Below, piece after piece: positions 1 to 64,000 of a stretch of 64,000 nucleotides of DNA. Both the position numbers and the translations under genes were made by a program. The notes beneath the pieces were generated by a model that saw only the letters and a list, made by a program, of their open reading frames with translations, searched no databases and was not told the DNA's origin. How positions within the stretch are numbered: the first letter of the stretch is position 1; each line of letters begins with the position of its first letter. This stretch comes from Lepisosteus oculatus (taxonomy: Eukaryota; Chordata; Actinopteri; Semionotiformes; Lepisosteidae): contig NC_090698.1 of the NCBI RefSeq assembly GCF_040954835.1, forward strand, positions 27,891,501 through 27,955,500, read 5' to 3'.

Positions 1-469
1 CATCTGACTAACTAGAGATGCCCCTTAGCCAGTTATCACAATACTTTATTAATGCTGATTCAGATTTAACAATGATCAGATTGATTACTCGATACTTAAT
101 ATATAAAATATAAATCAATGTTTGGTAGTTTTGTTATACAGAACTTGTCAAATAAATATTGAAAATTCTGGAACAGTCTTTCTAAACTGAGATTTTGTGC
201 CAGTGCTAAATTCTCCAATAGTTTTTTGGGTTTCTTGAAGTATAACTTGGCACCTTAAACTTTTGATAGGAGCAAAGAGAAAAAAAAATCATTAATAAGC
301 CATAATAAGTCAATGTTGGAGAGTTCTAAACCTGACACCCTAATGTAGACTTCTTATAATGGTTGGTTTAAATTATATCTTAAAATGAAGTTACTAGACT
401 ACTGTATCAAGTACAGTATACAGGTAAAATTCAGAGCTTTGCAAACCTTTTTTCTGTTTCCCTTCTAAG

Positions 470-570
470 GCCCCTGGCTATGGCGATGTGAGGCTTTCTC
501 TGGAGTCGATACCGGACACTGTCAATTTAGAAGAACCTTTCAACATTACATGTAAAATAACAAACTGCAG
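470..570 (+). CDS. TRAPPC13: TRAPPC13 coding exon (third from last)
   Basis: A polypyrimidine tract and TCTAAG acceptor precede 470, and the GTAATG donor starts at 571. The 101 bp begin at a codon boundary (GCC CCT GGC TAT) and end after two bases of a serine codon. The encoded stretch runs from APGYGDV to [10 protein letters not shown]. Confidence 0.94.
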
Positions 571-2529
571 GTAATGGATGTCTTTGTAAACTTTCTCAGA
601 ACACACCACACATTCTGTGAAAGGCAACCTGCAATAGTTGTATTTGTCAGCCATGTTTAAGACTGTCATTACTACAGGTGTGTATTTTCACAAAATTATG
701 ATAATTGAGTGCCAGAACCCCCCTAAGTTTACTTTAAACAGTCTTATACCAGCTCGCTAGGTATCTGACTGCTCTGAATATTCCTTTCCCATAGAACTCA
801 CGGATATCTGTGCTGCTTTTGACAGGCTGTTTATTCACAGCTACAGACTACACAAAGGTTGATGAGCTCCAGGCCTGAACAAAAAGGTTTCCCTTGTTCT
901 TTCTAGAAATTTGGGTAAATTGACAAAAGCATAAGAAAACCAGACCAATGTACCAGCTAATATACCTCCCCCACTGTATCACATATGGGGTGTTGCATAG
1001 GCAGCTGTTTCAGTGGGAGCATCTTGTTCAGAGGACAAACTTGTTTTCGAGTGGGGTGGGGAGTGCTTTATCACATCTACAGAACAATGCACCCACTGGT
1101 CCTAATGCCACTACATAAAAGTACAATCCCAAGTGTAGTACATAAATTATTGGGAGTAGGGAGAAATTTCAAACTGTTTTGGACATTGAGGACAACGTTT
1201 CTCCTCCGTTCACATAAATTCTCTTATCTCCAATTTCCCATAAATTACACGCTTTGTATTATTCCGCATGGTCTTTCCTTGCTAAGCTATATGACATTAA
1301 CAGAAGAGTATTAAATAAGCACTGCACTACACAGTGTAACTCATCATTTTGTATTGAACATCCTGTTACCTAGCAAACAACCCAGGTTTCTGCTGCCCTA
1401 GCCAGCTTTGAAACAACCATACTCACCGGCTCTTCCTTCGCATTAATGGTCTCCATTGGAATCCTCTGTTTTCCCCAGTAGCGAGAGAACAATGGACCTA
1501 GTCCTGGAGATGTGCAACACTGGCTCGATCCACTGGTGTGGAATTTCAGGAAAGCAACTGGGGAAGTTAAGCCCCAGTTCCTCTCTATACCTCACACTCA
1601 GACCCTTGGCTTCAGTCCAGGGCCTACAGGTAAAAACACTAAATGTGTATTTCAACCCTGTTCCAGTTTCCTCCTTTGATCATATGTCCCGTCCTAAATG
1701 TTGAACCACCATCTTAAAAAATTACATTGGCATAAATCATGCTGTTTCCCCAACATCTTCAGAAATGGATCTTGCAAAGTCGTACAACTTAAAAGCAACG
1801 TCCCACAGCGGAAGCGTGGCATATTTTGAAGTTGTTTAAATGTGAGCTTAAGTCAGTCAGACGTCCACGCAAAACCCAAATGATTAAAAAACAGGGATAT
1901 GGAAGTGAAGGAGAATACAGCCTTGAGATGTTTGTAGAGATCATTTTGGGGTGTCTGTGCCCAATGTTTTATGCATGGTCATGGTGTGCACATACTCTGA
2001 AGATGCTAATTAAGAAACGTGCTCGTTTTTAAAAGCTCATTCTTTTCATTGGCTGCTTGAATGTTTTTTGGGGGGTTTTACCCTTTAAAATGTTGTGAAG
2101 CATGAAGACTAGACTAAAACTCAGTGGGCAAGGACAGATCAAAAACCTAGTCTCATGTTTATGTGACATTCTGCCAACAGTTAATTTCATAAACTTTCTA
2201 TAAATAAATTAGAAACCCTGTGGTCAGTTTTCTACAATATGTATGACAAGTTTGTATCATGCTTGTTTGAAAGGAAATGACTAATTCATTATGAATTAGA
2301 CTAGTTCATCATGCATGTGCATTAGTTTAATGTTTTTACACCGTTCCCAGTGTTTAAGCTGATTTCATGTGTTAAATGGCTTTTGTGTCACTTTCATCGC
2401 ATTTGTTTCTCATCCTTGTAGAGCATATCTGGTTTGAGGCTGACGGACACCTTCTTGAAAAGAACTTATGAATATGACGATATAGCACAGGTGTGCGTAG
2501 TCTCTTCCTGCTTGAATCGAGAAAGCTAA
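470..2529 (+). CDS. TRAPPC13: TRAPPC13, 3' part of gene (last three coding exons)
   Basis: Three exons (470-570, 1479-1629, 2422-2529) join in phase into the C-terminal 119 residues of trafficking protein particle complex subunit 13 and end at TAA 2527-2529. The protein belongs to the metazoan TRAPPIII complex, which acts in ER-Golgi and autophagy-related membrane traffic (family knowledge). The reading starts [20 protein letters not shown] and continues through [28 protein letters not shown] and [20 protein letters not shown], all hallmarks of the vertebrate protein as I recall it. These segments form the immunoglobulin-like C-terminal domain. All introns are GT-AG. The upstream roughly 300 residues lie left of the window. 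The final residues (SSCLNRES) differ from the mammalian end as I remember it. The gene converges on SGTB. Confidence 0.95.
1479..1629 (+). CDS. TRAPPC13: TRAPPC13 coding exon (penultimate)
   Basis: TTTTCCCCAG acceptor at 1471-1478 and GTAAAA donor at 1630. The exon supplies the last base of the split serine, then [11 protein letters not shown] to SVQGLQ, ending at a codon boundary. The 151 bp restore phase with the exons on both sides. Confidence 0.95.
2422..2529 (+). CDS. TRAPPC13: TRAPPC13 terminal coding exon
   Basis: The acceptor CATCCTTGTAG ends at 2421. The exon encodes [20 protein letters not shown], then [15 protein letters not shown] and a TAA stop at 2527-2529. The 3' untranslated region follows directly, and the first clear poly(A) signal is 171 bases downstream. 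Confidence 0.95.
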
Positions 2530-2699
2530 ACTTCATGGCCATGCATGGCACTGACGGATTTCTGTGGACCAACTGTGGAGCTATCGGCACCAACCCTCAC
2601 CTTCTTTTATTAAAAGACTCTTTAAAAAATCTTAATGTTTTAAAAGTGGAATGTTTTAGCTTTTCCAAACTGTATCATGATTTTAAATGTATAAATGTG

Positions 2700-2705
2700 A
2701 ATAAA
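2700..2705 (+). terminator. Poly(A) signal AATAAA for TRAPPC13
   Basis: A canonical AATAAA lies 171 bases after the TRAPPC13 stop in AT-rich sequence, which gives a short 3' UTR. Later AT-rich hexamers exist, so alternative ends are possible. Confidence 0.6.
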
Positions 2706-3780
2706 GTCTTATTAAATGTAAGTCAGGTCTATATCCATTTGCAACTTTGTCATGGCCAAATTTCAGAAACATTTGTCTCGCCCCCCTCAAACTTCAAAGC
2801 ATTTTTAATGTTCCTGGTAAATGAAGCACACATACAGCACAACAGAGACCTAATTTTAATTATTTATTTATCACAAAAGGCATGTTATTGTTTGGATCAG
2901 CATATTGTTTCTATCCCCAGTTTTTTAAATGGTATTTAAAATGTTTATCTTAAAAATTACATTTAATGTTTAAATCACAGTGTAGTGCACAACTCATGGA
3001 CATAATGTGGTATTTTGCAACAAAACATAATTTGCTCATATAATGCATATCTTAATTTCACAGCAACAATCAGTTAATGACATTTTGGTGTACCTCCCAC
3101 TGTAATGGGACTCTTATAATTACAGCCTTCCAAAGTAGTCTGAGCATACAGTAAGTATCACGTCCTGTTAAGGAACATGCAAAATAATGCTAAGAAGCAT
3201 TACAATTCTGACATACATTTATTTTACTATGATACTATAGGAAGCTATTTACAGAAATTTTAAAACGGTTTCCAAACATGGAAGGAAGTGGAAAATGTAC
3301 AGTGACGGGCAAAATACGTGCTACCTACAGCTGCAGTCCTGAAAATAGCTGGGTACAGTACATTACCTTACTACAACATAATACACATTTAAAACCATTT
3401 CAAATGTTATCAGACTAACGTGTGATGTACAGTCTGCTCTGTGGTTTTTTTTTATAATGTGTTGACTAGTAAATTGTGCAATGTTTTTTGTTAAAGGAGA
3501 TCAGCATTCATTGTAAAGCTGTTAATTCACCGTAAAATGTGCTCGCCCTTTGCAGTCTGCTTCATTCTAGCGCTGCGGATATCCTCTACTGGGGTCTTGA
3601 CATTGTAATCGTGAAACGTTTACTTTGTATCTCTTTATCACTGCAAGGGGAAAATGTGCAATTAAATGTCAATTCACAAGTGCAATTAAAATAATTCAAT
3701 AATTGGTGTGGCTGATAAACATGATTGCACATTCGCATTTGTTCATGTATTTAGATAATCTCCAGCAGTTTAAGCAATTA
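2706..3780. other. Intergenic stretch between convergent TRAPPC13 and SGTB
   Basis: AT-rich sequence with no exon I can recognise on either strand. It probably holds alternative 3' UTR of one or both genes. In human the small gene SHLD3 is annotated in this interval. No equivalent reading frame was found here. Confidence 0.5.
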
Positions 3781-3786
3781 TTTATT
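3781..3786 (-). terminator. Candidate poly(A) signal of SGTB (AATAAA on minus strand)
   Basis: TTTATT on the plus strand reads AATAAA on the minus strand, about 400 bases downstream of the SGTB stop codon. It is the first canonical hexamer I noticed there. Longer 3' UTRs ending at other TTTATT sites further left cannot be excluded. Confidence 0.4.
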
Positions 3787-4186
3787 AATGACTACTGAAC
3801 ATTTATCACAAAGTCTTCCGTATTTTAAAGGCTACATTATAACAACAGAAATAAGGTCAAAGCTGTCAGAAAACTGCACAAACGTACAAGGAAACTTGAA
3901 AATGTGTGCAAAAGTTAACCCAAATCAAGGTCTTAAACCATCCTGCAAAGAGTTAACAACACTAACATGTCCAAACATCCCAATGTTTCGAGAACCAGGG
4001 ACTTTTGATTAAACGCTCATGAATTCCCCCGAATTGCTCGTTCAGGTGATAAAGCGGGAAGCAGTGGAGATTTAAATTAGGAGCTCTAGGTATAAATCTC
4101 GCGTATCCTTCGCGTTCTGGAAGTGCGCTTCAGGCTGCTTGAGTGAGCTGGCAGAGCCCGCGGGCCCTGGGCCTACCTGCCCCTGA

Positions 4187-4298
4187 TCAGGAGCGCTCCT
4201 CCGCACTGCCGCTGAAGGACCTGCTCCGCACGTGGTTTCTCAGCTGCTCGATCAGCTCCGGGTTCTGCTGCTGGATCTGCTGAGCGAACTGCTGTCCG
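4187..4298 (-). CDS. SGTB: SGTB coding exon 10 (terminal)
   Basis: CTCCTCCGCAG acceptor on the minus strand, then the last base of a split alanine codon. The exon encodes [20 protein letters not shown] and [16 protein letters not shown], with TGA at 4189-4187. This is the glutamine-rich client-binding tail. Confidence 0.95.
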
Positions 4299-7200
4299 CT
4301 GCGGAGGAGAATTTTTTTCTATTTAAGAGACCCGAGTGCGCTCAAAGTCTGAATCTCGGGGCTGAAATCAAAGCTAGAGAACTCATCAACGATCGCGGCA
4401 CTCACGCTTCAATGAGGCTGGATATGTCCGATAGTCCCCCGACCCCAGCTGCTGGACCGCCGACTGCGTTCGACATCATTCCAGACATGCTGCTCACGAG
4501 GAGAGGAGAAGATGAGTCTCCTTGCAACAAAGTGCTCTTAAAGACTGTATAAGTACAAATCAACACTTAAGCACTGACCGAATGGAAGTCCAAATAAACT
4601 AGCTTTACTTACAGCTGTTGCACTTGGGGGTTCTGCATTACACTTGCAGCCTGAAAACATCAAATCAAATTTGGACAAGAAAATGGGAAAAGATTGCCGT
4701 TAAAGACCTTAAACAAAGGAACTGGGAATGAAAGATGAGACCCTCATTGCAGCATAGACCGATTTCTAACTACATTCTGCCAATTTTAGAAAGGCAGTAT
4801 AAATACGACTAATTTTTCATGAAAAAGCAGTTTTTTTTAGTGTCCTAAAGCAACATTGTAGATAAACTTATACTCTTTGATGAACCATGAACAAACCCAA
4901 AGCTAGCATGATCATGATCAATGTTTACCATTTAATCCAGTTTGAAAACAAAATGGTTAACATTGATGTAAAAATAACAGCAAAACAGTCATTTTCCAAG
5001 AGAACCATTCTGTGAAAGCTGCGGTCAGATTTAATTGAGTGTAATAGTTCTAGAAGGATGGAATAATCTTAAATAAAATGTGATTAAAGATGATTAGAAC
5101 ATTACAATTAGGCATTATAAATTACTATTATTGCATTCAAACTACACAAATACCATGCACAATGTCTTTGAAAAGAACTCTAAATGTGTGCTTTGCATTG
5201 ACGAATCTATGAGTGAAGAAACCTAGAGAAAGATTTACTGAGGGAGAAGTTAAATATTTTTAACTGAGCTTGGTTAAGGACTATGCTTTGGAACTAAGAA
5301 TTAAGCCAAGTCACATGACTCTTGTTCTTACCATACTGATGAAAGCAGGGTTGTTTATGAGACTTGCCATATCAAATCCAAGCCCAGTGGCAGTCTGTAA
5401 GACAGACAAATTCCTGCACTCAAGATTGAATTCTCCAAATAACACACCTGCAACTACTTAAGTTGAATAATATTTAATAGCAGCTTGCAGTAAATTATTT
5501 TTCAGACTAAATCTACTAATCTTGTTTGAAAGTACATTCTTAACATGATCAAGATAAATGTCAGGGAGATGTCACCTAAAGTCTTCATGCTATAAACAAA
5601 ATATAATGGAATCAAGTGTAACCACAAACCACCTCTGTGCACTTTTATGAGACTGGAAATTGGGGGTATTAAAATTAGAGACTATAGCCTTTAAGCCCTA
5701 TTTGCTTAACACAATGGTTTTTTTTTTCTCAAAGGGATAATGGAAAATAATAAGTTAAATCTACAGGCTATAAATTTAAATCCAAGGAAACATACTTCTT
5801 TTTAATTTCTTTTTTTTGTCCAGTAAAAATTCAGTGTTGTTGATTGTGTTTTGTTGTAAGTGTTGTCGTATTTATACTTACTGGACTTGAGGCTTCCTTC
5901 AGCTTCTGCTCTGCAATTTTCAGGTTCGATTTATAGGTGTCATTATCTGGATCCAGTACTAAAGCCTTCTTGAAGTATGTAATGGCATCTGTATATTTAT
6001 TCATTGCAGTCAGGGCTAGACTGTGACAGGGATACATAGACATTTTCAAATGTGTGGACCTGCTCACAAAATAATAAAATATAATCTTCAGAAGAGATGA
6101 ACAATTAAGCCTGAGATTAATCTTTGCTCTGTTGAAGTCTACAGATCTAAAGAACTGGAGATTGTTTTAGAAAGGATTTGGTTTATTCGTGGCTCTTTAT
6201 ACTCTGCAGTAATTATTCTGAGAGTGCTGCAACACTTGGTATTGTGTTTTTAATGCCTCTCACTATATAAAGCAGCTTTTAAGAGTCAAGAGTGCGCTGT
6301 CTGACCCTGTTACTAAATATAACTGGAAAGGTGAAAAGTTTGACCCCCATTCATTCAGCATCCACATCTCCCAACTTTTTTATTACCAACAACAAATGTA
6401 ATCTCTTCACTCAAGACACAAATCCTTGTTTGTAGTTTCAGGTTCTAACAGAGGTTACTTAAACACAATCATATAATACAGTACGTTTTATCTCACAAGC
6501 TCTGGGGTGTGTGTTTACTTGTTTAGTCAAATGAAAATCACTAGAAGCAGAGATCATTAGGAGCTGAGGGCACAGAAATCTACATTTTGATGGTTTAGTA
6601 GTTTAAATAACAATCAAGTTGATTTTCCTTTTATTTATAGCATGTGGATACACTGCTATGCATACGTTTGAGACATTCAGGAGTTACACTATACACTATG
6701 TACATTTTATCAGCATCACCAATTTACTCAAAGGCTTTACTCTCGTAGGTTACATGTCACGTTGTAGTAGCTAATCCATCAGGTGTCCCACTTCACACAA
6801 TTGTGAAGCTGAAATATTAGTTTAGGGAATAACAAAATAAAGATATATCAGTATTAACTGTTAGGTTAAAAGAAAATAACTAAAACAGTAGTAGACATTT
6901 GCCATAGAATTGTGTTCCTGCTCTAAACAGAGGAACCTCAGTGAAATAACTTTTATCGCTCAAATTTCAATCTGTGGTGCCCAAAGCCTAATTAACAAGT
7001 AATCAAACAAGTACTGGAAAATCCAAATCACTGACTAGACAAGCAATACTTGGAAGGTAATCAGGTTAACTTGGCTAGATGGGCTGAAAGGCCTCCTGTC
7101 ATTTTGACAAGAACAGAAAGAAGACAGTAATTGAATTGACAACGGAACTGATAAAAAGCCTCACCTTCTTGTGTCCATCCTACAACAGCAGGAATGAGAC

Positions 7201-10200
7201 TCTTGAAACCTGACTTAAAATGAAGTATTGGAGTAAGAAAACCTTTGTAAAAATGGGGAAATGAACTGCTAGTATGTTAATGTGTACTGTATGTTAAATT
7301 AATATGCTAAAATAGACACTGGAGCACGGAAATTGCACTATGGATCACTGGTCAAAGCTCCTTTGGACAAATAAGCTAAAGAGTCAGTTATTTGTATCTT
7401 ACTGAATATAATATGTGAGAGGTTTCAAAAGACCTTTGCTTCAAGCCTACAACTATGCATGGAGGAGGTTCAATTAAAGTTTAGGGATGCATATGCTCAA
7501 GTGATCCTGGGAAAATACTTAAAATGGATGTTACATTCAGTACACTTTTTGGCCCTGACATCCTAATATTGCACTTGGATTCCATAGATAGTAGTTTCAC
7601 ATCTCGGACTCCTCAGCCAAGCACATACAACAAAAGTCCTAACCTGAGGTTCCTCCCGTACTAAGCGGGTCTGCTACTGCAGCAGCACACCACCAGTATT
7701 GTAAAACTAACCTGCCTCCTGATGGTCTAAACCCATTAGCTGAAATAAGTCAAACAAATCTGAAATGGGGGGAGGACACTGCTGACCTTTATCACATGGA
7801 ATGGACTCATCAAAGCCCGGACCTCAAATATCTCTGCAGATGAGACTACTGTATTTGGACTCTTCGGAGAAACTTCAATAATAATGAAGGTTTCTGAAAG
7901 TGTCCTTACAAGAGTGGTGATAAAGGAACAGGACTGATGTGCACGCTGGTCTTCATTTGGAAGGTAAGTTGTGTATGCATAATAATCTGACTAGTGCAAT
8001 CTGCACAGCGGCTTTTCTAACCTCTCCCTCGGCTACCCCGCCCTTTGCCAGCTTTAACCGGGGCTCTCCTGTTGCACGGCTGGCCATGATTTCTAAAATA
8101 AAAACCTCCACATGTTCCTTGGATCCTATTCCTACACCTCTGTTCAAAGCCCGCTTACCTGTCCTGATTCAGTTTGTCACCGACCTGTGAAATAAATCCC
8201 TCGAGACCGGGGCAGTTCCAGCTCTGCTCCACACCACTGCCGTTACTCCCCTCTTGAAGAAATCTAACCTTGGTCTCCACCTGCTCTCCAGCTACAGGCC
8301 TCATCTCCCGCCTCCCTTTCATCTCACAGGTTCTTGAAAAGGCAGCAGCTACTCAGCTACAGTTCCACACCAATTCCCCCAACTCTCTGAAAAAGCCCAG
8401 TCAGGTTTCTGACTCTTCCACTGCACAGAGTCTGTCCCTGTGAAAGTGTTCAACTTCAAATGGCTGCTGATTCTGCATTTCTATCCATTTCTATTATTTT
8501 TCTACTTGATCTCTCAGCAGCCTTCGACACTGTGGACCACAACATTCTTCTGCAGAGACTGAAGGACTGTGTTGGACTGCAAGGCACAGCTCTGAAAGGG
8601 TTTCCTCCTATCTTTCCAACTGGCAGCAGTTTGTTTCTGTTGGGGAAACAAGTTCAGAGTTCTAACCAGTGACTTGCAGTGTCCCCTTGTGGACAGTATT
8701 GGGGCCCATCTTATTCCTCTGGGTCACTGGGTCATTTCACTTTCCCAGCTATGCAGATGACACACAGCTGTATATTAACACCTAAACCTGGCATGTCCAC
8801 TTCTTTGGAAAATGTAAACAGCTGTCTGGAGATCAGGATATGGCTGAGCCTCAATTTTCTCATGCTTAATAGTACAGAGGCCTTGCTGATAGGACACCTA
8901 ATCAGATAGCCACTGTAACTACAGTCCCATCATTAAGGGAAATGTTACCTCTATCCTCAGAAGTCAGAAATTTGAGTGTGAAGTTTGATGCTTCTTTTAG
9001 TTTTTCAGATCATATAAAAAAAACACCTGTAAGTCTTCATATTTTGTGATAAGAGTGCTACGTGAAGCTATACCTACTTCTGGATGACAAGTACTTAGTT
9101 TTTGGTTTGTATATGACAATGAAGCAATATTTGTATCATTTGTGAAGAAAAGGCACATTAAAGTTATTATTTATTTCACAGTCCTCCAGTGAGTTATCTT
9201 ACTATTTCAGCCCATGTGTTAATCTTACAAAAATCATTAAAAAGTCCCTTCAACCCTGAACACTGGTAGCTAAAACTCAAGATCACTGACCCAGCTTTAA
9301 ATATCCATCCCCAATGCTGGGCAGATAATTGTGTCATTAAGTGAGTACTGTAAGTATTGCTTTTGTGATGCAAATTAAAGGCCAGTCAGTCTTCGTTTTG
9401 GATTTGTGATGCTCCTCACAAAGGAGCATAACAAATCCAAAATCCTCTGTGAGGCAACTTGAATTTTTAGACTTAGTAGAAAGAGGTGGCTCATGGGTGC
9501 AGATTGCTCCTTCTATTGATAGTAGCTAATATATCTCATCCAGATGTTGTCTGAAAGAAGCCAGGGTATCACCTTCAACAATATGGCAGGGTAGCTGGTT
9601 CCAGGTTCCAATACAGACCCCTTTGTGTAAAAATGTTTCTCCTGTTCGGAGTTTTAAATGCAATTCCTCACAGTTAACACTTGCATTCTCTGGTTATTAA
9701 TTCATGGCTAATTCTGAAGAAGTCCACTGGATTGACACTGTAAAAGTATTTAAAATCTTTAAATACATCAGTCTGTTTCCCTTGTAGTCTCATCTAATCA
9801 AGATTAAAAAGATTCAGCCTGTCAGTGTATGACGTTCCTTTAATTCCACAAGTTTCTGTGATCACTCCTCTCGGGACTGACTGGACTATGGAGAGACTAC
9901 TATTGACCAACCTGTCAGTAGAGGCCTATAAAGGGGCTTCTTTCGCCTGCAAATTGGCATACTTGGGGTAACTAGTTAATTAGATTATAAGTAACATATT
10001 GAAACCATGTTTAGTATGATGAGTGATGTTGGCATATATAGAATGCCTTACAGTGTTAGGTGGTGGTTAAGTCAGTTAGCAGTCTGCTTCACAGTTTCTT
10101 TTATTTAAAGACTGTCAAACTCTCTGCAATAAAGCCTCCCCCAGTGAAAGAGTTACCATTATGTGTTTTCATTTTCATGTAGTCAGTTAGCAGGTTCCTT

Positions 10201-13200
10201 ACTGAATTACATTAGTTCATTGGCATATAGCAGGAACAGCAGTGATCCTAATAGAGTTCCTTTTGGTACTCCACTATTTACCCCAGTTTGAGCATTTTCC
10301 CCTTAATCTGTATTCTGTTTCCTATCCATTGACCAACTATCTATTCCAAAAGCATTTCCTTGAACACTGACTGCCTGTGATTTAAGAATTAATCTTTTAA
10401 AAGGAACTTTATCAACAGCCTTTGGAAAATTATATGATGTAAATATAAGTTCTGTTACTATGCTTTACTGCTGTTGCTTAATGTCAGAATTATACATTTT
10501 CTGTTGGTGTTCTATATTACAACAATAGAAAATACATTGTAACATTAAAATACAGCTAGTGTAGTTTTAATATTTTGTACATTTAAAAGTTCAAATAAAA
10601 ATCTCTGGAAATGTTTACAACCTTTTACAAAATGTATGAATTAGCAAAGGTGTATTGTATCATTACTATTTATAATCTGTTTTTCCTCCCAGAGACTGAC
10701 ACCCAGTCCAGATATCAATATTCAGCAGTATTTGTTTCTCATTTTTTGTTTGTAATCCCATAAGAACAGGAATTTTTACAATTGAAAGAAGGCCTTGCAG
10801 CGCACAAAGTTCATTTGGTAGTTAAATGGCCTGAGGATCTCATCCAGGCATTTTTTTAAGGCAGGTTCTAAGCTTCAACAACCTCACTGAGTGGCCTGTT
10901 CCCTACTCCCACAACTCCTTGTTTAAAGATGTATATCCTGTACCCAGCAAGTAACTTTCCTAATGCGATCAGTGTGGAAACTGGCTCCAGACAGCAGAGG
11001 ACTCACCCCATTCTTCCGTAGGCTTTGCTGTACGTCGGATCTATTCCTATTGCCCTCTCACAGTCATTTGTCGCTTCCACAAAGTTCCCTAGTTTACTAT
11101 GAGCTGCAGCCCTGGGGAGATAACAGCAGCGTCACAAACCCATTAACTTTCTGTGACTCTGAAATGAAACAGAAACATTGCAGCCTGCTAAAGTAAACTC
11201 TCAATTACGCCACTGCATTTTCTGCTCCCGATGATAAGTAATGAGGGTGTTTCATCCTTTCTGTTTTTACCTGTTACAGTAATAGACTGCATTGTTCAGG
11301 TCCAAGTCAATGGCTTTTGTGTAGCACTCAATAGCTGAGCTGTAATTCTCTTCCTTCATATGATTGTTTCCTAAAAGTAGACAGAGGGGGCAAATCAGGC
11401 ATTTTAACTGGATAAAAACACTTTATCACACTCATGTCGAAACGACCTTCAGAGAAGCAATTCAGGTACGGACTAACTACAATTCAGACAAACCTAGCAA
11501 CAGTTAGAGTGGTGTATAGCTTAACACTTTGTAGTTACCAGTCTGCACCTATAAAGGCACAATTTACGTATAGGAGACCTACAGTACATGTTATAGTTAT
11601 TTAACATTTAGCGTGACAATGGGTCATATTAAGTCCAATGTTAAATGCAAACCCAAGATCAAATAACTGGAAAAAAAAAGATTATTTAAAACTAAGGTCT
11701 AGCAGACACAAAGAAAGATGTTCCATCCTTTACGCTTGCTGTTTCTGCGTTTTTAGGAAGAAATCAACTTCCTGGAGTTAACCTGTCCTTTGCTTTTGTG
11801 TAAACTGGAAAACACTATGCAAGTTCACTAGTCGTGTGACTTTACAGTCATGTGATATCTTCTGCAGAAGATTTTGAATACTGGCAAAAATTATGAAGTC
11901 ACAAAGTTTTAAAACAACTCTAAGGATTTCAGTAAGACTACGCGAGGCTCATTCAAACAAACTATGTCCTAGATAGTATTTAATATAGGACAAGAATTTC
12001 TGAACATTATTGCCAATAGTTTTCATATTCTTTTAAAATAATAACTACATATGACAGATTCAGGATGACAAACTTTGAAAACTAAGTTACATATAACAGA
12101 GCTAGAGTTATTTTTTTCTCTTTTATTGTGTACCCACAATTACTGTTAATATAATATATGTTAATATGGATATACTGTACTTCTTCAATGCTCCTCTCTT
12201 GACAGCTTAAGTAAAATAAACCAATTGAGGTCAATGATATTACAAAATACCATATCACCTGCATTCCCACAAAGAAAGATTATTAAAGGCTGTTTAGGTC
12301 ACAGTTTAAAGAAACAACTAAATCTGAAATGAATCTACTTTCTAAAAGCTTTTGAATGGAGTTCCGTCGATTGGCTATCGCTAACCACAAGCAAAACTCA
12401 TTAGTACTTTTCTGCTACTGCCACTTCGGAATTGATAACAAGAATGTCTGACACCACTGCTGTACCTTCATTCTTTAGCTGTTCAGCCCTATCTGCATCT
12501 TCTGGGGAGGCAGAGATCTCCGGAATGGACAAGTTGTCATTCTTTAAAAGGCAATAGAAGGCAAAAAATAATAATAAAAATGACGACAATTCAGGTTTTC
12601 AATGTCTGTGAAGCTCTGCAAAACATCACGCAAAGCCTGATATCCGCTGAGGGATCAGCCAATAAACATGCTAAAAGAGCCAAATGGCCTTACACAGAGG
12701 TTGTAAAATGGCTTAGTTAACAAAACATGACAAAACGTCTAGCCTACACGTGCCACCTAATTTCTTCAAGGACTATGAATTTGCACATTGAAGAATTGAA
12801 AAGATGAACCATGCAAGTCTGAATTGAGTCTTTCTGAGGACATACTGATTTTTCTTGCTTAATAATTTAAGTTTTTACTAGCAATTGCTGACCTGACTGT
12901 GTTTGTATGTGGAAAATCCTTTGGTTAAGCATAACCTTTTTTTTTTACTTTACTACCCAATACCTAGAACTGGAAAAGTCATTTTAAAGTTATGTTTTCT
13001 GCATACACTAGGTAATGACGGAGAGAAGTACTTGTTTTGGCAATGCTAATAGAGTAAGCATGGGCGTCTCCAACCCTGGTCTTGGAGAGACCCAATCCAA
13101 TCTGTCTTCCAGTTGACCTGTTTCTGAAGATAAAAATAATCTAATACAGGCAACACCTGCATGTTATTGATTAATTAAAGAAGTAATCTTTCAGTTAACA

Positions 13201-14009
13201 CAGATCCACTCTTTCAGTGCTCAAATGTCTTCATATTCAATTTAATGGTGAACTGTTAAGCCTAGTAGACTGGGACTTTCCTGGAACAGGGATGGAGTCC
13301 ATTGGAACAAATGGCCAGCTGTGCATACCTTGAAGATGGAGTTCAAAAAGATCTCTGCAAGAGACTGTGGAACTGCTAGATGGCTGTCATCTGAGCTGAT
13401 CTTAAATGTTGTCTCCAGACACTGTATTGCAACTTAAAGAAAATACAAACAAAATATGAACTCCAATGAGTACTATCTAATAATTAACTCAATCAAGTGC
13501 TGTTCATCAAAATTACAGTGAGAAAAATGTAATGGGAAAATAACAGGGAATTGCATCTTAAGACTATACCTCTTTGAATCCATGGGCTTCTTTTAAGAAA
13601 TCTTCAACTTATTTAGCACACATGAATTAGTAATTAAAAACTAGTTGTGAACATTCTTTCCAGGACTGAATACAAGTTTTATTAATATACAAGCTTTTTG
13701 TTCCTGATTCTTTTTTATCTCTGGTCTTATTACAGCTAAAATGTTTCTTCCAATATAAACCACTTTCAAAAACAATTTATTGCAGAAATACCTTCCAGTT
13801 TCGTAAATGCGCCCTTTCAGTCACTCTGTTCTTTTTAAATTTGATTTTAAATACGCAGGATGTCCAAAACGTAAAGTGAACAGGGTACACATAAAAAAAA
13901 AAATATTACCTTCAAGGCTTTCTTGTTCATCGGAGTTCAAAGTATCCGAGTGTGTCTGATCACGGAGGAACTGCACAATCGAAAAAGCCAGGCGCTTCTC
14001 CACTGACAT
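4187..14009 (-). CDS. SGTB: SGTB, complete coding sequence in ten exons (306 aa)
   Basis: Small glutamine-rich tetratricopeptide repeat protein beta is a cytosolic Hsp70/Hsc70 co-chaperone. It binds hydrophobic and tail-anchored clients and the BAG6/GET machinery (family knowledge). Ten exons with GT-AG introns sum to 921 bp in phase, giving 306 residues against about 304 in mammals. The order is an N-terminal dimerisation domain (about 1-70, [18 protein letters not shown]), three TPR units (about 85-186, including [17 protein letters not shown] and [19 protein letters not shown]), then NNPAFISM, a Met/Gly/Ala segment, and a Gln-rich tail [18 protein letters not shown]. The tail ends SAEERS, which fits SGTB and not SGTA. 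The ATG at 14009 begins the N-terminal domain. TPR1 carries LDLNN where LDPNN is usual. No frameshift or stop was seen, so the gene looks functional. Confidence 0.96.
4406..4489 (-). CDS. SGTB: SGTB coding exon 9
   Basis: 84 bp with a GTGAGT donor and GTGAGCAG acceptor. It encodes [19 protein letters not shown] and SDISSLIE plus split codons at both ends. This Gly/Ala/Met-rich linker precedes the Gln-rich tail. Confidence 0.94.
4613..4650 (-). CDS. SGTB: SGTB coding exon 8 (38-bp microexon)
   Basis: A 38-bp exon with GTAAGT donor and TTTTCAG acceptor. It encodes [12 protein letters not shown] and two bases of a leucine codon completed by the next exon. The flanking exons only join in phase if it is included. 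Confidence 0.92.
5332..5394 (-). CDS. SGTB: SGTB coding exon 7
   Basis: 63 bp in phase 0, encoding [18 protein letters not shown] and ISM. CTTACAG acceptor and GTAAGA donor on the minus strand. Contains the NNPAF segment conserved in SGT proteins. Confidence 0.94.
5882..6020 (-). CDS. SGTB: SGTB coding exon 6 (third TPR)
   Basis: 139 bp, GTAAGT donor. It encodes [20 protein letters not shown], then [20 protein letters not shown] and KEASSP. This covers most of TPR3 and its capping helix. The carboxylate-clamp-type helix residues [11 protein letters not shown] are typical of the family. Confidence 0.95.
6960..7125 (+). repeat. LINE 3'-end relic
   Basis: Contains GGCTAGATGGGCTGAAAGGC and CTCCTGTCATTTTGAC, a phrase common at the 3' end of CR1/L2-like fish LINE copies. 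It lies inside an SGTB intron. The rest of 6021-7960 is ordinary AT-rich intron. Confidence 0.5.
7990..8935 (+). mobile_element. L2-like LINE reverse transcriptase fragment, decayed
   Basis: Broken frames read [16 protein letters not shown], later [20 protein letters not shown] and [14 protein letters not shown], then YADDTQLYI (the catalytic YADD near 8751) and [18 protein letters not shown]. This is the order of fingers, palm and YADD in an L2/CR1-clade non-LTR retrotransposon. Several stops and frameshifts are present, and the endonuclease and 3' end are missing. It lies in an SGTB intron, on the strand opposite to SGTB. Confidence 0.85.
9396..9442. repeat. Near-perfect hairpin (21-nt arms, 5-nt loop)
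   Basis: Arm 9396-9416 (TTTTGGATTTGTGATGCTCC plus T) is the reverse complement of 9422-9442 apart from one G/T mismatch. The loop is CACAA. It adjoins the LINE relic and may be a fold-back or palindromic end of a repeat. Confidence 0.85.
9470..9890 (-). repeat. LINE C-terminal/3' relic, same family as 58620-58980
   Basis: The minus strand reads [19 protein letters not shown] and VNPVDFF, a degenerate form of the reverse-transcriptase C-terminal region of CR1/L2-like LINEs. After it comes the CTGCCATATTGTTGAAGG region that also appears downstream. The same layout is found on the + strand at 58620-58980. Confidence 0.6.
10200..10440. repeat. Old interspersed repeat (family shared with 14990-15175)
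   Basis: The phrases TTTGAGCATTTTCCCCTTA and TATTCCAAAAGC recur in diverged form near 15050-15105. It is a non-coding relic inside an SGTB intron. The family could not be named; it may be antisense LINE sequence. Confidence 0.45.
11007..11111 (-). CDS. SGTB: SGTB coding exon 5 (second TPR)
   Basis: 105 bp with CTCCCCAG acceptor and GTGAGT donor. It encodes [20 protein letters not shown], then [14 protein letters not shown]. This is TPR2 with the start of TPR3. Confidence 0.95.
11271..11370 (-). CDS. SGTB: SGTB coding exon 4 (first TPR)
   Basis: 100 bp with TTTTAG acceptor and GTAAAA donor. It encodes [20 protein letters not shown], then [12 protein letters not shown]. The consensus proline after LD in helix B of TPR1 is leucine (CTG). 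Confidence 0.95.
12466..12541 (-). CDS. SGTB: SGTB coding exon 3
   Basis: 76 bp with TTTTAAAG acceptor and GTACAG donor. It encodes [20 protein letters not shown] and QLKNE. This is the linker between the dimerisation domain and TPR1. Confidence 0.93.
13066..13205. repeat. Degenerate DNA-transposon-like repeat
   Basis: CTCCAACCCTGGTCTTGGAG, then a diverged body ending in GATTAATTAAAG. It resembles the non-autonomous element at 16317-16604 and similar fish MITEs. Lies in an SGTB intron. Confidence 0.4.
13329..13432 (-). CDS. SGTB: SGTB coding exon 2
   Basis: 104 bp, GTATGC donor and TTCTTTAAG acceptor. It encodes [20 protein letters not shown], then [14 protein letters not shown]. This is the second half of the N-terminal homodimerisation domain. 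Confidence 0.94.
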
Positions 14010-14031
14010 CCTGTTTGCTTGCCCACGTCAC
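13910..14031 (-). CDS. SGTB: SGTB exon with start codon
   Basis: The coding part is 13910-14009, from ATG at 14009-14007 to the GTAATA donor. It encodes [20 protein letters not shown] and [14 protein letters not shown] likely acceptor AAAACACAG ends at 14032, so about 22 bases of 5' UTR belong to this exon. The ATG was chosen because it begins the known N-terminal domain and no in-frame upstream ATG is visible before the acceptor. Confidence 0.9.
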
Positions 14032-14168
14032 CTGTGTTTTAATTAGGACCAGATGAAATGCATAAATAAAACAATATTCCTAACCCTATTAGTAGCGGTT
14101 CTACTAATTAGTTAATACTATTTAGTTAAATTATTCAGTATTTAATCCTCATTATAAGGAAAAATGAA

Positions 14169-14485
14169 GGCAGCATGGTGGCGCAGTGGTTAATATTGCT
14201 GCCTTGCAGTGTTGACGTTTTTGGTTCAATTTTGGACCTGGGGTGCTATATGTGAGGAGTCTGCATGTTCTCTCCATGTTCGCAGGACTTTCCGGCTGCA
14301 TTCCAAGGACATACTGGTACAATAATTGTCTTTTGTGAAAACTGGCCCTGGTCTGTGTGTCTGTGTGTGTCTGTGTGTGTCTGTGTGTGCCCTGGCATCC
14401 TGTCCAGTCTTGAACCAGTCGCTTCAAAGGATAGACTCCAGCTTCCCCATAACCCTGAATTGAATAAAGCAGTTTGAAAATGGAT
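14169..14485 (+). repeat. V-SINE-like element
   Basis: Starts GGCAGCATGGTGGCGCAGTG and has a B-box-like GGTTCAATTTT. The central TCTGCATGTTCTCTCCATGT and the tail ACCCTGAATTGAATAAAG are the conserved parts of the V-SINE superfamily. An internal TGTG/TCTG expansion lies at about 14351-14390. Confidence 0.8.
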
Positions 14486-14989
14486 GCATCAAGGAAAAAA
14501 CAAGTAGGAATTAGCGTTAGCAAGTCCCTGCTAAATGGAACTCATGACATTTCATCACTAAGATTACTTGACAATGTTTTGTGCACCATTTGTCCTCTGC
14601 ATTATCCACACGGACATAGAAAATATAGGTATGTGTGTGACACAGTTGGTGGGTTGTATTGACTATGAGTCTTTTGTCTGAAAACTGTTTAATAGGAGAA
14701 ATAAATTGCAGATAAGGGATGAATACTCAAGACTCCATTAATTAGTGGAGTACTGTAGGTTCTGCATTATGACAACTGCTTTCTAATTTATATCAATCAT
14801 CTAGATTCATGTATATGTAGTAAACTAGTCAAGTTAACAGATCATACCAAAACAAGTGGATTAGCAGAAACCTTTGTCAAAGTCCTTCTTTTGGAACTGT
14901 TACAGTTTTTAGTAATCTTCCTAGTTGGGTATAATCTCTGAAGCTTGCTATCTACACCAGAATCAGATCATAGATATCATTTAGAAAGA

Positions 14990-15175
14990 GCCCTCGACCT
15001 AACACAGGTCCTTAAAATACTTCACTGAACATGTCACCCCAATTTGAGCATTATCCCCTTTCCTGTTCCCCTATTTCCTACTATCCAATTCCTATTCCAA
15101 GTAAGTTTATTACCTCAGTACCTAGCACCTGCAGTTTGAAACGTTATCAAAAGTCTTCCAAAGACAAAAAATATA
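14990..15175. repeat. Old interspersed repeat (family shared with 10200-10440)
   Basis: CCCCAATTTGAGCATTATCC and the following CTATTCCAAG match the 10200-10440 repeat. The V-SINE-like copy at 15195-15462 seems to have inserted next to or into it. The sequence to about 15960 may be more of the same relic. Confidence 0.45.
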
Positions 15176-15194
15176 CAACTTAATATGCCAATCC

Positions 15195-15462
15195 CAGCAG
15201 GCAACGGGCACAAGGTAGGATGCACCCCAGACCAGATGCCAGTTCATCACAGGGCACACATAGATACACACATTTTCTGAGAAACCAATTAACCTACAAG
15301 TATGTGTTTGGACTGAGGGAGGACACCAAAGAACTCTGAAGAACCCTATGCAAATGCAGGGAGAACATGCAAACTCCACACAGGCAGCACCCCAGGAATT
15401 TCATTCAGGGCCCCAGAGCTACGAGGCAGCAATTCTAACCCCTGTGCTGCTGTGTCACCACA
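15195..15462 (-). repeat. V-SINE-like element, minus strand
   Basis: GGGAGAACATGCAAACTCCA and CACACAGGCAGC near 15359-15390 are the complement of the conserved V-SINE core. The complement of the head, GGCAGCAATTCTAACC, is near 15425. Diverged from the other copies. Confidence 0.75.
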
Positions 15463-16316
15463 GAATTAAGACTAACTGGACAACAATTATTATAGGTTCA
15501 GTACCATTACTTTTCTTATGGATGGCTATCACATGTGTATTTCTCCTGCTTCAGAAGAGTTTAGTTAACACCAGTGAATGTGACCTCTTTTCCTTGGGTT
15601 CAATTGCTGGAATATCTTCTGTGCTTGAAAGTTTGGTCATCGCAGGTGCTTCTGTACCTGCAACACTTTGGTTTCTACTACAATATTTAATATGGAACTC
15701 CTGCTTTTTTCACCCTAAGGTTTGTTCTTTTCCTTACACCAGCATGAAATATGTATTCAATACCTTAACTGTTTCTCTGCTAAATGTTCACCATCTTTAT
15801 TGTTCCTTTTGCAGTCGTAATATTAAAAATATATCTTATTTTCCCTTCCACTGCTGTATTCCTTTCCATATCGATCCTAGAGTATGACTTCTCCAATGTG
15901 ATTATGTAAATATATTCTTTGAAAGCTTCTGTACTTTTTGGAGCTGGTCGGACAGATCATCCAAATAAGCCTGCTTCTCACAATCTATTTGTGTAATCAT
16001 ATATTCACCATTTATAGGGAGATAAGCGGATGCTTGTCAGGATATTGGTTATTTTACTGTGCTATCATACAAATCAACAATCCCACTACACGCAGAGCAT
16101 AAAATGTGGGTTATGTTAGTCTACTATCTTGCTATAGCTAAAGGACACGCTGACCCGGTTGCATCTTACACTCCAGCGTTTCATCAATTTTCCCAAACAC
16201 AGCTTAAGGCAACTTTTGAGAGCCTGGTGTGTTAAACATATAAGGAGGAGAGCAACGTCTAGGATCTAAGCAGTAAAAAGTTGTTTTTTCTGTCCTATAT
16301 TTTTACCATTCTACAC

Positions 16317-16604
16317 CAGCGGTACCCAGTCCCAGAGAGCCACACACCTGCTGGTCTCCATTCCAGCCAAACGCAATTACCCAGTTGGAGATTTGAATAT
16401 TCACAGGGCTTTTTCTACTCAAACGTTTGGTATTTTATTTAACTTCTGGAATGTAATAGTTAAAAAGCAGCCTCAAACTTGTTTAAAAGCTGAAAACAGT
16501 CAAACAGTTCAAATTAATCCTATTTGGCCAATTAAGGGTTAACTGGGAAAACCAAAATCAAAAGCAGGTGTGTGTGCCTCCAGAACCAGGTTTGAGAATC
16601 CCTG
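16317..16604. mobile_element. hAT-type non-autonomous element (MITE), old
   Basis: The ends form a diverged terminal inverted repeat: CAGCGGTACCCAGTCCCAG at the left and the complement of CCAGGTTTGAGAATCCCTG at the right, both leading to CACACACCTGCT. CAGNG ends are usual for hAT elements. No convincing 8-bp target duplication remains and there is no transposase. Confidence 0.55.
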
Positions 16605-16999
16605 CTCATAGGTACAGTACATCTCATTCAGGAGGGATGAAATCTGGTAGGTTTTCAAAGTCTCTTTCAATCAACAGCTTGTAAAAATATGTTACATTGC
16701 TCTGGTTAAGGTCATGCTTAGTTTAATTAGTTCATTAGAAAGAAACCTCTTTGGTCATTCTGGACCGGAATTGTGCCCTAACTATAGAAAGAAACACATA
16801 GTAGCTAACAAATTACATTTCTTGACTGTGAGATTTAAAAAAAAATATTACACCGAAACCTTGAACAGTGTCCCTAATTATTCCAGGCACTTGTGTGATG
16901 TTCTGCACCAGAAAATCCAAATTCATTTTAAAAAGAACCAATCTGTCTTGATTATAGTACCATAGCACAGACGATTTAAAAAGCGTGCTTAGTTCTTTC

Positions 17000-18575
17000 A
17001 GCTTACAGCAGAAAACAATGGCTCAATGGGAGAAAACTGCTGACCCAGCGGAGGCACTGTTATAGTCTACCACCAGATCCTCAGCTGATCACAGACACTC
17101 TCTACTCCTTCAGCACACACTCCAAGTAAATGAAGCACTATGTGGTTTAACAATATCATCAACAGGCTTAAATCCTGATTGTTTCCCCAACTCCTGCCGG
17201 GCCACATATTTTAAGATTAATCTCTGTAATGATTTGAGAAATCCAAAGAAACACCAAGTTAAGAGTACACAAAAGAAATGCTTGACATTACAAATCCTGC
17301 GCAAGTAATTTGTTTCAACTAGTAAATGCATTCTCAGTTCATGCCTCCCTTAAATGTTTTCTAAGACTCTTATAATGCACTCTGAGTAGGTTCATGTTTG
17401 TGTGCATTTTAGAGGACAATTTAAAAGCTACATTACATATGAATATGCTACATCACCAAGAAACCCCTCCCCCCCAAATACTGCGATACACAAAACTTTA
17501 ATTTAAATAGAGACAAACAGTTGGGTTAGACGCTTTCCCCTCCATTCTGTTCATGCAATCCTTCATTCCAGATAATCTTTTTAAGCTCTATATTAGTTTT
17601 ACTATCTCTCTGGAATAACAGGATTGGAAAAGCACTTTCAAAGAGCCCTCCTGGGACACTCTACGCACTAAAAAGAAAGTGAAATTAAAATTCTTTTGCT
17701 CCCACTTAACAGATTAAAGGCAGGGAGAATAACTTTGGACTCTACTTCCACCTCCATCATTTCCAATCAATGCCATTTTGTGTTGCAGGGCCATCGTCTG
17801 AGTGACAGTGGGCTTTCTGGCAATAGGGCTGGATTTGAAAAAGATTAATTGGAACTGCGTGAAATAATTGCACCGAAAGCCAGCATGCTGAGAGATGAAG
17901 CAGTCCCTCAGAGACCAGAGCAGAGCCAGATGCAAGATGCAAGATTAGGTGCGGCCAGTGTTTCTTACAGTATTTGCCTTCTTCTGTTCATCGCAGGATT
18001 TAGGGGCAGTACAAAATGGAAGACTGGAAACTTTATATGCGGCTGACAATATATATATATAAGCAAGCTTCTGCTATACAGTTTACAACTTGGGAAAGGA
18101 AATATAAGAGAAAGAAAATTTCTAAATTAATTCCAAATCTATGCCAACACACATTAAATAAGCTGCCTTTTGGACTTTCAAGAAGGCAAAACACTGTGTA
18201 TTGAAACAGTGTCCCAGAATGGCAAGATTTGACTCTAGACTTTTCCTGGATAGGTATTAAGCAATTCTTAATGGGTAAAACAGACTTAATACTCAGGAAA
18301 AGTGTTTTTAATATGAGTTCAAAGACGTTTCTCGTAATGGTCATGAAAATAAAAAGACACACATCTGAGCACAGTTTGGAACAGCATGAAAACTGTTACC
18401 ATTAGTTTATGAAAGAAACTCGTTCTGAAAGCACCTGTGACATTTTATACTGTGACTATTAGCAGCGCTAACAACGACAACCTAATATGCTAGTTGCAGT
18501 AGAACAATATATATAGCATTATCCGATTAGCAAAAATCTTTTTGTTCACCAGATGACATTTTCCACCCTCACTTG
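17000..18575. other. SGTB 5' intron, nothing recognised
   Basis: AT-rich sequence with no SGTB exon and no repeat I can name. A short TA run lies at 18048-18062. Confidence 0.5.
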
Positions 18576-18579
18576 ATTT

Positions 18580-18645
18580 AGATAGATAATGCTTTATTAA
18601 TCCCGTAGGGAAATTGACTTAAGCCGTCATGGGGGAGTTATGACT
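18580..18645 (-). repeat. LINE 3'-tail fragment
   Basis: GATAATGCTTTATTAATCCC followed by GTAGGGAAATT is the complement of a 3' end common to many fish LINE copies. Confidence 0.5.
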
Positions 18646-19088
18646 TTTGGTGTATTGGTGACATAATACACTTGAGAAAAAAATGAGATCATGGTTCATT
18701 AAAACTACATAAAAGAATTATCCTAAAGCGTGCATATTACGCAGGAACAAAACAGCCATTATCAGATATTCAGCGAATTTACCTTTTAATTTTTATTGCT
18801 AGACCGGTAGCTGTCTGACATGATACCCTATAATTTAGAATGCTTTAGACAACGGTATTTACGTAACCCCACATGAAAAGCCGTGATAATGCATCTGACT
18901 GCCGCTGCCTTACTTTAGCATGCATATCATGGCTGATGTGCTCAATAGCGCTTATAATGTACAGAAACAATCTCGGGTATAGTGCTCACGCCCAAAACTA
19001 CATCTTCTCAGCTGCTGTGCTACATAACGGTCCACAGTACACTGTATATTATTTAGCCTTAGGTTTCTGCTGTCACCCGCCCACCTAC

Positions 19089-19170
19089 CTGTGTATTTCT
19101 CCAGCAGCCTCCACAACACTAGCACACTAACTTCAGTCAGACCAATCTACTGCGGAGCTTGCGCATTCGC
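19089..19170 (-). other. SGTB: Probable non-coding first exon of SGTB
   Basis: On the minus strand the sequence ending AAATACACAG is followed by a strong GTAGGT donor at 19088-19083. It lies about 5 kb upstream of the start-codon exon, in a more GC-rich block. The 5' limit is a guess. The 5 kb intron between them holds no other SGTB coding exon. Confidence 0.5.
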
Positions 19171-19245
19171 AACGGAAGTCAGCCCGTTCAATTCACGATG
19201 TCGACCTGTCAATCACGGCATTCTGGGCCAATAAGTAAGACTTTT
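19135..19245. promoter_or_regulatory. Putative SGTB promoter, ancestrally shared with NLN
   Basis: CpG-containing block with two CCAAT boxes (near 19142 and 19229) and a CATTCTGGG segment whose complement resembles the core of a ZNF143-type site. SGTB leaves it leftward. In human, SGTB and NLN are divergently transcribed, so this was probably a bidirectional promoter. No TATA box is evident. Function is inferred from position and composition. Confidence 0.45.
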
Positions 19246-19249
19246 CTTT

Positions 19250-20600
19250 AGATTTTTAGATGTGGGAGAAGATGTCTTGTCTAACAGACGTTTGTTTTAT
19301 GTGTTGTAATTTTAACACAGTACCACCTAAAGCCTTTCGACGGATATAAGCTTCTACACAATGCACCTTAAACCCCCAAAAGAAAAGGTTGTCGACTAGT
19401 GCTTTGCAATGCACATTCGATAACATGGCATACTATGAAATTATGGAGCTGTGGTCCATTTCTAAAATGCACAGGACTATCTCATGAACGCTGAAATGCA
19501 AACTTTGAATTGATCTCATGATCCCCTAGAGTTGAGGGATATTCATATTTCTTCCCACAAATGTCGTGCGTAACTGATCACAATCTTTTTTGTCTGTAGA
19601 AATTGATGATTTGATAATCATATATAAATCCTCCTGGGCTGAGACCCCATGTTTAAAGAAACAGTTGTATTTCAGAATGCCTGACAGTATTTAGAAAATT
19701 CTTAATTTGTTGCAAGTCCCTCCAACCTTTGAAATAAACTACATTAATACAATGTTACATTTTACAGTTATAGTAATATTAGTTTCACTGTGTATTCGTT
19801 AGCTTACTTCAAAGTATGTATTAATTATTTGGAAAATTCCATGTAAGTGTTTATGCATTTTTAACAATATTTACCATAACAATATGGTACATGGCCTACT
19901 TAAGACAAAAGTTTATTTAATTTACATTGTAAACATGTCGTTCCCTTTCTGAAACTATTTACTTAACATTTCTTTGTTTGACAATTCTGGGTGCATTGAC
20001 CAGTGCTGATTTGTTGGTAAAATGAAACAAATTGCAGTCAACCCTCTAAGTCAATAATTGGGCTCGCAGCCTTAGTTTAATGTTTAATGGGGTTTTGTGG
20101 AGTAGCAAAAACTTGCAAATAAAATATACATTTTTCTGATATGATGAAAAAAAGAGTATGGTATATTAAAGTGATTTAAAATGTGTGAGTAGATTGGGTG
20201 GACATACGGAAGGTTTTGACATAGAAAGTACAATATTTGAACAAGAAACAGATACTGGAAGGGCTTAGTACGTTAGCAGCAGTGGCACCGTTTGCTTCTA
20301 CGGTTCTTCCCAATCAAGCTGTGCAGTGGGGTTTCTGGCTCGCAATAGCATGATGCACCTGGGGGGTACAGCATTTCTGTGGTAATAAAGTGGGGACCCT
20401 TCTAAAAGTAAAGTGCTTTTGACATATTTTGGAATCCATATACAGTATCCAAGGAAATGCCAAAATAATGTGTAACGAGTGATGCATTACATTCTGAGAC
20501 TCTCAATTAACTTAGCTTCAGCTCTTATACTGTACGTGCAAGAACAGTCTGATGTACAGTATAGTGCCGATTCTCCCTGCAACCCTGTGCGTCTGCTAAT
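19250..20600. other. Non-coding stretch right of the SGTB promoter
   Basis: This is where NLN first exons would be expected. An ATG at 19198 opens only 14 codons before a GTAAGA donor-like site (from 19234), and its product does not resemble neurolysin. I see no other coding signal. Confidence 0.4.
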
Positions 20601-20679
20601 GTTGAATTCTTCATCGCCGCTCTTCTTCAGCTGTGTTTCTGTGATTCCAGTTACCTGGATAATCACATGCGAATACAGC

Positions 20680-20760
20680 AGCTTCTGTCTCTTGCATTTT
20701 TGCTGACTGCCCTATCTTTCTTACACCCGGAGAAGGCTCCACAGCCGAAATGTTGGGTTT
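20680..20760 (+). repeat. Decayed hammerhead-type repeat unit
   Basis: TTACACCCGGAGAAGGCTCC, then ACAGCCGAAATGTTG near 20721-20755, matches the intact unit at 54528-54561 but with CTGA changed to CCGG and GAAAC to GAAAT. The left flank TGACTGCCCTATCTTTCTTA resembles the flank of the copy at the window end. Confidence 0.7.
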
Positions 20761-20864
20761 TTCATTTGCATTCTTTTATGGGGGGGGACTTTACATCGTG
20801 ATTTACAGATTTAATCTGGAATACCAGGGCCAAGCCAATTTGTTCCCATCTTATTTAGATTTAG

Positions 20865-21215
20865 ACAAGCTGCTCAGTGCTCTGCATTGCTGCCTTATAG
20901 TGCTGGGGGCCTGGGTACAATCCCAGACATGGGGTGCTATCTATGTGAAGTTTGTATGTTTTCCCCTTGCTCACATGAGGTTTCTCTGGGTGCTTTGGTT
21001 TTTGTCCACAGTCCAAAGACAAACTGGTAGTTTCTGGAAAAAAAACAGTTGGTCCTGGTGTGAGCGTGTGCTTGTTTGTATCTTTGTGTCTGCCCTGCAA
21101 CGGACTGACATCCCACCCAAGGTTTATCCTGCCATACCCCCATTGCCTGACATGAAAAGCTTTGGCAGCCAGTAACCCTGTATAGGATAAAGTTGTTAGA
21201 AAATGGATGGATGGA
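20865..21215 (+). repeat. V-SINE-like element
   Basis: Has TGGTGTGAGCGTGTGCTTGT, GTCCAAAGACAAACTGGTAG and a tail ACCCTGTATAGGATAAAG followed by ATGGATGGATGG. These are typical V-SINE core and tail pieces. Open frames here are chance. Confidence 0.8.
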
Positions 21216-21679
21216 TGTCTGGACAAATCACTTTTGTCAAACAAGCTGAAACCTTCCTCAAAACACCATGTTCTCAGCCTCATGTTATGTTTATGCATTA
21301 GTGTATGTGTGGTGCAGGCAGGATCCTTGAGAAGCCTAACAGTTTGGACCTACTTTCGGTGTGTTTCCCACTTGTTTCCTCCTTGTCAATGAATTTGTTT
21401 TATCATCACTCCCTCTCATGCGAATCAGAAAATGATGGCTTATTGAGAGTTTTTAGAACTCTTCCAGAAATAAGGGAGCACATTTGTAATTAGCAAGCTG
21501 ACGAGAAACTGCATAAAGGTCTGTACAGTGAAAATGTTGAAATGAAGTATTTTAAACAGAATATTGAAGAGTGCAGAACAATGTTGAATCAAGATAATAG
21601 ATGATTTACATCACAATTACATCAATTAGCACTGGCAACCAAGGGTCGAGCTGAAACAAAGACCGGCACCTAACACAGT

Positions 21680-21712
21680 GGCACCTAAGGACCACTTTTG
21701 AGAACCACTGTT
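21680..21712. repeat. hAT-like terminal repeat fragment
   Basis: The complement of CTTTTGAGAACCACTGTTAG reads as a CAGTGGTTCTCAAAAG terminus, the usual end of hAT elements. The other end was not found. Confidence 0.35.
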
Positions 21713-22318
21713 AGATCTACTGCTAGATAGTAGTACCAGGTAATACACGGTGGACTGATAATGGATTTATTATGATCCTGTATTGAAAGTTCTAACTAGG
21801 ACTTTACCAAACTGTATTATTTTAGTGGCCGCAAGAGGGCGCTAAGTATCAGCTAATGAAATACTGTAGGGTTTCCGATGTATTACCTCAACGAATGTTA
21901 TTGTTATTTCTTAATTATTAAATTATAAAAAAATATAAACAATATAATAACCGTTGAAGGAAAACAGTATGCAGCAAGAAACAAATCTAAAGGCAACCAA
22001 AACATTCTGTTTTAGTCTATAATGCTTTTCTACATTTTCGACTCTTGGTGTACAGTATTTCTTTCCACTAGAATGAGAATGTAATGAGAACATTACAGTA
22101 ATCAATCAATTTTGAACAGTCTGTCTTCTCTTACTTGACTCATTGAATAACACGAGAACTTGTAAATGAATGTAAAACAGAACAAATTGAAATACATCTA
22201 GTTTGGTGGTTTATTTATTATATTGTGCTTTTTTTCATGAAGAATTGAGTCATGGTGTGCAGTTCAGGTCCCAGGCTGTGATTCTATTAATTTGGGAATG
22301 CTTCAGGGTCACTAGTGC

Positions 22319-22545
22319 TTTACATTGGAGAAACATATTCAGGATTACCCTAAATATAGCCCCCTACGCAGAGAAGTGCATGCAGACAGCACTGAATCAG
22401 ACAAAAAACTGTCGGACCTTAAATGGAGATCTGAAAATGGGAAAATAAATACATTCTTAATATTCACAAATATGAAGTAGTACCAGGTAAGCCAAAATGA
22501 ATATCCTGTTTCAGAAGACTGTAGCACTAGAATAAGAAATATCTG
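22319..22545 (+). pseudogene. NLN: NLN relic exon, copy 1 (with flanking intron)
   Basis: Reads LEKHIQDYPKYSPLRREVHA followed by DSTESDKKLS. This aligns with the neurolysin region around ..LDFPQHVSSDKEVRAAST EADKRLS (from memory). The frame then decays and meets TAG (22477-22479) just before a GTAAGC donor-like site. It is one half of a 227-bp duplication. Confidence 0.75.
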
Positions 22546-22685
22546 TTAAACAGAAAAATCAGTTTGAGAAATTCAAGACTACAGGACATTTCAAGAGTGG
22601 GTGTGTGTTGTCATTTTGTACTTTAACGCTTAAAGTAAATTTAATTTGATCTAACTTATTGTACCGTACATCCTGTCTGTGTATG

Positions 22686-22912
22686 TTTACATTGGAGAAA
22701 CATATTCAGGATTACCCTAAATATAGCCCCCTATGCAGAGAAGTGCATGCAGACAGCACTGAATCAGACAAAAAACTGTCGGACCTTAAATGGAGATCTG
22801 AAAATTGGAAAATAAATACATTCTTCATATTCACAAATATGAAGTAGTACCAGGTAAGCCAAAATGAATATCCTGTTCCAGAAGACTGTAGCACTAGAAT
22901 AAGAAATATCTG
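22686..22912 (+). repeat. NLN: NLN relic exon, copy 2 (local direct duplication)
   Basis: Repeats 22319-22545 at a constant offset of 367 bp with no indels and only a few substitutions, including TACG/TATG and TGTTTC/TGTTCC. It reads SPLCREVHADSTESDKKLS. Both copies carry the same TAG, so the duplication came after the exon was disabled. Confidence 0.9.
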
Positions 22913-22927
22913 AGCCACAATATCTGA

Positions 22928-23175
22928 GTGGTGGCTCTGTGGCTCAGGATCTGTGCCTGTGGCTGGAAGGTTGCTGGTTCAAATCCTGCAGCTGGCAGAG
23001 GAATCCTACTCTGTTGGGCCCCTGAGCAAGGCCCTTAACCCTAACTGCTCCAGGGGCGCTGTACAATGGCAGACCCTGTGCTCTGACCCCAAGCTTCTCT
23101 CCCTGTCTGTGTGTCTCATGGAGAGTAAGCTGGGGTATGCAAAAAGATAATTCCTAATGCAGGAAATTGTAAAGA
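22928..23175 (+). repeat. tRNA-derived SINE, copy 1
   Basis: Polymerase III B-box-like GGTTCAAATCC near 22976. Body CCCCTGAGCAAGGCCCTTAA, GGGCGCTGTACAATGGC and CATGGAGAGTAAGCTGGGG, ending in AATGCAGGAAATTGTA. Two further copies lie at 24840 and 40033. Inserted directly beside the duplicated NLN exon. Confidence 0.85.
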
Positions 23176-24084
23176 GTTAATGAAGTAATGTTAAGTTATT
23201 ATATTATGCTGCTTAGTTTTACACTAACTTGACAAACTGGAATAAAGTACTAAAAGAACTCCTAAACTCTTTTGATTTTCTAATGATCCTTACTAAGTAC
23301 TTGTAGGGAGCTGTGATGCACAGTCTTCTCCAATACAACACATAAAGAGCACTTCTCTGAAGTGAATGTAGTCTGAATTACCAACAAATTTGCACTGACA
23401 GTGGCTGCAGCAGAAACAGTTTACATAATGGAATTGTAGTTTTATTGTGCTATAGCCCATAACTAACATAACCCGTTATTTCCCAAAGGACTGATTTTGA
23501 CAAATGTATCAGTCCTGCCCATCACTAATGAAAATGGCGTACAATTGGCTGTGAAAACACTATTTTCATGTTTTTATGTCTGTACCGAGAAAGTGCTGTA
23601 CGAAAACAGAAGGGCTCAAGCCTTATGGTATGAAAAGCTGCATTAAATGTTGATGCAAAAACTGATGTCAATGTATCCAGCTTCTTTGGACAACACCCTT
23701 ACATTCATGAAACACTTTTGAGTGAATAGAAGGCAGACATTTCATTTAATTGAAGGTGTTTTCCTCAGCCTGACCCTTTGTTCTGTGTTTGTTTTTTGTG
23801 TGTACAAGTAGACCATTGTCAGATCTTAGGTGAGCCTTTGTTTTTCAACTTCAGCCTCAATTACCCATGAACAAAAGAGAAATACAGTTCACACAAACAG
23901 GGATTTCAGGGATTCTTTGTACGAAGGTGTGTATCTGGTGCCTATTTTCTGGTGCAGAGTCCTAAGCTAATGGCCCCATTCAAACACGCATCTACATTTT
24001 TTTCAAATCTGTATCCTCACCTGGCTTCATACAGTTCACTCTACCACAAGTGTGTGTAACAAATTTGCCCCTGCGTATAACAGG

Positions 24085-24320
24085 GGTCTCAGCCGCCCGG
24101 GTTAAGGGAATTCTCCTTTAGCTCAGCCGGCAATTTCCCAGTTGTGTGACACTGGAGACCCGGGTTCGCGCCCAGGCAGTGAGGGACGAACTTGCAGGGA
24201 TAGGTGCGGCAAGGGTGGATACCCCAAGAACTGTTACAATTACGTGTTAAACTCAGTGGAGGGATACAGGGGCTCCGGTTCAGAATCAGCCCCCATCTAT
24301 GTAAAAGTGCAAATAATTTG
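24085..24320 (+). repeat. tRNA-derived SINE of a second family
   Basis: TTTAGCTCAGCCGGC is A-box-like and GACCCGGGTTCGCGCCCAGG is B-box-like, the two spaced as in a tRNA head. An unrelated body follows. It is not a tRNA gene because the cloverleaf stems do not pair. Confidence 0.6.
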
Positions 24321-24837
24321 CTAGACTGAAAAAATGGACGTCCTGACTGAAGTTCAGGAAGAATGGCAAGTGTTTTCCCCCAACTGTCCTAAATCACAAT
24401 CATTCCCAGCGCCATTTCTCAAAGCAATATTCAATACGCCATATTTTCTCTTCATACATATTTTACCTAATGCATCCCTCCTTCACCCCATCTCTACCTT
24501 TGGTCACCCCTCACTCTGCATGGGGGTCCTGTCTCTCAGCCAAAAGTATTCAACCGAATTTCACTGCCAGATTCTCAAAAAATCTTCTTGAACGCATTGA
24601 CTTCTGGGGCGTCGTTATTCCTCATAAAATTATAGAAGGGACTTTTTCTTACACATGTTCAAAGCTCTTAAAAAACGACAGTATGAAACAGTGCCAGGTA
24701 AACCACAAATTAGATGTCATTAACCAAGATATTCCCATGATCCTGCACTTAATAAAGTGGTTAACAAATTGAATGAATGAGATATCAAGTTGGAAAAAAC
24801 ATCTGCTTTCCAGAGTGTCCCCTCTGGCACTTAAGTG

Positions 24838-25105
24838 GGGTGGTGCAGTGGCTCTGTGGCTAAGGATCTGCGCCTGTGGCTGGAAGGTTGCTGGTTTCTA
24901 TCCTGTGGCTGGCAGAGGAATCCTACTCCACTGGGCCCCTGAGCAAGGCCTTTAACCCTGCACTGCTCCAGGGGTGCTGTATAAATGGCTGAGCCTGTGC
25001 TCTGACACCAAGCTTCTCTCCCTGTCTGTGTGTTTCATGGAGAGCAAGTTGGGGTATGTGAAAAGACAAATTCCTAATACAAGAAATTGTATATGGTCAA
25101 TAAAG
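24838..25105 (+). repeat. tRNA-derived SINE, copy 2
   Basis: Same family as 22928-23175: GCGCCTGTGGCTGGAAGGTT, CCCCTGAGCAAGGCC and TGTTTCATGGAGAGCAAG. It ends AAATTGTATATGGTCAATAA. The B box has decayed to GGTTTCTATCC. Confidence 0.85.
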
Positions 25106-26330
25106 TGATATCTTAAATGTTACAAAGGAATGTTTTGCGTTTTATGGGGCTGGGTGTTTCTGAAAAAGTGCCCACCTCTATTTCTTGTTTTGTCTCATTG
25201 GGATTAAAGGGACTAAAGTCAATGTGCTACTGAAAGCTACTTCCAGTAAACTATGTCAAAGTTTTTTGTTTTTTGTCAGATGGTAGTACTTGATTTTGGG
25301 CCAGTGTTTGCTTCGCTTGACTCTGTATGAAAAGTATCTGTCTTGTGCAGTCACATAGCCGACATTTTGAATGGGTTCCTTCTTCATCACTGTATACAGG
25401 TTTGAAAATAAATCCTGTGACAGAACTGTTAGATGAAAGAGGATGCTCACTCAGAAAAAATGCTGATGTACAAGCTGCTCTTTACTAATAACATAATAAT
25501 AAAGCCAAGGTATGGAACGGATAGAAAAGGTAATTCTGAAAGTTCAGAATACAATTTAAGAAATGTTAATGCATGCTTTTAATGCATCGTTATTGTGCAC
25601 AGGGGCTTAAAATGTCCTGCTCTAGTTTGAGGTTAATTGGAGATAGATTTTTCTTTCCACTAACATTCCCATGTTTCTTAGAAAAAGCACTTCTTCTAAT
25701 GAAAGCAGAAAGATATGCCAGTGCTCCATTGGGTTGCTGCCATTTTTTGAATTAATTAATAGCCGCACTACTGATTTTCTCTTGTCAAGAGGCATTTTGA
25801 AATAATGAAGTGGGCTACTGGCTGGAAAATAAAGAGTGGTTCAGAGGAGTAAATTAGAGTGAGCGTAAGTATTGTAAGTCAGGTGGTGGAAGGATTTTAA
25901 GTTTAAGATGTCACAGGCCTACAGTATATTCTTTGATGTGCACAGTAATTGCTATTTTTTGTAGTTTACCAAGGGCAGCCTTATGTGAAATAATGGTGCT
26001 GTTGAGAGATTTGAGCATCAAGATCTTTAAAGAGTATTTTGTGTTTACAGAAACATAATTCCTTATTTTAATAGAAAATATGTACCATGTACAGCACATA
26101 GCCCTAAAATACTAGAAAACAAACAGCAGCACTCTTGATTTTGATTTGTTTATACATTTTTGTGTTTTAACTGTTCATTGGTTCTTATTCATGTGTTCAA
26201 ATGTAAGCATACACTTTAAAAGCATTATTTTTGTTAAAACCAGGTCAGGCTGTTCATTCATTTGAATTGCCATGGTTCATGGAATAAGAAAACTTTTAAT
26301 TAGAAAAGTTGTATTCTTGTGTACTTTCAG

Positions 26331-26438
26331 GTAAAAGACTTATTTCACTCCAGGCTTGAAGCTAAACAACTCATGGGCAGACTTATAAAGTATGGAAAAG
26401 TAAGAAAAGACTTACACCTGTCTGAAGACATACAGCAG
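26331..26438 (+). pseudogene. NLN: NLN relic exon, still open
   Basis: A good acceptor (GTACTTTCAG) precedes 26331 and GT follows 26438. The 36 codons read VKDLFHSRLEAKQLMGRLIK, then YGKVRKDLHLSEDIQQ. They align with the neurolysin segment [20 protein letters not shown]. This exon alone has no stop, but the following one does. Confidence 0.8.
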
Positions 26439-26693
26439 GTACTGTCAGGACATGCTTTTGATGTACTGGTGGCACAGATTCTTAGGATTCTAATGATAAT
26501 GACTGGAAAAAGACACAAACAGATGAGTTACCATGAAAGGTACTGTAGTCTGTAAGTGTGAAATAAATGACTGAGATCTAATTCCACATACATGGGAGTT
26601 AGGTAAAAAAAAATGCAAGATATGTCAGTGAGAAACAGAGCTGACACTAATTTATTCTGGATCACAAAGTGTTTTCTTTCTAGTTTTTTTTGG

Positions 26694-26792
26694 GAGATAT
26701 AGTCAACGTCTAAACTAATAAGCGAACTTTCAGTTGACTTCAAGAAGAATCTGAATGAAGAAAGCACTTATTTGGTATTCACAAAAGAAGAA
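26694..26792 (+). pseudogene. NLN: NLN relic exon with premature stop
   Basis: In phase with the preceding exon it reads EI, TAG (26700-26702), then STSKLISELSVDFKKNLNEE and STYLVFTKEE. This matches neurolysin MSELCIDFNKNLNED and the residues after it. The acceptor before GAG ATA has decayed to TTTTTTTTGG. The lysine of the EIK motif is the stop codon. Confidence 0.85.
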
Positions 26793-27407
26793 CGGAGTTC
26801 TCTCCTGTTTACTTATAATTTCTTTAACTGTAAATACTGTATCACAACTGAAAGGTAACTTGTTTCACACTGATACTATTACACTTAGAAAGTATGTGCT
26901 GGTAGATGGTCTGTTTTCTTGACACCCTTTGCAAATTCTTAGGAATTTTCTTTTCTTGACACATTGCAAATTCATTAGAAACTGCATATATATGTTTACA
27001 TTGATGTGTTTACATATATATTTACACATTCTTTAAAATCTGGTATTCTATAGTCAGCCTCCATTGATTCGGATGGAGATTTAAGTGACCAAGTGTTTTG
27101 AATATCTGGTGCATCATTCACAATGTGAAACTAAACAGAGTATTTTAATTTTTTAATTTCCCTCAAAACTTCACACTGAGAAATTTTAACTGTAGTTTTG
27201 ACATAATTGAAAACCACACCGAGTTTCAGAAGAATATAGTTTTGAATATGCAGTATATCTTGTATATCTGCAACATTACTCCTACTGAATAATAATAATC
27301 AGCATGAATGAAAGCCTTCTGAATTCATTCATTTGCTGTCCCTCTCAGTTGAGGCAGATTGAACAACAAACCTCTTTTATAACTGCTACTTCCATTCCAG
27401 ATCATGA

Positions 27408-27845
27408 TTAGGAGTTTCCCGATATTTGCATCCTGCTTTTGTCATCATTAACCAAAGGACTCGGAAGATGTGCTGGGGATGGAAGACTCCTGTGTGAGGT
27501 GTCTCGTGTTGCTGACAAACTGTCGCACACCATCTTCCACACGTACAGTATCTTGACACCATGCAACCTCAATCCAATGACAGTGAGGCCAAGACGACTG
27601 GAGGCGTCATTCTGCTGTGGCCTTTGTCCACCAGAACAGCTGTCAGGATATTTCAGATCTCCCACCTGTTCTGCTATTGAGGACCTGCTTGTCAGAGGCC
27701 TGTACGCTGGGAGTAAAAGATCCCGATGGGTTGTCAGGGTTTTGATGTAGCCTTCAGAGAGGAATGAAGGAGTCCTTCTGTACTTCAGCTTGTCAATTCT
27801 GACCTTACATAAGTTGTTGGCCAGGCTCCATGGACCTACAGGCAT
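27408..27845 (-). other. Unrecognised open frame in GC-richer DNA (145 codons)
   Basis: An open frame of 145 codons on the minus strand, beginning MPVGPWSLANN and including KLKYRRTPSFLSEGY and DRLL-type basic stretches. The local GC content is visibly higher than in the flanks. The overlapping plus-strand frame is also open for 103 codons. I recognise no family. It lies among the NLN relic exons and may be an unidentified repeat or retrocopy piece. Confidence 0.3.
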
Positions 27846-28864
27846 GTATCTATTTTAAATTGGACGTCATAACTTTGTCCATGAGCTTTGTGCATCCACA
27901 GGAGTACAAACGGCTTAATAAATATATCATTAGAATATGTATAGACCATTAGACATTAGCATTTGTTTGCAATTACTGATTGTGTTTTATTGTGTAAAAT
28001 TACCATTAATAAGTCATACCATCTTTAGACAGGAGTCTTGTAAAGAGAATTCAGAAAACAGCATGTTGCCTAAAATAGAACAAATGTGCATAGGGAACAT
28101 TTTTGAGTGGAACGGATCTCATTTCTTAAAAGTCTGAAATATGTAATATCTGAAATATGTAGTACTGAGTCAAATGGTTTCAAATGGTGTCTTGTCAGCC
28201 TTTGAAGTTAGAGCATATTCAAAATATACAGTTTTAGATTTCCTGTGTTTGAGGTTTACTGTGTTAAAAGGTAGGTAAGAGACTGAGTACCAGTTTAAAA
28301 CTTTAGCTTAGAAATTCTACAACCACAGATATATTACCTCTTTCTCAGTCCTTTGCATTGTGAGATAATCCTTCTGAGAGCCAGAAGTGTGATTTAGAGA
28401 TTTTTTTTAGCCTTTTTTAGAGATTTTTTTTTGCAAATTTTTCAACGTTTTGTATGTTGGCACTTTTTTCAATCAGAAAAAAAACACAGGAAGACCCAGA
28501 AGTCCCAGAAACCGGGAGAAAGTGGAAGCAGGTGCGCTCAAGGTGTACAGAGTTGGGTCCCCTTGCACAGACAAAGCTCTACTTCATCCTTGGACAGAAG
28601 CCTGAGGTTATTATTATCAAGATCTGCAGCATTTGGTTTTGTTCTTGCTATTGAATTGTTCTTCCCTGGCACTGCAGAACTGTCTTTTTCTTTGATACTA
28701 AAAAGATCTGTCAGTGCACACTACATAAATGGATTAAAATGTTCAGTATTTGATTTAACTTTTTGTTTCTGCAAAGAAATGTACTCAAGGATGGCTGCAG
28801 TGAACATTTTTTTTACTGTTTTTATCTCATTATGTATTGGAGAAAATGATGCTCAGACAGCCAT

Positions 28865-28975
28865 TCTTCGGTTTAAAGAAAATAAGAAATACAAATGGAC
28901 CATTACCCCCATGACCACAATGCGCAGTAAGCACAGAAGTCTGCCCTTTCGTTTAGATGCTCTAGTACTGTACAG
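28865..28975 (+). pseudogene. NLN: Possible NLN relic exon
   Basis: Short, frameshifted similarity: KENKKYK, then in another frame HYPHD and later ALSFRC. The order resembles neurolysin ..DDDKYKITLKYPHYFPVM and ..MEMAFNTRC. It sits in the expected place between stronger relics. The match is weak on its own. Confidence 0.35.
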
Positions 28976-29398
28976 GACAGTACAGGTTTGCCTGTGAAGC
29001 CCTTCTTGAGATAAGTACATAGCATATACTGTACGTGATCTGTAATGTCTGATGAAGATGGACACGTCACTTTTGTGTTTGGGTGAATCTATAGAAGCAT
29101 TTGCTCAAATGTCCACAGCCCTTTCCAAGAAACAGAATCTATATACAGTAACGGTTTTCAAAAGGCTAACATTTCCAAAGCAGTGGAAAACCAAGACGTC
29201 AACACTGCCTTATTGGATTGAATTGTAGTGTAACGACCCACACGTTTATCAGAACAAAAATACAAAATTACTAGGTTGTGTTTAATTCCATTTGAAGCAA
29301 TGGATGCTGGATAATAAGGAGTCATCATACTTTCATCTCTGCCCTCAAGATCAGTTTAAAAAGTGTACTTTAAGGGATTTGTTTTGTTTTGATTGCAG

Positions 29399-29535
29399 GA
29401 GAACACAAGCCTTCTTTAACAGCTGATCAAGCTAGGAGCAAAGATTGCTGAGCTGCTGGGCCTCAGAAGACATGCTGATTACGTCCTTGAAATGAACATG
29501 GCTAAGAATATCAAAAAATGTGGCACAGTTCCTAG
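29399..29535 (+). pseudogene. NLN: NLN relic exon with stop and frameshift
   Basis: Acceptor TTGATTGCAG ends at 29398 and a GTATGG donor starts at 29536. The exon reads ENTSLL, TAA (29417-29419), QLIKLGAKIAELLGLRRHAD and YVLEMNMAKN, matching neurolysin LLPLRTKVAKLLG..HADFVLEMNTAK. Near 29511-29519 one extra A in an A-run shifts the frame; after it the shifted frame reads NVAQFL, as expected for the family. Confidence 0.88.
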
Positions 29536-30989
29536 GTATGGTGTTTATTATATAAAGTATAAAAGTGTGATTTAATGCCACACAGGAGCGCAGCACATTT
29601 AGTGGTCAAAGCTTGAGGGTTTCACAGTTCTATAATTTGTTATTTAATAATAATGGATGGAATTTTATTTTAAATTTTGCATTAGTTCTATTGTTTCAAG
29701 TCTTTATTTAATTTTTAGTTTTAGACATAAATGGCGGAACTGCTCAGATTGCCTTTTTCAACTCAAATACAATTTTCTCTCATCTGAATGACAAGGAATT
29801 TTTGGAGGGCCTGTAAAGTGGACAATAAAAACTTAAGAAATGTTTCTTGGCATCTGTCTTTCTCCACTTCATTCATGCCATTCTCCCTGGGACACTCCAG
29901 AAGTGGCATCTTTCTGCTTTACATCACTTGCTGTTCCCAAAGCCTGCTGTGCTCCTGTCAGCTAATCCACATGAGGCAAGAATGGATGTGTTAGAACAGG
30001 ATGAAGAAAGAAGGTTTAAGAACTGTGACGCCTTGTGGGAAAAATGTCAGAACCTGGAGAAACAATCCATCCATTCTTCATCCCCATTGCTCTTGAGTCC
30101 AGACAGTCTTTTTACCCATTTTTCTTGATGACATGTAAGAAGAAACATTCAGCCTTTACTCAAATGTCTAATATGGGGAATTTGTTTCACGTGGGCTGGA
30201 CTATGAAACAGATGTGCCAGAAGGGCCTGGCATCTGGTGTTTTGTTTTTGTTTTTATTTTTAGCTGGAAGGAGGCATTGGACATTGGACTTTGATCTGTC
30301 CACTTTTATCCTTCTGGACTGGCTGGAGGGCCCGGTAGGTGCCAGTGGAAATGGCTGGGATTTTAACCACTGGGCTACTTGATTTACTGGGCTAAATGGC
30401 TCAACACTGTGCTGAGTAATAAAGCGTATAAGTAAGCGACGGGCTGGGGGATGGGACAGGACCTTAGCACCAAAGTGGAGCTCCGCATTTCAAACCCAAT
30501 GAAAATGCTTTAAGATGTTTTGTGGACGAAATGACCTATTTCTATTTAATAACATTTCCTGTTGCCTTCTGAATAGTGGAGGGAGGAGGATGGCACAGCA
30601 GCTTTTTTATGGTGCGCTGCAGATGACGTTTATGAAACATTAAAGGCTTTTGGAAGAACAGGAGAGAGATTACAAGACGAAACGAAAGAATGTGAAGAGA
30701 GAGGCTCTGCAATACTGCATGAACCGTAAACAGGTCAAGGCCTCCTCGGGGAATAAAGGCTAGCTGAGTGTTTCCTTTTGGAAGGGGCGGCCAAAGTCTT
30801 CCTCTGTATTCACCAGGTTATGAGTTTGTGCGAGTGTGTGGCCTGAGTGTCAGACTGCATTCCAAGATGGACGTAGCCACCGGAGAGGAGATAGGACAGT
30901 TCTGCTTGAACCTTTGCCTGCAGTACTCATGAAGAACAATTACAAACAAGTAGCTAATTGATTCATGCACGAAGCATGAAGAGATATTG

Positions 30990-31140
30990 TGCTGATGGAC
31001 CATCGCCTGCAAAAGTGCCCCAGTACCCCAGGAGAGGTGGAATTTTCCCCCACAACAAAAATGGAGCACAAGAGGGACCAAAAATAAAATTGGACCCCTC
31101 TTATTGTGCACAGCCAGCAGTGGCCTCATTTGTCAGATAA
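30990..31140 (+). pseudogene. NLN: NLN relic exon (YPREGK..H region)
   Basis: From 31024 the frame reads YPRRGGIFPHNKNGAQEGPK, then IKLDPSYCAQPAVASFVR and TAA. This lines up with neurolysin YPREGKYNHAACFGLQPG and the following DG..AVAALV residues. Similarity is moderate but the spacing is preserved. Exon borders are uncertain. Confidence 0.6.
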
Positions 31141-32860
31141 TAATTTCGGGGCTCAGCCTTTTGCCATCTAGACTCCTCTGAGAAAGTATGCTGCTACATT
31201 CTGTTTAGATCCTGACACCTCCTTATAGCCCTGGTTCAAATGGCCAAACCTGCTCCTTGGCAGCTCATTACAACCCCATTGAGCCTGTCTAATATACAAG
31301 CACAATGCCATGGTAATGTCTAAGTTGTTTTTTCTCAAGCATCCCTAGTCCCACAGTCCACTGTGTAAATGTGAACTACCCCATGGAGCTCTCTGTCTCC
31401 CTTATTCTAGACTGGAGCCTAGGCACAGCCTCTGCTTGTTTTCCCTAGCTGATCTTATTAGCCTCTTAATTAGGCCAATTACACACAGAGCCTGATCCAC
31501 CAGCTCCTTTCACTCACATTGCTCTTCATTGAATCTGAGTACTAATTACTCATTCAGAGCAGCTGTTTCCCATTCCTCTGGTTCTCACACGTGGAAGAAT
31601 GCCATCCTGGCTCAAGACCCAGCCAATGGGCCTACGTTTTGAGCCAAGATGGGTGGATTACTCACACAGTCACCTCAAGGGGATTCGAAAGCAAAAAATC
31701 CTTTTGGAATTACCTGGTGAAAACAGTAAAAAGGGTTTTCTTGATCCGTTCTGGAGATTTGCACTCTCCAAACTAAATTGCGTTGATTTGTTAATATTTG
31801 CAAGTTAGGTAAACCTTATTCAATGATTAAAAGAAAGCTTGGAAAATAAAATTCTGGCCAATCAACTTCTTCTCGGACAATATAAGATGATTTCAAGGTT
31901 GGTGATATATGTGCTGCCAGGGTTGCTAGGGCTGGTCAGGTGGTCAGGGTTTCCTCACCTGGTATGACAAAAGCAGCCCCTGCGATCTGCTGAAGACTTC
32001 TATGCTCTTTAAGTCACTGCTAGTGTGTTAAGCACGAAACAGCTCTGCAAATGAGCACTTACAGTATCCCCATTTATCTCATAAGGCACAGGATGGACAA
32101 ACTGCTTGAGTATAGGGCAGAAAACAAGCGATTTGAGATTTAGCTGAAGACAAATGACTTTAAGGTCTGAAATATATTAAGGTTTTGGTTATGCAGCTCC
32201 ATCATTGTAGCTGTTTTGTGAAGGTGACCTACAACAAGCCTCTGGAGAGTTCCAAGCATTTTAGGATGTGTGCCTGTATCCTTTTTCCTCTATAAATATC
32301 CTTACTAAAAGGAGACAACTGGCCTATTCAGACTATTCTCTGCTGTATTTCCAGGTGCTATTGTTTGATATTCATATGCATGTCACAATGACAGCAGCAG
32401 TGCTATATTCTGATTGTACGTGACAGTCTATAATTTTCAGGAATACAGTCTCTCACCTTAGAGCATAACTAAACATTGTGAAAGATCCCCAGAACTGCTA
32501 GTATAGGTCAGGGTACCTTCTCACAAGAAGCACACAAAAACAGCTGAATGTTTGACATCTTGGAAGTTTCTTAAAATGTTTCTTACCATTTAAGAGTTCT
32601 CAAAAAGTACACCAGTTCTATTTTTTATACTATCTCAATCAATGTCTTAATTAGAGAGGTGACCACCACCTCTTAGCTGCTACAAAATCCTTCAATTATT
32701 ACAACATTCTAAATACTTAAGACACGTTTCCTGAAGACACAACTACACTCACTCTATTACACACTGTTGTATACACAAACCCACTCATTCAACCCATGTA
32801 AACACAAACACTGACACTGAAGTATGTGAGAATGCATGCTGAACAATTACTCAATTAGTG
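31141..32860. other. Non-coding stretch within the NLN relic
   Basis: No neurolysin-like exon and no repeat I can name. Expected exons between the YPREGK region and the zinc site are missing or beyond recognition. Confidence 0.4.
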
Positions 32861-32867
32861 AGATTAC

Positions 32868-33080
32868 ACCTATCCATCCACAAACACGCACACACTCACA
32901 CCAGGGCCGATCTTCTGTCCACCCATCCATTTTCTAACCTCTTTATCCAATACAGGGTCGTGAAGGTGCCAGAGCTTTATTTGGCAAACAGCAGGATAGA
33001 CCCTGGATAGGACACCAATCAATTGCAGGGCAGACAGACCAAACACAGACACTCACACCAGGGCCAATTTTCTTAAAGGC
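32868..33080 (-). repeat. V-SINE-like tail pieces, minus strand
   Basis: CATCCATTTTCTAACCTCTT, then ATACAGGGTCGTGAAGG and CACTCACACCAGGGCCAATT are complements of V-SINE tail and core. CACACTCACACCAGGGCC occurs twice (32889 and 33048), so two overlapping copies or an internal duplication are likely. Confidence 0.7.
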
Positions 33081-33684
33081 CAGAACGTACCAGTATTTAT
33101 CCACCCCGATAGCACACCAGGAACAGAACCAAGTGAAGTAATTACATTTTTAACACTCTCTTAGGTGGTCACTAGTGGCAGGTCCAGAAAATGACAGTAC
33201 ATTCATTGGTCAACCTGCAACAGCATGTTCAGTCAGGCTTATCTAGGTGATGTACTGTGGATTAACTGTGATTTATGTGTGGACACTGTAATAAAATAAG
33301 TGCTTATTAAATTCCATTTCGAAGAGCATCAGTTTGGACAGAGGGCAGAATGAATCTAGAGAAGAGGTGGAGCAGGATCGCTTTGTCTCAAATAATTTCT
33401 CCACATGACAAATATATGCACCCTCTTTCAGGAAAATGTGAGATGTTCAGGCCAAAATTAGGTGTAATGAGATGGGAACTGAATGAACTCTTGTTCCCTC
33501 CCCTGACCACAAAACCTTTTGCCTTTTACCTCATGTTTGCAGTATGACTTAAATGCTTTGTTGCAAAGGTCAAGCGGGATTTGGGATTTGTGTGCCACTC
33601 TACCTTACAGGCACATTTTTAGATTGACCAGGGATATTCTTGTCTCGTGGATGTTTTCTCTGGTCTCAGGTGTTGAATTCTATA

Positions 33685-34160
33685 TGTCACACCCCACACT
33701 CTCCCTCACAAATGCCGTTACATTCCCAAACCCACTGTTTCACGATCTTGTTCATAATTGAACCCATCACATTCCCACATGTGCCAGATTCCACAAATTC
33801 TCACTCCGGGACCAATTATCCAACCACATCCCTTTCCCTTCAGTATTTAAAGTTCCCTCACACACAGTAACCCATGCTCAATATTGAGAAGCCTCCTGTA
33901 GTCTTTGCTTGTGTGAGTTTCCAACCCCTTTTTTTTTTTTTTGACTGATCTCCTGGTTCCTAATCTTGTTTTTCTTGGATTTCCCTGGTTACTGGCTTTT
34001 CCAATTGACTGAGCCCCTGGATTATGTGTTTTGGATTGTCCCTGTGCTGCTCCACATTCTGCAGGATTCATGATTATGCAAAAGGATCCTCGTATTCTAC
34101 CTATTGGTTCCTTGACACTAGTTATTTTAGAGTCAACATCGGCATCACAGTGGCAACTAT
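33685..34160 (+). repeat. Possible decayed Gypsy-type LTR
   Basis: Begins TGTCACACCCCACACTCTCC, contains CAGTATTTAAAG as a TATA-like box and pyrimidine-rich TTCCTAATCTTGTTTTTCTT. The layout resembles Gypsy LTRs of fish. The right edge and target duplication are not clear. Confidence 0.35.
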
Positions 34161-35624
34161 AATCAGTTGCCAGCTTTTTCCAAGCTGCCCATTGTAGAGA
34201 GACAGACATTGCCTAATCAATGGAGGCTATGTAGTATGGTACAAAATCCTGAAACTTGAAAAAATTTTAAAAGTTGTTTGTAAAGCTCCCTGGTTTGCTT
34301 GAATTGTTGCTTGGAATTTTACTGAGACAGTTATTTTTCATGAAATCATATGAACTGCTATTGCTGCACACTGAAACAAGCTGTGTGAGTTGTTGAAGTA
34401 ATTTTGGTCACTTAGGGATCAAAATTACTTAAGTATTCAACATTTTTCTATTGTATGGCAGGTTTTGCTGACTTAACTTCTTTTGCCGTGAGGGTGTTCA
34501 ATCTGAGGTTTCACATTTTGATTAAATATATTCACTTAAAAAATGTCTATATCATCAATTGGAATTACACAAAATGGTGCATTATATAAAAGGGGTACTT
34601 TTCCAACAGTCTGCAGTGCAGTACATGCCATGACTTCATCTTAATTAAAGCACTAAATAACTGAACATTGGTGTTTACTCATAATTAGGTGTTCAATTAC
34701 ACACATTTACACATAATGTAGGTGTACTGTAATTGCATCAGTTACAAGTTTAAGTGGGTAATGTTCAAATGAATACTCAAAGAATAAAATTCAATTAATC
34801 AGGCTAAATACCTTAAAATATCTCTTTTTGCTTATTGATTTATAACTTGCCCTTTTAAAGTTACTAGGTTACAGTCTATGATTAAGCTTCTGCTGATCCC
34901 TTTCAGAGAAGGCTAATATGGTCATAAGGCCTATCTTGCTCTCCTGCTGAACTGCCACATGCTGAATAGAAAGTGACTGATACCAGTGACAGTGACATCC
35001 CTGTTCGGGGTGTATACTGTGTCAAACCTGTTGGTTTCCAGGATAGGCCCTGGCTGCCCTGTTACCTTGTACTGCTAGGATGTGGTAGGAAAGTGTTTGG
35101 ATGTACCATTCTCAAATTAATGAATACAAATAAAGTGTCCTTGAGTTCAGTTTAATGCTTTGCTGATGTACTAGAAAATGAAGAAAGAATTGCAGGTGTG
35201 TGTTTCATTTCATGCAATGAAGATTTTTAAAGCTGATTAGAGAAGGGGCACGTCACTAACTGAAGTCATGAAGTCATAGCAAACTTATGGACATCGATTA
35301 CGTCCTGGGAGTAGTTGTTCATTCAAAAGCTGAGGTAAGCCTCGCCAACTAAAACTCATTCAATTCCAGTGATGCTCAGCTAATCGTGTGCCACCATTTG
35401 CAGACTCTTGCTCACAGTCTATCGCACAGCTCAGGTGTGCAACTACAATGCCACAGGATACTACCTGCACTCGAAGCATGGCCTTTTAATTGTTAAACAA
35501 CATTTTTTTATTTCCTTTTTTCCCCATTTTTAAATTGGCTTCTTAAGCCTAGGTCAATACTTATGTTTATGGTCTGATTTCTGCATCCTGGTTTGTTCAC
35601 CACTACAGCAGGTCACTTTTCCTT

Positions 35625-35775
35625 CCTACAGCGCAGTGAAACAAATTCTCTTCAGGATGACTTTGCTGAATTCAGAGGAGCACTGGTGGAAATACATTGT
35701 GAAATGGAGTCCCATTCCAGGCAGCCTGCTGGAGAAATGGATTACAAACAGGATAGGCAACACAGGTTTGTTTTT
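35625..35775 (+). pseudogene. NLN: NLN relic exon (region after the zinc-binding motif)
   Basis: An acceptor-like CCTTCCTACAG ends near 35630. One frame gives VKQILF, another DDFAEFRGALVE, and a third YIVKWSPIPGSLLEKWITN. These follow the order of neurolysin VMHQICAQTDFARFSG and DFVEVPSQMLENWVWD, so two frameshifts must have occurred. The HEFGH motif is not present. Confidence 0.6.
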
Positions 35776-35827
35776 TCCTCCCGCCTCCATGATAGCAGCA
35801 TTACCACCTTGTAGTTTCGTCTCTTCA

Positions 35828-36065
35828 GATTTCAGAACCTAGGCAAGGTGGTCCCTGGTCAGTACAGGGATGGGACACCTCCAGGGAAAAGCATGCTGCT
35901 GCTGTATGCGCTTTTGGTAGGCCAGTAGGTGGCACTATTTCCTCTGATTGAGAATTTCCGAACCAAATCCCCAGTACGGTGACCTCAGACACCGTGTTGT
36001 AGGAGGTTCTGTCCTTTGGATGACACATTAAAACTGAGGTTCTACTTGGTCATGGCCCGTCATGG
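35828..36065 (+). repeat. 5S-rRNA-derived SINE (SINE3/Deu type), diverged
   Basis: CCTGGTCAGTACAGGGATGG followed by GACACCTCCAGGGAA is the 5S rRNA internal promoter region. Downstream, CTTTGGATGACACATTAAAA and CTGAGGTTCTACTTGGTCAT match the Deu-type core seen in the copy at 53845-54300. Confidence 0.75.
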
Positions 36066-37784
36066 CTATACTGTTTATAACAGTAAGAATGTTAACTCCT
36101 GTCACCTTGCTAAATTTCAATTTCACTATATGTTAATTTTAGGGGTGGATGTAATTCAATCTGTGTAGAAATCTGGGATCCTTCGGGATGAAAAAAGGCT
36201 GTACCACTACAAGCAAATAAAAGTTTTGTCACTTACTGAATCATATTTAGCAGCAAGAGGGAAAACTAATTCACTGAAAGGGAAAAAAAACACATTAGCA
36301 GTTACTTCAATGAGAAATTATACTGAACAATAAAATTATTTCTCTGGTGATCATGTGATAATAATGCAAGAAGCAATGATAATCCTGGAATAAAAAATCA
36401 ATTGCAGAATTGCCATTTGTCCTTTCATTTATTTGAATACTGAATTTCCACCCCTGAATGCTGAACACGGGCCCTGCCACTGAATTCAGGCAAGAGACAA
36501 GCAGGACAATAAGAAAAAGGTCAGTTTGGTAACTTCACTTTGTAGGATCTCTAATGCTAGGGTCTGATAACCTGATACCGGATGGTTACCAAAACCGCTG
36601 ATCTCAATGCGACAATGACAACACCTGAGAAAACCTGCAGTTTTTTTAGAACCTGACACCATTCAGGTATCAGGTTTTATAGTGAAAGGGGTAACTGCAT
36701 AACTGATTATTTTAAATAAATGTGAATTAAGCATAACTATCTGATCTTCAGGTCATGTTTACAGTTTCTGATATATTGATCACAAATCCTTTTGGTACTG
36801 GGGCACTGCCTTGTGTAATAGGAGCAAGAGAGTAAATGTATGCCAGCAAGTACAGAACATACAGACATATCCAAGTCAGTAAATGTCACGTTATTCTAAG
36901 AAGAACACAGCACGGCTGAGTGCCTGTCGAGCTGTGTTTTGTGGTAAGCTCCCAGTTCCACTAGCAACTGCTGCAGAATAACAGAAATGTCTTAAAGGGG
37001 AACTGCAGTCCCAATTTCTCAGACTGGTTATTAAATCTCGGTAACGAAATCAATTAATTGATGGTGTAAAAAAATGACAAATTTCAAATGAAGCACAAAA
37101 TCGTGAATTTTGTGAAAGTACTGTAAGTCGCCATGTTGTCGCAGATCCCTGGTCTTGCCATGGGCAAGAGTGAGAGCTGCCCTTCCTGCTCATTAGTCAC
37201 TGTAATGACTAATGTAATGTGATGTATACGCAAATAAAGTACAGGTTGTGCAGCAGATATTTCACCGCAGAAAGTTTCCAACGTGATCTGCAGGCAGAGT
37301 TAACAAGTTCCATTTACTGGCATCTATATTACAAGATGAGTTCTTCTCATACGTTTTTCTATTAGATTTATTTCTTGGTAGGTTTCAGGATTTTAGTAAG
37401 ATAAATTTTAATGCAGAAAAGTAAAAAGAAAGAGCAGAGCTATCATTTTTTCTTCTTTTTACTCCTCAGTGCGGATCTATAGTAAGCTCTGCCTAACTCT
37501 CTGCAACTCACACACCGACGCAGGTCATCACTGTAACCCTTTAAGTATAATTTTCTTTAGTTAACGCTTTGGATAATCAAGGGTTTCAGGCTTCAGTTCC
37601 ATGGCCAGAGTTCTGCGTCTTCTTCCAGAAATAACTGTATCTTGACATTTGGACCCATGACCCATTATACTGTACACCTGAACAATAAACTTGAAAAGAG
37701 ATATGAATTGTCCTTTTCAGCAAACGTTTCATCCTGTCAAGTCATATTCTTTTAAATCCAGGATTCTTCCTCTGAAGGGCTCCA

Positions 37785-37880
37785 TGATTGAACAGGTGGA
37801 CAGATGCTATGGTGGATATATCCATGGATATACTACTGGTTTACTACAAACCACTATTTGTCATTAGACCTTTTATTTCT
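37785..37880 (+). pseudogene. NLN: Possible NLN relic near the C-terminal exons
   Basis: GGACAG, then CTATGG and TCCATGGAT occur with spacing like the codons for DGQYYG..WSEVFSMDM. One frame reads VDISMDILLVYYK. The match is short and rests partly on position. Confidence 0.3.
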
Positions 37881-38099
37881 GGTGTGCTGTGCATCTTACA
37901 CTGAAATGTGGGAACTGGCTGTGCAGGTGTTCTCTGAGCCAGTGGAGTTAATAGTGCACGTCTGTGATGCACTGTCTGGTGTGTCTCTAGACAATGAGAA
38001 TTAAGTCATTTTCCATACCATTCTGGGAACATTACATTTTAAAATGAAGCTCGATAATGAAAAGAGCCTCCATGTCAAACCAGGCTCAGCCAGTTAGGA

Positions 38100-39640
38100 T
38101 ATATTCCACTGTAACCTCCCATTTAAGGACAACTGACATTATTTATTCAGACAGGAAAGAGTCTTTCTCTCCCGTTGCCTTCACCACCCCCAATGTTATT
38201 GGAACATTCCGGAATAGTACTGAAAAAAAGTTCTTCAAAAATACCTGAGGTTGATATTAAAGTAAATGTTATCATGCACACTAAATTCTTGTTGCAGTTC
38301 ACTGTTGCTTTGTAACTGAATGTGGTTTTGTTCATGTTGGTATGAAATGAGTACAGCCACTTAACTGGGGGCTTATATGGCCTGTATTATGGGTATCTAT
38401 TCTTCACAGACATTTTCCATCCGCTTTAAAAGACAGGGAAGAACACACTCTAAGGTAAATCAAAAGGAAATATTTCATTTGCTCCTAACGTCTATTACTT
38501 AAAATTAAGCTATACTTTTATTTCATCGGCAAGTCCCACAAGAACAAAGTCACCCATAAACAAGCTTAAATAGACTTCATTTCAAGGGTCATTTGTTTCT
38601 TTCTCCTCTGTTTGTGAGGACGATTGTAATAGCACAGTCTTTTTTTCCAAAGCCACTGCGTTGTATGAGTGTTAATAAGCATATTTTCACATGACCTAAG
38701 TTATAAAGTAACCCTTTGAATCTTGCATGAATGTTCAAAAGCATCACAATAGAAATTGTTGGCAGCCTTGTGGCTGCTGTTTTAACTTCATAAACTAGGA
38801 CATCAAAAGGAAAACATGTCTTGTCAACCAGGGCTTGCATTGCTTTTTTGCTGATATCATCAACGCAATTAAACAACATCTATGCTGAGGCAGTGATTGT
38901 GATGCCTTTTTTGTAGACATTCTTTGTTTAGATTTTGCAAGGCCAGTTTATTACCATTGTTAATTGGAGCTAAGTAACCAACTTGTTTGTGAAAAATTAA
39001 AATAGCATTTATAACTAAAGGCCTTAGTTGTTTAAGTTTCACCTTCCGTATAGTAAGTGCTGGATTAGGTCCACCTGAAATTAAATTGACACAATCAGCA
39101 CCTTCAGATTTCTAGTGCTAAAAATGCACCTGTGTAAACAATTCAACTGACTTGAATTACTATTATATAAAAAAATTATAATTATATATTAGTACTGTAG
39201 TATGACAGCAAGATTCAACTGACTTGAATTACTATTATATTTAAAATTTATAGTTATATATTAGTATTGAGGTATGACAGCAATATGTCACTCTAAAAGT
39301 ACAGGGCTTCTTTAATTTATGGTTTGATATTATATTATATACTCATGAAGACGAAATGGCCTTGTCAGGAAATTATTTAGGGACGTCTTTATGGATGTAA
39401 TCCCTGACGCTGACAATGTGAATTTTCATTAGTTCAGTCTGCATAATAGGTGCACAATATTTCAATTATAAACTTAAAGTTATAAACTTTTTATTGTAAT
39501 CGTAAGAAATCATAACTGATAAAATATTGTAAAAATATCCTTTGTACTGATTTTATTGTGAAAGAAAAAAGGTATGAAACAAGATCCAACATTTAAGTTC
39601 AAATTCTATATGTTACACACCCCCTTTTGCGTAAAAAGGG
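38100..39640. other. Non-coding AT-rich stretch with a 72-bp duplication
   Basis: No exon seen. It includes the direct duplication at 39141-39283. Confidence 0.5.
39141..39283. repeat. Tandem duplication, two units of about 72 bp
   Basis: ATTCAACTGACTTGAATTAC starts at 39141 and again at 39213, and both units run to TATGACAGCAA. They differ by small changes in the A/T-rich middle. Confidence 0.9.
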
Positions 39641-39694
39641 GTACTTGATCACTTCTGTAGATGTAGGCAGGTAGATACGTCGATTTCATGTGAA

Positions 39695-40027
39695 ATAACT
39701 ATCATCCATCTATTTTCTAAGCACTTTATGAGGTTCACGGGAGAGCTGGTGTCTTCTGAAATGGGCGCAAGGCAGGGCACAGCCTGGATGGGGCACCAGT
39801 CCATCGTAGGGCAGACACAGACACTCAGTGTAAATTTACTCCAGGGTACATTTTCCAGAAGCCAATTAAACTCCCAGCGTGCCTTTAACCTGCAGGAGGA
39901 AGACAGTGTGCCCAGAGGAAGCCCACTTGTACATGGGAAGAACATACAAACTCCACACAGATAGCACTCCAGAAACTAAACCCAGGGCTCCAGTGCAATG
40001 CTAACCACTGTGCCACCGTGCTGTCAC
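39695..40027 (-). repeat. V-SINE-like element, minus strand
   Basis: ATCCATCTATTTTCTAAGCA at the left end, AACATACAAACTCCACACAG in the middle and CCACTGTGCCACCGTGCTGT at the right end are complements of the tail, core and head. Near full length. Confidence 0.8.
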
Positions 40028-40032
40028 AATTA

Positions 40033-40322
40033 ACTAGGGTGGAGCGATGCCTCTCTGGTTGAGGACCTGCACCTGTGGCTGGAAGGTTGCTGGCTCAAAT
40101 CCCACGCCTGGCAGAGGAATCCTACTCTGTTGGGCCCATGAGCAAGGCCCTTAACCCCAGATACTCCAGAGGCACTGTATAAATGGCTGACCCTGAGCTC
40201 TGAGCCCAAGGTTCTCTCTCCCTGCCTGTGTGCCTGTGTGTTTCATGGAGAGCAAGCTGAGGTATGTGAAAAGACAAATTCCTAATGCAAGAAATTGTAT
40301 ATGGCTAATAAAGTGATCTGAT
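40033..40322 (+). repeat. tRNA-derived SINE, copy 3
   Basis: Same family as 22928-23175: CACCTGTGGCTGGAAGGTTG, GAGCAAGGCCCTTAACCCC, CATGGAGAGCAAGCTGAGG and AAGAAATTGTATATGGCTAA. The head abuts the V-SINE on its left. Confidence 0.85.
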
Positions 40323-40329
40323 CTTAACT

Positions 40330-42945
40330 ACCACTGCTTTTGTCTTGGTGTAGCTGTTGGGACCTTAAAGTTAAAAAAAAATGTCCAGCTGTCAGTTCCT
40401 GAGTAATTTGAAAGTGCTTGTTCGTACTTAAGTAAAAGAGTTGATACAGTGTGCTTATGTTTTTTACTTTCTTTGGTTTATTACCTTGTTTCTCAGACTA
40501 AATAGGGACACAGTCCATCACAACAGATATATAGTGGTCCACACCTGAAAAGACCTTTTCTGCTGTATACAATCACATGTATGACACAATATTGTGTGAA
40601 GTTTTTGCCAACCTCCAGATCCTTACAGCATATTACAGACAGAGGACAGCTGTGTCCCTCTAGAATATATTCTCTTAATATATTAAGGCTCTGCCTTAAA
40701 CCTCCAGCTACTTCCAGTGACAGGCAATGCTGGCTTGATGACGAAACAATAGCATCAAGAGAATGCTTCTTTCAGATCTTTGCATGAAATTAAGCGTTTT
40801 TAATTTTCTCAGCTCTCCTTGGGGTTTTTACTCCAGATGGCTCTGGCAAGTGACACATTTTATCCAATTTTTAAAAAGCTGCTACTATTTTCCTGAAATG
40901 TAAAAGTTTAGATTATCAAAAAACTGCTCAATTGGAGTCTAGTCCAAGCCTTTTTAATGATTTTGTTAGTACTGTAATATACATAATATGCAATACAATT
41001 ACAGCTAAATTCAAGAACTATTTTAATTTTGAATTACTGTGCCAATCTGCATAAATCAGTTAGAGGGTGCCCCTGTGTGTATGCATGCACTTGATTAAAA
41101 TCCTTGTTTTTTATTGTAAGATAATTCACAGGATTGGTGTACTTATAGTAATATATGTGTAGATAAAGATGTCTTCAAAATTATAACAGCTGTAACACTG
41201 GAAACTACAGAATATGACAAAGTTTTTCTGCGTTAACAGATCAGGATGGAATATCAAAACATTATGCTAGAGTCTCAAGTCTCAAGACAGGATTGATAAA
41301 TTTAAAGTTTAAAACTTCAAAGTTTCTAGGATGAGAGCCAAGGTGCAAAGGATTGAACTTTACTTTCACTAATGTCCTCTACAGCAAGACCAGGCACTGT
41401 ATGGTGGCTGAAATTATCACTGAATCATTTTAAATGCCTGATCTATGACATCTTACAGGAGAATGTCTACTCCTAATGAACCTGATGTCAGTGAGCTTGT
41501 TAAAGTTAGAAACCTCCCTGTCAATTACAAGAAATGTCTATAAAAGCATAGAATGATACTATAATCTTGAATGTGTTCTGGCAGGTGGAGTTTTGTCTGT
41601 AATTTCAGGGCAATGTTTTTCATCACATCTGCACAATGTGATTTTTTTAGATTTTTTTTCGAGGAGGCTATCCATCCCATAGAAAACAAAAGAGTTTAAT
41701 TCTTGGGAGAAAAATATCCTATGCCAATAAATGAGCTGTTTCTGTGAAATAAAGAGACCTATTTGAAAGTTTAATAAATCACAAATATTGTACTGAGTTT
41801 GATTTTAATAGCTCAAATCTAGAATGACAATTAGCTCAGTACTGCAACCCTTGCGCCAATAAGGAGACATGGTGAGGTCTATGCACACGTTCCTCCACAA
41901 TGTGTACCACTGAGCCAGCTGTCATTTTTCATGCTGCTCCAGTTGCAGTCTGCAGCAACTCGTGTCAAATGGCAGAGTGACAATGAGATGTAGTCAGCAA
42001 GAGCTGCAAGATCTCAGCTATCAGCAAGGCCTGCAGCTTGTACACTCCCCTCTTGGCCAACTGTGCGATGCCACATAGGGAAACCACACCCAGCTGTCTC
42101 ATAAACCAGTAGTGAATGTTCGTCAACAGGTCACAATCCGTGGTCCAAACCACACATCTGTACTGTGTAAGCCAAACAGCTCATCTTACTTCATCCTCAT
42201 TTTTCCTTTGTTGCCTCTTTGACAAAGGATAGTGATACAAGCAGAGCAGGATTTTGGTGTTCGTATGCCCCAGGCACTTTTGCTCTGAAATGTGCAAAAG
42301 GAGGGGTACAGTAAATGCCAATTGAATTACGTTGATTGACATGATGCACTTTAAACTTTTCTAATGCTAAACCTCATGATTGAGCGAGTTGAGCAAGTCG
42401 AGCGACCATCCCTTCTATACTTCTAGTTTCTAGAACAGCAGCTAGATAGCATATGATTATTAATTTGGAGCACCTATAGTCGGTCGCAAGCATGTTGTTT
42501 CAGCTTGTTTTTCGCTAGTCACTAGGGTCTTCCTCCTTTGTAGGCCCTAGGCACTGTGCCTAATGGGTAATCTGGCACTGGATACACGTGTTTTCAAACC
42601 AGACATTTTTGGCATGTCATAAGTGAGTGATAAACATCTAAAAACATTATTGTTTTGTAATTAAAGTGGTAAATTAGGCATTATAGTTAGGGGCACTGGG
42701 TTCATGTAAATGAGTTTATCTGACGTTTAAACACAAACGGTACTCCAAAGGGGTCACAACTGGCAAACAAACCCATTTCCACTATGTGCTGACTGGCACA
42801 TACTACAGCACCTTCCACTCATTTAGGAATAGTTAGGGGGGCAGTTAGTACCCACTGACATAGAGATGCAGAACTGCTTTGCAATTTAGTCCTAAATAAA
42901 CTCAAAGCTGAAGACTACCCTAAGGAATGGATTGCACAGTGTACA
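40330..42945. other. Non-coding stretch, nothing recognised
   Basis: AT-rich with scattered short open frames on both strands, none resembling a known protein. Further NLN C-terminal exons were looked for here and not found. Confidence 0.5.
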
Positions 42946-42948
42946 ATA

Positions 42949-43474
42949 TGTCACAAAGAGCTAATCAACACCCTACGCAGACGATAGAATCCGGAAGGGA
43001 GTGAAACAAACATGGGGGAGAGAGGACTAGGAACGGGGCTGGTAGATGAACTGGGGGGGCGCGTCGACGGTGCACTGGTGCTCGGGGGACGTGGTTCAGG
43101 CGAAAGTCCAAGGGGAGTCCGAAGAGTAATCCAGAGTGAGCTGGGTGATCCATCCATGAAAGACACGACAAAAGTTAAAAACCGGAGCGGGATCCGGTGA
43201 AGGGACAGGGAAATAGAAAGGGGTAACGGGTCCAGGCGCTCCAGGCCCCGGACCCAGATGGTCAGGACACCGCTGCGAAGCCTATGCTGTTGGGCCACTC
43301 CTGGACCTGCTGGTAGGCGGGCTTCCGGGAGTCCATCTTCCAAAGTTGAGCCCAGACTGGTAGGAGCGTCTGGCTTTTAAAGGGAGGAGCTGGAATAGGA
43401 GGCAGGTGCAAAAAATCAACAGAAACAAAAAAGAGCCGAAGAGCCCTTAAGAGGAGGGACTTACGATCGTGACA
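42949..43474 (-). mobile_element. Solo LTR, Ty3/Gypsy type (about 526 bp)
   Basis: A GC-rich block in AT-rich surroundings, bounded by TGTCACAAAG at the left and GATCGTGACA at the right, which are TGTCA/TGACA inverted ends. On the minus strand it has CTTTAAAAGCCAGACGCTCC as a TATA-like promoter. Flanks CAATA and CAGTA match at 4 of 5 bases, so the target duplication is at best decayed. No internal retroviral-like coding sequence adjoins it, which points to recombination between two LTRs. Confidence 0.6.
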
Positions 43475-43479
43475 CAGTA

Positions 43480-45445
43480 ATCATAGATGGGAAAGCAATC
43501 TTCTTTATTTTAACAACATTGTGGAAAATGTTAACTATTTATTTGTAAGAGTAAGGACATGTCATAGGTTTTAAATAAATACTGGCATTTAAAAAAAAAT
43601 TAGAATCAGCATTGCATCAACTCAATTTAGATTAGCCAAGGGCTTTTCCCATGGATAGGCTTGTAGCTCCTATCCACACAACTGCACACAGGGAAGACTA
43701 AGGAAGTGTAGGTAGATACATCCGAGCCATTCGGTTAATGCTTACTGATCAGTGCAAACTGGAGGAGGGGCACATCCATCTGTGCACCCACTTGGGGTAT
43801 CCTGGTTCAGTCTCCTTCCGACATGACCCGGTCTCAGAGCTCAGTGGCCTTTTCAAAGGCAGAACGAGGGATCCAATACCTAAATATCTTAAGAGACAAT
43901 ACATGTTGTTCTGTTAAATTCTATTAAAAAAAGAAAGCAGTTGTTTAGTATACCCAGAATACCCCAATTATTTAGGATTGTCACTGCAGTCTGGGCAACA
44001 CCCCACACTCCACTAGTAATCTTAATTGTGCACAATTCCCCAGAGAAGCACTGTCTCCAAGATGACTGAGCTTCACCCCAGCAATATCTGAGCCACAAAA
44101 GTCAATCTGCATTCTAAACGGGTCTTTACTGGTTGAGCCGCCAGTGTCATTTAGACCCATACAAGAGATTTATTGGAAAACTTTAATGTAAACTGTTTAT
44201 CTTCGAATGAAAACGGAGACACTAGGGAAAGATCAGAACAGAAACAGCTTAAAAAAGAACCGGAGTTCCTGGCACTTTATGGAGCAGTTAAGACTAACGT
44301 GTCTCTCCGAGACCGGACAGTTTACTGCATGTATAGAAATCGGAGGGTTTTACAAATATTGACGTATTTTCCAGGATTAAGTAAAAATCCAATAAAGTTT
44401 TTCCTCTAAACAAACGCCCGGGAATTCCCATTTTGCAACCAGAACTAGTATTACACACATCCCTCGCTGTTGCCATTAGGACCAAAAATGTCAGCTCGTA
44501 AATGGAAACGCGTAAGTGACAATTACCATTAAAATAAAATGGGGGTTCAAGTCTTCGATTCATTTCTAGTGCTCCTATCAGAAAACGAACCGACGTGTCT
44601 TGGTATTTTCCTGCTGTTTGTATTTTCGAACCATAAACTGCCAAGTACATTACAACGGGAATAATTTACCAACACTTTTTATGCAAGCTGTTATGTTTAA
44701 TATTAGGAAGCAATTATGTGGAAGGAAGATTTGCATGACCTATATAGCACAAATGAACAATACGATATGAACAAAATAACTGTTAGTTATACCTTGTACA
44801 AAGAATAAAACTCTTAATTTTATTATTAAGACATCAAGCTGTCTGGTGATAGACACCGTGCACGCATAGGGGGAATAATCAAAACAAATAATTTAGTTCT
44901 ATAGCATGTTAGAGTTTGTGAACCGATATTATTTACAAATTATACATTAGAAATATTATCCTACACCATATATGGTATAAGGCATTACAATTTCTGTTAA
45001 GAGCAGCCAAGAATAAACATGCTATTCTAAGAATAAGACGTTTAACTCGCACAACAAAAACGGGTCTGTGTACCACTTGTTTTAGCGAGTACTCTAAAGT
45101 AAAATAGTTTAACAAGGAATGAGTGCATATATTTCTTGGGATCTTTGCACCGTATGCCTCCCGTCTCCAAGTTTTGGGGTACACCGATCTCGTTCCCATC
45201 TGTTGGGCATTTATTTGTCAAGCCAAAACGCGTGATAACCCCTTTCATATTTCTCCTTCTCTCCCAAAAGAAATAATCTTTGCAACCAAAATCTCCGATA
45301 ATTGCGCACCTTTCGGATCGACGTCGTTTCTGTCAGAGGTTGGGAGACAGGGAGAACTCGATTAAAGAAGGGCCAGACTCAAACTATGAAACCAGACTAC
45401 GTTAAATCTAATGACTCTTGAAGGATACTGATGTATCGCTTGACT
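43480..45445. other. Non-coding stretch, moderately CpG-containing
   Basis: No exon or named repeat could be supported. The short open frames on both strands look random. Confidence 0.4.
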
Positions 45446-45449
45446 GTTT

Positions 45450-45450
<1 letters not shown>

Positions 45451-45493
<43 letters not shown>
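45451..45493. repeat. (TAA)n microsatellite
   Basis: About fourteen uninterrupted TAA units followed by a few ATC units. Confidence 0.97.
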
Positions 45494-45953
45494 CATCATC
45501 AGAGAGGAATGCAATAGACATCTGATACTAATTGAATCGTTTATTTATTTTATAGGCACGTACATGTATTTTATTAAAACGAATTGCAGCTGCTAGGAGT
45601 TTATCGCCCACTAGTGGCTGTATATACATGTCCTGACTATTTTCCACACATCGCTCTTTGAGAGACTTAGGTTAAACATCAAAATTCTTCGTTTTAAAAA
45701 TAGTAATAAATTATGGGAATAATGAGCTGCGCCGTAAATAATTTATTACAATAGTTTTGCGTTTGTTTTAAAATAAAACAATGGTGCCATGGGATTTTTA
45801 ATGACCAAGTAGTCAGAAACACTTTAACAACAGTTAGGATTCACGTCTTACAGCTCCCTACTGTTGCCATTTTGTTGAAACTCTCAATAGAGGGATGAGA
45901 GAAACCTGCTTGTCCACCAGCACCATTGAAATCCGCAACCTATTTATTCTTAG

Positions 45954-46075
45954 TTCAGGTGGGTAGTTGCGCCAGCATGCGTAGGCTGCAAAGGAACAAG
46001 TAATAGGTTTATTCTATGCTGAAAAGAGAAGTAAGAAAACACGTTTCGGCTGTGGAGCCGAAATTTTCAGATTTG
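45954..46075 (-). repeat. Hammerhead-type repeat unit, single decayed copy
   Basis: The complement has the full unit seen at 54528-54648: core near 46042-46072, then GAATAAACCTATTACTTGTT and CAGCCTACGCATGCTGGCGC to ACCTGAA. Stem II is extended, but the CTGAAGA box is replaced by CTGAAAATT, so self-cleavage is unlikely. Confidence 0.85.
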
Positions 46076-46081
46076 AAAAGC

Positions 46082-46121
46082 CCATAAAGTGGAATGAATC
46101 AGGCCATAAAGTGGAATGAAT
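46082..46121. repeat. 22-bp direct duplication
   Basis: CCATAAAGTGGAATGAAT occurs at 46082 and again at 46104, next to the hammerhead-type unit. Confidence 0.9.
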
Positions 46122-46719
46122 ACATCAGACCCTACATGATTAACTAGTCCAAGACAGAAGATGTAGATGGGCATCATCGTGTTTAGTTGGATTCTGGTCG
46201 ATTGACTTGATTAAAGTCATCCTGTTGCAAAGTAGATGCAGGTGTTTTGCCGTGTGATTTTTATTCACATTTCGTTTGGAAAAACTGGTGTGCACAAAAC
46301 ATACACCAGCAGTGCCTCGGATAACACACGCTACTGTTTCACAGTCGTATATCGTTTTATTTGGATTGCACAACATGTTTTTAAAGAAAATTTAACTATT
46401 TCATTATTTTGACATAAGGAAATAAAGTAAGGATGCCCAAAATCAAAACAAAGCTTAACACGCTGTTAGGCGACACAATTAGTCAGTTCCTGCTGACATT
46501 TCTAACTTTTGATTTCATTCTTACAGCAACTGAAAAGGAGGAAAACAACCAAACATGCTGTGTGTTTTGGGGGTCCCGCCTCCACACTGGGTATTGGCGG
46601 TCTTGCTTTATACATGGTAGATATGCAGCTAGCATTGGTTGTACTGTACTGCCCGTCACTATGTTACCTGATCTCGAAGTCAGACTGAAACCAATCAGCC
46701 CCAATCAGACTTACCTAGG

Positions 46720-47450
46720 CGTCTGGTCTGTGTTGCTGGGCTGTTGCTGTGCTCGGCTGGCTGGGACTTGATCGCTGCCAGAGCATGAATTACGCCGTAC
46801 CGGAGTGCAAGTTGTGCTGCTTGCTTGCTAGCTCTCCCCGTGTTTGTGCGTGAATTTGTGGCGAATCTGTTTGTACATGTAGCCTTTTCACATTAATGAG
46901 AAGTTGGCGGGGGTGTCAGATTTGAATGCATATGGGTGCGGCGTCCCCTTTTCAGAAAAAAAGGCTTAACAGGATTTGTGTTCAAGCTTGGGGTTGAAAA
47001 AAGGAGAAATACTCGTCTTCTGGAGCTGCGCTGAGCGGTGGACATTTTTTCGCCTTTTGTATACTTGCGCTTTGTGGACATTTTGATTTTTTCTTTCTGA
47101 TTGTCAGGCTTGAACTACTAAAGTTTTTTCAATTAAGGATGTAAGTAATTTTATTTTTTTGTGCTACCCTGCTAACAGGAAGTTACTTCCCCGAAGCAAA
47201 AAAAAACCTAAAGTACACGAAAGACAACTTTTGGCGAGAACACTGCACTTGGAGAAGAAGCACAGTCAATGTGATCAGTGTTTTGAGAGCTTTAATGTCA
47301 TATGAGTGGATGGATGCAGTAGAGGTTTTTAAGCTATCTCGCCTAAGACGATTTGCACCAAAGTAAACAAAACAGTGGATTTAAAACACTTTCGGAGCTG
47401 CAATTTCAATGAAAGAAGGTGTCTGGAAACCTGACGTTTAAGGTAACATA
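46720..47450 (+). promoter_or_regulatory. Possible 5' end (promoter and non-coding exon) of ERBIN
   Basis: A GC-richer block after long AT-rich DNA, with donor-like TTAAGGAT|GTAAGT at 47141 and TTTAAG|GTAACA at 47442. No coding exon is seen. ERBIN follows NLN in human and begins with non-coding 5' sequence before a long intron, so a first exon here is plausible. This is inference from gene order only. Confidence 0.3.
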
Positions 47451-47454
47451 TGTG

Positions 47455-49405
47455 TACCGCTGAGTTTGTTTTAATCAAAAACACTTAGAAGATGGGGGGA
47501 AAAAACAACAAAGTTTGATCTAGATATCATTTGACCTCGGAAAACTCGGAAAGGGTTAAGGATCATTTTAACCCTGTTTCCGCCCACCCCAGTAATGTCG
47601 TTGGCTGGTGTGTGAAATGGTGGTGGTAAACTTGAGCTGGAATCCGCAGCCACTGGAGGTTTTAAAGGGGGCAGACTGGAACAGAGGAGCTATTGTTTAA
47701 CTCCAGAGACTCTGGACTGAATCTGATGTGACCGCTGTCTGGATGCTTTCCACGGGGGATTTTTAATCATCAGTGTATTTACTGTAAACCCCCTTTGTTT
47801 AATACTACTAGTATTACTAGCGCATCCCAAATGTAGTATCAGATGCGTCTCTATAATAAACACGTGAAAGTGAGGTAGATCTTTGGATTTTATTAATTTC
47901 TACTAGTATTTTCGTGTTTTTGGAGTCTGTGTAATTAGAAGGGTAATTCTGTATGGTTTTATTTGTCTCGGTTTGCTCGCCTCTATTGGTAGAACGAAAC
48001 AAAGCCACAGCCACAGGAGCTGTCAGATATATTAATGGGTATATATATAATTTGCATAATACAGTACTGCTGTAATTTTACTCTGTTAAATTACGATTTA
48101 CGCCGTAAGAGTACGTTTTGAGTAACCCCTTCCTTTCTGGTCTTAATGTTTTGTTGGAGAAATATGCGGAAATTTACAGAGCACCAATGCCATTTAAGTT
48201 GGCATCACTTCCTGTGTAGAATAATTTTGCCAGGTAAACCTTGTGTTTTGTTCAGATACGTCTGTCTGATGAGAGCTGAAAGGATTACTTTCGATATTTT
48301 CACGTTTTAATAAGATTAGGCTAGGGATTTGGTGTTAACTGTGCGACCTCCTGTATTTGATCTTATGGGATGCAAAGGAGGAAATCTACTGTACGACTCG
48401 AGGGGCATAAAAACATCCCATCCGTTGTCTTACTTAAAACGGTAAATAAGAAGGAACTGAAATCGATCAATATGCTTTTGATTGTCGAACTAAATTTAAC
48501 ATAGATAAAAACATTTTATATTGATTGGTTTATAAACCTGATGTTGTTGTTTTTTTTGCTAATCTGATCCTCTGTGGTTTTAGTTTCGTACATTTTTTTA
48601 AAATTTCGATTTACCAGCTTTGCGAAATTGTATTGAAAACCTCAGTAAAACTATCTTCCCCCTGTTAATCATGCTGGAACAGGATTTAGTGCGTCAAGAC
48701 AGGTAGCAACAATAAAAAAAAATACGATGAGCAACCTAGGATGGTGAACCAGTTAGCCATTGGTTATATGGCCAATTTGTTTTGCTTTGGAGCATATTTA
48801 AATTTAAAAAAATGATGTAGATGGTTTAAACTAGTGCTAGTTCATTGAATGCAAAAAAGCCGAGTCGTTAAAGATTTACAAAGCCCTGCGGACGCTGTTT
48901 TTATTAGAGGACAGTGATTACACTATAGACGTGGATCAAAATGGAAGCTCTTTAACATCTTATTGATGTTTTTTCGCCATTTGGATAAGATCTAGTTATT
49001 TTCCTTGGTATGTGCACAGGTATAACCGGCTTCCCTTGAATTTGGTGTAACCTTGCAGCGGAGACGGAAAGAATCTGCTAAACTCGTTGACACAGGTGTT
49101 GGTGTGAGTAGTTGGTCTGCCTTTCCTCTTTTCACCGTCACAGGTGGAATATAGGGAACATTAGGCCACGAAATGGTTTCATTATTTTTCTCAGTGTAGA
49201 TTAGTAATTATAATAGTAATTAGTAATAAAAGAGAAAATAAAAAAACAGTTCTTAATGCATTTATATGTAACGTGACGGTTATTTTTCCAGTATGCTTAA
49301 GTCTTCTTAAACTCTTTTTGCATAGTAAAAAAAAAAAGGTCAAATTAATGTTTTGTTTGAGAAGGAGACTCGGTCACTGGGATGATTCTTAAATGAAGAC
49401 TTGTT
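47455..49405. other. Non-coding stretch after the putative first exon
   Basis: AT-rich with no exon or named repeat. If the ERBIN reading is right, this is the start of its first intron. Confidence 0.4.
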
Positions 49406-49411
49406 CTTGTG

Positions 49412-50030
49412 GGCACTGCAGTGGTGTAGTGGTTAGAGTTCTATGTCAAAGCTCTTTGGATTAGGGTTGAATTCTGGCCTGGGGCTCTTTCTGTGTGGAG
49501 TGTGCATTTTCTTCCCATGTCATTACATGCTGATTAATTTGCATAGTTAAGTAAAGTGTGTGTGTGTGCGCTCTGTGATGGACTGGTGTTGGTGGTGGGG
49601 GACTACACACACTCAGTGTCTGCTGCTCCCAGCTGTCAGTCCTGGTCTAGGAATTACCTCCTTCGTTTGCTGTTTTTTTTTTTAACTGGACTCTTGGGTA
49701 CCCCTAGTGATTTGTGAGATTTGTAATCGGTATAAACCCTGTGCAAGCCAGCAGCCATATCACCCTGTGAAGCCAAGCAGGGTTGAGCCTGGTCAGTACT
49801 TGGATGGGAGACCTCCTGGGAAGCTGTGGTTGCTGCTGGAAGTGGTGTTAGTGAGACCAGCGGCCTTTCAACAGCCTCAAAATTGTCCACATGTATGATT
49901 GACTTGCACTTGCCCTGCGGTGGACTGGCACCCCGTCTAGGTTGTACCCTGCCTTGTGCTCGTTGTTTTCCAGGTAGGCTCCGGCTTCCCGCGACACTGT
50001 AAGGTATAAAGAGGTTTGGTAAATGACATT
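49412..50030 (+). repeat. V-SINE-like element split by a 5S-derived SINE
   Basis: Left part: GTGGTGTAGTGGTTAGAGTT and TTCTGTGTGGAGTGTGCATT, then CTCTGTGATGGACTGGTG. Right part from about 49905: CCCTGCGGTGGACTGGCACC and GCTCCGGCTTCCCGCGACAC. The 5S-derived piece at 49715-49870 lies between them. Because the phrase GATGGACTGG / GGTGGACTGG occurs on both sides, two adjacent V-SINE copies are also possible. Confidence 0.65.
49715..49870 (+). repeat. 5S-rRNA-derived SINE head
   Basis: AGCCAAGCAGGGTTGAGCCT, then GGTCAGTACTTGGATGGGAG and ACCTCCTGGGAA match the 5S rRNA A box, intermediate element and C box closely. It is a SINE3-type head and not a 5S gene: the 5' and 3' parts of 5S rRNA are missing and the body differs. 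Confidence 0.8.
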
Positions 50031-51237
50031 ACATAAACCCTGTGCTAATTGGTGCGTCTCAGGGCAGCGCTCAGGTGTGCAAGACGAAATCTAACCAGTC
50101 ACGCTCAAGCAGAAAGAAGGAGTGGAGTCTCCCTGAGGCAGTTGTCCGATACAGCTTCATCCTTAATCCTCTGTCATCAATTGATAGCCAGTTAAGTGCC
50201 ATTTAGTCAGAAAATTCATAATTCACATGTTGAGGAGAAACCACGTAAAAGTCTGTGTGCTAGTGTTGGTGGAAATAATGTACTTTACAGTGTTTTTGAA
50301 ACCAGCCTCTAAATTCTGGAACTAGAGGGCAGGTCTGTCATAATCGGGGTCTGTAACTGGTGATTAAAGGTCCAGTTGGAACAAACGACAGCAAACCCTG
50401 AGGTGTTGGGGGACAGAAACCCACTGATCTAAGGGCTCCTGAAAAACGATGGGTGGATGGTAGGAGAGCTGCTGGTTAAGGAAAAAGAGCTTATTCTCTG
50501 GACGGTTCCTGGTTCAGGCCTCATCTCTGCTCCTGCACTGATCTGCTGTGTGATCCCTTTTAAGCAAATTGCTGCTCTGTCCCTTTGTCCCATGGGGTGG
50601 GATGAAAGGTCCTTTTGTAAGTGATTCTGCAGAAGGTGTTTCTAGTAAGGTGAAAGCATGTTCACTTCTAATTAAGCAATTTATTAATCCAGTTAATTCA
50701 TTTTCAGGCCTTACTAAGCTATGTTAGATAATTGTCACAAAAATTGCCTTTTTTAAAAAATGCTCAAATCAGCAGCATTTTTTTTTGTATTCTGATTTTG
50801 TTTCCGATCTTAAAATTCCATTGCAGTTGTATGCTTTTGAATTGCAGCAATGGTGAGTGGTCCGCAAGTGTATTCATTTCACAAGGCTTGTCGGTAGAGT
50901 TTTGTTGCTTATGATTATAAAAAGAATGTATTGTGGACCATACGAAAATGTGTACTGAACAATAGTGATTGTTATATTAGGTGCAAGTGACGCAGAGTAC
51001 AGTTAAACTTTCAGTGTGATGTGAATTGTGAAATATTTTCCTGCAAAATTAGGAACAGTACATGCTTGCACTAGTAAAGTTTGAATTGTGCCAGCAAGTT
51101 TTTTCCCAGTTACAATGTGGATCAGTAGCTTTTAATAATTTTGTGGGTAAAAATTGAAAAGAGAATCCTTTCATTAGAACAAGCTCATTTTGTCCATAAT
51201 CATTATTGGTGGTCTTATTTTACAGCTTTAAGAATTC

Positions 51238-51790
51238 AGTCGATCCATCCATTCTCTTACTGCTTCATCCAATTCAGTTCAGTTTATTGTCATACGCACA
51301 GGTGCAATGAACTGCTTATTTGCATGTATGCTCCAATACAAAGACGTTAAAGGAATCACCAAAAACATAAACACAAAGCAGCAGCAACAACAACAACAAG
51401 TTAAATAATATACAACTTAAAAAAAAAAGTCAGGCAAGCAGTGTGAGGGAAAAAAACATCAGTGTGAGCCAGTGGTAGGGGTAGAGTTCAGTAATCTGAC
51501 AGCTTGTGGGAAGAAACAATGGTGGAGCTGTAGCCTAAGTAAGCAGTGGGTGCAAGGCAGGGTACACCTTGGATGGGACATCAGTCCACTGCAGGGCCCA
51601 CACACGCAGATACACACACTCACAGCAGGGCCAATTCTCCCAGAAGGTCTTTGGCCTGTGGAAGGAAACAGGAAAACCCAGAGAAAATCCACATGAACAG
51701 AGGGAGAACATACAAACTCAACGCAGGCAGCACCCCAGAATATCCCACAGCCCCAGCGCTTTGAGGCAGCACCGCTAACCATTGGGACAT
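51238..51790 (-). repeat. V-SINE-like element interrupted by a LINE-type insert
   Basis: Tail complement GATCCATCCATTCTCTTACT at 51242, core and head complement at 51545-51790 (GGGAGAACATACAAACTCAA, GAGGCAGCACCGCTAACCAT). The two parts are separated by an unrelated repeat at 51276-51540. Confidence 0.75.
51276..51540 (-). mobile_element. LINE-type 3' fragment nested in V-SINE
   Basis: CAGTTTATTGTCATACGCAC and AGTAATCTGACAGCTTGTGG with GAAGAAAC are widespread fish repeat phrases from the 3' part of a non-LTR element, on the complement strand. Short CAA repeats lie at 51385-51400. Confidence 0.55.
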
Positions 51791-52274
51791 TGGGCTGTCC
51801 AGCTTTTGGTATTCATGGGAGTTTATGAGTTTAGCACTGTGCCGATCTGCGGAGAGGCAGGATTTAGGTTGCATTGTTTCAAACTTGAGGGTTGTAGAAT
51901 TCTTGGATTTTATACATTACCGTCTACAGTATGTTGCCCTCAGCTTTTGAATATTCTTAAAATGGTCTTGGTTAATTTTAGGTCATTTGCGATCCTCTTT
52001 AGCCCTGCTGAATAATTGAAAATTGCTCTGTACTTTACGTCTCTATAAATAGTTTTCTTAGCTTACATTTTCACATGAGCGTTCATTTCATGTCAAAATT
52101 CCCATGTGAAGCTAAATGCTGAAGTTTGGCGGATTGTTGCTCATAAAGTCCTCGCTTGGAACTGTCAAAGGAATTTGAGCGCACGTGATGAGTTGTTACA
52201 GTTCAGCCGCATTCAGCTGTTTTTAAGGATTCTTATAAAGTGTGTAACTGACTGAATTATGTGATGGACATTAT

Positions 52275-52450
52275 TGGGTTTCATGGTGCTGTGGTGTATA
52301 GCACTGCCGTCCCACGGCGACAGGCATCCTGTGTGTGATTCTGGCCTTGGTTGCTCATCTGTATAAAGTTGGCGTCTTCTCCCCTACTGTATATTCTCAC
52401 AGGTTGTCTGTAGGTCCTGCCTTTTCCTTTCCAAGGACGTGCACTTGAAA
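52275..52450 (+). repeat. Diverged V-SINE-like element
   Basis: GGTGCTGTGGTGTATAGCAC, then ATTCTCACAGGTTGTCTGTA and CCAAGGACGTGCACTTG resemble a decayed V-SINE head and core. Confidence 0.45.
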
Positions 52451-53554
52451 CTGTAACTTAGCCTTAAGCAGGAGGGCTGGGGCCCCTCCCTGATGTAATC
52501 AATTCTGCCTGGCATAGTTCTGCTATGAGTAGCGACCGCCGTTTGGACAGGGTAAGCAACAAGAGAGTAAGAAGTTGTTTATCAGGCACGGTGGGGAAGG
52601 AAAGTTTTGAGTTCTCCGTGCTGAATCAGATCAGTACTAATCTCTCATTGCTACATTACAGTTTGAAACATACTTGATTTTTGCTTGGGACAAGGCTAGT
52701 TTCAGTTCTCTCTGCTGTTTTGCTTTGCCGCCTCATGACCAAAAATGCATGGGTGGGTCCTTGGCAGGGTTCGTGTTAAGAGCCGTGTGTGTTAATAATG
52801 ATTTCAGGAAGAGACCCACCCAACTTACCTTTACATGAAGTGCTCCCAGGCCCTACTTAGGGCCCTACTGTTATCTTTGTATTCACTGCTTCCTGTGTTT
52901 GCTTAGCCAGAAATGCCCATGGGCAGGTCCTGGTGTAAACTTATCTGTGGATTCACCCAGAGGAGCAACTAGCGTTTTCAAAATGGAGTTTTGTGATAAA
53001 GAGCGATAGATTGAAATGAAACCTGTAGCTTTGTTGTTACTGTATATTAGCCAGAGTGTCAGTGCTTGTTTTTTCCACTACCACCCCTTCCTTTGTCAGC
53101 ACTGATTTTCTGTGAGTGACTTTGTGTACCCTGCTAAACATAGTGACCATCCTAGATAGAGTGGCTAATTTCTCTCATTAAAACAGGCTTTGGGGTCACT
53201 ACTTATGTGCGGAATGTAACTTTTCTGTATTTAGCTCTGTGAATCATCTGCCCATCCTGTTATTTTGGTATGGTAATAGTAAAGCACATGTGAGTTAGTA
53301 TGAGTGTTTTTTTTTATCAAAGAAGACATTGTATTTAATGCTAGATTTGAAGTGAGAGTTCAGCTAAGCTATCATAGCTCTTATGTAAGTGGCATTCAAA
53401 TGGGAGCATTGTTAGCTTAGCTCAGCTAGTGTTAAAGAATTCACCTTTATTAATGACCAAGGTAGAAATGTATGAGTTATCGGCAAAGAAAATAATTACA
53501 TTTCCATTCCTTTCAGTGTTGCTTTTTGTTACCACGGCATTAACTGACTCCTGA

Positions 53555-53645
53555 CTTCTGTAGCGAAGTGTGCTCTGTTCTCTGTTCTGTAGCGAAGTGC
53601 TCTCTGTTCTGTTCTGTAGTGTAGTGTTCTCTGTTCTGACGGAGA
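53555..53645. repeat. Minisatellite, about three units
   Basis: Units built from TTCTGTAGCGAAGTG and CTCTGTTCTG recur three times with small length changes. Confidence 0.85.
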
Positions 53646-53844
53646 ACACTGGTGTGCTAAATCACATTGTGATGGGCTTGTTAGTTCCAAAAGACTGAAG
53701 CTTCACTCGCGAGAAAACTTCCTTTATTTTGGATTCTGGATTTACTTCACACAGAAGAGCAGAAACCTGTGCCACAGTTTGAACAAATGGTAGGAAAAAG
53801 GGTTCTTAGCTCTTATTTTGTCAATCAGCAATAATAATGAATTT

Positions 53845-54305
53845 AATGATATTCTTTATTTTTATAGCACTTTTCTGGACATAGTGCTTTACAGGTAATG
53901 GGGACTCCCCTCCACCACCACCAATGTGTAGCCCCCACCTAGGTGATGCGACGGCAGCTAAAGTGTGCCAGGAGAACAGAGTAATAAAGCCAAATTGATT
54001 ATTGGGAGGCCATGATTGGCAAAGGCCAGGGGGAAATGTGGCCCGAACGCCTGGTAACTTTTCAAGAAATGCCCTGGGATTTTTAATGACCACAGAGAGT
54101 CGGGACCTTGGTTTTACGTCTCATCTGAAGGACAGCGCCTTTTTACAATATAGTGTTCCTGTCACTATACTGGGGCATTAGGACCCTCCCTGACCTCTTC
54201 CAGCAGCAAACCTTGGGTCTCCCATCCAGGTACTAGCCAGGTACTCACACCTGCTGAGTTTCAGTGGGTTGCCAGTTGTGAGTTGCAGGGTGATAAAGCT
54301 GATAA
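53845..54305 (-). mobile_element. 5S-derived Deu-type SINE (SINE3-like), near full length
   Basis: On the minus strand the order is a 5S-like head (complement of GGTCTCCCATCCAGGTACTA), then the conserved Deu core (complement of GGGATTTTTAATGACCACAG and TCGGGACCTTGGTTTTACGT), then a tail ending in the complement of TTCTTTATTTTTATAGCAC. The head promoter is decayed. It is the most complete SINE of this type in the window. Confidence 0.8.
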
Positions 54306-54492
54306 ATGTATTGTTTTTTTTATTGTTAAATCACTATTTAAGATTTTACAAACAGAACTTATGAGGTGTGCTTCTTCTTAGAAGTCCACAATAGAGCTCA
54401 CATTAGTGCTAAAGATGTGTTAATATGACCTAATACACTGTAAAGGAACAAGTAATAGGTTTATTCCATGCTGAAAAAAAGAAGAAAGAGAA

Positions 54493-54526
54493 CACAACGT
54501 TTCGGCCGTGGAGCCTTCTTCAGGTG
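54493..54526 (-). ncRNA. Candidate minimal hammerhead ribozyme, left arm
   Basis: Exact mirror of the right-arm motif on the opposite strand, with the same boxes and stems. Confidence 0.6.
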
Positions 54527-54527
54527 T

Positions 54528-54561
54528 CACCTGAAGAAGGCTCCACGGCCGAAACGTTGTG
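54528..54561 (+). ncRNA. Candidate minimal hammerhead ribozyme, right arm
   Basis: CTGAAGA (54531-54537) fits the CUGANGA box and GAAAC (54551-54555) the second box. Stem II pairs GGCT (54539-54542) with GGCC (54547-54550) around a CCAC loop. Stem I pairs CAC (54528-54530) with GTG (54559-54561). ACGT (54554-54557) is a palindromic two-pair stem III as in dimer-type hammerheads, and T54558 would be the cleavage-site base. One extra A at 54538 departs from the standard form. Activity is inferred. Confidence 0.6.
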
Positions 54562-54679
54562 TTCTCTTTCTTCTTTTTTTCAGCATGGAATAAACCTATT
54601 ACTTGTTCCTTTGCAGCCTACGCATGCTGACGCAGCTACCCACCTGAACTAATACACTGTAGCTATTTTGTAAATAAAT

Positions 54680-56575
54680 AGCTACGATAAAGTAATAAAG
54701 TATTCCAATAATGTAATAAAGAGCAATTTATGTAGAATGTGGAGCAAGCACTGATAATATCCGTGAGCTGGGCTGGAGTTATATAGAGGGCAGTGTACAG
54801 AAGGGCAGTTACACCTGGGAGCAAAACCATCTCTATGTTATAAAGAGTGGGGAAGTGTTCAGCTCCACTCTAGAGTGGCAAAATGGATAACAGCAGACCC
54901 TTTATAAATTTGAAAAGACTACTTGCTTGGCTAGTACTGGTGCAGCAGTGGTATGTATATAAAACGGATGGTAATTATCAACAAAACCTATTGGCAGCCA
55001 CCAAACAAAAGACATAATGCTAATCAAGCTATGGTATTTTAAAATCTTAATTACACAAAGCAGTTTGGGAGGTTGACATTTTCCAGAGTCCTGACCCAGG
55101 CAAGATCAGGAATGTCCTAAATGTCACTAACATTTCCCCTTGTGATGATATAGTCAAGTAGAGTAGCATGATGATATCATGTTGCACAACACTAATCTTT
55201 TGTCAGACCTGATATGTTGAATCAAAATGTCAGTTTCCTGTTTGTGGTTTGTGATAATTGAATTACCTGTAAAAGTTTTGCATGTGCAGTAATATTCTGC
55301 CAGAGGTGGCTTGTGGCATGTAGATTTCTTAGTGTAGGCAGAGCAGTAGTTTTAACAATTGTCACCCCATACCCTTAGGATCTTATTGCTGGACATATTG
55401 CTCTCTGTAATTTAAAAGCCATGTCACTCTTCTTGGCAGCTCATTTAAGTAAAATTAAGACAGTCATTGCTTTGTTTGAAATACTGATGTTTTTATTTAA
55501 GAATCGGCATCACTTGTTTAGATGAAAGTGAAACTAGGTAAGGCAAAAACTGCTACTATTAAAAGCCTCAATATTGAAGAGAATTTAAAGGGACAAAGAC
55601 TCTTTAGCTGCCTAAGGTACTTAACCCCCATGCAGAAGTTCAGTATTAAGGAATGCTCAGAACTTTTCCACATGGATTATTTTGTAAAAGCTGTAGAAAT
55701 ATTACCCAGCATTTCCATACTGGTAAAACTGTCATGCGTCCAGTACATTTCGACTCTAATTCCCCATAGCATTTCACCCCTGTACTTCCTTCTTTGTAAA
55801 AGTTGGGCACATCAGCAGTAGCTAGTTCCGGTAATATTTCTCTTGTGTTGATCTTCTGTCCTTATCTGTGCTTTATTATAGCTATTTATTACTCTGAGAT
55901 ACAGGATATGTTGTACATACTGTATGCTCCCTTAGCGTAACAGAGTCTGGAAGCACAGGAAGGAAAGGCTAGAATATTGCAACTGTAATAGGAAGGAGAG
56001 TTTTCATAAGAAAAGTGCTCTAGAGATCATTAGCAGGTACAGCACTGAGACATTGGAAGGTGCAACGCCTTTCTGTATGGCACAGCTTTTAAAAGACCTT
56101 TTCTTTTTGTGTATTCTATGGGTGTTTCGGCAGAGAAGGAAGATTCCCAGACGAGAGATATAAATTACTATGGGTCCTGACGGCCGAAACAGAACAGTCT
56201 CAAAGTAATATATTGCATTTTCCAAGTAGGCTCTGCTTTTATAAAGGTCTGTTCCACGGGAAAGAAAATATTTAGATTGATTTTGCAGCCACTTCACACC
56301 AACATGAAGTGAAGCTGCTCTTGAGAGTTTATCAGAAGTGAGGAATGGTTGTGTGACAAAAAGCGAATTCATCTTTAAAAAATACACATCTGCTGATGAA
56401 AGTGTTCTGGAAGGATCTTATCTACATGTTCTAGGTACTTTTAATGTTGGCTACATGTACATGAGAAAGAGAAAAGTGTATGAGATTTGCATCTAGGAAT
56501 GCATACATGCATTATCTGGTAAACTATATTTAAGATTTTTCTTGACTCTGCACGGCAGTCATGCAGGATTTGCTT
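54680..56575. other. Non-coding stretch, nothing recognised
   Basis: AT-rich intronic or intergenic sequence. Open frames at 55522-55821 (+) and 56004-56387 (-) have no recognisable domains and are probably chance. Confidence 0.45.
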
Positions 56576-56592
56576 GAACATCTTAAATAAGA

Positions 56593-56923
56593 GGGCAGTA
56601 CGGTGGCATGGTGGTTAGCATTGCTGCCTCGCAGCGCTGGGGCCCTGGGTTCAATTCCAAACCTGGGATGCTGTCTGTGTGGAGTTTGCATGTTCTCACC
56701 ATGTTCATGTGGGTTTCCTCCAGGTGTTCCTGTTTCCTCCCACAGGCCAAAGACGTACTGGTAGGTTAATAGGCTTCTGTGGGAAATTGGCCCTGGTGTG
56801 AGAGTGTGCATGTTTGTGTCTGTGTGTGCCCCGTGATGGACTGGCGTCCCGTTCAGGGTGTATCCTGCCGTGGGCACGTTGCTTGCCGGGCTCCCATGTG
56901 ACCCTGAATTGGATGATGAATGG
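56593..56923 (+). mobile_element. V-SINE, full length with target duplication
   Basis: Complete element with head GGCAGTACGGTGGCATGGTG, B-box-like GGGTTCAATTCC, core GTGTGGAGTTTGCATGTTCT and tail GACCCTGAATTGGATG. It is flanked by a perfect 11-bp duplication CTTAAATAAGA (56582-56592 and 56924-56934), so this copy is comparatively young. Confidence 0.93.
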
Positions 56924-56934
56924 CTTAAATAAGA

Positions 56935-58600
56935 AATGCATAACATTGAAGTCTCCAAAATGTCTTCAGAAAGGTTTAATTCTTAATACATAGCCATACA
57001 GCATTGCAGCGGTATGGCTGTGCTAATCCTGAGCATTATCTCTGATTTCTCAAACCGACAGTACAGTACAGTGGATTGATGGTACCACTGTCTTGCTGAT
57101 GAATGGCTGACTAGCCTGGGTTTCCTGACTCAGCCTGGTGCAGTCCTTCATCTGTTAGCTGGGCTCTGAAAGGGATAGGGAGGAATCTGTTGTTTTTAAC
57201 CATTAGTGTACCTGGGTAAGCTACTTTCTCAGCAACCGTTTTTGATTATAGTATTAATGGGGTTTTGTCCTAGAATGAATAATGCTTGAATTAGTGGAAG
57301 GTCATAATAAACACCTTTTTGCAGGTGCTTTACATTAGTGCTTGCTTGTATTGTGCTAAAATATTTAAGTTGTTAAATTCCTGTTAGGCTTTGAAGATGC
57401 ATCTTACAGAGATATCAGGAATGTCCGCCATGACCTCTGATGATTTGTTCATCCTCGTGACTTTTTGGACTGTTTCATATGGGATGTTTTGGAGAGGGTT
57501 ATGAAAATGATTGCTTTAAACCAAAAATAGGACCAAAGGATCCAAATCATCATACTGCTGTGGTGGTATCTGGATAATTGTCTGTGAAAATTGGAGACCA
57601 TGCAAACTGAAAATCAGACTTACTCCAGTTAATGGGAGTGTGGGCTTTCAGCAGGGTTTGAAGTGATCTGATTTAAAACTTGTTTACCAAGTGCTTGACT
57701 TTGAAGTGGCTGAAAGGTGATAAATTGAGCTAAACCTGTTTAACTTGCCATGGCTTTCAACCAAATTTTAAGTGCTATTTACAAAACTCCTTAAATATCC
57801 TTTCCGTGAGAAATAACCCAGTATGAAAGCAAGGACTTCATAGGCCTTTACGTTGAAAATAAGAAACTGTTCAGTTAAGTGGAGAGGCCTTGTTGCCGGA
57901 CACTTGTTTCTATATATATATACACACAGTCTGTCCTGCTGCGTCTGTGAGACCTGTAATGATAAGCCAGAATAGCATTTATTGCTTTTCCTTTCCTCAT
58001 AATCTTGTTTTTCATGTGAAGTGCTTTTATATCAGGGAAAATTACATTTTTACTAAAAGAGCGGCCATAGGCCATAACAGTGGAGCAATAAAAAAAAAGT
58101 AAAGTATTTCCAGTTCAGAAAGGCCCATATCTGAGGAGCATCCAGTTCTGGGACGGTACAGGGCCATTATTATTAACTTCTTCATGCATCTGTCTTGCGA
58201 CCAGGGGATAAGGTGCAAACCACACCGTGTCTTGGGATTCAGTGCAGAAAAAGAATATGGGCATTAGGCTACAGCTCTGGGGCCACGCCAAGAGCTGGGC
58301 TAACAGCAGGGTGAGTCATCTGTGGTCCCCCTGCCTGACGGTCATCCCTGAGACATCAGTTGGCAGGCATGTGCTTGATCTCTGCAGGAGGCTGAGTGCG
58401 GCTCGTGGGGCTAGAGATCAGGTTCAGTCAGCTACTGAACCAGACATTTTTCCTTTAATTTTCCAATGTGGAAAATTAAGTGGAACGAGTGAGTCGAATG
58501 CTGTACCTCCCTCACAAGGATATGCCTTTGAGCATATATTGCTCTGATATATATACTGTATGTATTGTTACTCATGAATTAGTCCTAGATAGAGCACCCA
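56935..58600. other. Non-coding stretch, nothing recognised
   Basis: A short TA/CA run lies at 57912-57928. Open frames around 58227-58547 do not resemble known proteins. Confidence 0.45.
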
Positions 58601-58619
58601 GATGCATTGTGGGACTTAA

Positions 58620-58985
58620 AAGAATTACATTGACAAGCTGAAAGAACCAAACTTTTTCAGTGTTGAACAGATAAGATTACGTGGAGACCAGATACAAGAG
58701 TATTCAAACTCCTCGAAGACATTGACAAAGTCAACCCAGTGGATGTCTTCCAAAACAGTGAAATAGGAACCGTAGAGACTACAAGGTACTTGGATAGGTT
58801 ACAAGTGGAAACTATATGGAAGTGAATTTAAAACCGAGAACAGGAGGCACTGATTTATCTAGAGGGTTGTGGAAGTGTGAAACTTCCCCATGTTGTTGAA
58901 GAATCTGCAGATCTTTGGGTTAACTACCAAGCGGCTCAGATGAGCCAAAACGCCACATCTTGTTTGTTTCTTTATGTTCTTATGA
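58620..58985 (+). repeat. LINE C-terminal/3' relic
   Basis: Frames read VFKLLEDIDKVNPVDVFQ, then CTAGAGGGTTGTGGAAGTGT and CACATCTTGTTTGTTTCTTT with ATGTTCTTATG at the end. It is the plus-strand counterpart of the relic at 9470-9890. Confidence 0.65.
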
Positions 58986-59083
58986 GCAAGTTTTCACTCA
59001 GTCAGCTTGTGCCAAGTTAATTTAGTGATATGCTAAGGTACCTTGATTTCAGAGCAGGTTCGCACCTTGTCTAATCTCAGTAG

Positions 59084-59085
<2 letters not shown>

Positions 59086-59127
<42 letters not shown>
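59086..59127. repeat. (TAA)n microsatellite
   Basis: About fourteen units. Read in frame it gives a poly-isoleucine run, which has no coding meaning. Confidence 0.97.
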
Positions 59128-59129
59128 GA

Positions 59130-62100
59130 TTTTCCCAAGTTTATCCTCCCAGTGTGTCTGTCTGCTATACCATTCATGGGTTTTGTCACTTATAGCCGTA
59201 AAGTCAACATGTTTGTTTTTGATAAGTGTATGCTGTTAATCTACATTGGACACACTTTTCTGGGAATGTGAAGCTAAAAAACCTCTGCTTTGCCAGAGAT
59301 TCGTAGGTTGGTACAACATCTGAATGTTCAAATATATAGATTCACTGCCGTTAATAATCTTCATGTGAAAATAACTGATCGCTTCATCTTTTCATAAAAT
59401 GCTTTAAGTGGCACTAACTTTCATGGTTATTTTTAAACAAGGTTTGTTGTCAAAATAGTATTTTTAAACCATAATACTAGATAGAAACTGACTTGGTAGG
59501 CTGATAGTTGAATTCGCATTTAACATTGGATGAAATGTTCAGAGGTAAAAGTTTAATGTGCTGGTTTTCACCACTGTAAATGCACTCAGGTTTTGCTATA
59601 AAGGGTAAGATAGTTTATGTTGCCCCTCTAGTCTTATTTTGTATTGTCAGTACTGTTCTTTTTGCGTTTCTATTTTTTTTCTTCATATGAGATGCCAACA
59701 CAGAATGACAAAGTTTAATTTAAGTGGGTATTTTCAGCGATGGCAGTCTAGCAGGTTAATCATTAATATAAATTGCCCTGTAAGCAGGTGACATGAAGGA
59801 ATGTAACCTGTTATTACCTGTAAGTTACTTTGACTTTTGACTCGGGGTTTAAAGGAATAACTTTGCCAGGGTATCTTTAACCCAGGAGGACACATTACCC
59901 TACTGTTCAGCTTTCTATCTATTCTGTTTCTCTACTGGGCAAGTTTTACATTTTCATTTAAAAAGTTTTTCTGTGTTCTTCTGAGCCATGAGTAAATGAG
60001 CCCTGATTTTTAGATAGCCTTTTTGTTTTGCATAATTACAAACTCTGCCTGCAGCAAGAAGACATAAATTACCTGGGTGAAATTTACTTTCCCAAAATTC
60101 AAATCTCAACATTCATGATTCCTGTGCCTGAGCCAAGACGGCCTGAAGCACATTGATTTTTATGCTTCAGTGACCTATAGTCAGTTGTCCAAGGTGGAAC
60201 AATGTGCAATAAAGGAAAAGCATTCTGTCAAGGTTTAAGGATGAGACCACACTGCCTTTTTAATAACAAACGCATGCTTTCAAATAAACCTGATCTGTTT
60301 ATACAAGTATTCAGTACATAATACAGGGCATACAGCCTTCAATTTGTAAGTTTGAAGGCTTGCATGCAGTACCATGAAGAGAAATAAAAGACCTTGAGAG
60401 TGATCATGGTCTCTATAACATTAGAACGGAGTAAAGGTAGTTTAGAGCAACTTTATATCCATCCATAAGATATTGATAGAATCAGTATCTCTTTATTTCC
60501 CAAGTATATTGTACAAGGAATTTGATCTGGTGTCTTGGTGTGAAAAACAGAAATTCAGTAATACATATTGTATTATTGACTCAATATGCAATACTTTTAT
60601 GCTTCTTACAATTATTTTGACTGTTCAGGTATAGGGTGCTTTCAGTATGCACATCATGAGAGTGCTGTTGCATTTCACCATTGGGGTTTGTTTTGTTTTA
60701 ATTGAATCAACTTATCAAAGCTGACTCCTATTTTATACCAATTAACGTTAAAGGAAATTTGTTGATTAACCTAGAATGTCTTCAAGCTAGCGTTAAAGAG
60801 GGTAGAGTTTTGTACTAATTGTAGTTTTGCACTCTTTGATTGGTAGCGTGTTTTGGTAAGACATACTAAATGAAAGAGCAAGGCTTATTTTTGTGATGTA
60901 GGGGGAAGGTGATGATGTGCTTTTGATAGGCTCTACTTAGGTCTGGAGGCTGTAGGTGTTTCGGGAAGGAATTTTGTCTTGTTTAATGATTAGGTTAAGA
61001 TCTAGCCTGAGCTCCTTAAAATAAACTTTAGCTTTCCGTGAATGCATACTGCGGAAGCTGTATTCTACGCTCTTTCCGGTGTCTCACTGGCTGAGTCTCA
61101 TCGTAATCAGAAGGGTTTGTGTGTGCTAGTAACCTCGTGACTCCGTTTGATTCAAGCAGAAAAACTTAAGTCTCTTGCACTGCATTCACTTCACGTAATA
61201 CCACAGGGGAAAAAAATACCAAATACAGTAATCCCATTATTATGTCTTTTGCTGCTTCTGTGCGTGGTTGACAGTAAATCGTTAACAAACTTGAGGAAAA
61301 AAATCAAAAGAACTGGGGCAGAAAGAAACCAGCGCCGGAGCTAGAAGCCAAATGCGTGTTGTGCTAATGCGCGCTAAAGAAGTCTTTCTGTCTTGCTAAT
61401 CGTTGTTTTTCATTATCCAGCTGTGCCTCCTCAAGAAATTGGCTGACGCACGGGGTTAATTGCTTTCCATAGAGGAGTTCAATAGCGATTGCAGGCGTAG
61501 ACGCTATGCGGATTGCCTGTCATGTTCAGATTCATACTTTACTTTTGAGCCGCATCTTAAAAAAAAGAGTCCTGCTGTGATTTAGGACAGGGCGAGAAGC
61601 ATGGAGGCCAACCTGAAATGACATTTTGGGGACAGTTTTGTAAATCATGCGCTGTGCAGGGAGTGATTCACGGTAATCCATCTAGTTTCTGCGCAGCTTC
61701 CTGCTGACAGGTTCCGATCAATAAAGCGAACATATCGTTTTGCCTTGTGGGCCAACAGTATTTTTTTAGGCAGTAGGCAAGAAGAGAAATGCCACGTATG
61801 TGCTAGAGCGGGGCTATTGCTTTTTAAATAACATCAAAGGCCATTTTATGCATGCATTCTCTACTCGAACACATTTTGGACATCTAAAGTAAGCCCAGTC
61901 TGTTATGTGTTCTATATGAAACTAAGTGGTTTCATGAAAACAAATATTGGGAGATGGAGTTGCCACTCCTTACAGAAGTCTTTTGGAAAGGCAAGTGAAT
62001 AATATAGCATTATGCTGTAATGGTACACTTTGTGGTTGCTGGTGCCAGATGAAAAATGTGGTACTGACTGAGGAAAGTACACATTCTTATGGGAAAGGCC

Positions 62101-63835
62101 AAGAAACAGATGAAGCTCAGAGAAAACTATTCTCATTTGAGTTGTAAAACTATGGAAACAATTTGCTGTGGACTGCCCTTTTGCTTTTTGGATTTTTTTT
62201 TGTTTGGCGACTTACCTTGGTGGGTTGGTGGAAATGGCATGTTTTTATTGTTCCAGAAAGGGTAGGCTATTAAATGCAAAAGCAGTGCAATCGATTTCCT
62301 GTCCTCCAGCTATACCTTTAGATTTTGTATGACCTAACCAGGGTTTTTTTGTTACTCCTCCTTGATGCTTCATATTTTACATGGGTTATTTACAACAGTA
62401 ATAAATGAAATGCCTTATGCTTTATAAGTTGAAGCCTGAGTGTTCTTCACCTCTTTTATTTTTGTTGTAAATAGAGCTTTGTTATCTACCTGTGTGCATT
62501 TCACAATAGTAGTTAGGTATAGAAACCTTGGCATACAGGCATTGGGAATAAGAAAATGATATAGCAGAGCCCAAAGACATACTTGTGGGATACATGATAT
62601 AAATGTACAGAATAATTCGAGGCCAGAGTAACAGACTCTCAAATAGGGAGGAATATCCAACTCTGGTTCTGTAGGGTGGCTGTTTTTATAGGTCTCTGGA
62701 AGTCTTCAGCTTGTTAAGAACAAGGACAAACTTCTCATTAAACACGCCATGGGCTCAGATTGGTAATAAGGGTTCAGGCGGAAAGAAAACTCTATTAGCC
62801 CTCTGGTCCTCCTGTAGTATACTTTTAAAACAGCACTTCTATGGCTGGGTATTCCCACAGCACACGGCAAGTCTTTCCTTCTGTCTGGTGAGTCTGTGTC
62901 TGAGCTCCCTGCTTTCCTTGCAAGTTCAGTCCTTCTTGTACTTCCTCAGCTTGTTGATCAAGATGAAAATTGATCGGGTATCACAAGTGTTCGGGGTTTA
63001 CTTTGATTACTCTCAGTAGAACACGAGAGAGAATATTTGCAGAAATCTGGATCCTCGTATTTGGCAGTTTGGTTTTGAAACTCACATTTGCCTGTTGTAA
63101 TTAGGAGTCATATTTTGTGTAGGGGATGAAGGCCGGACACCTGGTCCTAATGATAATTCACACCTAATCAGTGCAAAACAGATGAGTTTTTTAAGATGGG
63201 GCCCCGATATGTGCAGAATTCATTTCTTTGGGCATTTTTACATCCTACGTTTTTGTTAAATCAATTAATGGATATTTCAGGGACCATTAAGGTTTTAAAG
63301 CTTGAAGAGACTCCTGAGCAGAGCAGTAGGACTTTCAGTAATTGACCCAAGTGCCTACTCTAGATGTTAAGTTCTTACTCAGGAAGATTGGGATTTGTCT
63401 TATTATATGTCCTCCCAATTTGAAATGGCCAGTTGTTTTACAGCCAGGCTGTGTGGCGGTGATTCCTGTACCCACTCGGGAGAGATCTGAAAACATACCC
63501 ACCTGCTCAGCCATTCATCATTTGACAATTAGTGCAAATCAGAGTGGACTTCACAGCTGGTTTATGAGAGCTGGGAGAACCTAGATTAATTCCATCACTA
63601 CAGCTGTGGTGCTTGAATAGCCTCCTGTGAATTTTCACTAGGATAGTCTCGGTCCCGCCCAACTGGTGCCTTGACTGAGGCTTGAACTGATGACGGTTTT
63701 CCGAACTCATACATCAGAAAGACCACCGAAACTAAAATTATTCTGCAGTTAGGATCACACATTCTCCCTTCCCTTAACGACAGATTACTGTTCTTTTAAA
63801 TTTTCTCCATTCATTGGGAGTTTCATTTCACACCT
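59130..63835. other. Long non-coding stretch, little recognised
   Basis: AT-rich, with a LINE-tail-like fragment at about 60485-60545 (TTGTACAAGGAATTTGATCT) and a more CpG-containing part at 61030-61560. I cannot support an exon. Confidence 0.45.
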
Positions 63836-64000
63836 CTCTGCAGCCATTCTGACTTCACACCTCTTGATTGGCCTCTCTTTCTGTCCCCTGCTCCCGCCTC
63901 TCACTCCTCCTCCATCCCAACCTTTTGTTCTCCCGCTACTTTACCTTTGCCTACTGCCCTGTCTCTCTCACACCTGAAGAAGGCTCCACGGCCGAAACGT
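63835..64000 (+). mobile_element. Hammerhead-type repeat, cut by the window end
   Basis: Pyrimidine-rich lead (CTACTGCCCTGTCTCTCTCA) followed by CAC (63971-63973), CTGAAGA (63974-63980), the same stem II and GAAAC (63994-63998). The window ends right after ACGT. All visible core bases match the intact unit at 54528. The lead sequence also precedes the decayed copy at 20727. Confidence 0.75.

Follow-up and report, generated by a model that had tools for sequence, protein, structure and literature searches.

A Penelope-like element palindrome in Lepisosteus oculatus and its kin pair one long with one short 3′ end

Penelope-like elements (PLEs) are relatives of telomerase whose mode of insertion is unsettled: self-priming on antisense RNA was put forward in 2013, and extension of both strands in vitro was described in 2024. 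For Adineta vaga PLEs, Pen2a_Av among others, the available passages of PMC3846280 describe head-to-head pLTRs with palindromic junctions, target duplications (8–10 bp in the examples cited) and a 31-bp ‘tail’ that one of the inverted pLTRs may carry; they favour self-priming on an antisense template. According to the available part of PMC11167929, the purified PLE protein of Anolis carolinensis (Poseidon, PAc) cuts and extends both strands in vitro, and reverse transcription starts at two internal RNA sites that bound a 30–40-bp tail. The same passages report AT-rich targets and a hammerhead motif at the pLTR–ORF junction, and state that the start site is non-homologous to the cut DNA. Inverted pLTRs and short 3′ extensions appear in the excerpts of PMC8969392 as peculiarities of individual copies.

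Here we describe a palindrome in the genome of the gar Lepisosteus oculatus. It lies in a window of 64,000 nucleotides, by which we mean the whole stretch of DNA that was analysed. The repeated unit is numbered from A1 of ACACCTGAAG, so that the left arm runs from unit position 85 to 2 and the right arm from 2 to 122; all features are collected in Table 1. The original prediction described two exact 84-bp inverted arms around one base, flanked by a 13-bp target duplication, and claimed that the whole had inserted at once. The sequence bears this out: the arms are exact reverse complements at 84/84 positions, the duplication is present on both sides, and since a single duplication encloses both arms the palindrome goes back to one insertion event. 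The right arm carries 37 extra bases that have no partner on the left, and the two halves are therefore unequal, with 84 and 121 bp. In a repeat search the arms come out longer, at 89 nt (99%), since the left duplication ends in 5 bases similar to the unit. The palindrome is a real feature, of an already known kind.

Table 1. Features of the palindrome and further copies of its family in the window
Feature	Position	Strand	Remarks
Left copy of target-site duplication	54430..54442	.	13 bp, CTAATACACTGTA
Short arm	54443..54526	-	PLE unit positions 85 to 2; outer end at the short 3′ end of the family (..CTTGTTCCTT)
Palindrome centre	54527	.	Unit position 1 (A) on the minus strand; family copies preferably have their 5′ end here
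Long arm, shared part	54528..54611	+	Unit 2 to 85; exact reverse complement of the short arm
Tail, long arm only	54612..54648	+	Unit 86 to 122; ends at the long 3′ end of the family (..CCACCTGAA)
Right copy of target-site duplication	54649..54661	.	CTAATACACTGTA
Hammerhead-like motif, right arm	54528..54562	+	Motif level only; CAC-CUGAAGA-..-GAAA-..-GUGU, without an A at position 1 of the unit
Same hammerhead-like motif, left arm	54492..54527	-	ACAC-CUGAAGA-..-GAAA-..-GUGU
Old family remnant	20699..20759	+	84%
Older single copy	45954..46059	-	Unit 13 to 122, 90%, long end
Longer single copy	63692..64000	+	Unit -276 to 79, 98%, short end; runs 48 bases past the window

Three further members of the family are found in the window, and the longer single copy has a 15-bp repeat (CTTGAACTGATGACG) on either side that lies partly within the aligned element. 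The window also holds a stretch similar to 5S rRNA at 49747–49841 (Rfam RF00001, 60.8 bits); it may be a pseudogene or a SINE derived from 5S. A different dispersed repeat is present in inverted copies with 74–84% complementarity at 15280–15396, 39915–39972, 51637–51738 and 56662–56778.

The unit is the terminal pLTR/tail region of a PLE. Genome-wide counts were made by exact sequence patterns in the 1.2-Gb genome; one exact 27-mer taken from the unit has 4,644 matches (2,334 + 2,310) against 0 for the control, so chance is excluded. Longer copies of the unit adjoin coding sequence with a C-terminal GIY-YIG-like endonuclease (Pfam E 0.0016; 19.2 bits, below the curated Pfam cut-off of 22.6), and with this PLE-type coding sequence the Penelope-type identity proposed in the original prediction held up. 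For the 294-aa frame of the element 725 homologues were found. The best among the matches listed is 97% identical and comes from L. oculatus, as does another at 91%. The 120 of the 725 homologues that were listed carry PF26215, which we take to be an HTH domain, and some of them also RVT_1 and/or GIY-YIG. A GIY-YIG-like endonuclease together with RVT_1/PF26215 homologues is the architecture of Penelope-like elements. The reverse transcriptase of the gar element itself was recognised by eye, Pfam giving no RT match for that frame, and presumably has a Neptune-like look; Pfam searches at 1e-3 with three frames and a search of PDB sequences with one frame returned no matches. Further features of PLE membership were found along with the reverse transcriptase and C-terminal GIY-YIG: the pLTR has an optional 3′ tail in the 30–40-bp range, its two 3′ ends lying ~37 nt apart, and the target duplication is variable and lies in AT-rich DNA.

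The original prediction regarded an inverted junction as unusual. We searched the genome for head-to-head and head-to-tail copies, and this view was overturned: one strict pattern finds 545 head-to-head pairs, against 4 head-to-tail places at 3 loci when an equal gap range and looser letters are used. The first 100 places on contig C1 give the same picture, as the 16 pairs of neighbours no more than 150 bp apart are without exception head-to-head and 0 are tandem; two further head-to-head pairs lie 1.6–1.7 kb apart. Nine of these 100 places were excluded because they belong to a tandem array of U1/5S genes (L053, possibly a tenth array place, was kept as a single copy). The 91 remaining places represent 73 insertions, of which 31 are head-to-head and 42 single. 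With 9 of 100 places inside the array, one PLE insertion seems to have been amplified together with it. The stretch examined at C1:6509000–6517500 (L046) is a tandem array with a period of ~6.44 kb that carries U1 snRNA and 5S rRNA genes, and both array repeats touched by it each hold one PLE unit copy.

Target duplications of at least 8 bp surround 26 of the 31 dimers in this first sample but only 8 of 598 mispaired flanks. For dissection we added 39 further dimers, all those newly listed among the matches of the strict head-to-head pattern, which requires the core to be exact in each arm and the centre to be short, and left the window dimer out, giving 70 dimers. Target duplications of at least 9 bp are present in 65 of the 70, 5 being without a 9-bp duplication; 13–15 bp are found in 51 of the 70, and the mean A+T content of the 65 is 79%. 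These numbers bear on the idea that a dimer arises stepwise, by a later insertion landing at the 5′ end of an earlier copy. Tandem and partial-tandem PLE arrays are reported in the available part of PMC11167929, so close neighbours are not unexpected; yet in those 65 dimers one duplication encloses the whole dimer, and head-to-tail neighbours at similar spacing are so few beside the head-to-head ones that we consider successive insertion extremely unlikely.

The unit has two alternative 3′ ends, a short one mostly at position 79–88 and a long one at 117–122 or slightly beyond. Single copies use both: 19 of 42 are short-ended (near 80–90), 21 long-ended (near 116–122) and 2 end at 103. An own target duplication of at least 9 bp is present in 8 of the 19 short-ended and 6 of the 21 long-ended single copies, and the short end is therefore usable alone. 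In the dimers the two ends are strictly combined, as 69 of 70 pair a long with a short end, 0 are long+long and 1 is short+short (L045), with short defined as up to 91 and long as 112 or more, limits that were chosen after seeing the data. The ends of L091 and L126 were assigned by their target duplications and those of L100 and L124 by omitting an older neighbouring fragment. If ends were chosen independently and 50:50, at least 69 unequal dimers out of 70 would have a probability of 6e-20. Of the 65 dimers whose target duplication measures 9 bp or more, every one is long+short, and no two of them have the same duplication. When the target duplication is subtracted, the short end falls at 79–88 in 56 of these 65 dimers and at 48–78 in the other 9.

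Perfect inverted arms within a direct duplication might also come from an assembly artefact, or from a DNA transposon or foldback element whose inverted repeats are long. That the arms are the ordinary inverted repeat of a DNA transposon had been named as one finding that would overturn the original prediction; it was checked and does not hold. The fixed, matching terminal inverted repeats of a TIR DNA transposon or MITE are missing from the 70 dimers, as outer ends are unequal in 69 of them and shift by several bases. Moreover, single copies are as common as dimers (42 of 73 insertions), and the longer copies adjoin the coding sequence described above. Against assembly artefacts as a general cause stand the 65 different target duplications; three places with mirrored flanks (L045, L129 and L135) could be of that kind. 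Taken as a whole, we hardly give this explanation any credence.

The pairing of ends was also counted across the genome. Matches to ‘long arm facing any arm’ number 873 (436 + 437), in which each long+short dimer counts once, and those to ‘long facing long’ number 8. As the exact tail word is held by 59 of the 69 long arms of the dimer sample, independent choice predicts far more than 100 long/long places. Among the 8, no place has two long outer ends enclosed by a duplication of 9 bp or more. Seven of them, including L129 and L135 with their mirrored flanks, have no 9-bp duplication and arms that are 78–96% like the unit; with such divergence a duplication could have decayed there, and true long/long events might conceivably be among these seven. 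The eighth (L134) has arms 99–100% like the family and a further tandem unit, and its outer ends are a long and a short one within the 13-bp duplication AACTTTCTAAAAA. Two of the diverged long/long places, L130 and L131, have sequence in common past unit position 122, and there the RNA start may lie further downstream or the copies may belong to a related subfamily. The short+short dimer L045 lies, without any target duplication, between flanks that are inverted with respect to each other and match. By eye the mirrored flank extends over ~44 bp at L045, >70 bp at L129 and 16 bp at L135, all three without a target duplication; these places could be inverted duplications or assembly artefacts.

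In contrast to the two 3′ ends, the 5′ end is a common one: 84 of 140 dimer arms and 20 of 42 single copies start within -3 to 4 of unit position 1. Longer copies read TCACACC around this position. The initiator consensus is YYANWYY, and on the strength of this fit unit position 1 is probably the transcription start. The short unit would then be a reverse transcription product begun 85–122 nt from the 5′ end of the messenger. Alternatively, the shared 5′ end may reflect a stop at the hammerhead-like structure, which begins at the same base.

If the target primes reverse transcription, its overhangs may be able to pair with the element RNA. Microhomology is seen directly at both outer ends: at the 65 sites the overlap between target and RNA amounts to 1.48 bases at the short end versus 0.70 in controls (P 1e-10) and to 1.94 versus 0.74 bases at the long end (P 3e-14), where controls are cuts shifted by 3–14 bases within the same targets. 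A test with permuted targets agrees, but is biased because a maximal duplication can take in a base by chance. For the copy in the window, the CTGTA at the end of the left overhang faces UGCAG in the RNA, which gives four pairs and one G–T wobble. The available passages of PMC3846280 explain head-to-head pLTRs with palindromic junctions in another way, as proposed for rotifer Penelope elements: an antisense PLE transcript primes itself and the resulting hairpin is inserted. Matching outer ends would be expected from such a hairpin, yet they are unequal in 69 of the 70 dimers, and the microhomology found at either end suggests that the target did the priming. For the gar dimers we therefore judge this route very unlikely.

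At the centre of the 70 dimers, 29 junctions hold 1–43 extra bases and 39 abut or overlap by up to 4 bases. Several of the longer junction inserts repeat pieces of the unit (for example in L043 and L073), and in L037 and L042 hundreds of bases of longer PLE sequence lie between the aligned parts. Microhomology-mediated end joining leaves such junctions. The centres resemble its products, and polymerase switching could do likewise. The original prediction offered a template switch onto the opposite strand as the mechanism. In this reading, or in that of a fold-back, one cDNA primed at the long site would turn at its 5′ end and copy itself. Such a fold-back would produce a palindromic junction and identical arms as in the window, and pieces of the unit do lie between the arms in some junctions. 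A self-copied arm cannot exceed the first arm, yet in 25 of the 70 dimers the upstream limit of the short arm lies beyond that of the long arm by 5 nt or more (the opposite is seen in 15 of 70). Small differences may result from alignment or from a later central deletion; deletions confined to one arm, a contrived assumption, would be needed for L005, L020, L024 and L072, where the upstream limits of the short and the long arm are -425 versus 1, -98 versus 70, 1 versus 39 and 1 versus 33, respectively. Nor does a fold-back predict that the second arm stops at a site that ends single copies too, and the outer edges of the dimers are the two end sites of the single copies. The template switch is thus disfavoured, and we regard it as unlikely.

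L020 consists of adjacent, barely overlapping pieces of one transcript, with the short arm covering -98 to 70–73 and the long arm 70–122, which is a hint that one RNA is able to serve both strands. The arms within one dimer differ by 3.5% and those of different dimers by 3.4% (29 dimers); the source copies are too alike for arm variants to tell one RNA template from two.

Very probably, then, the palindrome represents one PLE insertion by target-primed reverse transcription on both DNA strands, with the two cDNAs joined head to head. A staggered cut by the PLE enzyme would leave two 13-base 3′ overhangs, and the 3′ end of each would pair by a few bases with the element RNA and prime a cDNA. 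One cDNA would start at the long site (unit ~122) and the other at the short site (unit ~85), and both would extend to the same 5′ end of the RNA (unit 1, initiator-like). Joining the cDNA ends head to head would yield unequal inverted arms within one target duplication. By analogy with the Anolis PLE, the two 3′ ends would be start sites of reverse transcription in the gar element; a single RNA held in a protein dimer would serve both strands, and host end joining would make the centre. The unequal but regular ends suggest that the enzyme of the element copies RNA onto both cut strands, and priming on both strands would fit the in vitro data for the Anolis PLE.

Whether the enzyme works as a two-headed machine, i.e. 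as a dimer on one RNA in which each reverse transcriptase has its own fixed start site per strand, we see as evenly balanced. If it does, a complete double-sided insertion would always have one long and one short end, and the insertions of 85–122 nt would be ‘strong-stop’ products that run off the ordinary 5′ end of the mRNA. Double-ended insertions indicate that the two ends are primed separately, at complementary sites, and hundreds of natural ones in a single genome constitute a record of the reaction. Through the one-long-one-short rule, an odd palindrome becomes evidence of an insertion reaction with two ends. Filling both overhangs of a staggered cut could also be of interest for RNA-templated DNA insertion tools.

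The original prediction also called the unit hammerhead-bearing. The CUGAAGA/GAAA motif behind this label is present in both arms, and an Rfam search of the palindrome gave no hammerhead match at E values up to 10. By eye, a stem I of 3–4 bp and a stem II of 3 bp can be drawn, with one extra A and almost no stem III. The minimum-energy fold of the motif stretch differs from a hammerhead, and single-strand folding of unit and tail pieces gave no structure above shuffles (z -0.1 to -1.5). The likeness is one of motif only, and the hammerhead appears to be degenerate; the proposed insertion mechanism would need no hammerhead step. MiRNA-like and snoRNA-like Rfam matches all stayed under their family cut-offs and were taken as chance matches to the long hairpin.

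Plant retrozymes are small non-coding units with two LTRs, a hammerhead motif and tandem processing. The gar unit is likewise small and non-coding, with a hammerhead-like motif. Unlike in retrozymes, where two LTRs surround a non-coding core, no direct LTR pair was found at the window locus, close tandems are rare and no cleavage role was seen. In L1 twin priming both target overhangs prime on the element RNA and the products join head to head; the internal site used by the second primer varies, and there is usually no duplication of the inverted part. L020 looks like such a product. The other gar insertions are unlike it in that the primers mostly use sites ~37 nt apart and the inverted part is duplicated. 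Compared with PAc of Anolis, short matches between target and RNA are enriched in gar, whereas the available account of PAc (PMC11167929) reports no such homology, nor the joining of two extended strands or the use of one start of each kind. We did not find the one-long-one-short rule stated in the PLE literature searched, in which few subscription papers were covered; the available parts of PMC8969392, PMC7599744 and PMC12910113 contain no such statement. The gar dimers are most like the Adineta vaga PLEs, with which they share head-to-head pLTRs, target duplications, palindromic junctions and a one-sided tail. As far as the available passages on A. vaga go, the inverted pLTR is there found beside longer insertions and in few copies. 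In gar, by contrast, most dissected dimers consist only of the 85–122-nt terminal unit, occur in hundreds of copies and combine one long with one short end. The inverted pLTR arrangement is a known trait of PLEs, and the strict one-long-one-short rule is the new result here.
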